Source: Pseudomonas fluorescens
GTDB lineage: Bacteria > Pseudomonadota > Gammaproteobacteria > Pseudomonadales > Pseudomonadaceae
Assembly (NCBI RefSeq): GCF_900215245.1
Contig: NZ_LT907842.1
Span: forward strand, 4,774,001 to 4,838,000
Length of the DNA stretch: 64,000 bases
Direction of reading: 5' to 3'
The notes under the pieces are model-generated. The model was not told the DNA's origin. It was given only the letters and a program-made list of their open reading frames with translations, and searched no databases. Below, in pieces: positions 1 through 64,000 of this stretch. Both the position numbers and the translations under genes were made by a program. Position 1 is the stretch's first letter. Each line of letters starts with the position of its first letter.

Positions 1-840
1 GCCGTGGGCGGCGGCGGTGTTGTGTTTGTGGGGCGAGCCGTAGCCGATCACACTGTCGACCACAATCAGGGTCGGCGCGCCGGTGTTGGTCTTGAAGGTC
101 TCCAGTGCGGCGCTCAAGGCCTGCAGGTCATTGGCGTCGGTGACATGCAGGGTATGCCAGCCATAGGCCTGGAAGCGCTTGGTCACGTCTTCACTGAACG
201 CCAGCTCGGTGTGGCCCTCGATGCTGATGGTGTTGTTGTCGTAGATCCAGCAGAGGTTATCCAGCTTCAAATGCCCGGCAATGGACGCGGCTTCGCTGCT
301 GATGCCTTCCATCATGTCGCCGTCACCGCACAGGGTGTAGACGTTGTAATCGAACAGCACGTTGTCATCGCGGTTGAAACGCTTGCCCAGCCAGCGCTCG
401 GCCATGGCCATGCCCACGCTGTTGGCGCAACCCTGGCCGAGCGGGCCCGTGGTGGTTTCTACCCCGGTGGTCATGCGGTATTCGGGGTGGCCCGGGGTCT
501 TGGAGCTCATCTGCCGGAACTGCTTGATATCGTCCAGGCTGATCGCCGGTTGGCCCGAGCGTTTGCCGTGGGCATCAATCTCGACCACGCCGGCCAGGTG
601 CAGCAGCGAATACAGGAGCATCGACGCATGCCCCACCGACAAGACAAACCGATCGCGGTTGGGCCAGTCGGGATGGTGCGGGTGATAGCGCAGGAACCGA
701 CTCCACAGCGTGTACCCCACCGGCGCCAGGCCCATGGGCGTGCCGGGGTGGCCGGAGTTGGCCTTCTGCACAGCGTCCATGGCCAGGGTGCGAATGGTGT
801 TGATGCAGTGGGTGTCGACAGCAGTGGCAGCATGAGTCAT
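1..840 (-). CDS. tkt: Transketolase, N-terminal part (cut by the window edge)
   Basis: Transketolase moves two-carbon ketol units between sugar phosphates in the non-oxidative pentose phosphate pathway, using thiamine diphosphate. The first 280 codons are present, from an ATG at 838-840. The N-terminal thiamine-binding half is clear: MDAVQKANSGHPGTPMG near the start, SKTPGHPEY, GVETTTGPLGQG, and the GDGDMMEG...DNN diphosphate motif. The opening (THCINTIRTLAMDAV) and the insert VVEIDAHGKRSGQPA differ from the usual TktA sequence of pseudomonads, and the upstream neighbour is a DUF465 gene rather than metK, so this is probably a second transketolase paralogue. Erythrose 4-phosphate, the predicted end product of the tetritol locus about 12 kb away, is a transketolase substrate, but a functional link is inference only. 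Confidence 0.9.
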   Translation of the reverse strand, partial: MTHAATAVDTHCINTIRTLAMDAVQKANSGHPGTPMGLAPVGYTLWSRFLRYHPHHPDWPNRDRFVLSVGHASMLLYSLLHLAGVVEIDAHGKRSGQPAISLDDIKQFRQMSSKTPGHPEYRMTTGVETTTGPLGQGCANSVGMAMAERWLGKRFNRDDNVLFDYNVYTLCGDGDMMEGISSEAASIAGHLKLDNLCWIYDNNTISIEGHTELAFSEDVTKRFQAYGWHTLHVTDANDLQALSAALETFKTNTGAPTLIVVDSVIGYGSPHKHNTAAAHG

Positions 841-1015
841 GAAACCGTTCTCCCTCAGGTGGCGATCTACAGTGGAGGGCAGGGGGTGGCAAAGGTTTGA
901 TCCCATCGGTCGCGTTGCGACGAACGGGGAGGCATTGACCCAAGACATGACAAGACCCCTTGGAATGGGCTAGCTTCAACAGGGTAGGCCATTGATCAAC
1001 TTGCGGAGGTACTCC

Positions 1016-1255
1016 ATGCCAGTGAAACACGACCTGTATCAGGATTTGGGTTTGAGCAAGGAAGTTGTTCACGAACGCAGGAGGAGCGATGACCGCTTGA
1101 ATTCGCTGCTCGAACAATACGATGCCGCCGACAAGGAGGTACTCGTTTTCGAGTCGTCAGGCGGAGCGGACGACGAACTGGAGAAACTGAAGAAGAAACG
1201 CCTGTTGGTCAAAGACAAGATTGTGCTGCAACTCGCTCCTACATCGGGGCGGTAA
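1016..1255 (+). CDS. YdcH-like DUF465 small protein
   Basis: This 79-residue protein is very rich in Lys, Arg, Asp and Glu and is predicted to be a helical hairpin, as in the DUF465/YdcH family, whose role is unknown. The ATG at 1016 is preferred over an upstream in-frame start at 992 because GGAGG lies at 1005-1009, just before it. The ending EKLKKKRLLVKDKI is the family hallmark. It is transcribed away from the transketolase gene and towards hglS, which it meets tail to tail over a hairpin region. Confidence 0.75.
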   Translation: MPVKHDLYQDLGLSKEVVHERRRSDDRLNSLLEQYDAADKEVLVFESSGGADDELEKLKKKRLLVKDKIVLQLAPTSGR

Positions 1256-1314
1256 TATTTGTTCAGAATTGTCTGAGGGACAGGCGGCGCTTCACTGACT
1301 ATGATGCCCGCCGT

Positions 1315-1369
1315 CCACCCGGCTCTGGGGACTGTTGCGGCGCAAGGATTGCGCTGCTGAGCCGGGTGG
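1315..1369. terminator. Nested inverted repeat between convergent genes
   Basis: An 11-bp perfect stem (CCACCCGGCTC at 1315-1325 with GAGCCGGGTGG at 1359-1369) encloses a second hairpin, GCGCAA-gga-TTGCGC. It lies between the ends of the DUF465 gene (1255) and hglS (1391), where a shared transcription stop would be expected. There is no clear T-tract, so a terminator role is inferred from position and structure only. Confidence 0.45.
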
Positions 1370-1390
1370 GCAACCTGTTTCACACCTGCC

Positions 1391-2767
1391 TCATACCCCC
1401 AGCGCTTGCATGCATTCATCCATTGAGCGTTGCTGCGTCTCGCCATACAGCTTCAATTCATCAATCGTCTGGCGGCCCAGTGCCGTTTCGAACTCAGCCT
1501 GATTCGATGTGGCTGCATAGTGACTTTGCGCGGCATCGCCCAGGTTCGACTGGAAGATCCCCGCCGCACTCACCGGCAGAAAGTCTTCATACACCAACGG
1601 TTCGACATCCACGTGCCCGGCAGCAATCAACGCCTCCAGCGTTCGCGGTTGGTCGGCCTGGCCGCGTGCCGCCAAGCCTTGTGCAGTGGCGAAGTAGCGG
1701 AAGTACGCGAGGCCCTGTTCACGCATTTGCGCGTGGTTATCGGGGAAGGCCTGGAAGTGTTGCTCCATCAACGTCACATAGCGTGCCGCGTTGCCCTCAT
1801 TCGGCAACGCGCCCAGTTCGTCGCGCGCCGCGTTCAGCAGTTGGTCGTACAGGGCGCGGCCTTTGGGGGTCAGTGCCACACCGCGCTGTTCAATTTCGCC
1901 GAAGCGTGCGCTGTGGCTGCCTTGGGCGTCGGTGAAGGCGATGGGCTCGTCGAGGGCCTTGAAGCTGGTCTGGCGCAGCAGGATCGGGCACTCGCGGCGT
2001 GGCGGGCCTTCGATCACTGCCTTGGGGGTGATGCCTTTGCCCGGCATGGCGGCCTGCACGTGGTCGATGTCCAGGGTGCGCGGTGTCAGGTGGTTGATGT
2101 GTGGGCCTTTGAACGCCACCACGTCGGCGACCAGGCGATGCTGGTCGCTCAATTGCTGGTACTGCGCGCCCGTGACGGTGGCGGTGTGGTGCCAGCGAAA
2201 GGTTTCCAGGGCCTGCTGGATAAATGCCGCGGCATCCGCGGCGCTCAGGCCGCCGTCGCGTTCTGCTTGTTCGATCAGCGCCAGCGCCCCGGGGGTGAAG
2301 ATCGAGCGCTTGGCTAGGGCGCTTTCGGCGAAGGCGCGCAGTTCGAGGTTTTCGATCAGTTCCAGGCGTAACAGTGAGGTAAACACCCGGAACGGGCTGG
2401 CCTGCAACGCACGTTCATGCACCGCGCGAAAAGCGGTGGAGTGCACGGGCACGCCGGCCGGGGTCAGGTCGTAATAGCCCACCGGTTGCATGCCCATCAC
2501 CGCAAACAGGCGGCTGATGGTTGCCAGCTCAAGGGCAGTGCCCAGGCGAATGGCGCCGTGACGTTCCATGTCCAGGCGAGCAATTTCGCCCGTGCGTCGC
2601 AACTGCCCGGCCAAGCGTGAGTCACTGTCCAATACCTGCGCATTGGTCTCTGCTACCAGCGCCATCAGCGCGCCATACAGTGGAACTTCATCTCGGTACA
2701 TGTCGGACATGGCCCTGGAGAAGTCTTTGCGTATTTCGTCAGGGCTGACATAGGCGGCGCTTGGCAT
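1391..2767 (-). CDS. hglS: 2-oxoadipate dioxygenase/decarboxylase (DUF1338)
   Basis: HglS converts 2-oxoadipate to D-2-hydroxyglutarate in the D-lysine/2-aminoadipate catabolic route of pseudomonads, using Fe(II) and O2. The 458-residue product matches the P. putida enzyme closely from what I recall of it. The known metal and substrate positions are in place: His70 and Arg74 in ERHGAIR, His226 in GPHINHLTPR, and the Glu in FGEIEQRG near residue 293. The ATG at 2767 is chosen over an in-frame GTG 18 nt upstream because AGGA stands 8 nt before it. The gene is divergent from an OprD-type porin across a 287-bp gap containing a palindrome. The function is well supported by family residues; the link with the porin is inference. 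Confidence 0.87.
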   Translation of the reverse strand: MPSAAYVSPDEIRKDFSRAMSDMYRDEVPLYGALMALVAETNAQVLDSDSRLAGQLRRTGEIARLDMERHGAIRLGTALELATISRLFAVMGMQPVGYYDLTPAGVPVHSTAFRAVHERALQASPFRVFTSLLRLELIENLELRAFAESALAKRSIFTPGALALIEQAERDGGLSAADAAAFIQQALETFRWHHTATVTGAQYQQLSDQHRLVADVVAFKGPHINHLTPRTLDIDHVQAAMPGKGITPKAVIEGPPRRECPILLRQTSFKALDEPIAFTDAQGSHSARFGEIEQRGVALTPKGRALYDQLLNAARDELGALPNEGNAARYVTLMEQHFQAFPDNHAQMREQGLAYFRYFATAQGLAARGQADQPRTLEALIAAGHVDVEPLVYEDFLPVSAAGIFQSNLGDAAQSHYAATSNQAEFETALGRQTIDELKLYGETQQRSMDECMQALGV

Positions 2768-2910
2768 AGAAAAATTCCTGAACACTGTAAAGGAGGCTTG
2801 GCATTTTTCAGGATTTTGTTGGGCTGGCGCTTGGCTTGCAAACGAAGAATCCTCAGGACTTCATTCTGCAAATGAATGATATGACGCGAATATGACAAAA
2901 ATGCACGGCT

Positions 2911-2927
2911 GAAAAATTTCATTTTTC
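2911..2927. promoter_or_regulatory. Palindrome GAAAAAT-TTC-ATTTTTC in the hglS/oprD divergent region
   Basis: A perfect 7-bp inverted repeat with a 3-nt spacer lies in the 287-bp gap between the divergent hglS and OprD genes, 144 bp upstream of the hglS ATG and 128 bp upstream of the porin ATG. It is a candidate operator for control of both genes. No regulator is encoded next to it. Confidence 0.35.
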
Positions 2928-3054
2928 GGCGGTTTTCCTAACAAATTCTTCACGAGGCGCGCCCCGGTCCTCATGAAACAATCGTCACGTTTGTAGGGAT
3001 GAAAACGCCGTTTGCACACAACGCACATAAAAAAATGTTTAGGGGCTGCGACAC

Positions 3055-4464
3055 ATGAAAATTTCTACACTGGCGTTATCCATCACCGCTGCACTGCTCG
3101 CGCAACAGGCTTGCGCGGACGATTTCGGGCTCGGCGCACTGGGCACAGGCACGGGGCACAGTGGCTTTCTTGAAGACAGCCACGCAGCGGTCAGTTCGCG
3201 GACGATGTACTACAGTGCGGACAACCGTTCGGGGACCAGCAACGATCTGCGCGAAGCCGCGACATTGCTGCGCTTCGACTACAAATCCGGCTACACCCAA
3301 GGCACCCTTGGCGTCGGTTTCGATGTGATGGCTTTCGGTGCCCTGCGCCTGGACGGTGGCGATGGCCACGCCGCAGGCCCAGGCCTGTCCGGTAACGGCA
3401 ACAGCTTCTTCCCGACCAAAAACAACGGCACCGAGCCTGCCGACAGTTTCGGCCGTGCTGCGGGTAACGTGAAATTTCGCATTTCCCAGACAGAGTTGCA
3501 CGTCGGCGGTGCCTTGGCCCCGGTGCTGCCTATCCTGGTCTCCAACGACAGCCGTGTTGCACCGCAGACTTTTGACGGCGGCATCCTCACGTCCAGTGAC
3601 ATTCCTAACGTGACCTTTACCGGTGGTGAGCTGAACAAGGCCGAAGGCCGTGCTTCCAGCAACTCCACCGGGTTGAGCGTCGCTGGCGGTACCCGCGACA
3701 GCGACAGCTTCAAGTTCGGCGGTGTGGACTACAAACCGTTCGGCTCGTCTGACAACGCCATCGCGAAAAACCTGACGTTGCAGTACTACTACGCCAACCT
3801 GCAGGACTTCTACAAACAGAACTACTTCGGCCTGGTTCACGTTCTGCCGCTGGGCAACGACCAGTCGTTCAAGACTGACCTGCGTTACTTCGACAGCAGC
3901 AGCGATGGCAAAAACGGTGAGGCCGGCTACCAGTTCAACAACAACGGTGGCTACGCCAAACACGCTGGCGAAGTGGATAACAAAACCTACAGCGCCGCGT
4001 TCACCTACCAGTTGGGCGGCAGCAGCCTGATGCTTGGCCACATCGGCGTCAGCGACGACGGCGGCTTCGTCTGGGTCAACCAGGGCAGCATCGCCGATCC
4101 AAACGCACAGGGCGCGGGCGGCAGCGACTTCTACCTGTTTACCGATGCCGTGGTGGGCCAGTTCTCCCGTGCGGGCGAGCAGGTCAATTTTGGTCAGTAC
4201 TCCTATGACTTCAAGGCCTTCGTACCTGGGCTGAAAGCGTCCGTGGCTTACCTGGACGGCACGGGCATCAAGTCCAAAGTCGCCGGCGGCGCTGACCAGA
4301 AAGAAAACGAAACCGACTTCCGCCTGGACTACGTTGTGCAGGAAGGCCCGCTCAAAGGCTTTGGTACCACCTTCCGTACCGGTACCTACAAAGGGCATAA
4401 CACCGGCACGGCGGACCAGGACCAAACGCGTCTGATCTTCAACTATACCTACGCGATCTTCTAA
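3055..4464 (+). CDS. OprD-family outer-membrane porin
   Basis: An 18-stranded substrate-specific outer-membrane channel of the OprD/OprQ family, which takes up amino acids, small acids or sugars. The 469 residues start with a signal peptide (about 1-21, ending QQACA) and the family opening SGFLEDSHAAVSSRTMYYSADNR, then many alternating aromatic beta-strand segments and a terminal aromatic residue (YTYAIF) typical of outer-membrane barrels. AGGGG precedes the ATG by about 10 nt, and a strong terminator follows the stop. The substrate cannot be told from sequence alone. Divergence from hglS suggests, weakly, an acid from lysine breakdown. Confidence 0.88.
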   Translation: MKISTLALSITAALLAQQACADDFGLGALGTGTGHSGFLEDSHAAVSSRTMYYSADNRSGTSNDLREAATLLRFDYKSGYTQGTLGVGFDVMAFGALRLDGGDGHAAGPGLSGNGNSFFPTKNNGTEPADSFGRAAGNVKFRISQTELHVGGALAPVLPILVSNDSRVAPQTFDGGILTSSDIPNVTFTGGELNKAEGRASSNSTGLSVAGGTRDSDSFKFGGVDYKPFGSSDNAIAKNLTLQYYYANLQDFYKQNYFGLVHVLPLGNDQSFKTDLRYFDSSSDGKNGEAGYQFNNNGGYAKHAGEVDNKTYSAAFTYQLGGSSLMLGHIGVSDDGGFVWVNQGSIADPNAQGAGGSDFYLFTDAVVGQFSRAGEQVNFGQYSYDFKAFVPGLKASVAYLDGTGIKSKVAGGADQKENETDFRLDYVVQEGPLKGFGTTFRTGTYKGHNTGTADQDQTRLIFNYTYAIF

Positions 4465-4487
4465 GAACGCGCGCGCTTTTGCAGCGT

Positions 4488-4526
4488 CGAAAAAAGAGGC
4501 CGCCTAATCAGCGGCCTCTTTTTTTG
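4488..4526 (+). terminator. Rho-independent terminator of the OprD gene
   Basis: GAGGCCGC at 4496-4503 pairs with GCGGCCTC at 4511-4518 over a 7-nt loop, followed by a run of eight T. An A-run before the stem also allows it to work on the other strand. Confidence 0.9.
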
Positions 4527-4608
4527 CGCGGGTGGATAAGACTTCATGTGCATCCGGGCGTGGAGCGGTTCTACACTGCCCCTCACTGTGTCAGTGATGG
4601 AGGACCCG

Positions 4609-7251
4609 ATGACGGCCACGCCTGCAACCAACATCCTCGCAACGATTGAAGGCCAGCGCCTGGCAACCGAAGCGCCCGAACGTTGGCGCGACTGGGGCCC
4701 TTACTTGAGTGAACGCCAATGGGGCACGGTGCGCGAAGACTACAGCGCCGATGGCGATGCCTGGACCTACTTCCCCCATGAACATGCCCGCAGCCGCGCC
4801 TACCGTTGGGGTGAGGACGGGTTGGCCGGGTTCAGCGACAAGGCTCAACGCTGGTGCCTGGGCCTGGCGCTTTGGAACGGGCGCGACACGATCATCAAGG
4901 AGCGCCTGTTCGGTTTGAATAACGCCGAGGGCAACCACGGTGAAGACGTCAAGGAACTGTACTTTTTCGTCGATGGCGTACCGAGCCATGCCTATATGCG
5001 CATGCTCTACAAATACCCGCATGCCGCGTTTCCTTATGCGGACCTGATCGCCGAGAACGCCCGCCGCGGGCTTGAAGATGCCGAGTACGAAATTCTCGAC
5101 ACCGGCGTGTTTGAAGACAACCGCTATTGCGACATCAGCGTCGAATACGCCAAGCACCATCCCGACGATATTTTCATGCGGGTCACCGTGCATAACCGTT
5201 CGGATCAGCCGACGCAGCTGCACGTGCTGCCCCAGTTGTGGGCGCGCAATGACTGGAGCTGGACCGTTGACGCGCCCAAGCCGCAATTGCGGCTGGACGG
5301 CGAGCAGGTGCTGGCCTTCCATCATGAACTGCCCGATCGCTGTCTCAGCGCCTGGGGGCAGGACGGGCTCGAGTGGCTGTTCTGCGAAAACGAGAGCAAT
5401 ATTCCCCGGTTGGATGGGCAGCCGGCGCCTGGGCCGTTCAAGGATGGCATCAATGATTACCTGGTGGACGGCGTTCAGTCGGCGATTCGCCGGGATGCGG
5501 GCACCAAAGTCGCCGCGCGCTTCAGCCTTGAACTGGCGGGCCTGGAGAGCAAAACCCTGTACCTGCGGTTTGCGCCCACGGACGCACCCGCGGTCAACGC
5601 GCGCAAGCTGTTTGAGCTTCGCCGGCAAGAAGCTGATGACTTCTATGCGGCCCTGCAACAGGGGATCACCAATGAAGATGCGCGCAACGTACAGCGCCAG
5701 GCGCTCGCCGGCTTACTGTGGTCCAAACAGCTGTACTATTTTGACGTAAACCAGTGGCTCGACGGCGACCCGGCCCAACCTGCGCCGCCGCCCGAGCGCC
5801 TGCATATCCGCAATACCCATTGGCGGCACCTGTCCAACTTCGACATTCTCTCCATGCCTGACACCTGGGAATACCCGTGGTACGCCTCCTGGGACCAGGG
5901 CTTCCAGGCGGTCGCGATGGCGCTGATTGATCCGGAGTATGCCAAGCAACAGTTATTGCTGTTGGTGAAAGACCGCTTTATGCACCCCAATGGTCAACTG
6001 CCGGCGTATGAATGGCGTTTCGACGACGCCAACCCGCCGGTGCATGCCTGGGCCAGTTGGCGGGTGTATCAGCAGGACAAGGCGCTGACCGGGGTCGGCG
6101 ACATGGATTTCCTTGAGCGCATTTTCCACAAGTTGCTGCTGAATTTTTCCTGGTGGGTCAACCGCAAAGACGCCGAGGGCCGCAACCTGTTCCAGGGCGG
6201 GTTCCTGGGCCTGGACAACATTGCCTTGTTCGACCGCTCCGCTGCCTTGCCGCCGGGCTACCAGCTGGATCAGGCCGACGGCACGGCGTGGGTCGCCGCT
6301 TATGCACTGGACCTGATGCGCATCGGTCTGGAGCTGGCCAAACGCAATGGGGTCTACGTCGATATCGCGGTGAAGTTTTTCGAGCATTTCCTGTATATCG
6401 CCGGGGCGATCAACCGCGTTGACGACAGCGCCGAGGGCTTGTGGGATGAGCACGACCAGTTCTTCTACGACGTGCTGCACCGCCCCGACGGCCAGAACGA
6501 GCCGGTGCGCCTGCGCTCCATCGTCGGCCTGATGCCGTTGTTCGCCGTGCTGGTGCTGGAGCAGCGCGAACATGAAGGCCTTGCGGGGTTGCGTGAACGG
6601 CTGCTGGGGTTCATGAAGCACCGGCCGGATTTGGCCAAACTGGTGTCGCGCTGGAACGAACCGGGGCAGGGCAATCGCCTGCTGCTGGCGTTGTTGCGCG
6701 GCGAGCGCACCAAGGATTTGCTGCGGCGCATGCTCGATGACACGGAGTTTTTGTCGGCCTTTGGCGTGCGCTCCTTGTCCAAGGCCTTTGCCGAGCAGCC
6801 GCTGGCGCTGAAGATGAACGGCGACACGTTGTGCGCGCGCTATCAGCCTGGCGAGTCCGACTCACGCTTGTATGGCGGCAACTCCAATTGGCGCGGGCCA
6901 TTGTGGATGCCGGTGAATTACATGCTGATCGAATCGTTGCGCGAATTTCACCGCTACTACGCGGACAACTTCTCGGTGGAGTACCCGACCGGCAGTGGTT
7001 ATCTGGCGTCTCTGGAGGAGGTCGCCGACAGCCTGAGCCAGCGTCTGACCCGATTGTTTCTAAGGAATGAAGACGGGCTGCGGCCGTCGATGGCAGGCTA
7101 TGCGCAGCTGGAAGCGGACCCGGCCAGCCGTGACCTGGTGTTGTTCCATGAGTATTTCCATGGTGAAACCGGGCGTGGGTTGGGCGCGTCACACCAGACT
7201 GGCTGGAGTGCGTTGGTGGCGTTGCTGCTGCAGCCCAAGAGTAGCCCCTGA
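4609..7251 (+). CDS. GH63-like (MGH1-type) glycoside hydrolase
   Basis: A cytoplasmic-looking 880-residue protein without a signal peptide, related to GH63 alpha-glucosidases and mannosylglycerate-hydrolase-type (alpha/alpha)6 barrel enzymes. Seen in the sequence: the barrel motif YPWYASWDQGFQAVAM with a candidate acid Asp near residue 429, and the C-terminal HEYFHGETGRGLGASHQTGW block typical of the family, with its Glu near 850. The ATG at 4609 is preferred over the longer in-frame start at 4546 because GGAGG stands just before it. It appears to be a single-gene unit after a terminator. The oligosaccharide or glycoside substrate is unknown. Stand-alone members occur in many bacteria beside trehalose or glycogen genes, but none are seen here. 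Confidence 0.8.
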   Translation: MTATPATNILATIEGQRLATEAPERWRDWGPYLSERQWGTVREDYSADGDAWTYFPHEHARSRAYRWGEDGLAGFSDKAQRWCLGLALWNGRDTIIKERLFGLNNAEGNHGEDVKELYFFVDGVPSHAYMRMLYKYPHAAFPYADLIAENARRGLEDAEYEILDTGVFEDNRYCDISVEYAKHHPDDIFMRVTVHNRSDQPTQLHVLPQLWARNDWSWTVDAPKPQLRLDGEQVLAFHHELPDRCLSAWGQDGLEWLFCENESNIPRLDGQPAPGPFKDGINDYLVDGVQSAIRRDAGTKVAARFSLELAGLESKTLYLRFAPTDAPAVNARKLFELRRQEADDFYAALQQGITNEDARNVQRQALAGLLWSKQLYYFDVNQWLDGDPAQPAPPPERLHIRNTHWRHLSNFDILSMPDTWEYPWYASWDQGFQAVAMALIDPEYAKQQLLLLVKDRFMHPNGQLPAYEWRFDDANPPVHAWASWRVYQQDKALTGVGDMDFLERIFHKLLLNFSWWVNRKDAEGRNLFQGGFLGLDNIALFDRSAALPPGYQLDQADGTAWVAAYALDLMRIGLELAKRNGVYVDIAVKFFEHFLYIAGAINRVDDSAEGLWDEHDQFFYDVLHRPDGQNEPVRLRSIVGLMPLFAVLVLEQREHEGLAGLRERLLGFMKHRPDLAKLVSRWNEPGQGNRLLLALLRGERTKDLLRRMLDDTEFLSAFGVRSLSKAFAEQPLALKMNGDTLCARYQPGESDSRLYGGNSNWRGPLWMPVNYMLIESLREFHRYYADNFSVEYPTGSGYLASLEEVADSLSQRLTRLFLRNEDGLRPSMAGYAQLEADPASRDLVLFHEYFHGETGRGLGASHQTGWSALVALLLQPKSSP

Positions 7252-7272
7252 CAGAGCTGCAGCAACGCAGCG

Positions 7273-7608
7273 TTATTTGAGTGGCACTCTGATTCCATTG
7301 ATGTATGTGAACGTCAGAGGAGGGGGCTTGTTAACGCTGCCGCCGGAGACGGTGGTTGCAAGACTGCCCGCAGCCAAGGTTATTCCGCTGATAAATCTCG
7401 CTGTACGCAGTGCCACTGGCGGTGAGATGTCGGCGATCTGATCAATTTGAATGCTCTCTCCTGAATCGGTGACAAGGCACGTTCCGTCTTCGCTCAAGGC
7501 AATGATCCTGGTCGTTATCGTCAGGTTATTTTGCGTCGTTAGAGTGACCTGCTCTTCAGGATTGATTGATACCGTCACATTCCCAAAATCGTCGGATTGG
7601 CTTTCCAT
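7273..7608 (-). CDS. Hypothetical protein, 111 residues
   Basis: No family recognised. The N-terminal two thirds is Thr/Ile/Val-rich with alternating polar residues, suggesting beta strands (VTVSINPEEQVTLTTQ); a hydrophobic, Gly/Ala/Ser-rich segment near residues 70-90 (ARFISGITLAAGSLATTVSG) could be a membrane helix. AGAGGG lies 7 nt before the ATG, so the start is credible. Codon and base use look more AT-rich than the flanking genes, and the 220 bp upstream is also AT-rich, which hints at acquired DNA. It overlaps no other gene, is convergent with the GH63 gene and lies downstream of the SCP2 gene's terminator. Confidence 0.55.
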   Translation of the reverse strand: MESQSDDFGNVTVSINPEEQVTLTTQNNLTITTRIIALSEDGTCLVTDSGESIQIDQIADISPPVALRTARFISGITLAAGSLATTVSGGSVNKPPPLTFTYINGIRVPLK

Positions 7609-7778
7609 GCTGACTACCCTCTTTAGTTTCGGAGGGTTTCAATGTGCCGGTATGAGTGATCAACGACTACTGTCAGAAATACTAGTGATTCAAAATTTTT
7701 TGCGATAGATCCATTGATTTTTATGGGCGGATAAGCGCTTTCTGAAGTGACCGTGTACGCTCGGTAGTTTTCGCAATG

Positions 7779-7807
7779 TAAAAAAATCCCGCCGGCAAAG
7801 GCGGGAT
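7779..7807 (-). terminator. Rho-independent terminator of the SCP2 gene
   Basis: Read on the minus strand, TCCCGCC-TTTGCC-GGCGGGA is followed by a run of six to seven T, 24 nt beyond the SCP2 stop codon. Confidence 0.9.
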
Positions 7808-7830
7808 CGGTATTCAAGGCTGCCCTTGAA

Positions 7831-8145
7831 TCAAGCCGGGAACAGGTCGCTCAGCTTCATGGCCAGCATCATGTCGCCTTCGGTGCGCAGTTTGCCGCCC
7901 ATGAAGGCCTGCATGCCGTCGGTGGAACCGTCAACGATGCCTTTCATGGTTTCGCCGTCCATCACCAGGGTCACCTGGGCGTCCGGGTTTTCGCCTTCCA
8001 GCAGTTCGCAGGTGTTGTTCTTGACCACCAGCGAGAAGTTCTGGGTGTCGTCGATACGGAAACCGAACACCAGGTCCAGGCCGTCGGCAGCGGCTGGGTT
8101 GAATTTGGCTTTCATTGCTTCTACAGCTTTGGCTACGTCAGTCAT
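7831..8145 (-). CDS. SCP2 sterol-carrier domain protein
   Basis: A 104-residue single SCP2 domain, a small lipid- or acyl-CoA-binding fold. Visible family features: the pattern FGFRIDDTQNFSLVVKNNTCELLEGENPDAQVTLVMDGETMKGIVDG and the helical ending MLAMKLSDLFPA. It follows the histidine phosphatase gene by 56 bp on the same strand and ends at a strong terminator, so the two probably form one transcript. In pseudomonads such stand-alone SCP2 genes lie near fatty-acid genes. The ligand is unknown. Confidence 0.85.
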   Translation of the reverse strand: MTDVAKAVEAMKAKFNPAAADGLDLVFGFRIDDTQNFSLVVKNNTCELLEGENPDAQVTLVMDGETMKGIVDGSTDGMQAFMGGKLRTEGDMMLAMKLSDLFPA

Positions 8146-8201
8146 GGTTTCGATCCTTTATGGGTGAGTCCAGTGACCTTGGGGTCACGGTTGGCCGCAA
8201 T

Positions 8202-8912
8202 TCATCGGAAAGTGATGAGCTGCGGCGCCTTCAACAGTTGCAAGTGGGTATGACTGTTGAAGGAAGCCAGTGCCACCTCGCGACCACGGAATTTCAGGTG
8301 GTTGAGCGAAGTGTTAACAATTTGCCAGTTCAATTCGAAGGCCTGGGCGGCAGGCATCCGGGTAATCAGGTGGAGCAGGGCAGTGATGGTGCCGCCGGAG
8401 GTAAACACGGCGATCTTGTGCGTGTTATCGGCCGCTTCAAGAATGCGTTGCAGGCCACCTTGTACACGTTCGACAAACCCCAGCCAGCTCTCCAGCCCGG
8501 GTGGATCATAGGTGCCGGCCAGCCAGCGCTCGATGATCAGTGCGAAGATGCGTTGGAATTCGCTGCGGTTCTGCGCGCCGTTGCGCAGCACGTCCACAGC
8601 GTGGGGCTCGCTGGCGAGCAAGTCAGGCAGCAGGGCGCGGATGATCGCTTCACCGTCGAATTCGTTGAAGGCGGTGTCGATTTCCAGCGGTGGAATGGGG
8701 TGGCCGAGGGCGCTGTATTGATCGAATGCGGCAGTGGCGGTGTGTTGCTGGCGACGCAGGTCACCCGAGACACAGCGGTCAAACGTAATGCCCAGGTCCG
8801 CCAGGTGGCGACCGAGCACTTGCGCTTGTTCCACGCCGACGGGCGACAGGACGTCATAGTCGTCTGCACCGAAGGAGGCCTGGCCATGTCGAATCAAATA
8901 AATGCTGCCCAC
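8202..8912 (-). CDS. Histidine phosphatase family protein (phosphoglycerate-mutase-like)
   Basis: A 236-residue member of the branch-1 histidine phosphatases, which use a phospho-His intermediate. The catalytic LIRHGQ motif is at residues 6-11 (His9), with a partner region RCVSGDLRRQQHTA and the late FTSGGTITAL segment where the second catalytic His of some relatives is instead Gly, so the substrate class is unclear. It is the first gene of a two-gene unit with the SCP2 gene and is divergent from sohB. A palindrome with AAAACA arms lies 66-83 bp upstream of its start. Confidence 0.82.
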   Translation of the reverse strand: MGSIYLIRHGQASFGADDYDVLSPVGVEQAQVLGRHLADLGITFDRCVSGDLRRQQHTATAAFDQYSALGHPIPPLEIDTAFNEFDGEAIIRALLPDLLASEPHAVDVLRNGAQNRSEFQRIFALIIERWLAGTYDPPGLESWLGFVERVQGGLQRILEAADNTHKIAVFTSGGTITALLHLITRMPAAQAFELNWQIVNTSLNHLKFRGREVALASFNSHTHLQLLKAPQLITFR

Positions 8913-8977
8913 GTCCGTTTTCCCGGTACGTTGAAAGTCTGGCGAGGTTATGAGGATGCCCGCGAGCTGTCAATGAA

Positions 8978-8995
8978 AAAACATACGCTTGTTTT
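8978..8995. promoter_or_regulatory. Palindrome AAAACA-N6-TGTTTT in the phosphatase/sohB divergent region
   Basis: A perfect 6-bp inverted repeat (AAAACATACGCTTGTTTT) upstream of the phosphatase-SCP2 unit. Spacing and size resemble operators of TetR-type lipid-metabolism regulators, but no regulator gene is adjacent, so the assignment is inference. Confidence 0.4.
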
Positions 8996-9106
8996 AAAAG
9001 CGCGTTAGAGGGCCGCTGCTGGCGGTTTGAGCACTGGTCCGAAGGCAGTGCCATCGGTATGCTGAGACCATCCGCGCCCGGCGCACTGCAACTTGTAAGG
9101 AGTCAC

Positions 9107-10132
9107 ATGGATTTTCTGGCCGAATACGCGAGTTTTCTGGCGAAGACCGTCACTTTGGTGGTCGCTATTCTGGTGGTATTGATCAGCTTCGCGGCGTTGC
9201 GCAGCAAGGGGCGTCGCAAATCCGCCGGCCAATTGCAGGTCAGCAAGCTCAATGACTTCTATAAAGGCCTGCGTGAGCGCCTGGAGTCGAGCCTGCTCGA
9301 CAAGGACCAGCTCAAGGCCCTGCGCAAGTCCGAAAGCAAAACCGAAAAGAAGAAAGGCAAGCAGAAACCCGAGGCCAAGCCACGGGTGTTCGTGCTGGAT
9401 TTTGACGGCGACATCAAAGCTTCGGCCACCGAGAGCCTGCGCCATGAAATCACCGCGCTGCTGAGCCTGGCCACGCCCAAGGACGAAGTGGTGCTGCGCC
9501 TCGAAAGCGGCGGCGGCATGGTACACAGCTACGGCTTGGCCTCTTCGCAACTGGCGCGTATCCGTCAGGCCGGCGTGCCGTTGACCGTGTGCATCGACAA
9601 GGTTGCGGCCAGCGGCGGCTATATGATGGCGTGCATCGGTGAGAAGATCATCAGCGCGCCGTTCGCCATCCTCGGCTCCATTGGCGTGGTGGCGCAGTTG
9701 CCTAACGTTAATCGCCTGCTGAAAAAGCACGACATCGACTTCGAAGTGCTGACCGCCGGTGAATACAAACGCACCCTCACCGTGTTTGGCGAAAACACCG
9801 AGAAGGGCCGCGAGAAATTCCAGGAAGACCTGGATATCACGCATCAGTTGTTCAAGAACTTCGTGTCGCGCTATCGCCCACAGCTGGCAATCGATGACGT
9901 CGCGACTGGTGAAGTGTGGCTGGGTGTTGCTGCCCTCGACAAACAACTGGTCGACGAACTGCAAACCAGCGACGAGTACCTGGCCACCAAGGCCAAGACC
10001 GCCGAGGTGTTCCACCTGCACTATGCCGAGCGTAAAAGCCTGCAGGAGCGAGTCGGCCTGGCGGCCAGTGGCTCGGTAGACCGTGTGCTGTTGACGTGGT
10101 GGAGCCGGTTGACCCAGCAGCGCTTCTGGTAA
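9107..10132 (+). CDS. sohB: Inner-membrane serine protease SohB
   Basis: SohB is a signal-peptide-peptidase-like protease (peptidase family S49) of the inner membrane facing the periplasm. The 341-residue product has an N-terminal membrane segment (about 11-30), a Lys-rich linker, and the S49 domain with the catalytic pair Ser169 (in KVAASGGYMMA) and Lys221 (in GEYKRTLTVFGENTEKG). The ATG at 9107 follows AAGGAG by 6 nt; an in-frame ATG at 9059 is too far upstream of it. The length equals that of other SohB proteins. A REP pair follows the stop codon and separates it from the convergent MFS gene. Confidence 0.92.
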   Translation: MDFLAEYASFLAKTVTLVVAILVVLISFAALRSKGRRKSAGQLQVSKLNDFYKGLRERLESSLLDKDQLKALRKSESKTEKKKGKQKPEAKPRVFVLDFDGDIKASATESLRHEITALLSLATPKDEVVLRLESGGGMVHSYGLASSQLARIRQAGVPLTVCIDKVAASGGYMMACIGEKIISAPFAILGSIGVVAQLPNVNRLLKKHDIDFEVLTAGEYKRTLTVFGENTEKGREKFQEDLDITHQLFKNFVSRYRPQLAIDDVATGEVWLGVAALDKQLVDELQTSDEYLATKAKTAEVFHLHYAERKSLQERVGLAASGSVDRVLLTWWSRLTQQRFW

Positions 10133-10156
10133 ATCCAGAATGTAGCCGATCCCAAT

Positions 10157-10248
10157 GTGGGAGCGGGCTTGCCCGCGATAGCGATGTCCCAGTCGATACA
10201 TCTACCGACTGACCCGCCGCCATCGCGGGCAAGCCCGCTCCCACATTT
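10157..10248. repeat. REP pair (REPIN-like doublet)
   Basis: Two inverted REP palindromes of the GGAGCGGGCTTGCCCGCGA subtype, facing each other over a short variable spacer. The doublet runs into the TAA stop codon of the MFS gene (10247-10249). Confidence 0.9.
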
Positions 10249-11782
10249 AGTTCTGAGTCAGTCTGGAAGACTGTTGTTGTACTGAGGGAATTGGTTTTCG
10301 CATCAACATCCCCACCACCAACGCCCCCAGCAGCCCCAACAATCCCGCCACCCACAACACCGTGCTGAACCCACCCACAAACGCCTGCCGCGCCAGCGGC
10401 TGCACGACGTCCCGTGCCGCCTGCGGCAACAAGCCCATCGCCGCCGGCATATCCCCGGCCACGACCCGCGAAGCGATACCCGCCGCCTGGGCCTGCCATT
10501 GTGTGTCGATACGCGCGCGCAGCAACTGCTCACTGTGGCTGCTCAGTAATGCCCCATACACACCAATGGCCAACATGATTGCGCTGAAGCGCATGGTGGT
10601 GCTGATGCCTGACGCCATCCCCGCCCGGTCGCGTGGTACGCAGGCCATGATGTTTTTCTGCGTATCGCCATTGAGCAGGCCGGCCCCGGCGCCCGTGACG
10701 GCAATCGCCAACGCGAAGGGCAGGTAGCCGCCAACATTGACCGCCCAGGCGCTCAACAGGTTGCCGCCGCCGACCAGGGTCAACCCCGCGGCCATCATCG
10801 TCGCGGGCGCAAAGCGCACCGCCAGGCGTGCACCGATGCGTGGGCAGATCAGCATGGTCAGGGCAAACGGCAACATGCCCAGGCCCGAAGCAATGGCCGA
10901 GAAGCCCAGGCCGTTTTGCAGGTAGAACGGCAGCAACGTCATCATCACCTGGGCGCAGCCGGCATAGGCGAACATCCCGAGCAAGGCGCCGATAAACCGT
11001 GGGTGTCGCAACAGTTGCAGGTCGACCATGGGCCGTTGTTGCGCGCGTTCGACCAGCACAAACACCCCCAGCAACACAGCCCCGCCGATCAGGCGCGCAG
11101 AGGTTAACGGGCTGTCCCAACCGATGCGGTTGGCCTCGATCAGCCCCCAGATCAGGCACAACAGGCTGGCACTGAATGCCAGGCTGCCCCACGGATCAAG
11201 GCGTGCTGACTGGGTATCGCGGGACTCTGGAATCGCACGCAGCACCAGCGCCATCAAGCCCAGGCCGACGGGCAGGTTGAGGTAGAAAATCCAACGCCAG
11301 CCCAGGTATTGGGTAATCAGCCCGCCCAATGTCGGCGCGGCGGTCATTGCCACGCCCATGCACGCGCCCCAGAACGCCCAGGCTTTGGCACGCTCCACGT
11401 CATCGTGAAAGGTATGGCCGATGGCGGCCAGGGCCGAAGTCAGCAGTAAGGCTGCGCCGACACCTTTGACGGCGCGGGCAATGTCCAGAAACACTGCATT
11501 CGGCGCGACGCCACAACCGATGGACGCCAGGATGAAAACGCTCAAGCCCCAGACCAGGGTCTTCTTGCGCCCAAAGCGGTCGGCGATGCTGCCGGCCGGT
11601 AACAGCAGTGCGGCGAACGCGAGCATATAGGCGCTGACCACCCACTCGATATCGGCGAAGTTGGCGCCCAGGTCGCGCGCGATGCTCGGTAGCGTCACGG
11701 CGACGATATTAGTGTCGAGCACGATCAGCGAACAAACGCCGCAAGCGGTGAGCAGCGTCAAGCGTGGGCTGACCCGGTTCAT
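10247..11782 (-). CDS. MFS drug exporter, DHA2 (EmrB/QacA) family
   Basis: A proton-driven inner-membrane exporter of about 14 membrane segments; 511 residues fits the DHA2 group. Motif A-like GSIADRFGRKKTLVWG follows helix 2, and motif C-like GAALLLTSALAAIG, GPxxGG-type WAFWGACMGVAMTAAPTLGGLI is in helix 5. It is divergent from a LysR-type regulator gene across 150 bp, a common arrangement for inducible efflux pumps. No membrane-fusion partner is adjacent. Its substrate is unknown; a toxic aromatic or antibiotic compound is the usual type. Confidence 0.87.
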   Translation of the reverse strand: MNRVSPRLTLLTACGVCSLIVLDTNIVAVTLPSIARDLGANFADIEWVVSAYMLAFAALLLPAGSIADRFGRKKTLVWGLSVFILASIGCGVAPNAVFLDIARAVKGVGAALLLTSALAAIGHTFHDDVERAKAWAFWGACMGVAMTAAPTLGGLITQYLGWRWIFYLNLPVGLGLMALVLRAIPESRDTQSARLDPWGSLAFSASLLCLIWGLIEANRIGWDSPLTSARLIGGAVLLGVFVLVERAQQRPMVDLQLLRHPRFIGALLGMFAYAGCAQVMMTLLPFYLQNGLGFSAIASGLGMLPFALTMLICPRIGARLAVRFAPATMMAAGLTLVGGGNLLSAWAVNVGGYLPFALAIAVTGAGAGLLNGDTQKNIMACVPRDRAGMASGISTTMRFSAIMLAIGVYGALLSSHSEQLLRARIDTQWQAQAAGIASRVVAGDMPAAMGLLPQAARDVVQPLARQAFVGGFSTVLWVAGLLGLLGALVVGMLMRKPIPSVQQQSSRLTQN

Positions 11783-11888
11783 GGCTGAATTACCTTACAG
11801 GCAATACGGAAAAGACAGTTGACGTACATCGCAAGGGCTCTCTAGTGTTGATGTTTCGTGAGCTTATCCCTGGCACTTGCTTGCGTTG

Positions 11889-11925
11889 TTAGCTGGGCTG
11901 AAGCACTTCATTACCTTTGAGCTAA
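11889..11925. promoter_or_regulatory. Inverted repeats in the MFS/LysR divergent promoter region
   Basis: TTAGCT (11889-11894) pairs with AGCTAA (11920-11925) around a second palindrome TGAAG-CA-CTTCA (11899-11910). It lies just before the LysR gene and is a candidate autoregulatory LysR site. Confidence 0.35.
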
Positions 11926-11932
11926 TCCTGCG

Positions 11933-12829
11933 ATGGAAATCCGCCATTTCCGCTACTTCCTGGCGGTCGCCCGCCAGCGCAACTTCACCCGCGCCGCCGA
12001 GCAATTGGGTATCGCGCCGCCCACCTTGAGCCGTCAGATCCAGGACATGGAAACTGCGTTGGGCACGCGTCTGTTTATCCGTCAGCAGCGCGAAGTCAGC
12101 CTCACCGAAGCGGGCGCGGCGTTACTGACCGAGGCGCAAGCCACGGTGCGCCAGTTCGAGTTTGCCCAGCGCAGCGCCCAGCGCGCCGGCCGTGGGGAGA
12201 TCGGGCATGTCGAACTGGGCTACGTGGCCTCGGCGGTATACACCGGGCTGCTGCAGCGGCAAATGCAGGCGTTCAGCCAGGCGTTTCCGGAGGTGAGCGT
12301 GAATGTGCGCGAATGCGCGATGGCCACATTGCCGACGGCGGTGGCAGACGGGCGCTATGACATCGGCTACATCCGCTCGCCAATGACGCTGCCCGATGGG
12401 GTAGAGGCGGTGCGCCTCGACAGTGAAGGTTTCGTGCTGGCGCTGCCGCAGGATTCCTGGCTGCTGAGGCTCAAGGCGATTGGTTGTGAACACCTGCAAA
12501 ACGAAACCTTTATCTTGCCGGAGCAAATCAGCGGCACGTTGCACGTCGCGGCGCAGGGTGGTTATGCGCCGCGTCTCGGGCCGCAACCGGGCGGCTTGGT
12601 CGCGGTGGTGGCGTTGGTGTCGCTAGGGCAGGGCGTGGCGGTGGTGCCGGCGTCGATGGTCGGGCATGTGAGCTTGCCGGGCGTGGTCTACCGCACTCTC
12701 CATGGCTGCGAGGCGGCGTCCTGGCTGTCGTTGATTTACCGGCGCTTTGAGCAAGCGCCGGCAGTGGCGCGGTATATCCAACAAGTCAAACGCTCAGTCG
12801 CGGCTGCACCGAGTCCGCCAGGCGCGTGA
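11933..12829 (+). CDS. LysR-family transcriptional regulator
   Basis: A 298-residue LysR-type regulator: winged helix-turn-helix at residues 1-60 (FTRAAEQLGIAPPTLSRQIQDMETALGTRLF), then a periplasmic-binding-protein-like effector domain. It probably controls the divergent MFS exporter gene. Its 3' end overlaps the 3' end of dhaL on the other strand by 44 bp, so transcription of the two collides there. Confidence 0.88.
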   Translation: MEIRHFRYFLAVARQRNFTRAAEQLGIAPPTLSRQIQDMETALGTRLFIRQQREVSLTEAGAALLTEAQATVRQFEFAQRSAQRAGRGEIGHVELGYVASAVYTGLLQRQMQAFSQAFPEVSVNVRECAMATLPTAVADGRYDIGYIRSPMTLPDGVEAVRLDSEGFVLALPQDSWLLRLKAIGCEHLQNETFILPEQISGTLHVAAQGGYAPRLGPQPGGLVAVVALVSLGQGVAVVPASMVGHVSLPGVVYRTLHGCEAASWLSLIYRRFEQAPAVARYIQQVKRSVAAAPSPPGA

Positions 12830-13433
12830 GGATCAGGCAGCACGACACGGCGCCGGCATCCAGTACGCCGAGGGAGCGCTCGCCCAAACGGCTGGCCCGG
12901 CCGATTTTGGCCACCAGGTCTTTGGTTGAATCGCGGCCTTGGGACGCGGCGGCTTTCATCGCCTCCAGCGCAGCGCTGAAACCCGCGCCTTGTGCCTGCG
13001 CACGTTCGAAGGCTTCAACCGCCGGGATCAGCGTGTCCATCAAACACTTGTCACCCACGCCCGCTTCGGTGATGTCCTGCAGCGAGGTCAAACCGCCGCG
13101 CAGCAAACGAGCAAAGGTGGCGGCGTCGATAGCCTCGCTGCTGCGCACTTCGTCGGCCATGCCGATAAACAGGCTGCCATACAACGGCCCCATGGAGCCG
13201 CCGATGCCTTCCATCAGGCTCAGGGTCAGCTCATCCAGGGCTTGGGCCAATGTCAGTTGGCGGCCTTCGATCATGCGGCCGCAGTGGGCGAAACCCTTGG
13301 CCATATTGATGCCGTGGTCGCCGTCGCCAATCGCGCCGTCGACTTCGCTGAGGTATTCACGGTTGGCCACGATCACGCTGACCAGGTCGGCGACGATAGC
13401 GCTGCCGTCGCGGGTGGAAAAATGCTGGCTCAT
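12786..13433 (-). CDS. dhaL: Dihydroxyacetone/erythrulose kinase, DhaL subunit
   Basis: DhaL holds the nucleotide that phosphorylates a ketose bound to DhaK. The 215 residues contain the Mg-binding triad Asp32, Asp37 and Asp39 in VDGAIGDGDHGINM, matching Asp30/35/37 of E. coli DhaL, plus GGSMGPLYG and the closing GRASRLGERSLGVLDAGAVS block. It is the last gene of the tetritol operon, 3 nt after dhaK. No DhaM (PTS) gene is present, so phosphorylation is probably by ATP, as in erythrulose kinases LerK/DerK. By context the substrate is erythrulose rather than dihydroxyacetone; this is inference. Confidence 0.88.
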   Translation of the reverse strand: MSQHFSTRDGSAIVADLVSVIVANREYLSEVDGAIGDGDHGINMAKGFAHCGRMIEGRQLTLAQALDELTLSLMEGIGGSMGPLYGSLFIGMADEVRSSEAIDAATFARLLRGGLTSLQDITEAGVGDKCLMDTLIPAVEAFERAQAQGAGFSAALEAMKAAASQGRDSTKDLVAKIGRASRLGERSLGVLDAGAVSCCLILTRLADSVQPRLSV

Positions 13434-13436
13434 GGT

Positions 13437-14438
13437 TCACTCCGCCTGGGTCATGCCGATGGAGCGGCACGGTTGGTCGATCAAGGTTTTCAGCTCGGCG
13501 TCGAGGCCGAGCAGGGTGAGGGTGACGCCCATCATCTCCAGGGAGGTGAAGTAATTGCCCACGTAGCAACGGTGAATCTTCAAGCCCTTGGCCTTGAGCT
13601 GTCGCTCGACCTCGGCGTAAAAAATGTACAGCTCCATCACCGGTGTGGCGCCCAGGCCCGAGACCAGCACCACCACGCTGTCATCGTGGCTGAAATCACG
13701 GTCAGCCAGGATCGGTGCGAGCATGCGTTCGGCCATGGCGGCGGCGGGCTCGATGGGCACAACTTCAATGCCCGGTTCGCCGTGATGGCCGATGCCCAGT
13801 TCCATCTGGCCGTCGGGGATCTGGAAGTTTGGCTTGCCCACCGCCGCAATGGTGCACGGGGTGAGGCCGATGCCAATTGAGCGGCAGTGATCGACGGTTT
13901 TCTGGGCGACGCGAATCACGCCATCGAGGTCGTAATGCTGGGCCGCTGCCGCACCGCCGATCTTCCACATGAAGATCTCCCCGGCGACGCCGCGCCGCTT
14001 GGCGATATCGGCCTTGGGGGCGGAGGCCACATCGTCGTTGGCGACCACGGTACGGATGCGCATGTCTTTGCTGGCGGCCATTTTCATTGCCAGCTTCACG
14101 TTCATGTTGTCGCCGGCATAGTTGCCGTACAGGCAGGCTACGCCAGCGCCATGGTCGGCGGCGCGGAACGCGTCGAAAAAGCTTTTGGCGGTGGGCGAGG
14201 AGAAAATCTCGCCGACGGCCACGGCGTCCACCAGGCCGGGGCCGACGTAGCCCAGAAACGCCGGCTCATGGCCCGAGCCGCCGCCGGTCACGATGCCAAC
14301 CCGGCCTTGCCCCGATGGCCTGGCTTTGACGATGACCCGAGGGTTGCTCTCGTATTGGCGCAGTTCGGGGTGGGCGACCAGAATGCCGTGCAACATGTCC
14401 TCGACCACGTGGTCCGGATCGTTGATGACTCGATTCAT
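13437..14438 (-). CDS. dhaK: Dihydroxyacetone/erythrulose kinase, DhaK subunit
   Basis: DhaK binds short ketoses covalently through a His. The 333 residues show SGGGSGHEP-type TGGGSGHEPAFLGYVG near residue 51, GNYAGDNMNVKLA near 105, and the catalytic His219 in ELGIGHHGEPGIE, equivalent to His218 of E. coli DhaK. AGGA lies 9 nt before the ATG, and an AAGAACAAGAA Crc/Hfq-type motif stands just upstream of that site. A REP pair separates it from the dehydrogenase gene upstream. With its ABC importer, two polyol dehydrogenases and an RpiB-like isomerase as partners, D- or L-erythrulose is the likely substrate. Confidence 0.9.
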   Translation of the reverse strand: MNRVINDPDHVVEDMLHGILVAHPELRQYESNPRVIVKARPSGQGRVGIVTGGGSGHEPAFLGYVGPGLVDAVAVGEIFSSPTAKSFFDAFRAADHGAGVACLYGNYAGDNMNVKLAMKMAASKDMRIRTVVANDDVASAPKADIAKRRGVAGEIFMWKIGGAAAAQHYDLDGVIRVAQKTVDHCRSIGIGLTPCTIAAVGKPNFQIPDGQMELGIGHHGEPGIEVVPIEPAAAMAERMLAPILADRDFSHDDSVVVLVSGLGATPVMELYIFYAEVERQLKAKGLKIHRCYVGNYFTSLEMMGVTLTLLGLDAELKTLIDQPCRSIGMTQAE

Positions 14439-14454
14439 AACGCGGGTTCCTGTG

Positions 14455-14465
14455 TTCTTGTTCTT
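14455..14465 (-). promoter_or_regulatory. Crc/Hfq catabolite motif before dhaK
   Basis: AAGAACAAGAA on the minus strand fits the AAnAAnAA Hfq/Crc target and ends a few nt upstream of the dhaK Shine-Dalgarno sequence, where binding would block ribosomes. Confidence 0.5.
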
Positions 14466-14484
14466 GGGGGCAACAACAATTCAA

Positions 14485-14575
14485 TGTGGGAGCGGGCTTG
14501 CTCGCGAAAGCGGTGGTTCAGTTGATGCATGTGTTGCCTGGCACTCCGCTTTCGCGAGCAAGCCCGCTCCCACAG
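14485..14575. repeat. REP pair between dhaK and the zinc dehydrogenase gene
   Basis: Two inverted GGAGCGGGCTTGCTCGCGA palindromes with a variable spacer, located between genes of one operon. Confidence 0.9.
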
Positions 14576-14592
14576 TTTTATAGGTGGCGTTC

Positions 14593-15708
14593 TTAAGGTT
14601 CCAATACCACCTTGAGCGATTTGTCCCCGCGCTCCATCACCGCAAACGCTTCCTTGAAATCCGCCAGGGCGAATTTGTGGGTCACCACGTCGCGCATGTC
14701 GATTTTGCGGTTGCCAATAAAGTCGATGGCGCGCGGGTACATGTACGGCCCCAGGTGCGAACCCAGGATGTCCAGTTCCTTGCGGTCGCCGATGATCGAC
14801 CAATCTACCGTGGCCTCGTCATTAAATACGCTGAACTCGACGAAGCGCGCCAGCTTGCGCAGCATCGCCAGGCCCTGGTTCACCGCCTTGTGATGCCCGG
14901 TGGCTTCGATATAAATGTCGCAGCCATAACCGTCGGTGATCGCGCGGATCTTTGCCATGACGTCGACGTCGGCCGGGTTCCATACTTCGTCGGCGCCCAT
15001 GCGCAGGGCGAGGGCGGCGCGTTCGGGTTTCATGTCCAGCACGATCAGCTTTTTCGGGTTGCGCAGGCGCACGGCGCCGATGATGCCGAGGCCCAGGGTG
15101 CCGGCGCCGGCTACCACCACCACGTCGTCATGGTCGACATTGGCGCGCTCGGCGGCATGCAGCGAGCAGGCCAGCGGTTCGATCAGGATCGCTTCATCGG
15201 GGGCGATGGATTCCGGCACTTTGTGGATGATGCCTTCCTTGGTGAAAATCATGTACTGGGCCATGGCGCCCTGCACGTTGTTCTGGAAGCCATAAAGGTC
15301 GTGTTTCTGGCACATCCAGTACTGGCCGTGATTGCAGAAGCGGCAGCCCCAGCACGGCACGATCTGCTCGGAGATCACCCGGTCGCCCACCTTTACCCCA
15401 CGCTTCTCGGCGCCTGGGCCCAGGGCAACCACGCGACAGACGAACTCATGCCCGGGAATCATTGGCGGTTTCACGTAGCGCGGCTGTTCGGCATCGCCCC
15501 AGAACGATGGCGCGCCGCGATACGTCTTGATGTCACCCATGCAAATGCCGCACAGCTCGACCTTGGTGAGGATCTCATCGGGGCCGGGCGTGGGCACATC
15601 GACGGTTTCCAGTCGATAGTCTTCCGGGCCATGGCAGACCACGGCCTGCATGGTTTTCGGGATGCTGGGGGAGAGCTGTTCAGCTGTGCGTTCGGTGACG
15701 GTGGACAT
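14593..15708 (-). CDS. Zinc-dependent erythritol/L-threitol-type dehydrogenase
   Basis: A 371-residue medium-chain dehydrogenase that oxidises a polyol with NAD(P). Catalytic zinc ligands are Cys53 (CGICMGD) and the GHE motif at 86-88; the structural zinc has four Cys in VPCWGCRFCNHGQYWMC; the Rossmann motif is GAGTLGLGIIGAV. It resembles the mycobacterial erythritol/L-threitol dehydrogenase group, and that role fits its neighbours. An alternative is a related 2-ketose- or threonine-dehydrogenase-like activity. It follows the short-chain dehydrogenase gene by 26 bp and ends before a REP pair. Confidence 0.8.
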   Translation of the reverse strand: MSTVTERTAEQLSPSIPKTMQAVVCHGPEDYRLETVDVPTPGPDEILTKVELCGICMGDIKTYRGAPSFWGDAEQPRYVKPPMIPGHEFVCRVVALGPGAEKRGVKVGDRVISEQIVPCWGCRFCNHGQYWMCQKHDLYGFQNNVQGAMAQYMIFTKEGIIHKVPESIAPDEAILIEPLACSLHAAERANVDHDDVVVVAGAGTLGLGIIGAVRLRNPKKLIVLDMKPERAALALRMGADEVWNPADVDVMAKIRAITDGYGCDIYIEATGHHKAVNQGLAMLRKLARFVEFSVFNDEATVDWSIIGDRKELDILGSHLGPYMYPRAIDFIGNRKIDMRDVVTHKFALADFKEAFAVMERGDKSLKVVLEP

Positions 15709-15734
15709 GACAAAACCTCACGACAAAAAATGAA

Positions 15735-16490
15735 TTACTGAATGCTGTAGCCGCCGTCGATCACCATGTTGGCGCCGGTGATCATCTGCGCGGCATCGCT
15801 GAGCAGGTACAGCGCCAGCCCGGCGATCTCTTCCGGCTGGGCAAAACGGCCGGCCGGGATCTGCAATTTGGCCTTTTCACCCACTTCACCGGCCCAGGCT
15901 TTCTTGCCCAGGGCGGTCTCGACAATGGTCGGGGAGATGGCGTTGACGTTGATCTGCGGCGCCCATTCCATGGCCAACACCTTGGTCATGCCGACGATGG
16001 CGGCCTTGCTGGCGCAGTAGGCGACGTGGCGGTCCAGGCCGATCACGGCGGCCTGGGAGGCGAGGTTGACGATGCGCCCGCCGCCGTTGGCGAGCATGTG
16101 TCGGGCGCAGGCCTGGGCCACGAAGAAGCTGGCTTTGAGGTTGATGTCCAGGGTGCTGTCCCAGGCGCTTTCGCTGACATCGACGGCCTTGTCGAGCAGC
16201 ACGATGCCGGCGCTGTTGATCAGGTAATCCAGGCGCTGAAAGTGTTCGAATACGTGGACGATGGTGGGTTGTATCTGGCCGATCTGACCCAGATCGACGG
16301 CAATGCCCAGATGCTCGGCGCCCAGGCGTGCGGCGACGGCCACCACGGCCGGGTCACGGTCCAGTAACGCCACGCGTGCTCCGCGTTCCGCCAGCAGGCT
16401 GGCGCAGGCCAGGCCGATGCCGGCGGCGCCACCGGTAATCACCGCGCAACGGCCGGTGAGGTCGAAGGCTTGGTTCCAGAATCCAGACAT
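15735..16490 (-). CDS. Short-chain polyol dehydrogenase (D-threitol/GolD-like)
   Basis: A 251-residue SDR enzyme. NAD site TGGAAGIG at 19-26, catalytic Ser145, Tyr158 and Lys162 (YCASK). Similar SDRs (Listeria GolD and mycobacterial D-threitol dehydrogenase) oxidise D-threitol or D-arabitol to the ketose. The ATG at 16490 has GGAG 8 nt upstream; the longer in-frame ORF to 16616 is only translated REP sequence. Two dehydrogenases of different families in one operon suggest that it handles two stereoisomers of a tetritol. The exact substrate is inference. Confidence 0.82.
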   Translation of the reverse strand: MSGFWNQAFDLTGRCAVITGGAAGIGLACASLLAERGARVALLDRDPAVVAVAARLGAEHLGIAVDLGQIGQIQPTIVHVFEHFQRLDYLINSAGIVLLDKAVDVSESAWDSTLDINLKASFFVAQACARHMLANGGGRIVNLASQAAVIGLDRHVAYCASKAAIVGMTKVLAMEWAPQINVNAISPTIVETALGKKAWAGEVGEKAKLQIPAGRFAQPEEIAGLALYLLSDAAQMITGANMVIDGGYSIQ

Positions 16491-16527
16491 ACGATTAACT
16501 CCATTTTTGAAAACGGTGGAGATCCAA

Positions 16528-16617
16528 TGTGGGAGCGGGCTTGCTCGCGAAAGCGGTGGATCAGCTGACGGATGTGCTGACTGACACACCGCCTTCGCGA
16601 GCAAGCCCGCTCCCACA
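16528..16617. repeat. REP pair between the SBP and SDR genes
   Basis: Inverted GGAGCGGGCTTGCTCGCGA palindromes with a spacer, in the 155-bp gap between the binding-protein gene and the SDR gene. It may stabilise the upstream mRNA, giving more binding protein than enzymes. Confidence 0.9.
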
Positions 16618-16645
16618 GTTGGAATGCATTCACAGGTCGAAACCG

Positions 16646-17653
16646 TTACTTACCGCCGCTGACCTGTTTGTACAGCGCATCCGCGTTCGCATTGGTCACC
16701 GGCACCCACGGCAGGATGTAGTTCTTGGCGGTGCCGTCGGCCCATTTCACGTCCTTGGCATAGCGTTCCCAGATCACCGATTGCGGCTTGTAGTCCTTGC
16801 CGGCGAGTGCGCGCAATGCCACGTCCAGTGCGCCTTGAGACTGGGCCTGGGCGTCTTGCAGGAAGGTCGTGACTTCGTCTTTCTTCGCCGCCTGGATCGC
16901 ATCCGGCATGCCGTCGATCGAGGTCACCGGCACGTCTTTGGATGACAATCCATGGGATTTCAGCGCCTGCACGGCACCGAGGGCCATGTCGTCGTTCTGG
17001 GCGATCACACCGTTAATGCCTTTGGGGTGCGCGTTCAGCCAGTCTTCGGTGAGGGTGAGGGCCTGGGCGCGGTCCCAGTTGGCCGTTTTTTTCTCGATGA
17101 TCTTGATGTCGGGGTGTTTGCCCAGCACTTCCAGTTCGCCTTTTTCCCGGTCGATCTGCGCCGACTGGCCAATCGGGCCCTGGATGATCACGACGTTGCC
17201 GCGGCCGTTAAGTTTGTCGACCATGGCCTGGGCTTGCAGGCGCCCGCCTTCCACATCGTCGTTACCCACATAAGGCACGGCGGCATCGGCTACTTTCGTA
17301 TTGGAGGCGATGACGACCACGTCGTTGCTCATGGCTTGTTTTACCGTGCCTACGCCGGCCTTGGTGTCGATGGGCACGAACAGGATGGCGTCGTAGTGCT
17401 GGGTGACCATGTTTTCGATCTGGTTGTTTTGGGTCAGGGCGTCGTAGTTGCCGTCGAACACGGTCAACTGCACGGTGCCGTCCTTGACCGCCGGGTGTTC
17501 CTTCAGCTCGCGGACCCAGTTCTGCATGAACTGGCCCTTGAGGCCGTACACGGCGGCGCCGACTTTGTAGGTCTTGCCATCGGCGGCCAGGGCAATACTG
17601 CTGGCGAGCAGGGAGAGAGCCGCAACGGCGGCCAACGTCATTCCAGGTTTCAT
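16646..17653 (-). CDS. Sugar/polyol ABC transporter periplasmic binding protein
   Basis: A 335-residue ribose-binding-protein-like (Peripla_BP_4) protein with a signal peptide (about 1-23, SLLASSIALA). Hinge and ligand motifs of the family are visible: NNQIENMVTQHYDAILFVPID, VASNTKVAD-like stretch, GPIGQSAQIDREKGE and AQNDDMALGAVQAL. It is third in the leftward operon after the ATPase and permease genes, an unusual order since the binding protein often comes first. An AACAATAA Crc/Hfq motif precedes its ribosome site. The ligand is predicted to be a tetritol or erythrulose from the rest of the operon. Confidence 0.9.
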   Translation of the reverse strand: MKPGMTLAAVAALSLLASSIALAADGKTYKVGAAVYGLKGQFMQNWVRELKEHPAVKDGTVQLTVFDGNYDALTQNNQIENMVTQHYDAILFVPIDTKAGVGTVKQAMSNDVVVIASNTKVADAAVPYVGNDDVEGGRLQAQAMVDKLNGRGNVVIIQGPIGQSAQIDREKGELEVLGKHPDIKIIEKKTANWDRAQALTLTEDWLNAHPKGINGVIAQNDDMALGAVQALKSHGLSSKDVPVTSIDGMPDAIQAAKKDEVTTFLQDAQAQSQGALDVALRALAGKDYKPQSVIWERYAKDVKWADGTAKNYILPWVPVTNANADALYKQVSGGK

Positions 17654-17667
17654 GGTGAGAACTCCGC

Positions 17668-17675
17668 TTATTGTT
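17668..17675 (-). promoter_or_regulatory. Crc/Hfq catabolite motif before the SBP gene
   Basis: AACAATAA on the minus strand, directly before the GGAG ribosome site of the sugar-binding-protein gene. Confidence 0.45.
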
Positions 17676-17711
17676 GTAGGTCGTTCAGTTCATTGTTGGG
17701 AGGGAAAGCGA

Positions 17712-18689
17712 TTAGCGTTTTTTCTTGCGCCACACGTCGATCAGCACGGCGAACACGATGATCAGGCCCTTGGCGACCTGCTGGTAATAGGACGACACGC
17801 CGAGCAGGTTCAGCCCGTTGTTGATCACGCCGATCAACAACGCACCAAACAGCGTGCCGACAATGCTGCCGGTGCCGCCCGACAAGCTGGTGCCGCCGAT
17901 AACCACTGCGGCAATCGCATCCAGCTCATAGGAAACCCCGGCCTGGGGCAGGGCGGAAGTGGTGCGGGCCGACAACACCACGCCGGCTAACCCGGCGAGC
18001 AGGCCGGACACCACGTACACCGAAAACATCACCTTGCGCACGCCGATGCCGGAGGTGCGTGCGCTCTTTTCATTGCCGCCCACGGCGTACACATAGCGGC
18101 CGTAAGTGGTGTAGCGCAGCACCATCCAGAAGATCAGCGCGACCACGGCGAAGATGACGATGGGCACGCCAATCGGCCCGACCTTGCCAATGCCCAGCGC
18201 CAGGTAGGCGTCGGGCAGGTCCGTGATGGGGCTGCCATCGTTGAGAATGAAGGTCATGCCCCGCGCGATGCTGAGCATGCCGAGGGTGGCCACGAATGGC
18301 GGGATCGACAGGTTGGCGACCATAAAGCCGTTGACCACGCCGAGCATGGCCCCGGCAAACATCCCGGCACTGACGGCCGCCAGCAGGCCGTAGCCTTGAG
18401 TCGCGACCATTGCGCTGCACAGCCCGGCGAAGGCCAGGATCGAGCCCACCGACAAGTCGATGCCCTTGGTCAGGATCACGTAGGTCATGCCCACGGCGAG
18501 GATGCCGTTGATCGAGGTCTGGCGCAGGATGTCCATCCAGTTGCGCCAGGTCATGAAATATTCGCTGGAAAACGCCATCACCACGCACAGCAGGATAAAC
18601 ACCAGCGGCAGGCCGAAGCGGTCGAGGGATAAACGCAGTCGATTGCGCGGCGCGGCAGTCATGGGGGCAGCGATGGTTTTGGCGTTCAT
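17712..18689 (-). CDS. Sugar/polyol ABC transporter permease (RbsC-like)
   Basis: A 325-residue inner-membrane permease of the ribose/xylose family with about 8-10 membrane segments and the signature region GGTSLSGGTGSIVGTLFGALLIGVINNGLNLLG. Its ATG overlaps the TGA stop of the ATPase gene (ATGA at 18686-18689), showing translational coupling and a shared complex. Confidence 0.9.
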   Translation of the reverse strand: MNAKTIAAPMTAAPRNRLRLSLDRFGLPLVFILLCVVMAFSSEYFMTWRNWMDILRQTSINGILAVGMTYVILTKGIDLSVGSILAFAGLCSAMVATQGYGLLAAVSAGMFAGAMLGVVNGFMVANLSIPPFVATLGMLSIARGMTFILNDGSPITDLPDAYLALGIGKVGPIGVPIVIFAVVALIFWMVLRYTTYGRYVYAVGGNEKSARTSGIGVRKVMFSVYVVSGLLAGLAGVVLSARTTSALPQAGVSYELDAIAAVVIGGTSLSGGTGSIVGTLFGALLIGVINNGLNLLGVSSYYQQVAKGLIIVFAVLIDVWRKKKR

Positions 18690-20173
18690 GAGGCAAGACT
18701 CAACAAGGCTTCCTGGGAAAGGGCGGTGTCGGTGCTGATAGTCACCAGCCGGCCGCCCTTGAATACGGCGATGCGATCACTCAGGTGCAGCAGCTCAGGG
18801 GCTTCGGACGACACCACAATGGCGGCGCCACCGGCGCGCACGAACTGGTCGAGCAGGTGGTAAATCTCCTGCTTGGCACCTTCATCAATGCCCCGGGTCG
18901 GTTCATCGCATAACAGGCACACCGGTTCGGTCGACAGGCATTTGGCGAGCACCACTTTTTGCTGATTGCCACCGCTCATGGAGGCCACCGGCAGTTCCAG
19001 GGAGGTGGTTTTGATCTGCAGGCGCTTGACCATGTCCTGGGCCAGTTGGGTTTCCTTGCGCGCATTGATCAGCGACCAGCGCGACAGGCGTTTGTAGGCC
19101 GACAGCGCAATGTTGGAAAGAATGCTGCCGGTGAGCACCAGGCCGCTGTCTTTGCGGTCCTCGGTGACCAGCGACATGCCGGCGTTGATCGTGGCTTTGG
19201 GCAAGCCGATCGGCATGGGCTTGCCTTGCAGGGTCACGCTGCCGGAATCCGCAACCGTCAGGCCGTAGATGCAGTTGAGGAATTCGCTGCGCCCCGACCC
19301 CATCAGGCCGTAAATGCCGAGGATTTCACCCTGGCGCAGTTGCAGGCTGATGTCGTGGAATTCGCCGTTGCGGCTCAGGTTGTCAACTTGCAGGCAGGTC
19401 GTGGGCGCACATTCGCGGCCGACCTTGTGGTCAATGCGCGTCAGCTCCTGGCCGACGATGCCCCGCACCAGGTGGTTGCGGTCGATATCGGCCATGCGTC
19501 CGCTTTCGACAAAGGCGCCATCGCGAAAGATGCTGTAGTCATCGGCGATCTGTGCCAGTTCGCTCAGGCGATGCGACACATAGATGATGCCGGCGCCGCG
19601 CGCGGTGAGACGGCGGATGGCTTTGAACAGGGTTTGCGCCTCGTGCTCGCCGATGGCCGAGGTGGGTTCGTCCATGATCATCACCTGGCAGTCGTGGCTG
19701 AACGCCTTGGCGATTTCCACCAACTGGATCTGCGCCACGCTCAGGCGGTGCATGGGGCGGGTGGCGTCGACGTCGAACTCCAGGCTTTCGAGCAGCTCGC
19801 GGGTGCGGCGGTTGAGGGTCTTGCTGTCGACGATGCAGCCGGCGTGGCGCGGTTCGCGGCCCAGCCAGATATTTTCGGCGACGGTCATGTAGGGGATGGG
19901 TTCCAGTTCCTGGGTGATCATCGCGATCCCCGCTGCCAGGGCTTCACTGGGGCGGCTGAACTGAACCGGGGCGCCGTTGAGCGCAATGCTGCCGGCGTCG
20001 CGTTGGGTAATGCCCATCAGGATGCTCAGGAACGTCGACTTGCCGGCGCCATTGCCGCCACACAACGCATGCACGCTGCCGGCCCGTAGAGAGAGGCGCC
20101 CGTCACGCAGGGCAGGCACCCCGGCGTAAGCCTTGGCGACGTGTTCAGCCTGGAGCAGTAATGGCGTGGCCAT
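18686..20173 (-). CDS. Sugar/polyol ABC transporter ATPase (RbsA-like, two domains)
   Basis: A 495-residue twin ATPase of the ribose class. Domain 1 has Walker A GGNGAGKST, signature LSVAQIQLVEIAKA and Walker B VMIMDEPTSA; domain 2 has the degenerate Walker A GLMGSGRSE and signature MSGGNQQKVVLAK, as normal for RbsA-type proteins. The ATG at 20173 follows GAGG by 8 nt; an upstream in-frame ATG at 20218 lacks a ribosome site. It is the first gene of the operon, next to the divergent promoter region shared with rpiB and the SorC regulator. Confidence 0.9.
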   Translation of the reverse strand: MATPLLLQAEHVAKAYAGVPALRDGRLSLRAGSVHALCGGNGAGKSTFLSILMGITQRDAGSIALNGAPVQFSRPSEALAAGIAMITQELEPIPYMTVAENIWLGREPRHAGCIVDSKTLNRRTRELLESLEFDVDATRPMHRLSVAQIQLVEIAKAFSHDCQVMIMDEPTSAIGEHEAQTLFKAIRRLTARGAGIIYVSHRLSELAQIADDYSIFRDGAFVESGRMADIDRNHLVRGIVGQELTRIDHKVGRECAPTTCLQVDNLSRNGEFHDISLQLRQGEILGIYGLMGSGRSEFLNCIYGLTVADSGSVTLQGKPMPIGLPKATINAGMSLVTEDRKDSGLVLTGSILSNIALSAYKRLSRWSLINARKETQLAQDMVKRLQIKTTSLELPVASMSGGNQQKVVLAKCLSTEPVCLLCDEPTRGIDEGAKQEIYHLLDQFVRAGGAAIVVSSEAPELLHLSDRIAVFKGGRLVTISTDTALSQEALLSLAS

Positions 20174-20195
20174 CGGCGTGTCCTCGTGCTGTGAA

Positions 20196-20203
20196 TTCTT
20201 ATT
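20196..20203 (-). promoter_or_regulatory. Crc/Hfq catabolite motif in the tetritol operon leader
   Basis: AATAAGAA on the minus strand, between the probable transcription start and the first gene's GAGG ribosome site. Confidence 0.4.
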
Positions 20204-20254
20204 AGGTCGCACAGTCATGTTTCGCTGTGATCATATGTGTACCAAATGAAATTC

Positions 20255-20412
20255 TGATCAGTCAATCTCTTTCACTTAAAACCTATGAATCCCACCATGA
20301 GTATTAATAGTGCCCTGTAATAGGGCTTTGACTGGCGAGTCAGTTAAAACTCACTTGACAGAAAGGGCTTATTGCCTGAGAAATGACTGATAGAAATTTC
20401 AGTGACTGATCA
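20255..20412. promoter_or_regulatory. Candidate SorC operators: repeated TGACTGATCA motifs
   Basis: The 283-bp divergent gap holds TGACTGATCA at 20403-20412, TGACTGATAG at 20384-20393 (direct repeat, 19 bp apart), the reverse complement TGATCAGTCA at 20255-20264, and a palindrome TGACT-ggcg-AGTCA at 20329-20342. One end faces the ABC operon, the other faces rpiB. A single regulator, most likely the adjacent SorC protein, probably binds these to control both directions. Confidence 0.6.
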
Positions 20413-20456
20413 TTTGATCGATCTTAAGTGCCTTCTCGGCAGTGGAGCCAGATGCC

Positions 20457-20918
20457 ATGAACACACCTTTCCCGGTGGCTATCGGATGCGATGAAGCGGG
20501 TTTTGAGCTCAAAGAGCTGTTGAAGCGCCATATCGAGGCGTTGGGTTATCCGGTGACCGACTTCGGCACGCATTCCACGGCGCCGGTGCTGTACCCGGAC
20601 ATCGCCCTGGCGGTGGCTACCGCCATCAATGCCGGGCAGCAACGCCTGGGTGTGCTGGTATGCGGCACCGGGATCGGCATGGCGATCTCGGCCAACAAGG
20701 TGCTGGGCATTCGTGCGGCCCAGGCCCATGACACCTATTCGGCGGAGCGCGCGCGCAAGAGCAACGATGCGCAAATCCTGTCGATCGGCGCGCGGGTGAT
20801 CGGTGCCGAATTGGCCAAAAGTATCGTCAAGTCGTTCCTGGAGTCGGAGTTCGAGGCCGCGCGTTCAGGGGCCAAGGTCGAGCGGATCAATGCGATCGAG
20901 CGCGATGGGCATCAGTAG
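20457..20918 (+). CDS. RpiB-family isomerase, probable tetrose-phosphate (erythrulose-4-P) isomerase
   Basis: A 153-residue RpiB/LacAB fold protein. The catalytic Cys69 is present in VLVCGTGIGMAISANK (Cys66 in E. coli RpiB). Two His residues of RpiB are replaced: His10 of the DHxG motif is Glu13 here (CDEAGF), and the ring-opening His99 is Ser102 (ARKSND). Tetrose 4-phosphates cannot form the usual sugar ring, so loss of a ring-opening acid fits conversion of D-erythrulose 4-phosphate to D-erythrose 4-phosphate, as done by DerI/EryI-type enzymes. The ATG at 20457 is preferred over a GTG at 20442, since GGAG stands 9 nt before it. First gene of the rightward unit, followed by the SorC regulator. 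Confidence 0.85.
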   Translation: MNTPFPVAIGCDEAGFELKELLKRHIEALGYPVTDFGTHSTAPVLYPDIALAVATAINAGQQRLGVLVCGTGIGMAISANKVLGIRAAQAHDTYSAERARKSNDAQILSIGARVIGAELAKSIVKSFLESEFEAARSGAKVERINAIERDGHQ

Positions 20919-20981
20919 TGGACGTAACGGGGCAAGAGTCGGGAGAATGCGCCTTTGACGCCGAAACGGAAGCCCGTCCCC

Positions 20982-21962
20982 ATGAGTGACAGTACCCAGC
21001 GCATTGCCAGCGATATCGATCAGATGACCGAAGTGGCGATGCTCTATTACCTTGAGAACGTCACTCAGGAAGCCATCGCCAAACGCTTCGACCTGTCGCG
21101 GGCGAAAGTCAGCCGCTTGCTCAAACGTGCGCGCGATGAAGGGATTGTCGAGGTGCGCGTGTTGCAGCACCCGGCGATGAACAACGAGCTGGAGCGGGCA
21201 TTGGTGGAGCGCTTCAAGCTGGACCGCGCTTTGATTGCGGTCGACCACAGCGACCCCGACACCCAGCGCTCGGCTGTCGCCAGCCTGGTGGCGAATTACC
21301 TGAACAAGACGCTCAGCGACGGCATGATTGTCGCCGTGGGCATGGGCCGTAACGTCGGTGCCGTGGCGGATAACGTGTTTTTGCCGGTGACGCGCAATTG
21401 CACGTTTGTCTGCGCCATCGGCGGTTCGCTCAAGGCTGGCGAATACATGAACCCCGATCATATTTGCCGACGCCTGGCCCTGCGTTTTGGTGGCGAGAGC
21501 GAAAGCCTGTACGCCCCGGCGTTGGTGGCGAACCCCGAGTTACGCGGCGTGTTGATCAACAACGACACCGTGCGCTCGACCCTGGATCGCGCCCGGCGCG
21601 CGGACATTGCGCTGATTGGCATTGGCGACATGAGCGAGAACAGCAACATGGTGCGCATGGGCTGGTTCTCGCCGCAGGAGATCGCGCAGGCGCGCTTGTC
21701 CGGCACCGTGGGCGACATGATGGGGTATGACTTTATCGACATCCACGGCCAGCCGGCGGTCAACGCAATTCAAGGCCGGGTGATCGGGCTGACGGTGCAG
21801 GAGTTGTTCCGCATCCCGGATGTGGTGGCGATTGCCAGTGAGAACACCAAGGCAGCGGCAACGCTTGGCGCGTTGCGCTCGGGGGTGATCAATACGTTGG
21901 CGACCACGGTAACGAATGCCCACACCATCCTGGCGCTGGATGATGCGACACGCAAAACCTGA
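20982..21962 (+). CDS. SorC/DeoR-family sugar-binding transcriptional regulator
   Basis: A 326-residue regulator: N-terminal helix-turn-helix (about 20-60: MLYYLENVTQEAIAKRFDLSRAKVSRLLKRA) and C-terminal SorC sugar-phosphate-binding domain (GMGRNVGAVADN, IGDMSENSNMVRMG). Members such as EryD and SorC respond to phosphorylated intermediates of polyol catabolism. The ATG at 20982 is preferred over a TTG at 20955. It follows rpiB by 63 bp and probably controls both itself and the divergent ABC/dehydrogenase/kinase operon through the TGACTGAT repeats. Confidence 0.9.
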   Translation: MSDSTQRIASDIDQMTEVAMLYYLENVTQEAIAKRFDLSRAKVSRLLKRARDEGIVEVRVLQHPAMNNELERALVERFKLDRALIAVDHSDPDTQRSAVASLVANYLNKTLSDGMIVAVGMGRNVGAVADNVFLPVTRNCTFVCAIGGSLKAGEYMNPDHICRRLALRFGGESESLYAPALVANPELRGVLINNDTVRSTLDRARRADIALIGIGDMSENSNMVRMGWFSPQEIAQARLSGTVGDMMGYDFIDIHGQPAVNAIQGRVIGLTVQELFRIPDVVAIASENTKAAATLGALRSGVINTLATTVTNAHTILALDDATRKT

Positions 21963-21979
21963 TATTGCGCAGGTCAAAA

Positions 21980-22070
21980 TGTGGGAGCGGGCTTGCTCGC
22001 AAAGGCGGTGTGTCAGTCGACATATGGATTGACTGAACTTCCGCATTCGCGAGCAAGCCCGCTCCCACAT
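21980..22070. repeat. REP pair after the SorC gene
   Basis: Inverted GGAGCGGGCTTGCTCGC-type palindromes with a spacer, 18 bp after the regulator's stop codon. Confidence 0.88.
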
Positions 22071-22174
22071 TGGTTTTGTGTGTGCTTGGGGACAGATTTT
22101 GTAATAATTTTGCGTTGTAGGAAGTTTGGGTTTCGCCTGTACGATTCAAGTCCTTTTCTTATTGCAGGACCTGC

Positions 22175-22312
22175 ATGAACACCCTCTCGGAGCCTCCCAG
22201 TCGTCTTTCCCCAAGACATCCGCTGTCGCTGTTCCCGCTGAAGCACCCCGTATTCCGACTGCTAACCTTGTCCCGGTCCACTGACCGCGCTTTGCCGTGT
22301 CCGGCGTTCTGA
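22175..22312 (+). CDS. Possible 45-residue Pro-rich leader peptide upstream of the TerC-family gene
   Basis: A small ORF whose ATG is preceded by AGGA at 5 nt and which ends 23 nt before the TerC gene's ATG. Its peptide is Pro- and Leu-rich (EPPSRLSPRHPLSLFPLKHP in the middle). No homologue is recognised. The placement and Pro content recall translated leaders that control Mg or metal transporters (for example MgtL), but that is inference. It could also be a chance ORF in a long untranslated leader. Confidence 0.4.
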   Translation: MNTLSEPPSRLSPRHPLSLFPLKHPVFRLLTLSRSTDRALPCPAF

Positions 22313-22335
22313 AACCTTTAAAGAGACTCTATTAA

Positions 22336-23901
22336 ATGGAATGGTTAGCGGATCCAACGGCCTGGCTCGGCCTGTTGACCTTGATTGTGCTGGAACTGGT
22401 GCTGGGCATCGACAACTTGGTGTTTATCGCGATCCTGGCGGACAAGTTACCGCCGGAGCAGCGCGACCGCGCGCGGTTGATCGGTTTGTCGCTGGCGTTG
22501 CTGATGCGTCTGGGCCTGCTGGCGAGTATTTCCTGGTTGGTGACGCTCACGCAGCCGCTGTTCGAGGTGTTCGACAAGAGCTTCTCTGGCCGTGACCTGA
22601 TCATGTTGTTTGGTGGTGTGTTCCTGTTGTTCAAGGCCACCATGGAGTTGCACGAGCGCCTTGAAGGCCACGTGGCGCAGCGCACGGGCAATGTGGCTTA
22701 CGCCATGTTCTGGCCGATCGTAGCGCAGATCGTGGTGCTCGACGCGGTGTTCTCCCTCGACGCGGTGATTACCGCCGTGGGCATGGTGGATGAGCTGGCC
22801 GTGATGATGATCGCGGTGATCGTGTCCATCGGCCTGATGATCGTGGCGAGCAAGCCGCTGACCCGTTTCGTCAACGCGCACCCGACGGTCATCATGTTGT
22901 GCCTGGGCTTTTTGATGATGATTGGTTTCGCGCTGACCGCCGAAGGCCTGGGCTTCCATATTCCCAAGGGCTACCTGTACGCGGCGATTGGTTTCTCGAT
23001 TCTGATCGAGCTGTTCAACCAGATTGCCCGTGCCCGTCGCAAGAAGTCGGCGCAAGGCGTGTTGCCGGTGCGTGAGCGTACCGCTCATGCGGTGATGCGC
23101 TTGCTCGGCGGCCGAAGCCTGGCGGTGGAAGAGGTGGGTGACGACGTCGCCGACTTGCTGGGCGAACCGGATGCAACCCAGGGTCCGCTGTTTGATCGCC
23201 GCGAGCGCGTGATGATCAGTGGCGTGCTGCAACTGGCCGAGCGGCCGATCCGCACCTTGATGACGCCACGGGCCAAGGTGGACTGCATCGATCTGGCGGA
23301 CGATTCCGAGACGATCCGCCGCACACTGATGCATTCGTCCTACTCGCGCCTGCCGTTGATCCGTAACGGCGCGGTGGATGAGCCGCTGGGTTTCGTGCAC
23401 AAAAAAGAATTGCTCAAGGAATACCTGGCGGGCAACGAGCCGAACCTGGAGCACCTGGCGCGACGGGCGATCAACCTGCTGGAGAGCTTTTCGATCCTCA
23501 ACGCCCTGGAACAGATGCGCCAGGAGTCGACCCACATCGCCTTCGTGATCAACGAATTCGGGGATTTCATGGGCGTATTGAGCATGACCGACATTCTCGA
23601 GTCGATCGCCGGTGAGTTGCCGGACGCCAGCGAAATCGAGGGGCCGGATAGTGTCGAGGAGGGCGAGGGGTTTCGCGTTAATGGCGCCTTGAACCTCAAT
23701 CGGGTTCGTCAGCGTACCGGTTTCAATGCGCTTGCCACCGAGGATTATCAGACCCTGGCAGGCTTGGTGATGAGCCTGCTGGATCGCCTGCCGATGGTCG
23801 GTGACAGCCTTGAGCATGAAGGCTGGCGCCTGACCGTGGCGGCGGTGGAAGAGCGGCGGGTGACGCAAGTGCTGCTGACGCCTAGGGCGCGTAGTCTTTA
23901 A
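22336..23901 (+). CDS. TerC/CBS/CorC-domain inner-membrane protein (YegH/YoaE-like)
   Basis: A 521-residue three-part protein: N-terminal TerC domain with about seven membrane segments (about 1-235; acidic membrane motifs [13 protein letters not shown] and [13 protein letters not shown]), a paired CBS region (about 290-415, starting [18 protein letters not shown]), and a C-terminal CorC/HlyC transporter-associated domain (about 430-515). Proteins of this layout (E. coli YegH, YoaE) are linked to metal ion export, mainly by similarity. It has a 250-bp leader with a small ORF and no visible terminator hairpin. Its 3' end overlaps the thioredoxin-like gene by 20 bp tail to tail. Confidence 0.88.
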
Positions 23902-24214
23902 ACACGTCTTCCAGGACCGCTTCCTGTTCATGGGGGGCACCGATGCCCTTGAGATTTTCGACCTCAAGGGCATTTTTGTAGACCACCAGCGTTGGGGTGC
24001 CGCTAACCCCGTCAATCGGCGGGGTTTGGGTGGTGTCCAGGAGCATGCTTTTTACACGCCCGGCGTATTTGTCGGCGATGCGATTAAAGCGCAGGTCAGC
24101 CCCTAAGCACGCCTGACAGTAGGGGGACGTGAACAACACAATAACCAGCGGGTGTTCATTCAGGATTCGTTGGTATTCGTTGTGCGCGTGAATAACCGTT
24201 TTTGCAACGCCCAT
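23882..24214 (-). CDS. Thioredoxin-like protein
   Basis: A 110-residue thioredoxin-fold protein with an active-site pair Cys33 and Cys36 in SPYCQACLG, and a cis-Pro segment [10 protein letters not shown]. The active site is CQAC rather than WCGPC, so redox properties should differ from thioredoxin itself. No signal peptide, thus cytoplasmic. Convergent with the TerC-family gene. Confidence 0.85.
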
Positions 24215-24307
24215 GATGATCTCCTTGCGAGCCCGGCCGAATGGTTGCGGGTACGCTAAATCGCGAGATCACCACCGTCTACTGTCAACCTTCACAGGTG
24301 ACGCCGC

Positions 24308-24556
24308 TCACGCATCGTCGGTGCGCTCCATGCGTTCCCGGGCCTTGCGCGCCTGATTCGCGCATTTCTGGTATTCCTCATTGTCCCTGGACGCCTTTGC
24401 CCGCCGATAGTCATGGTGGTTCTGGCTGGTGTAGTTGGTATTGAAAGCTTCCTTGAGTTTGCGCAGTTGTTCCGTGCATTCGCGGCGGTCGTTAGCCGCC
24501 GAGGCGCTGCCGGCTGCTAGGCATGACAGCAAAACCAGAGTGAGGCTGAGCTTCAT
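24308..24556 (-). CDS. Small secreted hypothetical protein
   Basis: An 82-residue product with a clear signal peptide (MKLSLTLVLLSCLAAGSASA) and a charged mature part with two Cys (one in RRECTEQL, one in YQKCANQ) that could form one disulphide in the periplasm. It is highly polar and predicted helical. The in-frame ORF continues further upstream, but the signal peptide fixes the start at 24556. Family not recognised. Confidence 0.65.
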   Translation of the reverse strand: MKLSLTLVLLSCLAAGSASAANDRRECTEQLRKLKEAFNTNYTSQNHHDYRRAKASRDNEEYQKCANQARKARERMERTDDA

Positions 24557-24890
24557 CGCAGAGGTCGTCCGTGTTGGCTTGGATGTGCCAAGGCTAGTCC
24601 AGCCTGGAGATTTTTGCAGGGTGCGCCCGCGCCGCAAGGGTGCGCGGTAACACTGTGGTGGTGCACCCGGTTGGGGCCTGTCACGGTGGTGTGGGGCCTT
24701 GGGTAGCAATCTGATTGCGCATGATGGCATCCCGCTGTACAGCTCATCAGAAATTATCTTTCTGATTTATAACGAATTTATCCTCGGCATATTTTTCTGT
24801 TACTGCGTGTGGCACACTTTCTGCTGTCTATTCCGTTGTTACATACTAAGTTCCGGTATAGCGGAATACACAACTCCTGGAGTGCTTGTC
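24557..24890. promoter_or_regulatory. Intergenic promoter region with an IclR-type palindrome
   Basis: This 334-bp gap precedes the amino-acid ABC operon and is AT-rich in its second half. TTCCG-gtatag-CGGAA (24851-24866) is a perfect inverted repeat, and a further TTCCG half-site lies at 24831, exactly 20 bp upstream. IclR-family proteins bind short palindromes of this size; an IclR gene is in the same operon. I see no gene in the gap. Confidence 0.5.
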
Positions 24891-25739
24891 ATGCATCACC
24901 GACCTTCCGTGTTTAAAGCGTGTGTTTTTCTCTTCGCCGCATCGGCTTCCCTCGCAAGCGTCGTGCATGCGGCGGACAGCAAGCTCGATGATGTGCTCAA
25001 GCGTGGGCATCTCATCGTGGGTACAGGCAGTACCAATGCGCCGTGGCACTTCCAGGGAGCGGATGGCAAGTTGCAAGGTTTTGATATCGACATCGGCCGC
25101 ATCGTGGCCAAAGGATTGTTCAACGATCCAAGCAAGGTCGAATTTGTGGTGCAGTCGTCCGACGCACGCATTCCCAACCTGCTGACCAACAAGGTCGACA
25201 TGAGTTGCCAGTTCATCACCGTCACCGCCAGCCGTGCCCAGCAGGTTGCCTTTACCTTGCCGTACTACCGCGAAGGCGTGGGCCTGCTGCTGCCGAACAA
25301 CAGCAAATACAAAGAAATCGAAGACCTGCAAGCCGCAGGCGACAGCGTCACCGTGGCCGTGCTGCAAAACGTCTACGCCGAAGAGCTGGTGCACCAGGCG
25401 CTGCCCAAAGCCAAGGTCGATCAGTACGACAGCGTTGACCTGATGTACCAGGCCGTGAACTCCGGTCGCGCCGATGCTGCCGCCACCGACCAATCCTCGG
25501 TCAAGTACCTGATGGTGCAGAACCCGGGCCGCTACCGCAGCCCGACCTACGCCTGGAGCCCGCAAACCTACGCGTGCGCCGTCAAGCGTGGCGACCAGGA
25601 CTGGCTGAACTTCGTCAACACGGCGTTGCATGAGGCCATGACCGGCGTGGAATTCCCGACCTACAAAGCGTCGTTCAAGCAGTGGTTCGGTGTGGACCTG
25701 CCAGAGCCTGCGATTGGTTTCCCTGTTGAATTCAAGTGA
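24891..25739 (+). CDS. Polar amino-acid ABC transporter periplasmic binding protein
   Basis: A 282-residue family-3 (SBP_bac_3) binding protein with a signal peptide (about 1-28, ending SVVHA). Family motifs: LIVGTGSTNAPWHF, GFDIDIGRIVAKGL, VDMSCQFITVTASRAQQVAFTLPYY and RADAAATDQSS. The ligand-contact pattern differs from the usual lysine/arginine/glutamate type in that the region after TGSTNAPW is unusual, so the substrate is not obvious. First gene of an operon that also encodes two permeases, an ATPase, RidA, an IclR regulator, a PLP deaminase and a KDG kinase, so the ligand may be an amino sugar acid or a D-amino acid. Confidence 0.9.
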   Translation: MHHRPSVFKACVFLFAASASLASVVHAADSKLDDVLKRGHLIVGTGSTNAPWHFQGADGKLQGFDIDIGRIVAKGLFNDPSKVEFVVQSSDARIPNLLTNKVDMSCQFITVTASRAQQVAFTLPYYREGVGLLLPNNSKYKEIEDLQAAGDSVTVAVLQNVYAEELVHQALPKAKVDQYDSVDLMYQAVNSGRADAAATDQSSVKYLMVQNPGRYRSPTYAWSPQTYACAVKRGDQDWLNFVNTALHEAMTGVEFPTYKASFKQWFGVDLPEPAIGFPVEFK

Positions 25740-25791
25740 TGTGTAAACCGGGGGCGCAGTGTGTTGCGCCCCGCTTCAGGTACTGCCGACC

Positions 25792-26454
25792 ATGAACTAT
25801 CAGTTGAACTTTGCCGCCGTGTGGCGTGATTTCCCCAGCTTGCTGGCGGGGCTCGGTCTGGGCCTTGAGCTGGCATTGCTGTCGATCGCGATTGGCTGTG
25901 TGATCGGCTTGATGATGGCATTTGCCATGCTGTCCAGGCACCGGGCGTTGCGCGTCTTCGCCTCGGTGTACGTGACGGTGATCCGCAATACGCCGATCCT
26001 CGTGCTGATCCTGTTGATCTACTTTGCCCTGCCGTCGCTGGGGGTTCGTCTCGACAAAATCCCGTCCTTCATCATCACCCTGTCGCTGTATGCCGGTGCC
26101 TACCTGACCGAAGTGTTCCGTGCCGGGCTGTTGAATATTCCCAAGGGCTTGCGTGAAGCCGGCTTGGCCATTGGCCTGGGCGAGTGGCGCATTCGTGCCT
26201 ACATCACCGTGCCGGTGATGCTGCGCAACGTGTTGCCAGCGTTGTCGAACAACTTTATTTCGCTGTTCAAGGACACCTCGTTGGCCGCCGCTATCGCGGT
26301 GCCGGAGCTGACCTATTACGCCCGCAAGATCAACGTCGAAAGCTACCGGGTGATTGAAACCTGGATGGTCACGACCGCGCTCTACGTGGCCGCCTGTTAT
26401 TTCATCGCCATGCTGCTCCGTTACCTGGAACAGCGTCTGGCGATCCGTCGTTAA
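25792..26454 (+). CDS. Amino-acid ABC transporter permease 1 (HisMQ family)
   Basis: A 220-residue HisM/HisQ-type inner-membrane permease. The EAA loop is visible as LREAGLAIGLGEWRIRAYITVPVMLRNVLPALSN, and VIRNTPILVLILLIYF is in the N-terminal part. Start at 25792 (MNYQLNFAAVW) because the longer ORF adds only a short extension without a ribosome site. Partner permease begins 11 bp after it. Confidence 0.9.
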   Translation: MNYQLNFAAVWRDFPSLLAGLGLGLELALLSIAIGCVIGLMMAFAMLSRHRALRVFASVYVTVIRNTPILVLILLIYFALPSLGVRLDKIPSFIITLSLYAGAYLTEVFRAGLLNIPKGLREAGLAIGLGEWRIRAYITVPVMLRNVLPALSNNFISLFKDTSLAAAIAVPELTYYARKINVESYRVIETWMVTTALYVAACYFIAMLLRYLEQRLAIRR

Positions 26455-26465
26455 GGAGGGTTTCC

Positions 26466-27128
26466 ATGTACGAGTCCCCCAGCTGGCTGCATGAGTTGTG
26501 GATCGCCCGGGATACCCTTTGGGCGGGGTTTCAGACCAGTATTTATTGCTCGGTGCTGGCGATTATCTTTGGCACGCTGATCGGTATCTTCGCGGGGTTG
26601 ATCCTGACCTACGGCAAATTCTGGATGCGTGCGCCGTTTCGTCTGTACGTGGACCTGATCCGTGGCACGCCTGTGTTTGTGTTGGTGCTGGCGTGTTTCT
26701 ACATGCTGCCGGCGCTCGGTTGGCAGATCACCGCGTTCCAGGCCGGGGCGGTCGGGCTGACGTTGTTCTGCGGCTCGCACGTCTCGGAAATCGTGCGCGG
26801 CGCGTTGCAAGCCATCCCCCGTGGGCAACTGGAAGCGGGCAAGGCGATTGGCCTGACGTTCTACCAGTCCCTGGGTTACGTGCTGTTGCCTCAGGCGCTG
26901 CGCCAGATCCTGCCGACCTGGGTCAATTCCTCCACGGAAATCGTCAAGGCTTCGACCTTGCTCTCGGTGATTGGCGTGGCTGAGTTACTGCTGAGCACCC
27001 AGCAAGTGATCGCGCGTACGTTCATGACTCTGGAGTTCTACCTGTTCGCCGGGTTTCTGTTCTTTGTCATCAACTACGCCATCGAATTATTCGGGCGCTA
27101 CATTGAAAAGCGGGTGGCCTTGCCATGA
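26466..27128 (+). CDS. Amino-acid ABC transporter permease 2 (HisMQ family)
   Basis: A 220-residue HisMQ permease with [20 protein letters not shown] and the EAA loop [39 protein letters not shown] stands before the ATG. Its stop overlaps the ATPase start (ATGA at 27125-27128), showing translational coupling. Confidence 0.9.
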
Positions 27129-27907
27129 ACCAACCACATACCCCCTCACCGCTGCTGAACATTCGTGGCCTGCGCAAACAATACGGTCAGGTGGAAGTGC
27201 TCAAAGGCGTCGACCTGTCCATGCAGCGCGGCAACGTGGTGACCTTGATCGGCTCCAGCGGCTCGGGCAAGACCACGCTGCTGCGTTGCGTCAACTTGCT
27301 CGAAGAATTCCAGGGCGGCCAGATCACCCTGGATGGCGAGTCGATCGGCTACAGCGAAATCGCCGGCAAGCGTGTGCGTCACCCTGAGCGGGTGATTGCC
27401 CAGCACCGCGCGATGACCGGCATGGCGTTCCAGCAGTTCAACCTGTTTCCGCACCTGACCGCGTTGCAAAACGTCACTCTGGGCCTGCTCAAGGTGAAGA
27501 AAATGGGCAAGGACGAAGCCGTGGCCCTGGCCGAAAAATGGCTCGACCGTGTCGGCCTGCTGGAGCGGCGCAACCACTTCCCCGGGCAATTGTCCGGCGG
27601 CCAGCAACAGCGTGTGGCGATTGCTCGTGCAATCGCCATGAACCCCAGCTTGATGCTGTTCGACGAAGTCACCTCGGCCCTCGACCCGGAACTGGTTGGC
27701 GAGGTGCTGAGCGTGATCAAGGGCCTGGCGGAGGAGGGCATGACCATGTTGCTGGTCACCCACGAAATGCGTTTTGCCTATGAAGTGTCGGACAAGATCG
27801 TATTCATGAACCAGGGCCGTATTGAAGAGCAGGGCACCTCGAAGGACATCTTCGAGCGTCCGCAATCGCCGCGCCTGGCGGAATTTTTGAAGAACATTCG
27901 TTTTTAA
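27125..27907 (+). CDS. Amino-acid ABC transporter ATPase
   Basis: A 260-residue ATPase of the polar amino-acid class: Walker [11 protein letters not shown]-loop [19 protein letters not shown], signature [14 protein letters not shown], Walker [16 protein letters not shown]-loop [10 protein letters not shown]. It completes a four-gene importer with the preceding two permeases and binding protein. Confidence 0.93.
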
Positions 27908-27921
27908 TCAGGAGCAACGTT

Positions 27922-28311
27922 ATGACCATTACTCGTTACGGCACCGGCAGCACCGCCGGCGGTGGCCAGCCACGTCCTTTCGCCCGTGCGGTGGAAGCGG
28001 ACGGCTGGCTCTACGTCTCGGGCCAGGTGCCAGCGGTGGACGGTGAAATCATCAACGGCGGCATCATTGAGCAGACCCGCCAGACCCTGCGCAATGTGGT
28101 GGCGATTCTGGAAGAGGCTGGCTACGAACTCAAAGACGTGGTGCGCGTGGGTGTGTGGCTGGAAGACCCACGGGACTTCTGGAGTTTCAACAAGGTCTTC
28201 GGCGAATACTTCACCCCGGAACACGCCCCGGCGCGCGCCTGTGTGCAGGCCAACATGATGGTGGACTGCAAGGTCGAGATTGATTGCGTGGCCTACAAGA
28301 AAAAAGGCTAA
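27922..28311 (+). CDS. RidA-family imine/enamine deaminase
   Basis: A 129-residue RidA (YjgF/Rid) protein. RidA enzymes hydrolyse reactive enamines and imines released by PLP dehydratases, yielding a 2-keto acid and ammonia. Typical features: GGQPRPFARAVEADGWLYVSGQVP and the substrate-carboxylate Arg in PARACVQANMMVDCKVEIDCVAY. Its position between an importer and a PLP deaminase gene suggests that it finishes that deamination or clears its toxic by-products. AGGAG lies 6 nt before the ATG. Whether it has full RidA activity or is a Rid2-7 type is not clear. Confidence 0.9.
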   Translation: MTITRYGTGSTAGGGQPRPFARAVEADGWLYVSGQVPAVDGEIINGGIIEQTRQTLRNVVAILEEAGYELKDVVRVGVWLEDPRDFWSFNKVFGEYFTPEHAPARACVQANMMVDCKVEIDCVAYKKKG

Positions 28312-28342
28312 ATGCCCCATGCTTGAAGCCATAGGAGATCCC

Positions 28343-28432
28343 ATGTGGGAGCGGGCTTGCCCGCGATGACGGCGTGTCAGCCAGCCCATCTGGCACTGAC
28401 CCACCGCAATCACGGGCAAGCCCGTTCCCACA
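28343..28432. repeat. REP pair between ridA-like and iclR genes
   Basis: Two inverted palindromes of the GGAGCGGGCTTGCCCGCGA subtype, in the gap before the IclR gene. The second arm has a GTTCCCA change. Confidence 0.88.
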
Positions 28433-28478
28433 GGGGATCACTGTGCAGCACCCACATTTGACCGGACCGATTACTGCC

Positions 28479-29243
28479 ATGACCGAAGACACCATCAAAC
28501 GCCGCGCCAAAGGCCTGGACCGTGCTTTTGATATCCTCGATTTTCTCAAGGAAATCGGCCAGCCCCTGCGCCCGAATGATATTGCCAGCGGCATCGGCAG
28601 CCCCAAATCCACCGTCTATGAGTTGGTCGCGTCGCTGCTGGAACGGCGCATTCTGGAAACGGTGGGCAAGGACGGCCACGTCTACCTCGGCCGCCAGTTG
28701 TACTTCCTCGGCCAGGCGCACCTGCGCCATTTCGACTTGACCCGCGAGGCCGACCACGCCTTGCAGGAAATCGTCAGCCAAACCCACGAAACCGCACAGA
28801 TGTGCCTGCTCAACGGGCGCAAATACACGGTGGCGCTGATGCGCGAAGGTGAGCGGCATTTCCGTATTTCGTCGGACATCGGCGAAAACGCGCCAATTCC
28901 GTGGACCGCCTCCGGGCGCCTGTTGCTGGGGCACTTGAGCGACCAGCAAATCATCGACCTGATCGACGACGACGATTTCATCCTGCCGGACGGCCAGCGC
29001 CTGGCGCTGGACACCTTCCTGGCGCAGATCCGCCAGGCCACGCTCGATGGGTTCTTCTCCTTCGACAGCGTGGCCGACACCTTTACCCATTGCTTCGCTG
29101 CCCCGGTTCGCGACGCGCAAGGCATCAGCATTGCGACCTTGTGCATCGTCGCCCCACGGGCCGACGCGATTAAAAATTACAACGACTATCGCCGGGTGTT
29201 GATCGACAGCGCCAACAACCTGGCCCGCCGCATCAACGAATAG
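28479..29243 (+). CDS. IclR-family transcriptional regulator
   Basis: A 254-residue IclR regulator: winged helix-turn-helix at about 10-65 (LDRAFDILDFLKEIGQPLRPNDIASGIGSPKSTVYELVASLLERRI), then the IclR effector domain (CLLNGRKYTVALMREG, PWTASGRLLLGHLSD, FTHCFAAPVRDAQGISIATLCIVA). The start at 28479 is chosen since the upstream ORF is REP-derived. It lies inside the operon it probably controls, possibly through the TTCCG palindrome at 24851. KdgR-like IclR proteins sense 2-keto-3-deoxygluconate, which fits the kinase at the operon's end. Confidence 0.88.
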   Translation: MTEDTIKRRAKGLDRAFDILDFLKEIGQPLRPNDIASGIGSPKSTVYELVASLLERRILETVGKDGHVYLGRQLYFLGQAHLRHFDLTREADHALQEIVSQTHETAQMCLLNGRKYTVALMREGERHFRISSDIGENAPIPWTASGRLLLGHLSDQQIIDLIDDDDFILPDGQRLALDTFLAQIRQATLDGFFSFDSVADTFTHCFAAPVRDAQGISIATLCIVAPRADAIKNYNDYRRVLIDSANNLARRINE

Positions 29244-29252
29244 GAGTTTTCC

Positions 29253-30461
29253 ATGTCTGCCTTCAACGCCGTTGAAAAAGGCGCCGCCGCGATTGGCGCC
29301 CACTTGGTCCGCGACGTCAGCCTGCCGGCCCTGGTGCTGCACCGTGACGCCCTGGAACACAACATTCGCTGGATGCAAGCGTTTGTCAGCAACAGCGGCG
29401 CAGAACTCGCGCCCCACGGCAAAACCAGCATGATGCCCGCACTGTTCCAGCGCCAGCTCGCCCAAGGCGCCTGGGGCATTACCCTGGCCAATGCGGTGCA
29501 GACCCGTGGCGCCTATGCCGGTGGCGTGCGCCGCGTGTTGATGGCCAACCAACTGGTCGGCGCGCCGAACATGGCGTTGATTGCCGACCTGTTGGCCGAT
29601 CCTGATTTCGACTTCCACTGCATGGTCGACCACCCGGACAACGTCGCCGACCTGGGCCTGTTCTTCGCCGCCCGTGGGCTGCGCCTGAACGTGATGATCG
29701 AGTACGGCGTGGTCGGCGGCCGTTGCGGTTGCCGCAGCGAGCAGGAAGTGCGTGAGCTCGCCAAGGCGATCAAGGCCCAGCCGGCCCTGGCCCTTACCGG
29801 CATCGAAGGCTACGAAGGTGTCATCCACGGCGAACACGCTATCAGTGGCATCCGCGAGTTCGCCGCCAGCCTGGTGCGATTGGCCGTGGACCTGCAAAAC
29901 AATGGCGCTTTCGACCTGCCCAAGCCCATCATTACCGCATCGGGTTCGGCCTGGTACGACCTGATCGCCGAGTCCTTCGAGACGCAAAACGCCGCCGGCC
30001 GTTTCCTCAGCGTGCTGCGCCCCGGCAGCTATGTGGCCCACGACCACGGTATCTACAAAGACGCGCAATGCTGCGTGCTCGACCGTCGCAGCGACCTCAA
30101 TGAAGGCCTGCGCCCTGCGCTGGAAGTCTGGGCGCACGTGCAATCGTTGCCCGAACCCGGCTTTGCGGTGATTGCCCTGGGCAAGCGCGACGTGGCCTAC
30201 GACGCCGGGTTGCCGGTGCCGCTCAAGCGCTACAAGGCCGGTATCCTGCCGGCCGAAGGCGATGACGTGAGCGCCTGCAAAGTCACCGCAGTGATGGACC
30301 AGCACGCGTTCATGCGCGTGGCACCAGGGGTTGAGCTGCGTATCGGCGACATCATGTCCTTCGGCACCTCGCACCCGTGCCTGACCTTCGACAAGTGGCA
30401 AGTGGGCTGCCTGGTGGATGAGCAGTTGCAGGTGATCGAGTCGCTGCAGACCTGCTTCTAG
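29253..30461 (+). CDS. PLP-dependent amino acid deaminase/dehydratase (D-serine dehydratase-like fold)
   Basis: A 402-residue alanine-racemase-fold-type III PLP enzyme of the D-serine dehydratase/D-threonine aldolase group. PLP Lys57 in APHGKTSMMP; the metal-site HxC pair His374 and Cys376 in SHPCLTFDKW, as in zinc-dependent D-serine dehydratase. It eliminates water and ammonia from a beta-hydroxy amino acid to a 2-keto acid. Together with RidA, the ABC importer and KDG kinase, a plausible substrate is 2-amino-2-deoxy-D-gluconate (D-glucosaminate), giving 2-keto-3-deoxygluconate; D-serine or D-threonine are alternatives. The substrate proposal is inference. Confidence 0.82.
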   Translation: MSAFNAVEKGAAAIGAHLVRDVSLPALVLHRDALEHNIRWMQAFVSNSGAELAPHGKTSMMPALFQRQLAQGAWGITLANAVQTRGAYAGGVRRVLMANQLVGAPNMALIADLLADPDFDFHCMVDHPDNVADLGLFFAARGLRLNVMIEYGVVGGRCGCRSEQEVRELAKAIKAQPALALTGIEGYEGVIHGEHAISGIREFAASLVRLAVDLQNNGAFDLPKPIITASGSAWYDLIAESFETQNAAGRFLSVLRPGSYVAHDHGIYKDAQCCVLDRRSDLNEGLRPALEVWAHVQSLPEPGFAVIALGKRDVAYDAGLPVPLKRYKAGILPAEGDDVSACKVTAVMDQHAFMRVAPGVELRIGDIMSFGTSHPCLTFDKWQVGCLVDEQLQVIESLQTCF

Positions 30462-30471
30462 ACCGAGTCGC

Positions 30472-30813
30472 GGCCATCGCAGGCAAGCCAGCTCCCACAT
30501 TGACCGCGTTGTATCTGAAGGCATGCAGTCAACCGTGGGAGCGGGCTTGCTCGCGAAGGGGCCATCAGCCACACCAGAGGTTAGGGGCCATCGCAGGCAA
30601 GCCAGCTCCCACATTGACCGCGTTGTATCTGAAGGCATGCAGTCAACTGTGGGAGCAGGCTTGCTCGCGAAGGAGCCATCAGCCACACCAGAGATTAGCG
30701 GCCATCGCAGGCACGCCAGCTCCCACATTGACCGCGTTGTATCTGAAGGCATGCAGTCAACTGTGGGAGCGGGCTTGCTCGCGAAGGAGCCATCAGCCAT
30801 ACCAGAGATCAAA
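30472..30813. repeat. Tandem array: three copies of a 114-bp REP-based unit
   Basis: Three near-identical head-to-tail units begin at 30472, 30586 and 30700. Each has a REP of the second type (ATCGCAGGCAAGCCAGCTCC, minus sense) and, about 40 bp on, one of the common type (GGAGCGGGCTTGCTCGCGAA). The array fills the 355-bp gap between the deaminase stop and the kdgK ATG; 114 is a multiple of three, so one frame stays open through all copies into the kinase. Confidence 0.92.
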
Positions 30814-30816
30814 GGC

Positions 30817-31722
30817 ATGAACACACAACCGCGCATCGCCCTGATCGGCGAATGCATGATCGAATTGCAGCACCGCGCCGACGGCAGCCTGCAGCAGAGC
30901 TTCGGCGGCGACACCCTGAACACGGCCGTGTACCTGCGCCGCGAGCTGGGCGCTGTCGGCACGGTCGACTACGTCACCGCTTTGGGCGATGACAGTTTCA
31001 GCGATGCCATGTGCCAACAGTGGCGCGACGAAGGCTTGGGCCTGGACAGGGTTCAGCGCTTGCCCGGCCGTTTGCCGGGGTTGTATTGCATCCAGACGGA
31101 CGCCAACGGCGAACGCAAATTTCTCTACTGGCGCAATGAAGCCGCCGTGCGTGATTGCTTCACCACGCCGGCCGCCGAACCGATCCTGGCGGCCTTACCG
31201 GATTACGACGTGGTGTATTTCAGCGGTATCACCTTGGCGGTGCTGGGTGAAATCGGGCGTGAACGCTTACTGCAAAGCCTGATCGAAACCCGCCGTCGCG
31301 GCGGTAAGGTGGTCTTCGACAACAACTACCGGCCGCGTCTGTGGACCAGTGTCGAGGCGGCGCGCGCGGCGTATCACCGGGTGCTGGCCGAGGTGGATAT
31401 CGCTTTGCTGACTGAAGATGACGAGCGTGTGCTGTTTGGGTACGCCGACAGTGAGCAGGTGTTTGCGGCGTACCCGGCCATTGCGGAAGTGGTGCTCAAG
31501 CGCGGGGCGCAGGCGTGTTTGATCCGTTGCGCAGGCGAGCGCTTTGCCGTGCCGGCGTTGCAGGTCGAGAACGTGGTGGATACGACGGCGGCGGGGGATT
31601 CGTTCAGTGCGGCGTATTTGGCCAGTCGGCTCACGGGTGGTTCGCCAGAGGCGGCGGCCTTGGCGGGGCATCGGTTGGCGAGCCGGGTGATTCAAGTGCC
31701 GGGTGCACTGATCCCAAGATAG
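30817..31722 (+). CDS. kdgK: 2-dehydro-3-deoxygluconokinase (PfkB family)
   Basis: A 301-residue ribokinase-family sugar kinase. Visible: N-terminal GECMIEL and GGDTLNTAVYLRR signature, and the catalytic block VVDTTAAGDSFSAAYLA with the base Asp. KdgK phosphorylates 2-keto-3-deoxygluconate to KDPG of the Entner-Doudoroff pathway. The ATG at 30817 is taken, because the longer in-frame ORF to 30523 is just REP array sequence; the ribosome site (AGAGATCAAAGG) is weak. It is the last gene of the amino-acid importer operon, separated from the deaminase by a tandem repeat. Confidence 0.9.
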   Translation: MNTQPRIALIGECMIELQHRADGSLQQSFGGDTLNTAVYLRRELGAVGTVDYVTALGDDSFSDAMCQQWRDEGLGLDRVQRLPGRLPGLYCIQTDANGERKFLYWRNEAAVRDCFTTPAAEPILAALPDYDVVYFSGITLAVLGEIGRERLLQSLIETRRRGGKVVFDNNYRPRLWTSVEAARAAYHRVLAEVDIALLTEDDERVLFGYADSEQVFAAYPAIAEVVLKRGAQACLIRCAGERFAVPALQVENVVDTTAAGDSFSAAYLASRLTGGSPEAAALAGHRLASRVIQVPGALIPR

Positions 31723-31746
31723 TCGGTGGAATAGCCGCCCGCTGCG

Positions 31747-31838
31747 GTTCGCGAGCAAGCCCGCTGCCACATTTGATTGCATTTCAACTGAAGGAACTCG
31801 GTCAACTGTGGGAGCGGGCTTGCTCGCGAAAGCGGTCT
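31747..31838. repeat. REP pair, outward-facing order
   Basis: Two palindromes: TTCGCGAGCAAGCCCGCTG first, then GGAGCGGGCTTGCTCGCGAA. The order is reversed relative to the other pairs in the window. Confidence 0.88.
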
Positions 31839-31850
31839 AAAGCCCAACCC

Positions 31851-32126
31851 TCAGTCGCGGTAAAACACCTGCACCAGGTGATAGCCAAACTTGCTCTTGA
31901 TCGGCCCATGCACCACCTTCACCGGCTTCTTGAAGATCACCGCATCAATGGCCCCGACCATCTGCCCTGGCCGCACTTCACCCAAATCACCGCCGCGCTT
32001 GCCGGACGGGCAGGTCGAGTATTTCTTGGCCAGCACATCAAACGCTTCGCCCTTGGCAATGCGCTGCTTGAGCTGTTCGGCTTCTTCGCTGGTCTTCACC
32101 AGAATGTGACGGGCTTGGGCTTTCAT
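31851..32126 (-). CDS. Small parvulin peptidyl-prolyl isomerase (PpiC type)
   Basis: A 91-residue stand-alone rotamase domain: KAQARHILVKTSEEAEQLKQRIAKGEAFDVLAKKYSTCPSG... and closing KSKFGYHLVQV. PpiC proteins isomerise Xaa-Pro peptide bonds in the cytoplasm. It is a paralogue of the parvulin at 46537-46818. It is convergent with kdgK across a REP pair and downstream of the sensor kinase gene, with no obvious functional link to either. Confidence 0.92.
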   Translation of the reverse strand: MKAQARHILVKTSEEAEQLKQRIAKGEAFDVLAKKYSTCPSGKRGGDLGEVRPGQMVGAIDAVIFKKPVKVVHGPIKSKFGYHLVQVFYRD

Positions 32127-32169
32127 TGATTTCTACCAGGTGTGCGGCGGCGCGCGATTATGCCTGAAC

Positions 32170-34707
32170 TCATTCGTCGACGCTGATCATGCTGCGGATT
32201 TTTGTTGCCAGCAGGTCAACGGAAAACGGTTTGGCGACCATGTCCATGCCGTCTTCCAGAAAGCCCTGGCGCTCGGCGGCTTTTTCGGCGTAACCGGTCA
32301 TGAACAACACGCGCAGGCCGGGCCGGTGCTGACGGGCGATTTCCGCCAGTTGCCGGCCGTTCATGCCGGGCAAGCCGACATCGGTCACCAGCAGGTCCAC
32401 ACGCAAATCCGACTCCAACAAAGGCAGCGCCGTGCGTGCGTCCGCTGCCTGGTGTGCGGTGTAACCCAACTCATCGAGCACATTGACCACCAGCATGCGC
32501 ACCGCCGGGTCATCCTCGACCACCACCACCGACTCACCGGCCAGCGCCAACGGGGCCTCGCTCAAATGCTGCGGCAGGTGGCTTTCCAGGGCGGTGCCAT
32601 ACAGGCGCGGCAGGTACAGGCGCACGCAGGTGCCCTGGCCGGGCTCGCTTTGGATCGTCACGTGGCCACCGGATTGCTGGGCAAACCCATAGATCATCGA
32701 CAGCCCAAGGCCTGTGCCCTGGCCGATAGGCTTGGTGGTGAAAAACGGGTCGAACGCCTTGGCCAGGATTTTCGGTGCCATGCCGGTGCCGTTGTCGCAC
32801 ACGCCCAGCATCACGTAGTCGCCGGCCTTCACCGGTTCCAGGGTGGTGATGTCGCTGCCATCGAGGTAGCTGTTGGCGGTTTCGATCAGCAATTCGCCGC
32901 CGTCGGGCATGGCGTCGCGTGCGTTGATCACCAGGTTGAGCAGGGCGTTTTCCAACTGGCTGGCATCGGTATTCACGGGCCAGATATCGCGGCCCAGTTG
33001 CACTTTGAGCGTGATATGCGCGCCTTTGGTTCGCTGGAACAGATCCTCCAGGGACGCTACCAGCTGGTTGGGGTCCAGCGGGCGGCGGTCCAGCGACTGG
33101 CGGCGCGAGAACGCCAGCAGCCGATGGGTGAGGGCGGCCGCGCGATGGGCGGACGATACGGCGGCGTCAGTAAAGCGGCCGATTTCGTCGCTGCGCCCGG
33201 CACTGATGTAGCGCTGCATCAAGTCCAGGCTGCCGATAATCCCGGTCAGCATGTTGTTGAAATCATGGGCGATGCCGCCGGTGAGCTGGCCCACGGCTTC
33301 CATTTTCTGCGCGTGACGCAGCGCGTCTTCGGCGCGCTCGCGTTCGAACATTTCGTTTTGCAGGCGCTGGTTGGCTTCAGCCAGCGCCTGTGTGCGCTGG
33401 GCGACGCGCTCTTCGAGGTTCTCGTTGAGGTGGCGCAGGGCCTCTTCGGTGAGTTTGCGTTCGGTCTCATCGATAACAAAGATATAGAAGCCGTTCACCG
33501 AGCCGTCATTGCTGAAGCGTGGCAGGTACTTCATCAACGCGTGGCGCGGGCGGCCGTCGTGATGGGGCGTAACGGTCATGAAACTGCACGCCTTGCCCTT
33601 GAGCGCGGCGGCGATCTTGTCTTCGCGCCCGGCATACAGCTCGTCGCCGATGACCTCACGGATGGTCTTGCCGTACAGCTCCTGGGGCGTCATGCCATAC
33701 CAGTCGAGGTAGGCGCTGTTGTTCAGGCGAAAACGCTGTTCGTGGTCGACGTAGCCGATCAGCACCGGCATGGCGTTGATGATCAGTTGCAGCTCGGTCT
33801 GGCTTTGGCGCAGCGCGTGCTCGGTGTGTTTACGTTCGGTCAGGTCCAGCGCGGCGCCAAGGAAGCGTGCCGGGCGGCCTTGCGGGTCCTTGTAGCAGCG
33901 ACCACGGGCGAACACCCAGCGCAGTTGGCCGTCGGCTTGCAGCAAGCGGTATTCCTCGGCGTATTCGGTGCCAAAGGTGATGCAGTGTTTGATGCTGCGC
34001 GCCACCATGCCGCGGTCTTCGGGGTGCACGCCTTGCAGGTAGTCGCTGATCGGCAACAGGCCGGCGTCACTCGGGTTGACGCCATGCAAATAGGCGAAAT
34101 GGGCGTCGGCGATAAAGCGGTCTTCGCCGATGTCCCAGTCCCAGGTTCCCACCGCATCAGTGGCGGCCAGGGCCAATTGCAGGCGTTGTTCGGTGCTGTG
34201 CTGGGCCTTGAGGCTGTCATCGGAGCGCTGTTGCAGTTCGAGGGCTTTGCTGCGGCGCTCGTTGGTCTCGATGGCGGTGACCAGAATGCCGGCGACGGTG
34301 CCGCTTTCATCGCGGACCGGGCTGTAGGTCAGGTCGAGCCAGATGTCGGTGTCGCGATGGTTGCGTTGCAGGACGAAGCGCTGTTCGGTGAAGGTGCGCA
34401 CCTGGCCGGTGAGGACGGCGTCGTAGATCGGTGCGGTAAAGTTTTCCAGCTCCGGCCAGGTCTCATGCGCGGGTTGGCCCATGGCGCCGGGGTGTTTGTT
34501 GCCCGCGAGCGCGGCGAAGCCGTCGTTGTAGAGTTGAGTGAGCTGGCTGCCCCACAGCAGCAGCATCGGCATCGGTGAGTGGACCACGATATCGACGGCG
34601 GTGCGCAGGCTTTGCGGCCAGTCACTGGATTCACCGAGGGGGCTTCGCGCCCAGTCCAGCCGTGCAATCAATGCAGCGGCTTCGCTTCCGGTGGATGTTA
34701 CGTTCAT
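32170..34707 (-). CDS. Hybrid PAS sensor histidine kinase/response regulator
   Basis: An 845-residue soluble-looking sensor: three PAS-type domains (about 40-150, 170-300 and 305-425), a coiled coil ([23 protein letters not shown]), a HisKA domain with His in [13 protein letters not shown] (about 480), a HATPase with N and G boxes ([18 protein letters not shown]), and a C-terminal receiver with phospho-Asp in [14 protein letters not shown]. No membrane segments are evident, so it probably senses a cytoplasmic cue such as redox state or light. No separate output regulator is next to it. Its upstream neighbour on the same strand is acetoacetate-CoA ligase, 142 bp away. Confidence 0.92.
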
Positions 34708-34849
34708 GAAAAAACCCTAAACCCGACACTTTGAAAGACGACAAAACCGATTATCCCGCGACACGGGAACGGCTGACTACCCCTCGAAAAATAGCATGCA
34801 TTGGGGGTTTGTCTTCAACTGCGTGCTTCAGGGCGGAAACCTTTCTTGT

Positions 34850-36802
34850 TTATGCCAGCTCCGGTCGATCACGAAACTGCGCGAGCGCCTCCGGGTTTGC
34901 CAACGCGTCAGTGTTCTTCACCGGTTCACCGTGCACCACGTTGCGCACCGCCAGTTCGACGATCTTGCCGCTGATGGTGCGCGGGATATCGGTGACGGCG
35001 AGGATTTTCGCCGGCACATGGCGCGGCGTGGTGTTGGCGCGAATCACCTGGCGAATCTGTTGCTCCAGGGCGTCATCGAGTTCAATGCCCTCATTGAGGC
35101 GCACAAACAGCACCACCCGCACATCGTCCTGCCAGCGTTGGCCGATGGCCAGGCTTTCCAGGACCTGCGGGACCTTTTCCACCTGGCGATAAATCTCCGC
35201 CGTGCCGATGCGCACACCGCCCGGGTTGAGCACCGCGTCGGAGCGCCCATGAATTAGCAGGCTGCCATTGGGGCGTTGTTCGGCGTAGTCGCCCTGGGCC
35301 CATACACCGGGAAACTGGCTGAAATACGCCGCGCGCAGCGTGTGCTGGTGCGGGTCATTCCACAGCCCGATCGGCATGGCCGGAAAATGCCGAGTGCAGA
35401 CCAATTCGCCTTTTTCGCCGATCAGCGGCTGGCCCTGGTCGTTCCACACTTCGATGGCCATCGCCAGGCTCTTGCACTGCATTTCGCCACGCCGCACCGG
35501 CAGCGCCGGGTTGCCGATCACAAAGCAGGAGACGATATCGGTGCCGCCCGACATCGACGACAGGCACAGCTCGCTTTTGATGTCGCGGTACACGTAGTCG
35601 TAGCTCTGCGGCGACAGCGGCGAGCCGGTTGAAATCAGCCCTTTGAGGCTGCTCAAATCATGACTCAGCCGCGGTTGCAGGCCGGCTTTTTCCAGGGTGA
35701 CGAGGTATTTCGGGCTGGTGCCGAATACGCTGATTGTCTCGGCATCGATCAGGTCGATCAGCCGTTCGGGGCCGGGGTGAAAGGGCGAGCCGTCGTACAG
35801 CACGGCGGTCGCGCCGAGGGCCAGCACCGACACCAGCCAGTTCCACATCATCCAGCCGCACGTGGTGTAGTAAAAGAGGCAGTCATCCCGCGACAGGTCG
35901 GCATGCAGGCCGTGTTCCTTGAGGTGCGTGAGCAACACGCCGCCGGTGCCGTGGATGATGCACTTGGGCACGCCGGTGGTGCCGCTGGAATAGAGGATGT
36001 ACAGCGGGTGATTGAACGGCACTGCGACAAATTCAGGTTCGCCGCCGGGTTGGTAAAAGTCGCCCCACAGCGTGACCTTGGCGTGGGTCTGATAATCCGC
36101 GGCTGTCGCCTGTGGCCGGGCATACGGCACGATGATCAGCTGTTGCAGGGACGGCAGGCGCGCGAGGATTTCATGCAGCTTGGCGCTTTGGTCGATGGCC
36201 TTGCCGGCATAGCGATAACCCGCGCAGGTGATCAGCACCTTGGGTTCGATCTGGCCGAAACGGTCGATCACGCCTTGGGTGCCGAAGTCCGGCGATGAAC
36301 AGGACCAGATCGCCCCGAGGCTGCTGGTGGCGAGCATGCCGACCAGGGTTTGCCAGGTGTTGGGCATGCACGCGGCCACGCGGTCGCCCACCCCTACACC
36401 CGCTGCGCGCAGGCTGTGTTGCAGGCCGGCGACGTGGCTAGCCAGTTCGGCGTAGGTCAGCTGTTCGCGCTGGCCGTCCTCGCTGATGGCGACCACGGCC
36501 GGGTGATCATCACGGCGGCGCAGCAGGTGTTCGGCAAAGTTCAGCGTGGCGTCGGGAAACCACTGGGCGCTGGGCATTTCACGGTCTTCGATCAGCGTCA
36601 CCGAGGGCGGGCTGCGAAATTGCACGTCAAAGAACCCGACGATGGCCTGCCAGAAGTCGGCGCGCTGGTCGATGCTCCACTGGTGCAGGGCCGGGTAGTC
36701 GGGCAGTTGCACGCTGTAGCGGTCGTTGACGAAGCGGCGGAACTGGTCCATCCGCGTGTTGGCGATGCGTTCCGGGGAAGGTTGCCAGAGGATCTCGGAC
36801 AT
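34850..36802 (-). CDS. Acetoacetate-CoA ligase
   Basis: Activates acetoacetate to acetoacetyl-CoA at the cost of ATP, the step after 3-hydroxybutyrate dehydrogenase. The 650-residue product is of normal family length; AMP-binding motifs: YSSGTTGVPKCIIHG, SGGTDIVSCF, GYAEQ-like WAQGDYAEQRPNGSLLIHGRSDAVLNPGGVRIGTAEIYR and the Lys in TISGKIVE near the end. Start at 36802 (MSEILWQPSPE) since an upstream in-frame M has no ribosome site. Separated from bdhA by a REP pair, it is probably in the same transcript. Confidence 0.92.
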   Translation of the reverse strand: MSEILWQPSPERIANTRMDQFRRFVNDRYSVQLPDYPALHQWSIDQRADFWQAIVGFFDVQFRSPPSVTLIEDREMPSAQWFPDATLNFAEHLLRRRDDHPAVVAISEDGQREQLTYAELASHVAGLQHSLRAAGVGVGDRVAACMPNTWQTLVGMLATSSLGAIWSCSSPDFGTQGVIDRFGQIEPKVLITCAGYRYAGKAIDQSAKLHEILARLPSLQQLIIVPYARPQATAADYQTHAKVTLWGDFYQPGGEPEFVAVPFNHPLYILYSSGTTGVPKCIIHGTGGVLLTHLKEHGLHADLSRDDCLFYYTTCGWMMWNWLVSVLALGATAVLYDGSPFHPGPERLIDLIDAETISVFGTSPKYLVTLEKAGLQPRLSHDLSSLKGLISTGSPLSPQSYDYVYRDIKSELCLSSMSGGTDIVSCFVIGNPALPVRRGEMQCKSLAMAIEVWNDQGQPLIGEKGELVCTRHFPAMPIGLWNDPHQHTLRAAYFSQFPGVWAQGDYAEQRPNGSLLIHGRSDAVLNPGGVRIGTAEIYRQVEKVPQVLESLAIGQRWQDDVRVVLFVRLNEGIELDDALEQQIRQVIRANTTPRHVPAKILAVTDIPRTISGKIVELAVRNVVHGEPVKNTDALANPEALAQFRDRPELA

Positions 36803-36851
36803 TGCGCAATCTCTTGTGCTTAGATGAAATCTACCCAACAGCACGGAGCAA

Positions 36852-36943
36852 ATGTGCGAGCGGGCTTGCTCGCGAATGCGGTGGGTCAGTTACAAACTGG
36901 CTGGCTGACACGCCTCCTTCGCGAGCAAGCCCGCTGCCACATT
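36852..36943. repeat. REP pair between bdhA and acetoacetate-CoA ligase genes
   Basis: Inverted GAGCGGGCTTGCTCGCGAA palindromes, with a changed first arm (GTGCGAG). Located between genes of an operon. Confidence 0.88.
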
Positions 36944-36973
36944 TTAAAACGCCTGTGTGTGGAATAGCGGGGT

Positions 36974-37747
36974 TTACTGCGCCAGCCAGCCACCATCGAT
37001 ATTCCACGCCGCGCCGCGCACCTGGGCACCGGCCTCGCTGCACAGAAACAACACCAGCTCACCCAACTGCGGCGGTGTCACAAACTCCAGCGACGGCTGT
37101 TTCTCCGCGAGCAAATCATGCTGCGCCTGCTGCGGATCAACGCCGTTGGCCGCACGGTCATCAATCTGCTTCTGCACCAGCGGCGTCAGCACCCAGCCGG
37201 GGCAGATGGCGTTGCAGGTGACGTTGCTGGTGGCCGTCTCCAGGCCCACCACTTTGGTCAGGCCGATCACGCCATGCTTGGCCGCCACGTACGCGGCCTT
37301 GCCCACCGAACCGACCAGGCCGTGCACCGAGGCGATATTGACGATACGCCCCCAGCCTTTGGCCTTCATGCCCGGCAGGCTCAAGCGCGTGCTGTGGAAT
37401 ACCGACGACAGGTTGATCGCGATGATCGAATCCCAGCGTTCCACCGGGAAATCCTCCACCGCCGACACGTGCTGAATGCCGGCGTTATTGACCAATATAT
37501 CCACGCCACCGAATTCACGCTCGGCATAGGCCAGCATGTCGGCGATCTGCGCCGGGTCGCTGACGTCTGCCGGGTGATGGCCGACTTTACCGCCGAACGC
37601 CTGCACCTGGGCGATCACCGCGCTGGCGTCGCCGAAGCCGTTGAGGATCAGGTTGGCGCCGGCCTTGGCCAGGCTGAGCGCTATGCCCAGGCCGATGCCG
37701 CTGGTGGAGCCGGTGACCAGGGCGGTCTTGCCGTTCAAGTTCGTCAT
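36974..37747 (-). CDS. bdhA: 3-hydroxybutyrate dehydrogenase
   Basis: Oxidises D-3-hydroxybutyrate to acetoacetate with NAD. A 257-residue SDR: TGSTSGIGLGIA for NAD, NNAGIQHVSAVEDFP, catalytic YVAAKHG, and the family closing GAAWNIDGGWLAQ. Start at 37747 (MTNLNGKTALVTG). The permease gene ends 7 bp upstream, so they are one operon, downstream of the sigma-54 promoter at 39205. It corresponds to bdhA (PA2003) of P. aeruginosa by recognition. Confidence 0.93.
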   Translation of the reverse strand: MTNLNGKTALVTGSTSGIGLGIALSLAKAGANLILNGFGDASAVIAQVQAFGGKVGHHPADVSDPAQIADMLAYAEREFGGVDILVNNAGIQHVSAVEDFPVERWDSIIAINLSSVFHSTRLSLPGMKAKGWGRIVNIASVHGLVGSVGKAAYVAAKHGVIGLTKVVGLETATSNVTCNAICPGWVLTPLVQKQIDDRAANGVDPQQAQHDLLAEKQPSLEFVTPPQLGELVLFLCSEAGAQVRGAAWNIDGGWLAQ

Positions 37748-37754
37748 GTCAACC

Positions 37755-39146
37755 TCACACAATGCCGGTGGCGTAGAAAGTACCGATCACCACGAACACC
37801 GCGAGGGTCTTGATAATCGTGATGCCGAAAATATCCTTGTAGGCTTCGCGGTGGGTCAGCCCGGTCACCGCCAGCAGCGTAATCACCGCGCCGTTGTGGG
37901 GCAGGGTGTCCATGCCGCCGCTGGCCATGGCCGCTACCCGGTGCAGCACTTCAAGGGGGATATTGGCCGCATGGGCCGCGGAAATAAAGCTTTCGGACAT
38001 CGCCGCCAGGGCGATGCTCATGCCGCCCGAGGCCGAACCGGTGATACCGGCCAGCAAGGTCACGGTGATCGCTTCGTTGACCAGCGGATTGGGGATGCCC
38101 TTGAGCCAGTCCGCCAGCACCAGAAAGCCCGGCAGTGAGGCGATGACCGCACCAAAGCCGTATTCCGATGCGGTGTTCATCGCCGCCAGCAGCGCACCGC
38201 TGACCGCGCTTTTACTGCCTTCGGCGAGCTTGTCGCGAATCGCCGACCAGCCGAACACCAGCACCATGACAATGCCCACCAGCAACGCCGCCTGCACCGC
38301 CCAGATTGCCGTGAGCTTGGCGACTTCGGTGGTCACCGGCGCGCTCATGCCCGGCAGGCTCAGGCTATGGGTCTTGCCATACCACTGCGGAATCCAGTGG
38401 GTGAACAGCAGGTTCATCACGCCCACCAGAATCAGCGGCGACAGCGCGATCCATGGGTTGGGCAAGGTGAGGTTCTCGGCGGTTTCCGGCTCGTTACGCA
38501 GCTCGGTGCCATAGCCTTCGCCGGCACGCTGGGCCTTGTTGCGCTGGCGCGCCAGGTAGAGCATGCCGGTGCAGAACACGAAGATCGTGCCGATCAAGCC
38601 CAGCCACGGCGCAGCCCACGCGGTGGTATTGAAGAAGGTGCTGGGGATGATGTTCTGGATCTGCGGCGTGCCGGGCAGGGCGTCCATGGTGAACGAGAAC
38701 GCGCCAAGGGCGATGGTTGCCGGGATCAGGCGCTTGGGGATATTGCTCTGGCGGAACATCTCCGCTGCGAACGGGTAGACCGCAAACACCACCACAAACA
38801 ACGACACGCCGCCGTAGGTGAGCAGGGCGCAGACCAGCACGATCACCAGCATCGCCTGGCGTGTGCCAAGCAAACGGATCGCGGCGGCAACAATCGAGCG
38901 CGAAAAGCCCGACAGCTCGATCAGCTTGCCGAACACCGCGCCAAGCAGGAACACCGGGAAATACAATTTGATAAAGCCGACCATTTTCTCCATGAACACC
39001 CCGGTAAAGGCAGGGGCGACGGCGGACGGGTCGGTGAGGAGCACAGCGCCGAGGGCGGCGATGGGGGCAAACAGGATAACGCTGTAGCCACGGTAGGCTG
39101 CCAGCATCAACAGCGCGAGGGCTGCCAGGGCAATGATCACACTCAT
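37755..39146 (-). CDS. GntP-family permease, probable 3-hydroxybutyrate importer
   Basis: A 463-residue inner-membrane protein with about 12 membrane segments, of the GntP/CitM group. Motifs: GGVSLFVVVFAVYPFAAEMF and the PGTPQIQNIIPSTFF region. As first gene of the unit with bdhA it probably brings in 3-hydroxybutyrate, as PA2004 of P. aeruginosa does. The leader has an AACAATAACAA Crc/Hfq motif close to its GGAG ribosome site. Confidence 0.88.
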   Translation of the reverse strand: MSVIIALAALALLMLAAYRGYSVILFAPIAALGAVLLTDPSAVAPAFTGVFMEKMVGFIKLYFPVFLLGAVFGKLIELSGFSRSIVAAAIRLLGTRQAMLVIVLVCALLTYGGVSLFVVVFAVYPFAAEMFRQSNIPKRLIPATIALGAFSFTMDALPGTPQIQNIIPSTFFNTTAWAAPWLGLIGTIFVFCTGMLYLARQRNKAQRAGEGYGTELRNEPETAENLTLPNPWIALSPLILVGVMNLLFTHWIPQWYGKTHSLSLPGMSAPVTTEVAKLTAIWAVQAALLVGIVMVLVFGWSAIRDKLAEGSKSAVSGALLAAMNTASEYGFGAVIASLPGFLVLADWLKGIPNPLVNEAITVTLLAGITGSASGGMSIALAAMSESFISAAHAANIPLEVLHRVAAMASGGMDTLPHNGAVITLLAVTGLTHREAYKDIFGITIIKTLAVFVVIGTFYATGIV

Positions 39147-39164
39147 GGTGTGTCTCCAAATCGG

Positions 39165-39176
39165 ATTGTTATTGTT
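39165..39176 (-). promoter_or_regulatory. Crc/Hfq catabolite motif in the permease leader
   Basis: AACAATAACAAT on the minus strand, just before the GGAG ribosome site of the 3-hydroxybutyrate permease gene. Confidence 0.55.
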
Positions 39177-39204
39177 GTGGGGTGGTGCTTTGGAGAGGGG
39201 CTAT

Positions 39205-39221
39205 AGCGAGATGTGTGCCAA
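39205..39221 (-). promoter_or_regulatory. Sigma-54 promoter of the 3-hydroxybutyrate operon
   Basis: Minus strand TTGGCACACATCTCGCT, with GG and GC separated by exactly 10 nt as required for RpoN. It lies 59 bp before the permease ATG. An enhancer-binding protein (HbcR) is encoded just upstream, fitting its use. Confidence 0.8.
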
Positions 39222-39280
39222 AACATTAACGTGTTGAAATATAAGAATATTATTTGATTTTAGATCGGCGGGTCAGAATT

Positions 39281-39300
39281 TTGTCTCTATCTAGAGACAA
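39281..39300. promoter_or_regulatory. Candidate HbcR enhancer (upstream activator) site
   Basis: TTGTCTCTATCTAGAGACAA is a perfect 9-bp inverted repeat with a 2-nt spacer, 60 bp upstream of the sigma-54 promoter. A weaker similar arrangement, TTGTTTCTC with GAGAC, is at 39425-39444, next to the hbcR stop codon and beyond a REP pair. Confidence 0.65.
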
Positions 39301-39311
39301 GTGAAGGCCCA

Positions 39312-39401
39312 ATGTGGGAGCGGGCTTGCTCGCGAAAGCGGTGTGTCAGTGCTAGATGAGCTGGCTGAAATACCGCATTCGCGAGCAAGCCCGCTCCAAC
39401 T
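39312..39401. repeat. REP pair within the hbc upstream region
   Basis: Inverted GGAGCGGGCTTGCTCGCGAA palindromes between the 39281 palindrome and the hbcR gene. Confidence 0.88.
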
Positions 39402-39443
39402 TTAGATTGTCTTCATAAATAGAATTGTTTCTCTGTTTTGAGA

Positions 39444-40841
39444 CTAGGCGATGCCAAGGGCAACCATTTTCTTGTACAGCGTCGATCTGCCCAGCCCCAA
39501 CCGCTTGGCCGCGTCCACCACATTGCCGTCACAGGCCTTCAACGCCGCTGCAATCAGCTGCCGATCAAAGCGCTCCCGCGCCGCCGCAAACGTCTCACCC
39601 TCGAGGGTTTCCACCGGGCCACGCGTCACCGGGCTAAACGTCCCAATCGCCGCGCGAATCTCCCTGGCATCCAGCATCAGGTCATCACTCAACAACGCCG
39701 CGCGTTCCAACACATTGCGCAACTCACGGATGTTCCCCGGCCACGCGTGCTGTGCCAACAGCGCGAGGGCCTCGCGGTCCAGTTCATGCTGGCTGCGCAG
39801 CTCTTCCAGAATCGCCTCGCTCAATGCTGGAATATCATCCAGTCGCTCCCGCAAGGGCGGCACCTGGATGGGCAGCACATTCAGCCGGTAATACAAATCT
39901 GCACGAAACTCACCGCGCTTGATCGCCGCTTCGAGGTCCATGGACGTCGCGGCAATCACCCGCACATCGCTGTGCAGCATGTCGTTGGAGCCGACCGCTT
40001 CGTATTCCTTCTCCTGCAACACCCGCAGCAGTTTGCTTTGCAGCGCCAGCGGCATATCACCGATTTCATCCAGAAACAGCGTGCCGCCGTGGGCGATCTG
40101 CAACTTACCGGGACGGCCTTTGCGGTCGGCCCCGGTAAACGCGCCCGGCGCGGTGCCGAAAAACTCGGCTTCGAGCAGGTCGTGGGGAATCGCGGCACTG
40201 TTGATACTGACGAAGGCTTTGTGCGCACGCGGCGAGGCGCCATGGATCGCCTGGGCCAGCAGCTCCTTGCCAGTTCCGGTTTCGCCCAGCAGCAACACCG
40301 GTGACTCGGCACTCGCACTGCGCCGCGCTCGGCGTTTGACTTCCAGGCTGGCCGCACTGGTGCCGATAAAGTGCGCGAAGTTGTATTTGCTCTGCCGCGA
40401 ACGCAGCAACGACCGCGTGGAGGCCAGCTCCTGCTGCATGCTCAGGTAACGCTCGATCAGTGGCGACAGGTTGCGCAGCTCATCAAACAGCGCAAACCCA
40501 ATCGCACCAATCACCGCGCCGGCATCGTCGTGAATCGGCAGGCGCATCACCACCAGTGGGCCCTTGGGCGTGTCCTGGATATCCAGCAAAATCGGCTGAT
40601 CGTTGCGCACGACCTGGCGCAACAAACTGTTGGCGATCACCTGCTCACACGGCTGGCCAATGGCATCGTCGGCGCTTTTGAGGCCGAAGCGCTTGGCATA
40701 GCGCTCGTTCATCCAGACGATATTCGCGTCACGGTCGACAATCACTGTGCCTTCGCTGGACTGCTCGATGATCTCGAACAGCGACTGGATGGCCAGGCCG
40801 CGCACCCGTTGGTAATCCTTGAGGCTTTCGTTGCTATTCAT
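39444..40841 (-). CDS. hbcR: Sigma-54-dependent activator HbcR
   Basis: A 465-residue enhancer-binding protein: N-terminal PAS domain (about 15-125, EGTVIVDRDANIVWMNERYAKRFGL), AAA+ domain with Walker A GETGTGKE, the sigma-54 contact loop GAFTGAD, Walker B TLFLDEIGDM, and a C-terminal Fis-type helix-turn-helix (VVDAAKRLGLGRSTLYKKM). HbcR (PA2005) activates 3-hydroxybutyrate genes in P. aeruginosa with RpoN. Here the divergence is lost: it lies upstream of the permease-bdhA operon on the same strand. Start at 40841 (MNSNESLKDYQ). The gap to the upstream yejF-like gene is only 40 bp, so it may be partly cotranscribed with that operon. Confidence 0.88.
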   Translation of the reverse strand: MNSNESLKDYQRVRGLAIQSLFEIIEQSSEGTVIVDRDANIVWMNERYAKRFGLKSADDAIGQPCEQVIANSLLRQVVRNDQPILLDIQDTPKGPLVVMRLPIHDDAGAVIGAIGFALFDELRNLSPLIERYLSMQQELASTRSLLRSRQSKYNFAHFIGTSAASLEVKRRARRSASAESPVLLLGETGTGKELLAQAIHGASPRAHKAFVSINSAAIPHDLLEAEFFGTAPGAFTGADRKGRPGKLQIAHGGTLFLDEIGDMPLALQSKLLRVLQEKEYEAVGSNDMLHSDVRVIAATSMDLEAAIKRGEFRADLYYRLNVLPIQVPPLRERLDDIPALSEAILEELRSQHELDREALALLAQHAWPGNIRELRNVLERAALLSDDLMLDAREIRAAIGTFSPVTRGPVETLEGETFAAARERFDRQLIAAALKACDGNVVDAAKRLGLGRSTLYKKMVALGIA

Positions 40842-40881
40842 GCACCCGCCGCCAACATAAAATATGAAGAGGGTCGCGCTC

Positions 40882-42453
<1,572 letters not shown>

Positions 42454-42463
42454 CTGCAGTCAC

Positions 42464-43486
42464 TCATGAACGTGGGTCGAAGGCATCACGTAATGCCTCG
42501 CCAATAAAGACCAGCAGCGACAGGATCAGCGCCAGGGTGAAAAATGCCGTCAGGCCCAGCCACGGCGCTTGCAGGTTTTGCTTGCCCTGGGCAATCAGCT
42601 CGCCCAGCGACGCGCTGCCCGCCGGCATGCCGAAACCGAGGAAATCCAGGGCGCTCAACGTGGAGATCGCTCCGGTCAAAATAAACGGCAGGTAACTCAG
42701 GGTGGCGGTCATGGCATTCGGCAGGATATGCCGGCGAATGATCTTGCCGTCACCCAGGCCCAATGCGCGGGCGGCCTTGACGTACTCCAGGTTGCGCCCG
42801 CGCAGGAACTCGGCGCGCACCACGTCCACCAGGGCCAGCCAGGAAAACAGCGCCATGATCCCCAGCAACCACCAGAAGTTCGGCTCGACAAAGCCCGACA
42901 GAATGATCAGCAGGTACAGCACCGGCAATCCGGACCAGACTTCCAATAGGCGCTGGCCCAGCAGATCCACCCAGCCGCCGTAGTAACCCTGCAAGGCCCC
43001 GGCGGCAATGCCGATGGCGGCGCTGATGGCCGTCAACGCCAGTGCAAACAGGATCGACACCCGTGCTCCAAAGATCACCCGCGCCAGCACATCGCGCGAC
43101 TGATCGTCAGTGCCCAGCCAGTTCACCGCCGAGGGCGGGCTGGGGGCAGGGCGGGTCAGTTCGTAGTTGGGGGTGTCGTCGCTGAACGGGATCGGCGGGA
43201 ACAGCATCCAGCCGCCGTCCTGCTTGATCAGCTTTTGCACGTAGTCACTGCGGTAGTCGGCCTGGAACGGCAGCTGCCCGCCGAACTGCTGCTCGGTGTA
43301 GCGCTTGAACACCGGGAAATACAGCTCGTTCTTGAAACTGAGCAGCAGCGGTTTGTCATTGGCGATCAATTCGCCGCCCAGGGTCAGGATAAACAGGCCG
43401 ATAAACAGCCACAGCGACCACCAACCGCGACGGTTTTTCTTGAATCGCTCGAAACGCCGACGCGCCACCGGGGATAGATTAAGCAT
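42464..43486 (-). CDS. yejE: Peptide ABC transporter permease (YejE-like)
   Basis: A 340-residue DppC/YejE permease: N-terminal helix preceded by RRRFERFKKNRRGWWSLWLF, an inserted periplasmic loop (FKRYTEQQFGG...), LGTDDQSRDVLARVIFGAR, and EAA loop EYVKAARALGLGDGKIIRRHILPNAM. The start at 43486 overlaps the stop of yejB by one base (TGATG), showing coupling. Confidence 0.93.
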   Translation of the reverse strand: MLNLSPVARRRFERFKKNRRGWWSLWLFIGLFILTLGGELIANDKPLLLSFKNELYFPVFKRYTEQQFGGQLPFQADYRSDYVQKLIKQDGGWMLFPPIPFSDDTPNYELTRPAPSPPSAVNWLGTDDQSRDVLARVIFGARVSILFALALTAISAAIGIAAGALQGYYGGWVDLLGQRLLEVWSGLPVLYLLIILSGFVEPNFWWLLGIMALFSWLALVDVVRAEFLRGRNLEYVKAARALGLGDGKIIRRHILPNAMTATLSYLPFILTGAISTLSALDFLGFGMPAGSASLGELIAQGKQNLQAPWLGLTAFFTLALILSLLVFIGEALRDAFDPRS

Positions 43487-44544
43487 CAGGCGTTCCTCGC
43501 CGCGAAGTCGATACGCGGGTCCACCAGGGTGTAGCAAAGGTCCCCGATGAGTTTTATCAGCAGGCCGAACAACGTGAAGATAAACAGCGAGCCGAACACC
43601 ACCGGGTAGTCACGCGACACGGCGGCTTCGTAGCTCATGCGGCCCAGGCCATCGAGGGAGAAGATCACTTCGATGAGCAGGGAACCGGCGAAAAACACGC
43701 TGATAAACGCCTGGGGAATCCCCGAGATCACCAGCAGCATCGCGTTGCGGAACACATGGCCATAGAGCACACGTCGTTCGCTCAAGCCTTTGGCGCGGGC
43801 CGTGACCACATACTGGCGGGTGATTTCATTCAAGAATGAGTTTTTGGTGAGGATTGTCAGGGTGGCAAACCCGCCGATCACCAGCGCGGTGACGGGCAAC
43901 ACCAGGTGCCAGAAGTAGTCGGCGATCTTGCCGACGGTGCTCAGTTCGTCGAAGTTCTCCGACACCAGCCCGCGCACCGGGAACCAGTTCAGCGACGTGC
44001 CACCGGCGAACAGCACAATCAGGAACATCGCAAACAGGAACGCCGGCATCGCGTAGCCGATGACGATGGCGGTGCTGCTCCACACGTCAAAGCTGCTGCC
44101 ATGGCGCACGGCTTTGCGAATGCCCAGGGGGATCGACACCAGGTAGGTAATCAAGGTGGCCCATAAACCCAGGGAAATGGTCACCGGCATCTTTTCCAGG
44201 ATCAGGTCGATCACAGTCTTGCCGCGGAAGAAGCTGTTGCCGAAGTCCAGCCGGGCGTAGTTCTTGAGCATCAACCACAGGCGTTCCGGGGCGGGCTTGT
44301 CGAAGCCGTATTGTTTTTCGATGTCCTTGATCAGCTTGGGGTCGAGGCCACGGCTGGCCCGCGAGCCGCTGATGCTTTCGCCGGAAGAGCCGCCGATGCC
44401 GCCCCCGCCGATCCCTTGCAAGTGCGCAATAGCCTGTTCGACCGGCCCGCCGGGCGCGGCCTGGACGATCACGAAATTCACCAGCAGGATGATCACCAGC
44501 GTCGGGATGATCAGCAGCAGGCGCCGCACGATATAGGCAAACAT
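43486..44544 (-). CDS. yejB: Peptide ABC transporter permease (YejB-like)
   Basis: A 352-residue DppB/YejB permease: [23 protein letters not shown] start, QAAPGGPVE, a short Gly/Ser-rich insertion around [13 protein letters not shown], and the EAA loop [29 protein letters not shown]. Start and stop overlap neighbours by one base each in TGATG joints. Confidence 0.93.
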
Positions 44545-46406
44545 CAGCGGGCACCTGCGCGTTTTTTCAACTCGGCGTTCATTTGCTCATTCGTCAGTGG
44601 CGTGGGGCTGATTTCCCACCAGGTTTCCAGCGCTTCGTCGTTTTTGGCCTCGATGGCCGGGCGCCCGAAGCGGTTCCACCACGCGGCGGAAGTGCCGGGC
44701 GGGTAGTAATTCGGAATCCACAGGTAGCTCCATTGCAGCACTCGGTCCAGGGCGTGGGCGTATGTGAGCATCTGGGCGTGGGTGTTGGCCTTGACCAGGC
44801 CGTTGATCAGGGTGTCGACGGCCGGGTCTTTCAACACCATGTAGTTATTGGCACCGGGGTCGTAGGCCGCCTGGGAGCCGAAGTAGTTGTACAGCTCCAT
44901 GCCGGGCGAGGTGGTCACCGGGAAGCCAATCACGATCATGTCGTAGTCCCGCGCCATCATGCGGTTGACGTATTGCGAGGAGTCGATGCGGCGGATATTC
45001 AAGGTAATGCCGATCTGCGCGAGGTTGCGTTTGTAGGGCAGCAACAGACGTTCCAGGCCGGGTTGGGCATTGAGGAAGGTGAACTCCAGCGGTTCGCCTT
45101 GTGCATTCACCAGCTTGTCGCCATTCGGTGTCCAGCCGGCCGCTTCCAGCAAGGCCAGGGCTTGCAGCTGCTTGTCGCGGATCATGCCACTGCCGTCGGT
45201 GACCGGCGCCTTGAACACCTGGGTGAAGGCTTCGTCGGGAATCTGCCCACGCAGGGGTTCCAGAATCGCCAGCTCTTCTTTGGTCGGCAATTGGCTCGCC
45301 GCCAGCTCGCTATTGGAGAAATAGCTTTGCTGGCGAATGTACAGGTTGCGCATCATCTGACGGTTGGCCCATTCGAAGTCCCACAGCATCGCCAGCGCCT
45401 GACGCACCCGGCGGTCCTTGAACATCGGCTTTTGTACGTTGAACACATAGCCTTGGGCCGGTTGCGGCATTTCTTTGGCCAGGTGCGCACGTTGCAGGCG
45501 GCCGTCGTCGAGGGCCGGGCCGTTGTAACCGATGGAATAACCGGTGGCGGAGAACTCGCGATTGAAGTCGTAGGCGCCGCCGCGCAGTACCTGGCGCGCC
45601 ACCTCGGTATCGCCGAAATACTCCAGGCTCAAGTGATTGAAGTTGTACAGGCCACGGCTGACGGGCAAGTCCTTGCCCCACCAGTCCGGGTCGCGGGTAA
45701 AGGTGATGGTGCTGCCGGAGTCGATCTTGCTGATTTTGTACGGGCCGCTGCCCAGCGGGGCTTCATAGCCGCCGCCATTGGCGAAATCGCGGGTCTTCCA
45801 CCAGTGTTCGGGGAATACCGGCAAGGTGGCGATATCCAGGGGCAGGGTGCGGTTTTCATTGCTGGAAAAGTCAAAACGCACCTGGCGCTCGCCTTCGACT
45901 TCGACGTGCTTGACGTCGGCGAACAGGGTGCGAAAACGCAGGCTGCCTTGGGTCATCAGCAGGTCGAAGCTGTAGCGCACATCTTCGGCGGTGATCGGCT
46001 TGCCGTCGGCAAAACGCGCCTTGGGGTTGAGGTAGAAACGCAGCGACAGGCCGTCGTCCGAGCGTTCCATCTTCTCTGCAACCAGGCCGTAAACGGTGTA
46101 GGGCTCATCCAGGGACCGCTGGGCCAGCGGGGCGTACAGCCAGCCGTCGACCTGGGAGACGCCGATGCCTTTGTCGATATACGGCAACACATGGTCGAAA
46201 CGCCCGATTTCGATGGCTGAGCGTCGCAGGCTGCCGCCTTTGGGGGCGTCAGGGTTGGCGTAGTCGAAGTGGGTGAAACCGGCGGGGTATTTGGCGGGTT
46301 CGCCGTACACGGTCAAGTAAGTTTGCGGGGCTGCAGTCGCGGCGGTGCTGGCCATTAGCAGGCCCAGGGCAGCGCCGAGGAGTTTCAGGGAAAAAGCCAA
46401 TCGCAT
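44544..46406 (-). CDS. yejA: Peptide ABC transporter binding protein (YejA-like)
   Basis: A 620-residue family-5 binding protein with a signal peptide (about 1-26). YejA features: [26 protein letters not shown] and DNFGKD-like [18 protein letters not shown]. It is paralogous to the two binding proteins at 52077-55741 but only one exists in this operon. First gene; the operon yejABEF-like uses TGATG joints throughout. It probably brings in di- to oligopeptides or peptide-nucleotide antibiotics such as microcin C. The ligand is not fixed by sequence. Confidence 0.92.
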
Positions 46407-46484
46407 TATCAGCCTTGAACGCCAGGTGAAGAAGAATAGGGACGGGTACGTTAACGGCTTAAGCGCCGCCCGTCACCACATGCA

Positions 46485-46512
46485 CAACGGCCCGCCAAAA
46501 GGCGGGCCGTTG
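46485..46512. terminator. Strong hairpin between ppiC and yejA-like genes
   Basis: AACGGCCCGCC-aaaa-GGCGGGCCGTT, an 11-bp stem in the gap after the parvulin gene. The T-run is short, so it may end transcription of the parvulin gene or act as a bidirectional structure. Confidence 0.65.
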
Positions 46513-46536
46513 TTTAGAGCGTCAGCGCAGACTGGA

Positions 46537-46818
46537 TCAGTCCTGGCGGCTGGTGACTTCCAGCAGGTGGTAACCGAACTGGGTTTTTACCGGGCCTTGC
46601 ACGGTGTTGACCGGGGCGCTGAAGACGACGGTGTCGAATTCTTTAACCATTTGGCCTGGGCCGAACGAGCCCAGGTTGCCGCCGTCGCGGCTGGATGGGC
46701 AGCTGGAGTTGGCTTTGGCGATTTCTGCGAAATCGGCGCCGCCTTCGATCTGGGCTTTGAGTTCGTTGCACTTTTCTTCAGTGGGAACGAGGATGTGACG
46801 GGCGGTGGCTTTGGCCAT
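46537..46818 (-). CDS. Small parvulin peptidyl-prolyl isomerase (PpiC type)
   Basis: A 93-residue single parvulin domain (KATARHILVPTEEKCNELKAQIEGGADFAEIAKANSSCPSSRDGGNLGSFGPGQM... FGYHLLEV). Close paralogue of the gene at 31851. It stands between the two peptide-importer operons. GGAG is a few nt before the ATG; a TTGG repeat tract lies 80-114 bp upstream of its start, in its probable promoter region. Confidence 0.93.
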   Translation of the reverse strand: MAKATARHILVPTEEKCNELKAQIEGGADFAEIAKANSSCPSSRDGGNLGSFGPGQMVKEFDTVVFSAPVNTVQGPVKTQFGYHLLEVTSRQD

Positions 46819-46897
46819 GGGGAGTAACTCCTTGATGTAAAAAGGGTGAGCGTACCGGATTCAGGCGGTTATTTCCTGGCAAAGTTCCAATGATTTG

Positions 46898-46932
46898 TTG
46901 GTTGGTTGGTTGGTTGGTTGGTTGGTTGGTTG
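46898..46932. repeat. Tetranucleotide repeat (TTGG) of nearly nine units
   Basis: Eight full TTGG units and a part unit in a row, upstream of the parvulin gene on the minus strand (as CCAA). Such short tandem repeats can change length by slipped-strand mispairing. Confidence 0.95.
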
Positions 46933-46941
46933 AGTACATAT

Positions 46942-47163
46942 CCGTTGCTGCGGTAACGGCGGCTATGGGTTCCGCTCTTACAGCGGGTCACTTTTGGCAA
47001 ACGCCCCAAAAGTAACCAAAAGGTCTTTGCCCCACCACTCGGTGCCTCGCCCAGGCTCGGCATGCCCTCTCTCCGGCTTGAATCCGTGGGCCGCCGCAAT
47101 GGGCCATCCTTGGCCCAGTGCGGCTAACCCGGCGTCCTGCCGGGTTACCCACGGATTCAAGCC
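46942..47163. repeat. Highly structured non-coding element of nested hairpins
   Basis: A series of inverted repeats: CCGTT/AACGG (46942-46959), CCGCT-cttac-AGCGG (46972-46986), ACTTTTGG/CCAAAAGT (46990-47013), and a 16-bp outer stem GGCTTGAATCCGTGGG/CCCACGGATTCAAGCC (47075-47090 with 47148-47163) that encloses two inner arms: GCCGCA/TGCGGC extended by TGGGCCA/TGGCCCA, and AACCCGGC-gtcct-GCCGGGTT. It has no credible gene. Similar sequences (for example around AAAGTAACCAAAAGG) recur in Pseudomonas genomes as I recall, so it is likely a dispersed repeat; whether it is transcribed is unknown. Confidence 0.7.
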
Positions 47164-47314
47164 TGCGTTCGGCCAGCGTGGTTAACGGGGCCTGTCAGAT
47201 CAAGATCAACAGCAGATCAAAGTCAAAAGCAGAGCACGGCGGCCTGACAGCCGGCCTGAGTGGTAGAAGCAAAAGCACAGCAACACCACGTTTACCTGAT
47301 GAAATGAGATCCAA

Positions 47315-48223
47315 ATGTGGGAGCGGGCTTGCTCGCGAATGCGGTGTGCCAGTCGGCTTATTTGTAACTGACCCAGCGCCTTCGCGAGCAAGCCCGCTCC
47401 CACAATGTTGATCGAGTTCAGCTACCAGCACCGTAGTGCACTGCTTTTCTGTGGGAGCTGGCTTGCCTGCGATGCAGACACTTCGATACATCAGGCATAC
47501 CCGGCAGCAGGCCCCATACCAGCTCCCAGATTGACCCAATACAGTCTAAAGAACTGCCCACCCTCTGCCTGATGTACCCAGTTCAAAATGTGGGAGCGGG
47601 CTTGCTCGCGAATGCGGTGGGTCAGTCAGCTCATTTGTAACTGACCCAGCGCATTCGCGCGCAAGCCCGCTCCCACAATGTTGACCGAGTTCAGCTGCCA
47701 GCACCGTAGTGCTCTGCTTTTCTGTGGGAGCTGGCTTGCCTGCGATACAGACACTTCGATACATCAGGCATGCCCAGCCGCAGACCCCATACCAGCTCCC
47801 AGATTGACCCAATACAGTCTAAAGAACTGCCCACCCTCTGCCTGATGTACCCAGTTCAAAATGTGGGAGCGGGCTTGCTCGCGAAAGCGGTGTGCCAGTC
47901 GGCTTATTTGTAACTGCCCCACCGCATTCGCGAGCAAGCCCGCTCCCACAATGTTGATCGAGTTCAGTTGCCAGCACCGCAGTGCTCTGCTTTTCTGTGG
48001 GAGCTGGCTTGCCTGCGATGCAGACACTTCGATACATCAGGCATGCCCAGCCGCAGACCCCATACCAGCTCCCAGATTGACCCAATACAGTCTGAAGAAC
48101 TGCCCACCTTCTGCCTGATGTACCCAGTTCCAAATGTGGGAGCGGGCTTGCTCGCGAATGCGGTGGGTCAGTCAGCTCATTTGTAACTGACCCAGCGCAT
48201 TCGCGAGCAAGCCCGCTCCCACA
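47315..48223. repeat. Tandem array of a 273-bp REP-based unit (three copies plus part)
   Basis: Units begin at 47315, 47588, 47861 and 48134, so the period is exactly 273 bp each time; the fourth is only its first REP pair. Each full unit has an inverted pair of the common GGAGCGGGCTTGCTCGCGAA REP, then a single REP of the second type (GGAGCTGGCTTGCCTGCGAT), then unique sequence. Copies differ by few bases, which implies recent amplification. Confidence 0.93.
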
Positions 48224-48366
48224 ATTTGACCGAGATCTGCTTCCATCGCCAGGGCGGTTGTTAGGCCGCGGTGCTCGGTTTTTGATGTGTTTTTGGTTCT
48301 AGGCGGCCCGCGCCGTGAGGGCGGAACTGCTATCAGCCATCACCCAAATAATGGATATGCCCAAGG
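48224..48366. other. Short intergenic stretch after the array
   Basis: About 140 bp between the repeat array and the stop of the nppD-like gene. A GGCGGTT...GGCGGAACTGC stretch is seen, but no clear gene, terminator or operator. Confidence 0.4.
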
Positions 48367-49980
48367 TCAACCGCGGACACCCGCGGGTACCAAGAACGCT
48401 GCCTCCAACAACTGCCGTGTGTAGGCATGCTGTGGGGCAGTAAAGATCGCCGACGCTTCTCCCTGTTCCACCACTTGCCCATGCTTTACGACCATCAGTT
48501 GGTGGCTCAGGGCCTTCACCACTGCCAGGTCATGGCTGATAAACAGATAGGTCAAGTTGTACTTGGCCTGCAAGTTGCGCAGCAATTCCACCACTTGGCG
48601 CTGTACCGTGCGGTCCAGTGCTGACGTTGGCTCATCCAGTAAAATCAGGCGTGGCTTGAGTACCAGCGCGCGGGCGATGGCGATGCGCTGCCGTTGGCCG
48701 CCGGAGAATTCGTGCGGGTAGCGGTGCCGCGCGTCGGGGTCCAGGCCGACCTCCTTGAGCGCTGCAATAATCGCCGTTTCCTGCTCCGCCGGCGTCCCCA
48801 TCTTGTGAATGCGCAAGCCTTCGCCAACAATTTCGCTGACGCTCATGCGCGGGCTCAAACTGCCGAAGGGGTCCTGAAACACTACCTGCATTTCTCGCCG
48901 CAACGGGCGCACTTGCTGTTGGGTCAGTCGGTCCAGTTGCTGGCCCTCAAAGCGGATCCCGCCTTTGCTTGCGATCAGGCGCAAAATCGCCAGGCCGAGG
49001 GTCGATTTGCCCGAGCCGCTTTCGCCGACTATGCCCAGGGTCTGGCCCTGGGCCAGGCTGAAGTTGATGCCGTCCACCGCCTTGACGTAATCGACAGTGT
49101 TTCGCAAAAAGCCTTTCTTGATCGCAAACCACACCTTCAGGTCAGCGACTTCCAGCAACGGCGGCCCCACCGCATTGGTGGCCGGCCCGCCGCTGGGTTC
49201 CGCCGCCAACAGTTCCTGGGTGTAAGGATGCTGCGGCGACTGGAACAGCGTCTCGCACTCGGCCTGTTCAACGATGCAGCCCTGTTGCATCACGCATACG
49301 CGGTGGGCGATGCGTCGCACCAGGTTCAGGTCGTGGCTGATCAGCAGCAACGCCATGCCCAGCCGCGCCTGCAATGCTTTGAGCAGTTCGAGAATCTTCA
49401 ACTGCACCGTCACGTCGAGGGCCGTGGTCGGCTCGTCGGCGATCAGCAACTCGGGCTCGTTGGCCAGCGCCATGGCGATCATCACCCGTTGGCGCTGGCC
49501 GCCGGACAGTTCGTGGGGCAGAGCCTTCAGGCGTTTGTGCGGTTCGGGAATGCCCACCAGTTCGAGCAATTCCAGGGTGCGACGGGTCGCGATTTTGCCC
49601 GTGAGCCCCTTGTGCAGGCCGAGCACTTCGTTGATCTGCTTCTCGATGGAATGCAGCGGGTTCAACGAGGTCATCGGTTCCTGGAAAATCATCGCAATGC
49701 GGTTACCGCGGATATGCCGGATGGTTTTTTCTTTGAGCGTTAGCAGGTCTTGCCCGGAATAGTTGATGGTGCCGGCCGGGTGCCGGGCCAGCGGGTAAGG
49801 CAGCAGCCGCAGGATCGAGTGGGCGGTCACCGATTTGCCCGAGCCGCTTTCGCCGACCAGGGCCAGGGTTTCGCCGCGCTTGATATCGAAGCTGACATTG
49901 TTGACCACACGGTGGTGATGGTCGCCGGTAACGAACTCGACGCAGAGGTCGCGGACTTCGATCAGATTGTCCTGATTCAT
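48367..49980 (-). CDS. nppD: Peptidyl nucleoside/peptide ABC transporter ATPase (NppD-like)
   Basis: A 537-residue twin ATPase with Walker A GESGSGKSVTA and GESGSGKSTLG, signatures LSGGQRQRVMIAMA and FSGGQRQRIAIARA, and Walker B LLIADEPTTALD and LILLDEPTSALD. The order with mltD and gloB downstream of the operon's promoter matches PA1807-PA1813, so this is the NppA1A2BCD importer of P. aeruginosa, which takes up peptidyl nucleoside antibiotics. Start 49980 (MNQDNLIEVRDL), 1 bp after nppC's stop. Confidence 0.9.
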   Translation of the reverse strand: MNQDNLIEVRDLCVEFVTGDHHHRVVNNVSFDIKRGETLALVGESGSGKSVTAHSILRLLPYPLARHPAGTINYSGQDLLTLKEKTIRHIRGNRIAMIFQEPMTSLNPLHSIEKQINEVLGLHKGLTGKIATRRTLELLELVGIPEPHKRLKALPHELSGGQRQRVMIAMALANEPELLIADEPTTALDVTVQLKILELLKALQARLGMALLLISHDLNLVRRIAHRVCVMQQGCIVEQAECETLFQSPQHPYTQELLAAEPSGGPATNAVGPPLLEVADLKVWFAIKKGFLRNTVDYVKAVDGINFSLAQGQTLGIVGESGSGKSTLGLAILRLIASKGGIRFEGQQLDRLTQQQVRPLRREMQVVFQDPFGSLSPRMSVSEIVGEGLRIHKMGTPAEQETAIIAALKEVGLDPDARHRYPHEFSGGQRQRIAIARALVLKPRLILLDEPTSALDRTVQRQVVELLRNLQAKYNLTYLFISHDLAVVKALSHQLMVVKHGQVVEQGEASAIFTAPQHAYTRQLLEAAFLVPAGVRG

Positions 49981-49981
49981 C

Positions 49982-51001
49982 TCATTTCCTCGGGTCGAAG
50001 GCATCGCGCGCGGACTCGCCGATAAACACCAGCAAACTCAGCATGATCGCCAGCACGGCAAATGCACTCATGCCCAGCCACGGCGCTTGCAGGTTGGATT
50101 TACCCTGGGCCACCAGTTCACCCAACGACGGTGACCCAGCCGGCAGGCCGAAGCCGAGAAAGTCCAGGGCGGTGAGGGTGCCAATGGCGCCAGTGAGGAT
50201 GAACGGCATAAAGGTCATGGTCGAGACCATGGCATTGGGCAGGATATGCCGGAACATGATGGCGCCGTTCTGCATGCCCAGGGCGCGGGCCGCGCGTACG
50301 TATTCGAGGTTGCGCCCGCGCAGGAACTCGGCGCGCACCACGTCGACCAGGCTCATCCAGGAAAACAGCAGCATGATCCCCAGCAGCCACCAGAAATTGG
50401 GCTGCACAAAACTGGCGAGAATGATCAGCAGGTACAGCACCGGCAAGCCCGACCAGATCTCCAGGAAACGCTGCCCGGCCAGGTCGACCCAGCCGCCATA
50501 GAAACCCTGCAAGGCTCCGGCGACCACGCCGATGATCGAGCTGAGCACCGTCAGTGTCAGGGCAAACAGCACTGACACCCGGAACCCATAGATCACCCGC
50601 GCCAGCACATCACGGCCCTGATCGTCGGTGCCCAGCAGGTTGACCGACGAGGGCGGCGCGGGCGCCGGCACCTTCAGGTCGTAGTTGATGCTCTGGTAGC
50701 TGAACGGAATCGGCGCCCACAGCGTCCAGGCGTCCTTGGCCTTGAGCAATTCCTGGATATACGGGCTCTTGTAGTTGGCCTCCAACGGGAACTCGCCGCC
50801 GAAGGTGGTTTCCGGGTAGCGCTTGAGCGCCGGGAAGTACCAGTCGCCGTCGAAGTGCACGGCCAACGGCTTGTCGTTGGCGATCAATTCCGCGCCCAGG
50901 CTCAGCACGAACAGAATCAGGAACAGCCACAGCGACCACCAGCCACGTTTGTTGGCTTTGAAACGCTCGAATCGGCGGCGATTGAGGGGGGACAGGTTCA
51001 T
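49982..51001 (-). CDS. nppC: Peptidyl nucleoside/peptide ABC transporter permease (NppC-like)
   Basis: A 339-residue DppC/YejE permease: RRRFERFKANKRGWWSLWLFLILF, periplasmic loop (LKRYPETTFGGEFP), LGTDDQGRDVLARVIYGFRVS, and EAA loop EYVRAARALGMQNGAIMFRHILPNAM. Paralogue of yejE at 42464, sharing its length and layout. Start 51001, 1 bp after nppB's stop. Confidence 0.92.
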   Translation of the reverse strand: MNLSPLNRRRFERFKANKRGWWSLWLFLILFVLSLGAELIANDKPLAVHFDGDWYFPALKRYPETTFGGEFPLEANYKSPYIQELLKAKDAWTLWAPIPFSYQSINYDLKVPAPAPPSSVNLLGTDDQGRDVLARVIYGFRVSVLFALTLTVLSSIIGVVAGALQGFYGGWVDLAGQRFLEIWSGLPVLYLLIILASFVQPNFWWLLGIMLLFSWMSLVDVVRAEFLRGRNLEYVRAARALGMQNGAIMFRHILPNAMVSTMTFMPFILTGAIGTLTALDFLGFGLPAGSPSLGELVAQGKSNLQAPWLGMSAFAVLAIMLSLLVFIGESARDAFDPRK

Positions 51002-51002
51002 C

Positions 51003-52076
51003 TCAATGCTCCCGGCTGGCAAAGTCGATACGCGGATCGACCAGGGTGTAGGTGAGGTCACCGATCAGTTTCACCACCAGCCCCAGCAGGGTGAAGATAA
51101 ACAGCGTGCCGAACACCACCGGGTAGTCACGGTTGATCGCCGCTTCAAAACTCATCAGGCCCAGGCCGTCGAGCGAGAAGATCACTTCCACCAACAACGA
51201 GCCGGTGAAGAAAATCCCGATAAACGCCGAAGGGAACCCGGCAATGACCAGCAGCATGGCGTTGCGAAACACATGGCCGTACAGCACGCGGTGGTTGGTC
51301 AGGCCCTTGGCTTTGGCGGTGACCACATACTGTTTGTTGATTTCATCGAGGAAGCTGTTTTTGGTCAGCAGTGTCATGGTCGCGAAGTTGCCGATCACCA
51401 GGGCCGTGACAGGCAAGGCCAGGTGCCAGAAGTAATCGAGGATCTTGCCGCCCCAGCTCAGCGCGTCAAAATTATTCGAGGTGAGCCCGCGCAAGGGGAA
51501 CCAGTCGAGGTAACTGCCGCCGGCAAACACCACGATCAGCAGGATCGCAAACAGGAAAGCCGGGATCGCATAGCCGACGATGATCGCCGAGCTGGTCCAC
51601 ACGTCGAAGTGGCTGCCGTGCCGTGTGGCCTTGGCGATCCCCAGCGGGATCGACACCAGGTACATGATCAGCGTGCTCCATAACCCGAGGGAGATGGACA
51701 CCGGCATCTTTTCCTTGATCAGGTCGATGACCTTGGCATCGCGAAAGAAGCTGTCGCCGAAATCCAGCCGCGCGTAGTTCTTGACCATGATCCACAGACG
51801 TTCCGGCGCCGATTTGTCGAAGCCGTACATCTTCTCGATTTCCTTGATCAGCGCCGGGTCCAGGCCTTGCGCGCCGCGGTAGCTGGAGCCGGCCACCGAG
51901 ACCTCGGCGCCGCCACCGGCAATGCGACTGGTGGCGCCGTCAAAGCCTTCGAGCTTGGCGATCATCTGCTCAACCGGGCCACCGGGAGCGGCCTGGATGA
52001 TGATGAAGTTGATCAGCAAAATCCCGAACAGCGTGGGGATGATCAGCAACAGGCGGCGAACAATATAGGCCAGCAT
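51003..52076 (-). CDS. nppB: Peptidyl nucleoside/peptide ABC transporter permease (NppB-like)
   Basis: A 357-residue DppB/YejB permease: [38 protein letters not shown], and EAA loop [29 protein letters not shown]. Compared with its paralogue at 43486 it carries a different insertion after [15 protein letters not shown]. Its ATG directly abuts the TAA stop of nppA2. Confidence 0.92.
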
Positions 52077-53915
52077 TTAATCGCCTCCGCTCGCCGGATC
52101 GGCGCTGTGTGCAGTGTCCAGGGTGATGGCCGGCTTGGCCGCGGGCTTGGCCCACCAGGTGACTGTGCCGACGTCGTAGCGTGGCGGGGTCTTGGGGTGG
52201 CCGAGGTGGTCCCAGTACGCGACGCGGTAGGTCTTGATGTGCCAGTTGGGAATCACGTAGTAGCCGAACTGCAACACACGGTCCAGCGCTTTGGCGTGGT
52301 CGACCAGGCTTTGGCGTGAGCTGGCGTCGATCAACGCTTCCACCAGTTGGTCGATGACCGGGTCCTTGAGGCCCATGTAGTTGCGACTGCCAGGCTTGTC
52401 GGCGCTGGACGAGGACCAGAATTCGCGCTGTTCGTTACCCGGTGACGTCGATTGCGGGAAGCTGCCCACCAGCATGTCGAAGTCCCGCGAACGCAGGCGG
52501 TTGATGTACTGCGAAACGTCGACGCGGCGAATCACCAGGTTGATGCCAAGGTCGGCCAGGTTGCGCTTGAAGGGCAGCAGTACCCGCTCGAAGTCGGTCT
52601 GGGCCAGCAGAAACTCGATGTTCACAGGTTTGCCGGTGGTGTCGACCATCTTGTCGTCGACGATCTTCCAGCCGGCCTCTTGCAACAACTGGTAGGCCTC
52701 GCGCTGCTGGTTGCGGATCATGCCGCTGCCGTCGGTTTTGGCCGGCTCAAAGGCCTGGGTGAAGACTTCGGCGGGGAGCTTGTCGCGAAACGGTTCGAGG
52801 ATTGCCAATTCACTCGGGCCGGGCAGGCCGGTGGCGGCCATTTCCGAGTTCTCGAAGTAGCTGCGGGTGCGGGTGTAGGCACCGTTGAACAGCTGCTTGT
52901 TGCTCCATTCGAAATCCAGCAACAGGCTGATGGCCTTGCGTACCCGCACATCCTGGAACATCGGTTTGCGCGTGTTGAACACAAAACCCTGCATGCCGGT
53001 GGGGTTGCCGTTGGGGATTTCTTCCTTGATCAGTCGCCCCTGGGCGACGGCCGGAATGTTGTAGGCGTTGGCCCAGTTCTTCGCGCTGAATTCCAGCCAG
53101 TAGTCGAACTGCCCGGCCTTCAAGGCTTCCAGGGCGACGGTGCCGTCACGGTAATAGTCAGTGATGCGGTTGTCGAAGTTGTAGAAGCCCTGGGTCATCG
53201 GCAAGTCCTTGGCCCAGTAGTCCTTGACCCGCTCATAGCGCACCATGCGCCCGGGCTTGACCTCGGCGATCTTGTACGGCCCGCTGCCGAGCGGTATTTC
53301 CAGGTTGCCCTTGGCAAAGTCGCGGGTCGCCCACCAATGTTTGGGGAGTACCGGCAGTTGCCCAAGGATCAGCGGCAATTCGCGGTTATTGGTGCGCTTG
53401 AACTTGAACAGCACGCGCAGCGGGTCTTCGGCCACCACTTCGTCGACGTCGGCGTAATAGGTGCGGTAGAGCGGTGAGCCATCTTTGATCAGGGCCTGGA
53501 AGGTGAACACCACGTCTTCGGCGCGGATCGGGTGACCATCGTTAAAGCGCGCTTCGGGGCGCAGATAAAAGCGTACCCAACTGTTGTCCGGCGCCTTTTC
53601 GATCTTGCCGGCCACCAGCCCGTATTCAGTGATGGGCTCGTCCAGGCTTTGCATGGCCAGGGTGTCGTAGATCAGCGGCAGATTGTCTGCCGGCACGCCC
53701 TTGCTGATGTAGGGGTTAAGGCTGTCGAAGCCGCCCATGGCCGACTCGCGAAAAGTGCCGCCCTTGGGCGCGTCGGGGTTTACGTAGTCGAAATGCTTAA
53801 AGTCGGCGGGGTACTTCGGCGGTTCGTTGTAAAGGGTTAACGCATGTTGCGGCGCGGCGTTGGCCGCAGAGCACAGCAACAGACTGGTGAGCAATGCGTT
53901 GCGCAAAGACATCAT
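52077..53915 (-). CDS. nppA2: Peptidyl nucleoside/peptide ABC transporter binding protein 2 (NppA2-like)
   Basis: A 612-residue family-5 periplasmic binding protein with signal peptide (about 1-20, LLLCSAANAA). Family marks: [24 protein letters not shown] and DYWAKDLPMTQGFYNFD. The start ATG at 53915 overlaps the stop codon of the preceding binding protein (ATGA). The long upstream in-frame extension to 54212 lies inside that gene and is rejected. Two binding proteins for one transporter broaden its ligand range. Confidence 0.92.
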   Translation of the reverse strand: MMSLRNALLTSLLLCSAANAAPQHALTLYNEPPKYPADFKHFDYVNPDAPKGGTFRESAMGGFDSLNPYISKGVPADNLPLIYDTLAMQSLDEPITEYGLVAGKIEKAPDNSWVRFYLRPEARFNDGHPIRAEDVVFTFQALIKDGSPLYRTYYADVDEVVAEDPLRVLFKFKRTNNRELPLILGQLPVLPKHWWATRDFAKGNLEIPLGSGPYKIAEVKPGRMVRYERVKDYWAKDLPMTQGFYNFDNRITDYYRDGTVALEALKAGQFDYWLEFSAKNWANAYNIPAVAQGRLIKEEIPNGNPTGMQGFVFNTRKPMFQDVRVRKAISLLLDFEWSNKQLFNGAYTRTRSYFENSEMAATGLPGPSELAILEPFRDKLPAEVFTQAFEPAKTDGSGMIRNQQREAYQLLQEAGWKIVDDKMVDTTGKPVNIEFLLAQTDFERVLLPFKRNLADLGINLVIRRVDVSQYINRLRSRDFDMLVGSFPQSTSPGNEQREFWSSSSADKPGSRNYMGLKDPVIDQLVEALIDASSRQSLVDHAKALDRVLQFGYYVIPNWHIKTYRVAYWDHLGHPKTPPRYDVGTVTWWAKPAAKPAITLDTAHSADPASGGD

Positions 53916-55741
53916 TGGGCTTTCTCCGAAGCTTTCAGCCACCATGCGCTCAGGCCCAGGCTGTAGGGCGGCGTGGTGACAAAGGCGAACCGGTTGCGGT
54001 ACGCCAGGCGATGATAGTTGAGGTACCAGTTGGGGATGCTGTAGTGCTGCCACAGCAGCACCCGGTCCAGGGCGCGGCCGGCGGCCAATTGTTCTTCGCG
54101 GGTCTGCGCCGCGAGCAGTTGCTCCAGCAGGTGATCGACCACCGGGTTGGCGATGCCTGCATAGTTCTTGCTGCCCTTGATCGCCGCTTGGCTGGAGTGG
54201 AAGTACTGCCACTGCTCAAGGCCGGGGCTCAGGGTCTGGTTGAGGGTGACCAGGATCATGTCGAAGTCGAACTGATCGAGGCGCTGCTTGTATTGCGCCC
54301 GGTCCACGGTACGCAAGCGCGCGTCGATGCCGATGCTGTTCAGGTTCTCGACATACGGCTGCAGGATGCGCTCCAGGTTCGGGTTCACCAGCAGGATCTC
54401 CAAACGCAGCGGCTGCCCTTTGCTGTCCAGCAGGCGCTGGCCGGACAGTTTCCAGCCGGCTTCGCCGAGCAGGGCGAGGGCGCGGCGCAGGGTGTCGCGC
54501 GGGATACCACGACCGTCGGTCTGCGGCAGGCTGAAGGCTTGTGTCAACAGGTTGGCCGGCAACTGGTCACGGTACGGCGAAAGCATCAGCCACTCGCGGC
54601 CCACCGGCACGCCGGTCGCGGAAAATTCGCTGTTGGGGTAGTAGCTCACGGTGCGTTTGTAGGCGCTGCTGAACAGGGTGCGGTTGGTCCACTCAAAGTC
54701 GAACATCAGCCCCAGCGCCTCGCGCACCTTGGCCTGGGCGAAGGTCGGACGCCGCGTGTTCATGAACAGGCCCTGGCTCTGGGTCGGGATCTGGTGGGCG
54801 ATTTGCGCCTTGATCACATCGCCACGGTTGACCGCCGGGAAGTTATAGCCGGTGGCCCAGTTCTTGGCCTGGTGTTCGATGTAGATGTCGAATTCGCCGG
54901 CCTTGAAGGCTTCGAAGGCCACGTCGCTGTCGCGGTAGAACTCCACTTCGACCTTGTCGTAGTTGTAGAACCCTTGGTTGACCGGCAGGTCCTTGCCCCA
55001 GTAATCCTTGACCCGTTCAAACACCAGTTGCCGGCCAGGGGTGACTTTGCTGATGCGATACGGTCCGCTGCCCAGCGGAGGTTCGAACGTGGTGGCCTTG
55101 AAGTCGCGGTTCTTCCAGTAATGCTGGGGCAATACCGGCAGCTCGCCCAGGCGCAGGATCAGCAAGGGGTTGCCGGCGCGCTTGAACACGAAACGGATGC
55201 GATGCCGGTTGAGGATGTCGACCCGTGCCACTTCCTGCAGGTTGGTGCGGTACTGCGGGTGCCCTTCGGTCAGCAGCGTGCGATAGGAAAATGCCACGTC
55301 ATAGGCGGTGATGGGTTTGCCATCGTGGAAGCGCGCTTCCGGGCGCAGGTTGAACACCACCCAGCTGCGGTCCTCGCTGTACTCCACCGACTGTGCAATC
55401 AGCCCGTAGCTGGAGGTCGGTTCGTCGCCGGACGGCGCGTATTGGCCAGTGCCGACCATCAACGGCTCGTTCAGCTCATTGACGCCGTATTGCAGGAAAT
55501 TGGGGGTGGAAACCGGGCTTGAGCCCTTGAAGGTGTAAGGGTTGAGCGTGTCGAACGTGCCAAATGCCATGACCCGCAAGGTCCCGCCTTTAGGCGCTGC
55601 AGGGTTTACCCAATCGAAGTGGGTGAATTTGGCCGGGTACTTGAGCACGCCGAACTGCGTATAACCGTGGCTCTCGGTAATCGTCGCGTTCGCAGCAAAG
55701 CTCAAGGCCAGACTTATTAGTAGAAGGAGGGGACGCTTCAA
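53912..55741 (-). CDS. nppA1: Peptidyl nucleoside/peptide ABC transporter binding protein 1 (NppA1-like)
   Basis: A 609-residue family-5 binding protein with signal peptide (about 1-19, LALSFAANA). It has YPAKFTHFDWVNPAAPKGGTLRVMAFG and DYWGKDLPVNQGFYNYDKVEVEFYRDSDVAFEAFKAGEFDIYIEHQAKNW. First gene of the nppA1A2BCD operon, upstream of which lie a REP pair and mltD. Its fellow binding proteins are at 52077 and 44544. Confidence 0.92.
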   Translation of the reverse strand: MKRPLLLLISLALSFAANATITESHGYTQFGVLKYPAKFTHFDWVNPAAPKGGTLRVMAFGTFDTLNPYTFKGSSPVSTPNFLQYGVNELNEPLMVGTGQYAPSGDEPTSSYGLIAQSVEYSEDRSWVVFNLRPEARFHDGKPITAYDVAFSYRTLLTEGHPQYRTNLQEVARVDILNRHRIRFVFKRAGNPLLILRLGELPVLPQHYWKNRDFKATTFEPPLGSGPYRISKVTPGRQLVFERVKDYWGKDLPVNQGFYNYDKVEVEFYRDSDVAFEAFKAGEFDIYIEHQAKNWATGYNFPAVNRGDVIKAQIAHQIPTQSQGLFMNTRRPTFAQAKVREALGLMFDFEWTNRTLFSSAYKRTVSYYPNSEFSATGVPVGREWLMLSPYRDQLPANLLTQAFSLPQTDGRGIPRDTLRRALALLGEAGWKLSGQRLLDSKGQPLRLEILLVNPNLERILQPYVENLNSIGIDARLRTVDRAQYKQRLDQFDFDMILVTLNQTLSPGLEQWQYFHSSQAAIKGSKNYAGIANPVVDHLLEQLLAAQTREEQLAAGRALDRVLLWQHYSIPNWYLNYHRLAYRNRFAFVTTPPYSLGLSAWWLKASEKAQ

Positions 55742-55836
55742 GTCAGAGATCCGATCCAGGCGGCTTGGGCTTTATGATCGGTACAGTAACAGCTTGTTCC
55801 GGTTGGAAAAAGGTGGCTGGAAACACTGGGAATGCA

Positions 55837-55928
55837 ATGGGGGAACGGGCTTGCTCGCGAAGGCAGTGTGTCAGTCAACAGAGATGTTGAATGTGCCACC
55901 GCTTTCGCAAGCAAGCCCGCTCCCCCAT
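55837..55928. repeat. REP pair between nppA1 and mltD
   Basis: Variant pair (GGAACGGGCTTGCTCGCGAA and TTCGCAAGCAAGCCCGCTCC) facing each other; single changes from consensus in both arms. Confidence 0.85.
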
Positions 55929-55952
55929 GAGCGCCCCAGTATTCTTGAAGCC

Positions 55953-57365
55953 TTAGCGCGGCCCGGAAACCACCAGCATCTGCCCCGGCTTGAGCGCCTG
56001 GCCAGTACGCGGGTTCCAGCGCTTGAGATGTTGCATCTCAACGTTGAAGCGCTTGGCGACGATGTACAACGAGTCGCCTTTCTTGACCTTGTATTGCACC
56101 GGCTTCTTGCTGTCAGCCTTGGCCACCAGCTTGCGCGTGTCTTGCATCACCAGGGTCTGGCCGACCTTGAGGGCCTGCCCATTGAGCTTGTTCCAGCGCT
56201 GCAGGTCATGCACATCGACCTTGTTCGCCTTGGCGATCAGCGTGAGGTTGTCGCCCGTGCGCACTTTGTAGCTGCGCGTGCGCCCGGCAACCCGTGTGGT
56301 CTCAACTTCGTCGAACACCTGCTTTTTCGGACGCATCGCCAGCAATTCTTCCGGCTTCATCGTCGACAGTGTGCTGGTCAGCAGCTGCGCCTTGGAGCTG
56401 GGTACGAGCAAATGCTGGGGGCCGTCGAGGGTGGTGCGTTGTTTCAACGCCGGGTTGAGCTGGAACAGTTCGTCTTCGTCGATCTCAGCCAGCGCGGCGA
56501 CCCGGGACAGGTCCATGCTTTGCTTGACTTCAACCACTTCGAAGTAGGGCGTGTTGGCAATCGGGCTCAGGTTGACGCCGTAAGCCTCGGGCGCCAGTAC
56601 CACCTGGGACAGCGCCAGGAACTTGGGCACGTAGTCCTTGGTTTCCTGGGGCAGGGGCAGGTTCCAGTAGTCGGTCGGCAGGCCGAGCTTTTCGTTGCGC
56701 TCGATGGCCCGGCTGACCGTGCCCTCACCGGCGTTGTACGCCGCCAGGGCGAGCAACCAGTCGCCGTTGAACATGTCATGCAGACGTGTCAGATAGTCCA
56801 GGGCGGCGGTGGTGGAGGCGGTGATATCGCGGCGGCCGTCGTAGGCACGGGTCTGGCGCAGGTTGAAGTAGCGCCCGGTGGAGGGAATGAACTGCCACAG
56901 GCCGACCGCATCGCTGCGCGAATAGGCCATTGGGTTGTAGGCACTTTCAATCACTGGCAGCAGCGCCAGCTCCAGGGGCATGTTGCGTTCTTCAAGGCGT
57001 TCGACGATGTAATGAATGTAGAGGCTGCCGCGTTCTCCGGCGTTCTCCAGGAAGGAAGGGTTACTGGCGAACCACAAACGCTGTTGCTCGATGCGCGGGT
57101 TGACGCCCAGGCCGTCCTGCAATTGAAAGCCCCGTCGCATGCGTTCCCAGACATCCTGGGGGACTTCGGGGCTGGGCTTCTCTGAGAGCCAAATAGGTTT
57201 TTGCTTGATCTTGGCGGCAAGATTGGGTTTGGGTTGCACGGTGGATTGTGCAGCGAAATTTGTCGATTGGCAGCCCGCCAGAGTCGCGGACACAGCCACC
57301 GCCACGGCTTGAGCCAGGCGGGTCAATGCGTCTGAAGAGATGGATTTACGAATAGATGACGACAT
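55953..57365 (-). CDS. mltD: Membrane-bound lytic transglycosylase D with LysM repeats
   Basis: MltD cleaves peptidoglycan glycan strands, forming 1,6-anhydro ends. The 470-residue product is a lipoprotein (lipobox LAGC, Cys32). The SLT domain (about 115-250) has catalytic Glu140 in LLPVIESAYNPMA followed by GLWQFIPSTG and ALAAYNAGEGTVSRAI. Two clear C-terminal LysM domains begin RSYKVRTGDNLTLIAKA and VQYKVKKGDSLYIVAKR. Start 57365 (MSSSIRKSIS). Position between npp genes and gloB matches PA1812 of P. aeruginosa. Confidence 0.93.
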   Translation of the reverse strand: MSSSIRKSISSDALTRLAQAVAVAVSATLAGCQSTNFAAQSTVQPKPNLAAKIKQKPIWLSEKPSPEVPQDVWERMRRGFQLQDGLGVNPRIEQQRLWFASNPSFLENAGERGSLYIHYIVERLEERNMPLELALLPVIESAYNPMAYSRSDAVGLWQFIPSTGRYFNLRQTRAYDGRRDITASTTAALDYLTRLHDMFNGDWLLALAAYNAGEGTVSRAIERNEKLGLPTDYWNLPLPQETKDYVPKFLALSQVVLAPEAYGVNLSPIANTPYFEVVEVKQSMDLSRVAALAEIDEDELFQLNPALKQRTTLDGPQHLLVPSSKAQLLTSTLSTMKPEELLAMRPKKQVFDEVETTRVAGRTRSYKVRTGDNLTLIAKANKVDVHDLQRWNKLNGQALKVGQTLVMQDTRKLVAKADSKKPVQYKVKKGDSLYIVAKRFNVEMQHLKRWNPRTGQALKPGQMLVVSGPR

Positions 57366-57463
57366 TGGCTGGAAGTAAGTTCCGGGCAAAAATGTCGGGC
57401 GATTCTAGAAAGCGCTTTGGTTCCGGTCAACCATTCAGAAATTCCGTATCAGATTGCATCCTC

Positions 57464-58231
57464 TTAGAACTTATCTTTCCATGCCCTCAAGCTAGCAAAC
57501 ACCTCGGCCCCAGAGCGGTTGTCGCGACCGTTCCGTTCGTCCGCTTTTTGTTTAACGGATGTTTCTGCGGTACGTAGAAAAGGGTTAGTACGTTTTTCCA
57601 GGGCCAAATTGGACGGCAGCGTCATCTCGCCACGGGCCCGTAACTGCTTGACGGTTTCCACGCGTGCGGCGATATCGGCATTGTCCGGTTCCACGGCCTG
57701 GGCAAATTTGAGATTACTTTGTGTGTACTCGTGGGTGCAGTACACCAGGGTGTCGTCGGGCAGCGCGGCCAGGCGTTGCAATGAGGTGTGCATTTGCTCC
57801 GGCGTGCCTTCGAACAGGCGGCCGCAACCGGCGGCAAACAGGGTGTCGCCACAAAACAGCACGCCCTGATGGTAAAAGGCGATATGGCCCAGGGTATGCC
57901 CCGGCACGCTATAAATGTCGAAGTCCCAGCCCAGAGCCGTGACGCGGTCGTTATCCATCAACGCCACGTCGCGCGCCGGGATGTTTTCGCTCGCGGGGCC
58001 GTAAACCTTGGCGCCGGTCACACTTTTCAGTTGCTCGACGCCGCCGACATGATCATGGTGATGGTGGGTGATCAGGATGTCGCTGAGGGCCCACTGCGGG
58101 TTCTGCCTGAGCCAGGCCAGCACCGGCTCGGCATCGCCGGGGTCGACCACGGCGCAGCGTTGGGTGTGCGGGTCTTGTAACAACCAGATGTAGTTGTCGG
58201 TGAACGCGGGGAGTGCACTGATCTGTATCAT
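57464..58231 (-). CDS. gloB: Hydroxyacylglutathione hydrolase (glyoxalase II)
   Basis: Glyoxalase II hydrolyses S-D-lactoylglutathione from methylglyoxal detoxification. The 255-residue metallo-beta-lactamase-fold protein has the binuclear metal motif [10 protein letters not shown] (His56, His58, Asp60, His61), the second-sphere His and Asp in [10 protein letters not shown] and [15 protein letters not shown], and a helical C-terminus. Start 58231 ([16 protein letters not shown]). Divergent from the methyltransferase gene. Confidence 0.94.
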
Positions 58232-58296
58232 TCTTCGATTCGCCAAGCTGAACACATTGGTGCATCTTAGAACGTCTAGGCGAGTTGGAGAATGCA

Positions 58297-59055
58297 ATGA
58301 CTGATAAAGCGTTCGCCCAGGCCGATCCTGAATGGCTGGCCCTGATCAGCGCGGCCCGTGAATGGCTGTCCGGGCCGATCGGGCAATTTTTGCTGGACGA
58401 AGAACGGTGCATGCTCGAAGACGAGCTGGGCCGGTTCTTTGGTGGTTACCTGGTGCACTACGGCCCGTCGGCGCAGACGCCGCCCGCTGCGCCGCAGGTC
58501 CAGCGCAATGTGCGCCTGGGCGCGCCGCTGCCGGGGGTGGAGATCGTCTGCGAGGAGCAGGCCTGGCCGTTGAGCGAGCATGCCGCCGATGTGGTGGTGT
58601 TGCAGCATGGCCTGGATTTCTGTCTGTCACCCCACGGTTTGCTGCGTGAAGCGGCGAGCAGTGTGCGCCCTGGTGGCCATTTGTTGATTATCGGCATCAA
58701 CCCCTGGAGCAGTTGGGGCCTGCGCCATGTGTTCGCCCATGATGGCCTGCGCCAGGCGCGCTGCATCGCGCCATCACGGGTAGGCGACTGGCTGAACCTG
58801 CTGGGTTTTGCGCTGGAGAAACGCCGCTTCGGGTGCTATCGTCCGCCGCTTGCGTCAGCCAAGTGGCAAGGCCGTCTGGCCGGCTGGGAGCGCCGAGCGG
58901 GTGCGTGGCAACTGGCGGGTGGCGGCTTCTATTTACTGGTGGCGCGCAAGATCGTGGTCGGGCTGCGGCCGGTGCGTCAGGTGCAACGCCAACCCATGGG
59001 CAAGCTGGTGCCGATGCCGATGGCCAAGGTCAATCGCAAGCAGAGTGAACCGTAA
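58297..59055 (+). CDS. Methyltransferase-domain protein
   Basis: A 252-residue SAM-dependent methyltransferase of the type-11 class. SAM-site region is diverged: [28 protein letters not shown] then [22 protein letters not shown]. The first glycine-rich SAM motif is hard to see, so activity is not certain. It always lies beside gloB and rnhA in pseudomonads (PA1814), but the substrate is unknown. GGAG stands 6 nt before the ATG at 58297. Confidence 0.82.
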
Positions 59056-59141
59056 CCCCCCTTTTTGATGACCGGCCGAATCGTTCGGCCTCGGGATACT
59101 GTCGGTCAATTACCGCCAGCCCGTTTTGATGGATGCAACCG

Positions 59142-59594
59142 ATGACCGATACCGTAGAACTCTTCACCGATGGCGCCTGCAAGGGCAATCCCGGCCCCGG
59201 CGGCTGGGGCGCGTTGCTGGTGTGCAAGGGCGTGGAGAAGGAGCTGTGGGGCGGCGAAGCCAATACCACCAACAACCGCATGGAGCTGATGGGCGCCATT
59301 CGCGGCCTGGAAGAACTCAAGCGCCGGTGTGACGTGCTGCTGGTGACCGACTCGCAATACGTGATGAAAGGCATCAACGAGTGGATGGTCAACTGGAAGA
59401 AGCGCGGCTGGAAAACCGCGGCCAAGGAACCGGTGAAGAATGCCGACCTGTGGCAACTGCTCGATGAGCAGTGCAACCGTCACAACATCACCTGGAAATG
59501 GGTGCGCGGGCACATCGGCCATCCGGGCAACGAACGCGCCGACCAACTGGCCAACCGTGGCGTGGATGACGTGCGCGGTTACAAGCAGAGCTAA
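59142..59594 (+). CDS. rnhA: Ribonuclease HI
   Basis: Degrades the RNA of RNA-DNA hybrids. The 150-residue product with start at 59142 gives the same numbering as E. coli RNase HI: Asp10 ([18 protein letters not shown]), Glu48 (NRMEL), Asp70 (VTDSQYV), His124 and Asp134 ([15 protein letters not shown]), all present. The start at 59133 would shift these. Confidence 0.96.
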
Positions 59595-59597
59595 GGT

Positions 59598-59906
59598 TTA
59601 AAGGGCGGCGATGGCCTGGGCCAGCTGCATGTCGCTGGAGGTTTGCGCCGGCAAACGCGCGCGGATAGGCATCAGCGCCGACGTCAGGCGCACGCCACGG
59701 ATCTGGCCATCACTGGCCACAAACGATTCGGCGTCCTGCCTGGCGGCCTGCACACTCTTGTCGTGCTTGAAGGAAGAACTCGTGCCCTGGGTGTCACTCA
59801 TGGACACGCTGACCAGAACGTCGGTCGTCATCACGAAACGGGTGGCGTGCGCCGTGCAGGCGCTGCCCATCAGCACCAGGGCATACAGGGTTTTTGACCG
59901 GTTTAT
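59598..59906 (-). CDS. DUF2388-type secreted protein with an unusual start codon
   Basis: A small protein of the DUF2388 family found only in pseudomonads: TRFVMTTDVLVSVSMSDTQG, SAARQD-like QAARQDAESFVASDGQIRGVRL. A signal peptide INRSKTLYALVLMGSACTAHA is encoded, but its first codon is ATA (59904-59906) and no ATG, GTG or TTG lies in frame upstream before a stop. The only in-frame normal starts (GTG at 59876 or ATG at 59870) would cut the signal peptide. It may begin at ATA or a CTG codon, or the gene may have lost its start. Convergent with rnhA, whose stop is 3 bp away. Confidence 0.6.
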   Translation of the reverse strand: MNRSKTLYALVLMGSACTAHATRFVMTTDVLVSVSMSDTQGTSSSFKHDKSVQAARQDAESFVASDGQIRGVRLTSALMPIRARLPAQTSSDMQLAQAIAAL

Positions 59907-60099
59907 CGGGCGGTACGGTCCGCGTTCGAGTGGGGTGCGCAGGCTGGCAAGCGCGTCCAGGGCGAACTGCTGCAGCTTTGCTAAAGCGTGTTAAAAACTG
60001 TCGTGCATCAAGCGCCTTGGGCCGGTCTTGGGCTGCGTAAGGTGTGACGTGCTAATATTGCGCCCCTTGAAATACACCACCGTTGAGAGCTGAACCCTG

Positions 60100-60846
60100 A
60101 TGGCCATCCGATCTGTTGTACTCGATACCGAAACCACCGGCATGCCGGTGACCGATGGCCACCGGATCATCGAAATCGGTTGTGTCGAACTGATGGGGCG
60201 CCGCCTTACCGGCCGTCACTTTCACGTTTACCTGCAACCGGATCGGGACAGTGACGAGGGTGCGATCGGCGTTCACGGCATCACCGACGAATTCCTCAAA
60301 GGCAAGCCGCGCTTCGCCGAAGTGGCCGACGAGTTTTTCGAATTCATCAACGGCGCCCAGCTGATCATCCATAACGCGGCGTTCGACGTCGGTTTCATCA
60401 ATAACGAATTTGCCCTGATGGGGCAGAGCGATCGTGCGGATATCTCCCAGCACTGCTCGATCCTCGACACCTTGATGATGGCCCGTGAGCGTCACCCAGG
60501 CCAGCGCAACAGCCTGGATGCCTTGTGCAAACGTTATGGCGTCGACAACTCCGGCCGTGAACTGCACGGCGCCTTGCTCGACTCCGAGATTCTCGCCGAC
60601 GTTTACCTGACCATGACCGGCGGCCAAACCAGCCTGTCCCTGGCCGGTAACGCCTCCGATGGCACGGGGTCGGCGGAGGGCTCGGGCAACCGCCCTTCGG
60701 AAATTCGCCGTTTGCCGGCGGATCGCAAGCCGACCACCATCATCCGTGCCAGCGAGCAGGATTTGGCTGAGCATGCAACGCGGCTGGAGGCGATTGCCAA
60801 GTCGGCCGGTGCGCCGGCTCTGTGGTCGCAACTGACCCAGCAATAG
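60100..60846 (+). CDS. dnaQ: DNA polymerase III epsilon subunit (3'-5' proofreading exonuclease)
   Basis: The editing subunit of the replicative polymerase. The 248-residue product has the DEDDh motifs: Asp9 and Glu11 in LDTETTGM, NAAFDVGFINNE, and HGALLDSEIL. A Ser/Gly-rich linker (NASDGTGSAEGSGN) joins it to the C-terminal tail that binds the alpha subunit. It neighbours rnhA as in many gamma-proteobacteria. Confidence 0.96.
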   Translation: MAIRSVVLDTETTGMPVTDGHRIIEIGCVELMGRRLTGRHFHVYLQPDRDSDEGAIGVHGITDEFLKGKPRFAEVADEFFEFINGAQLIIHNAAFDVGFINNEFALMGQSDRADISQHCSILDTLMMARERHPGQRNSLDALCKRYGVDNSGRELHGALLDSEILADVYLTMTGGQTSLSLAGNASDGTGSAEGSGNRPSEIRRLPADRKPTTIIRASEQDLAEHATRLEAIAKSAGAPALWSQLTQQ

Positions 60847-60866
60847 CCTGATTCAACACGGTTGAA

Positions 60867-60960
60867 AAATGTCGGCGCGGGTGGGCTGCGATAGCGCTGG
60901 GTCAATGGATCAAGGTGCTGGCTGATGCACCGCACCCGCGAGCAAGCTCGCTCCCGCTGT
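60867..60960. repeat. Degenerate REP pair after dnaQ
   Basis: Decayed copies of the common pair: TCGGCGCGGGTGGGCTGCGA and CCGCGAGCAAGCTCGCTCCC. Confidence 0.7.
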
Positions 60961-61048
60961 TGAACATCATCGCCGGAAAAATCTTCATTCGCGTCATCCG
61001 CTCCCAGCTTCTACCCTGAATGCATAGCCCTCAGGACTACAAGCGCTC

Positions 61049-63304
61049 ATGTACAAAGACCTGAAGTTCCCTGTTCTTATCGTACACCGAGACATAAAGG
61101 CCGACACCGTTGCCGGTGACCGGGTTCGAGGCATCGCCCACGAGCTGGAACAAGAGGGCTTCAGCATCTTCTCCGCTGTCGACTACGCCGAAGGCCGGCT
61201 GGTGGCTTCTACCCATCACGGCCTGGCGTGCATGTTGATCGCCGCCGAAGGGGCCGGGGAAAATACCCACTTGCTGCAAAACATGGTCGAGTTGATTCGC
61301 CTGGCACGGGTGAGGGCGCCCAACCTGCCGATCTTTGCTCTGGGCGAGCAGGTCACCCTGGAGAATGCGCCGGCCGATGCCATGAGCGAGCTCAACCAGT
61401 TGCGCGGGATTCTTTATCTGTTCGAAGACACCGTGCCGTTTCTTGCCCGGCAAGTCGCGCGCGCCGCACGCACCTACCTGGATGGCTTGTTACCGCCGTT
61501 CTTCAAGGCACTGGTGCAGCACACTGCCGATTCCAACTACTCCTGGCACACACCCGGCCATGGCGGGGGTGTGGCCTACCGCAAAAGCCCGGTGGGGCAG
61601 GCGTTTCATCAGTTCTTTGGGGAAAATACCCTGCGTTCGGACCTGTCTGTGTCCGTGCCCGAATTGGGCTCGCTGCTCGATCACACGGGCCCGTTGGCGG
61701 AAGCCGAAGCGCGTGCCGCGCGCAACTTCGGCGCCGATCACACGTTCTTTGTGATCAACGGAACCTCGACGGCCAACAAGATCGTCTGGCATTCCATGGT
61801 CGGTCGCGACGACCTGGTGCTGGTGGATCGCAACTGCCACAAGTCGGTATTGCACTCGATCATCATGACCGGCGCGATCCCGTTGTACCTGTGCCCGGAA
61901 CGCAACGAACTGGGGATTATCGGCCCGATCCCGCTGAGCGAATTCAGCCCCGAATCGATCCAGGCCAAAATCGAAGCCAGCCCGTTGACCCGTGGCCGGC
62001 CGCCGAAAGTGAAGCTGGCGGTGGTCACCAATTCCACCTATGACGGCCTGTGCTACAACGCCGAGCTGATCAAGCAGCAATTGAGCAACAGTGTCGAGGT
62101 CTTGCACTTCGACGAGGCCTGGTACGCCTACGCGGCGTTCCACGAGTTTTTCGCCGGCCGTTATGGCATGGGCACCTCGCGTACTGCGAACAGCCCGCTG
62201 GTATTTACCACACACTCGACGCACAAACTGCTGGCAGCCTTCAGCCAGGCGTCGATGATCCATGTGCAGGACGGCGGCGCGCGCCAACTGGACCGCGACC
62301 GTTTCAATGAAGCGTTCATGATGCATATCTCCACCTCGCCGCAATACAGCATCATCGCCTCGCTGGACGTCGCGTCGGCGATGATGGAAGGCCCGGCCGG
62401 GCGTTCGCTGTTGCAAGAGATGTTCGATGAGGCGCTGAGCTTCCGGCGCGCCCTGGCTAACCTGCGCCAGCATATCGCCGCCGAGGACTGGTGGTTTTCG
62501 ATCTGGCAGCCGCCTTCAGTCGCCGGTATCGACCGGGTGGCCACTGCGGATTGGCTGTTGCACCCTCAGGACGACTGGCATGGCTTTGGCGATGTGGCCG
62601 AAGACTACGTGTTGCTGGACCCGATCAAGGTGACGCTGGTGATGCCCGGCCTGAATGCCGGAGGCGCGTTGAGCGAGTGCGGAATTCCTGCGGCGGTCGT
62701 CAGCAAATTCCTCTGGGAGCGTGGGTTGGTGGTGGAGAAGACTGGCTTGTATTCTTTCCTCGTGCTGTTTTCCATGGGGATCACCAAAGGCAAATGGAGT
62801 ACCTTGCTCACCGAGTTGCTGGAGTTCAAGCGCCACTACGACGCTAACGTCAGCTTGGCCAGTTGTTTGCCCTCGGTGTTCAAACAGGGGCCGGCGCGTT
62901 ATCAAGGCCTGGGTTTGCGCGACCTGTGCGACCAATTGCACAGTTGTTACCGCAGCAATGCCACGGCCAGGCACCTCAAGCGCATGTACACAGTGTTGCC
63001 GGAAATTGCGATGAAACCGGCTGACGCATACGATCAGTTGGTCAGGGGTGAAGTCGAAGCTGTGTCCATCGATGCCTTGTCAGGGCGCATCGCCGCCGTG
63101 ATGCTGGTGCCTTATCCGCCGGGCATTCCGTTGATCATGCCGGGCGAGCGTTTTACCGAGGCGACGCGGTCGATCATCGACTACCTGGCGTTCGCCCGCA
63201 CGTTCGATAGCAGCTTCCCCGGTTTTGTCGCCGATGTTCATGGGTTGCAACACGAAGATGACGGCAATGGCCGTTGTTACACCGTCGATTGCATCAAGGG
63301 TTAA
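61049..63304 (+). CDS. ldcA: Lysine decarboxylase, Orn/Lys/Arg family
   Basis: A PLP-dependent large-family decarboxylase, 751 residues, equal to LdcA (PA1818) of P. aeruginosa, which makes cadaverine in the lysine catabolic route. Domains: N-terminal receiver-like wing (1-130), PLP domain (about 130-440) and C-terminal domain. PLP Lys393 lies in THSTHKLLAAF; other family marks are HTPGHGGGVAY and DEAWYAY. The order dnaQ-ldcA conforms to the P. aeruginosa block. Start at 61049. Confidence 0.9.
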   Translation: MYKDLKFPVLIVHRDIKADTVAGDRVRGIAHELEQEGFSIFSAVDYAEGRLVASTHHGLACMLIAAEGAGENTHLLQNMVELIRLARVRAPNLPIFALGEQVTLENAPADAMSELNQLRGILYLFEDTVPFLARQVARAARTYLDGLLPPFFKALVQHTADSNYSWHTPGHGGGVAYRKSPVGQAFHQFFGENTLRSDLSVSVPELGSLLDHTGPLAEAEARAARNFGADHTFFVINGTSTANKIVWHSMVGRDDLVLVDRNCHKSVLHSIIMTGAIPLYLCPERNELGIIGPIPLSEFSPESIQAKIEASPLTRGRPPKVKLAVVTNSTYDGLCYNAELIKQQLSNSVEVLHFDEAWYAYAAFHEFFAGRYGMGTSRTANSPLVFTTHSTHKLLAAFSQASMIHVQDGGARQLDRDRFNEAFMMHISTSPQYSIIASLDVASAMMEGPAGRSLLQEMFDEALSFRRALANLRQHIAAEDWWFSIWQPPSVAGIDRVATADWLLHPQDDWHGFGDVAEDYVLLDPIKVTLVMPGLNAGGALSECGIPAAVVSKFLWERGLVVEKTGLYSFLVLFSMGITKGKWSTLLTELLEFKRHYDANVSLASCLPSVFKQGPARYQGLGLRDLCDQLHSCYRSNATARHLKRMYTVLPEIAMKPADAYDQLVRGEVEAVSIDALSGRIAAVMLVPYPPGIPLIMPGERFTEATRSIIDYLAFARTFDSSFPGFVADVHGLQHEDDGNGRCYTVDCIKG

Positions 63305-63312
63305 GGATGTTT

Positions 63313-63894
63313 ATGCAAGCTGTAATGAACCCGAAGTACCCAGGGCTCAGCGTGCGGGTCGCCGACGAAGGTTTTGATGCCTACGTGTGGGGCAATGATT
63401 TCAGCTTTGAGGTCAGCGCCTATGCCGTGCCAGAAATGGGCAAGCGTGTCGAGCAATGGGGCGTGGAGCGCATCCTGCCGTACCGCAAGTGCTATGGCAT
63501 CGACCCGGAAGAGTTCGCCAGTTTTCGTGACGCACCCGACAGTGCGATTTTTATGGCTTACCTGGATGACCGTGCGGTAGGGCATGTCGTGGTCAGCACC
63601 AACTGGAACGGTTTTGCCCACGTTGATGAACTGGCGGTGGCCTTGCCTGCACGGCGGCATGGTGTGGCCAAGGCATTGCTGGACGTGGCGCAGTTCTGGG
63701 CGCGCAAGAAAAACCTGCCGGGCATGATGCTCGAAACCCAGAACAACAACCTCGGCGCCTGCCGCCTGTATGAGCGTTGCGGATACGTGATGGGTGGGAT
63801 CGATCAACTGCGTTATCGCGGGATTGATCCGCAGACCCGTGAGGTGGCGATTTTCTGGTATCGGCTGTTCAAGCCCGAGTTGGGCACGGACTGA
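63313..63894 (+). CDS. GNAT N-acetyltransferase next to ldcA
   Basis: A 193-residue GNAT-fold acetyl-CoA-dependent transferase. The acetyl-CoA segment is VDELAVALPARRHGVAKALLDVAQFWARK and the closing ETQNNNLGACRLYERCGYVMGGIDQLRYRG resembles the streptothricin acetyltransferase group. It is 8 nt after the ldcA stop, so probably coexpressed with it. A role acetylating cadaverine or lysine is possible by context, not shown. ATG at 63313 is preferred because AAGG stands 6 nt before it. Confidence 0.82.
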   Translation: MQAVMNPKYPGLSVRVADEGFDAYVWGNDFSFEVSAYAVPEMGKRVEQWGVERILPYRKCYGIDPEEFASFRDAPDSAIFMAYLDDRAVGHVVVSTNWNGFAHVDELAVALPARRHGVAKALLDVAQFWARKKNLPGMMLETQNNNLGACRLYERCGYVMGGIDQLRYRGIDPQTREVAIFWYRLFKPELGTD

Positions 63895-63943
63895 ACGTTG
63901 CGTCTGCCAGCTTTTCACACCACCTCAAAGGCCTCGGGGCAGG

Positions 63944-64000
63944 TTAGGAGTCGATCCAGGAGTGTTCGGCGCCGACCTCTACCTGCAATTGATCACGGAA
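63944..64000 (-). CDS. Possible C-terminus of a gene running off the window
   Basis: Minus-strand frame open from the window edge to a TAA at 63944-63946, encoding the end ...QLQVEVGAEHSWIDS. Too short to identify. It could be a chance frame. Confidence 0.35.
   Translation of the reverse strand, partial: FRDQLQVEVGAEHSWIDS

Follow-up and report, generated by a model that had tools for sequence, protein, structure and literature searches.

Pathways for D-threitol, L-threitol and erythritol were reportedly worked out by Huang and colleagues in 2015 in Mycobacterium smegmatis, with DthD, EltD, DerK, LerK, LerI and DerI as their enzymes. LerI is presumably a TIM-like L-erythrulose 1-phosphate isomerase. 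Alphaproteobacteria degrade erythritol with EryABC, EryH and EryI, whose roles are in part general background. The other part of these roles is given in passages of PMC12780249. Parts of PMC10733421 describe the chemistry of EltD, LerK, LerI and DerI, and state that EltD and LerK convert both L-threitol and erythritol to erythrulose phosphates. In this study, we analysed a stretch of 64,000 nucleotides of Pseudomonas fluorescens (the window) that holds a related gene cluster. Most likely, the kind of pathway is the one already described in mycobacteria, and the version in the window has a different kinase and a shared control site.

The initial annotation had proposed a nine-gene locus for tetritol and erythrulose catabolism at positions 12786-21962, and profile matches place nine intact genes exactly there. 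The reverse strand codes for an ABC importer, composed of an RbsA/AraG-like ATPase with twin ABC domains (18686-20218; PF00005 in two stretches, the AraG/RbsA models scoring below their own cut-offs), a CUT2/ribose-type permease (17712-18689; PF02653, 165 bits) and a periplasmic binding protein, or SBP (16646-17653; PF13407). On the same strand lie an SDR of the GolD/DthD family, the proposed D-threitol dehydrogenase (15735-16490; NF005309), a zinc-dependent MDR dehydrogenase of the EltD clade (ZnDH), the proposed erythritol dehydrogenase (14593-15708; PF08240 and PF00107), DhaK, the proposed substrate subunit of a D-erythrulose kinase (13437-14438; PF02733, 381 bits), and the nucleotide-binding subunit DhaL (12786-13433; PF02734). 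The forward strand carries an RpiB-like gene, the proposed D-erythrulose 4-phosphate isomerase (20457-20918; PF02502), and a SorC-type sugar-sensing regulator (20982-21962; PF04198, 244 bits). The protein families, the related clusters and the linkage described below support the proposed catabolic role, and suggest that the cluster probably serves the D-erythrulose branch of tetritol catabolism under the control of SorC, with D-threitol and erythritol as its predicted substrates. Both tetritols would enter through the binding protein and the CUT2 importer. The DthD-type SDR would oxidize D-threitol, and the EltD-type ZnDH erythritol, to D-erythrulose, which DhaK-DhaL would convert to D-erythrulose 4-phosphate, presumably with ATP as the phosphate donor. 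The RpiB-like isomerase would then yield erythrose 4-phosphate, while SorC would sense a pathway metabolite and act at TGATCATWTGATC palindromes.

This gene set has much in common with the M. smegmatis pathways: an EltD-clade zinc dehydrogenase, a DthD-family SDR, a Dak-type kinase, an RpiB-like isomerase, a CUT2 importer and a binding protein like MSMEG_3599. In a related cluster of Mycolicibacterium sp. BiH015 (locus L146), a single stretch contains a SorC-type regulator, an EltD-clade ZnDH, DhaK-DhaL, RpiB, a CUT2-type importer with its binding protein, and a DthD-family SDR. Hence, a ribose-type ABC importer combined with two dehydrogenase families, previously regarded as the distinguishing mark of the Pseudomonas locus, is also found in mycobacteria. 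The likeness to mycobacterial clusters holds for the gene set, whereas it does not extend to the kinase. The window has one kinase with separate DhaK and DhaL, about 40% identical to mycobacterial DerK (D-erythrulose 4-kinase) and falling in another subfamily in a quick tree with long-branch-type warnings; it belongs to the Dak family, but is not orthologous to DerK. The kinase of L146 is a fused DhaK-DhaL, and its near relatives are named D-erythrulose 4-kinase. The window further differs by its divergent RpiB-SorC unit, by the lack of LerI and by the lack of a further, SBP_bac_1-type ABC importer, which adjoins EltD in an actinobacterial locus (L151).

Relatives of the cluster are also found on enterobacterial plasmids. 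Klebsiella pneumoniae pCAV1042-183 and Salmonella pSA20021456.1 share DhaK (67-68% identity), ZnDH (60-62%), DhaL (59-62%), RpiB (54-56%) and SorC (53%) with the window, as well as the SDR in Salmonella (54%). On these plasmids, an MFS transporter replaces the ABC importer of the window, and a transaldolase is present on both and a transketolase also on the Klebsiella plasmid. The last two enzymes point to an entry into the pentose phosphate pathway, such as erythrose 4-phosphate. An RpiB-like isomerase and erythrose 4-phosphate also form the end of the alphaproteobacterial Ery pathway. However, the genome of the window lacks a second TIM, oxidation is proposed to precede phosphorylation, and no EryA-like FGGY kinase is present among the nine genes.

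Regarding the dehydrogenases, the SDR scores 384 bits against NF005309 (cut-off 286), so its earlier description as GolD-like is borne out as the GolD/DthD type. It is 51% identical to the DthD-family SDR of L146. The listed reading frame of 293 amino acids begins at a GTG within a REP element, and the ATG at 16490 is the likely start. Of 14 actinobacterial genomes, 11 have one outlying copy with 51-54% identity to ZnDH, and the next best match there reaches 30-34%. Together with actinobacterial EltD, ZnDH falls in a clade of 29 rows with support of 98/97, in a tree that carried a joined-long-branch warning. Several Burkholderia relatives at 81-82% bear the name erythritol/L-threitol dehydrogenase, as do near relatives of the orthologous zinc enzyme of L151, and others of similar identity are labelled iditol 2-dehydrogenase or plain zinc-dependent dehydrogenase; support from such names is partly circular, because database protein names are transferred. 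The EltD clade may include pentitol enzymes, since it also contains a Pseudomonas paralogue (52-53%) whose operon codes for a xylulokinase-like kinase of the FGGY family and for a different SDR, and since an FGGY gene lies near actinobacterial EltD in L151.

This ambiguity bears on a different reading, in which the locus serves pentitols: the dehydrogenases would give a pentulose such as D-ribulose or D-xylulose, DhaKL would phosphorylate it, and RpiB would feed ribose 5-phosphate. We consider this unlikely, although several observations besides the FGGY-linked paralogue are consistent with it. The RpiB-like protein passes the model of ribose-5-phosphate isomerase B (TIGR01120; 153.8, cut-off 138.65), whereas it scores 158 bits against that of rhizobial DerI (NF051858), with a cut-off of 240. 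By fold and sequence, the nearest solved relatives of the binding protein are M. smegmatis MSMEG_3599 and MSMEG_3598, with nearly equal scores, and we take the ligands of MSMEG_3598 to be xylitol and L-sorbitol. The plasmid-borne transaldolase and transketolase would fit pentoses too. On the other hand, the window and the plasmid relatives read all have a Dak-family rather than an FGGY kinase in this cluster. The RpiB-like gene is the sole RpiB-family member of the genome, which has one separate RpiA, so that keeping RpiB solely for ribose 5-phosphate would be superfluous. Moreover, the RpiB-like protein has Glu and Lys at the positions of His10 and Arg137 of E. coli RpiB, two residues in which it also differs from two other solved ribose-5-phosphate isomerases, while the residue at R133 is retained. 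We take H10, R133 and R137 to be the phosphate-binding residues of E. coli RpiB. DhaK-linked actinobacterial RpiB copies likewise have a non-His residue and Lys at the two altered positions. Finally, the genome of the window has a second, separate EltD-clade copy, which may serve pentitols, by analogy with L165.

The tetritol reading itself had been drawn more widely, with every step said to be present for L-threitol. This does not stand, because L-erythrulose 1-phosphate would need a LerI/EryH-type isomerase and a PF00121 search of the genome found one TIM-family gene, far from the locus, and no second TIM of the LerI/EryH type. The same count extends the reported lack of a triose-isomerase-like EryH to the whole genome. 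The proposal of D-erythrulose 4-phosphate as the intermediate is supported. With one TIM only, and so no evident L-erythrulose 1-phosphate isomerase, L-threitol is unlikely to be a full substrate. It could be one if TpiA took over this isomerization, and the action of EltD and LerK on both tetritols mentioned above would agree with this, as would the joint effect of LerI and TpiA mutations in engineered E. coli reported in parts of PMC10733421. Such a role of TpiA is nevertheless very improbable: of the four searched actinobacterial genomes that have a LerI-like second TIM, three (G299, G303 and G304) have it directly beside RpiB and DhaKL, but no such gene lies beside those of the window.

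As for the kinase, DhaK is encoded by the single Dak1 gene of the genome. Like PTS-dependent DhaKLM, the window has separate DhaK and DhaL, DhaL passes TIGR02365 (161 against 138.3 bits), and, among solved structures, both subunits are nearer to enzymes of the PTS type than to the fused ones of the ATP type. This closeness and the low identity to DerK speak against the D-erythrulose reading. Unlike in that system, DhaM is missing, as had been noted for the locus: a search for DhaM/EIIA-man (PF03610) returned 0 matches across the whole genome, and a control search was positive in 5 of 14 named genomes, including E. coli. Dak kinases are known for dihydroxyacetone and D-apulose, and use of these or of other C3-C5 ketoses, branched or not, would suit the PTS-type relatives, but is highly unlikely given that dihydroxyacetone requires no ABC importer with two polyol dehydrogenases, and that, to our knowledge, neither pathway explains the RpiB-like isomerase conserved next to DhaKL.

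Among 298 sampled Pseudomonas genomes, 47 carry an orthologue of DhaK. ZnDH is present in 46 of these and in none of the remaining 251, a linkage that the Fisher value overstates because genomes within a single genus cannot be treated as independent samples. In one genome (G070), the cluster is present without ZnDH, which counts against the tetritol reading. The 47 comprise the window, 34 longer loci (L092-L125, 8.8 to 20 kb), 11 loci of about 4 kb (L081-L091) and one genome represented by the hit only (G206). All nine genes occur in 25 of the longer loci, counting two partial matches in L109 and a ZnDH with an in-frame stop in L121; ZnDH is missing from eight, and a contig end truncates one (L113). 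This recurrence shows that the gene set did not come together by chance. Seven genomes have the cluster in two parts, with SBP-ZnDH at one site and the remaining genes at another. The dehydrogenases also vary: SDR, DhaK and RpiB occur together in L060, L061 and L072, in whose genomes the best ZnDH matches reach 30-32%. A plasmid of Pseudalkalibacillus and that of K. pneumoniae carry ZnDH, DhaKL and RpiB with no SDR annotated in the stretch, and the Salmonella plasmid and the window have both dehydrogenases.

The divergent promoter region, upstream of RpiB, contains the palindrome TGATCATTTGATC(G) (20407-20420), the proposed SorC operator. The exact sequence TGATCATNTGATC was found once in the 6.5-Mb genome and is conserved in relatives. 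This 14-base palindrome was picked after viewing an alignment of the window and 33 of 41 loci, and occurs with at most two mismatches in 35 of the 41; L109-L112 have three mismatches, L114 has four, and L113 is without the region. Three runs of a Markov control on 158 kb gave 0 hits in total, against 11 observed there. A second, weaker operator-like site with three mismatches to TGATCATATGATCA lies next to the start of the ABC operon (20228-20241), and its core is conserved across 34 aligned intergenic regions. In all seven split genomes, the palindrome (at most two mismatches) is located upstream of both parts; the seven home sites (L158-L164) were absent from the alignment used to choose it. 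Both the assignment of SorC as the binding protein and the direction of regulation are presumptive. We give an even chance to a broader proposal, in which one SorC regulator of a tetritol regulon would hold together in trans, through the palindrome at both parts, a cluster that in some species has been cut into two distant pieces. The split DhaK-DhaL, akin to the PTS type, would then be a family of its own among D-erythrulose 4-kinases that use ATP, and conjugative plasmids of enterobacteria would carry it as well, next to a transaldolase or transketolase of their own.

The new elements are the co-occurrence of ZnDH and DhaK, the palindrome at both parts of split clusters and the plasmid relatives with transaldolase or transketolase. 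Tetroses are of interest as feedstocks, and parts of PMC12780249 describe one tetrose-utilising isolate nearest to Pseudomonas protegens; the words dihydroxyacetone kinase and DhaK do not occur in the text of that source. The locus provides a candidate operator and a concrete, testable gene set for growth of Pseudomonas on erythritol and D-threitol, with a DhaK orthologue in about a sixth of the sampled genomes, and the natural module swaps suggest which enzyme pairs with which tetritol.

The cluster (12786-21962) comprises two divergent units in a genome assembled as a single contig of 6.51 Mb, with the window at 4774001-4838000. The leftward unit codes for an ABC ATPase, a permease, a binding protein (SBP), a GolD/DthD-family dehydrogenase (SDR), a zinc dehydrogenase (ZnDH), DhaK, and DhaL, and the rightward unit for an RpiB-like isomerase and a SorC regulator. 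All nine reading frames are open and match Pfam families strongly, in line with the gene content proposed in the initial annotation. The SDR scores above the cut-off of the NCBIfam GolD/DthD model (384 vs. 286 bits), DhaL above that of TIGR02365 (161 vs. 138.3), and RpiB above those of TIGR01120 (153.8 vs. 138.65) and two wider subfamily models. For the remaining six genes (ATPase, permease, binding protein, ZnDH, DhaK, and SorC), none of the named NCBIfam models shown reached its cut-off. Genome-wide searches recovered one copy each of Dak1, TIM, RpiB (the cluster gene), and RpiA, zero copies of EIIA-man/DhaM, and no LerI/EryH-like second TIM. Hence, the lack of DhaM and of an EryH-like isomerase, first noted for the locus, extends to the whole genome. 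Since no EIIA-man/DhaM is encoded, DhaK-DhaL lacks such a PTS partner, and ATP is the presumed phosphate donor.

The proposal of a tetritol/erythrulose locus is largely supported. The pathway is of a known type, of which the Pseudomonas version has its own layout and a kinase of another lineage. According to PMC10733421, EltD and LerK convert L-threitol and erythritol to L-erythrulose 1-phosphate and D-erythrulose 4-phosphate; from these, LerI and DerI lead to erythrose 4-phosphate. On these roles, erythritol needs one kinase and DerI, and L-threitol needs LerI besides; by the same logic as for erythritol, one kinase and DerI would suffice for D-threitol. A scan of named genomes with PDB chain 4rsm_A, from which 78 of 149 matching stretches were kept, yielded actinobacterial loci, M. 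smegmatis itself being absent from these. One clear relative of the window ZnDH (51-54%) was present in 11 of 14 actinobacterial genomes searched, where the next best match was 30-34%. Counterparts of the cluster genes all lie inside 15 kb in Mycolicibacterium sp. BiH015 (L146): a SorC-type regulator (29%), ZnDH (53%), RpiB (42%), binding protein (36%), a fused DhaK-DhaL (40% and 33%), a CUT2-type ATPase (38%) and permease (42%), and a DthD-family SDR (51%; NF005309, 390 vs. 286 bits). By transferred names, many near relatives of the L146 kinase are D-erythrulose 4-kinases and others only dihydroxyacetone kinases; likewise, the ZnDH of another actinobacterial locus (L151) has many near relatives named erythritol/L-threitol dehydrogenase and others named threonine dehydrogenase-like. 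Among the 11 EltD-bearing genomes, seven have one TIM (G298, G300, G301, G302, G306, G307, and G311), three have two (G299, G304, and G305), and in G303 the sole TIM found is a weaker-scoring copy. Such weaker copies directly adjoin RpiB and DhaKL in all three genomes where their position was looked at, G303 (L151), G299 (L168), and G304 (L169). Therefore, LerI-like genes keep a fixed place when present, and, given the single TIM in seven genomes, EltD clusters without one are common.

In the maximum likelihood tree, the window ZnDH groups with copies from Burkholderia, Cupriavidus and, further off, Firmicutes. The same 98/97 clade has two other branches, namely the EltD group of actinobacteria and a group from Pseudomonas (52-53%). 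The latter is associated with an FGGY xylulokinase-like kinase, to which locus L165 adds another SDR. Because this FGGY-coupled group falls inside the EltD clade, clade membership alone cannot fix C4 versus C5, and the assignment is mostly carried by the Dak kinase and the dedicated isomerase. The genome also codes for a second EltD-clade zinc dehydrogenase, of this Pseudomonas group (53%), outside the window (G000:C1:6419078-6420133); its kin in L165 lies beside the FGGY kinase, the SDR, and a CUT2 importer, which together may make up a pentitol locus. Regarding the isomerase, the window RpiB has Glu13 and Lys140 where the solved R5P isomerases 3ph3, 3he8, and E. coli 2vvr have His and, near the C-terminus, Arg, respectively; the Arg at E. 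coli RpiB position 133 is retained. In E. coli RpiB, His10 and Arg137 bind phosphate. DhaK-linked actinobacterial copies carry Asp, Asn, or Lys at the His position and Lys at the Arg position. Two other chains, 3qd5 and 3sdw, named putative R5P isomerase, resemble these copies, so that this label alone is not decisive.

Using tblastn against plasmids, DhaK (65-69%) and ZnDH (60-63%) relatives were found in Klebsiella, Raoultella, E. coli, and Salmonella. Two of these plasmids were read: K. pneumoniae pCAV1042-183 (L170) carries tkt, tal, and RpiB, divergent from ZnDH, MFS, DhaK, DhaL, and SorC, and Salmonella pSA20021456.1 (L171) carries tal and RpiB, divergent from ZnDH, MFS, SDR, DhaK, DhaL, and SorC. 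Both plasmids are typed conjugative; tetritol-type operons occur on conjugative enterobacterial plasmids, with tal in both and tkt in L170. A Pseudalkalibacillus plasmid bears ZnDH, MFS, RpiB, DhaK, DhaL, and a fructose-bisphosphatase gene. The K. pneumoniae and Pseudalkalibacillus gene sets indicate that ZnDH, DhaKL, and RpiB can exist without an SDR in the stretch. Conversely, L060, L061, and L072 hold an SDR with DhaK and RpiB, and the best ZnDH match in those genomes is only 30-32%. A Halomonas locus (L172) has an ABC importer together with ZnDH (61%), SorC (72%), and RpiB (63%); its DhaK is more distant (36%).

Orthologous DhaK (at least 87% identity) is present in 47 of 298 Pseudomonas genomes, our own included, with only a weaker Dak match in eight more. 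Orthologous ZnDH (at least 90%; one partial) occurs in 46, all within the DhaK-bearing set, and a further 14 genomes carry the 52-54% paralogue alone. All nine genes are found in 25 of the 34 longer Pseudomonas loci, counting L109, where two genes are only partial matches, and L121, whose ZnDH has an in-frame stop codon (G085:C17:6032-7123); in L113, the contig ends inside the locus. The ZnDH is missing from eight of the 34, seven of which also lack the binding protein, and in seven of these eight genomes it is located elsewhere, adjoining a binding protein. The exception, G070 (L122), has its binding protein inside the block and yielded no ZnDH in a genome search at 1e-60 or better; a D-threitol-only form is possible. 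Thus, seven genomes hold the cluster in two parts, SBP-ZnDH (L158-L164) and the rest (L115, L117-L120, L123, and L124), the latter comprising RpiB, ATPase, permease, SDR, DhaK, DhaL, and SorC, and adjoining a PQQ dehydrogenase and an OprB porin in L117. In six of the seven, the division is clean and SBP-ZnDH occupies the site of the whole cluster in the window's kin, flanked on one side by TerC and on the other by SppA, sometimes accompanied by LysR and MFS. In the seventh, G044, the surroundings differ and an extra RpiB adjoins SBP-ZnDH, so that RpiB is in both places.

REP doublets (GTGGGAGCGGGCTTGCTCGCGAA inverted pairs) lie at the DhaK/ZnDH junction (14486-14573), at the SDR/SBP junction (16529-16616), and after SorC (21981-22068). 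Relatives vary at the first two junctions, many having no match to the REP pattern used. Elsewhere in the window, four REP doublets recur with a regular 273-base spacing (47317-48222).

When 34 divergent promoter regions, from the window and 33 loci, were aligned, TGATCAT-TGATC emerged close to the start of RpiB, and a related site close to that of the ATPase. The sequence TGATCATNTGATC occurs once in the whole genome, at window 20407-20419. In 41 Pseudomonas loci (797 kb), we found 55 sites with at most two mismatches to TGATCATATGATCA. Each of them lies upstream of ATPase, RpiB, or SBP at a distance of up to 330 bases, with no site in any other position, and 35 of the 41 loci are represented. 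Every one of the seven split SBP-ZnDH units has at least one site, as has each of the seven blocks holding the rest. Outside the genus, four SorC-bearing relatives (L170, L171, L172, and L174) show a 2- or 3-mismatch site upstream of RpiB, and Pseudalkalibacillus, which has a DeoR-type regulator, has no site upstream of RpiB; this is weak evidence, given that 3-mismatch sites also lie at other places in these stretches. The conserved pairing suggests that SorC binds the palindrome. A putative split regulon with a common palindrome is the part of these findings that a specialist would not have expected.
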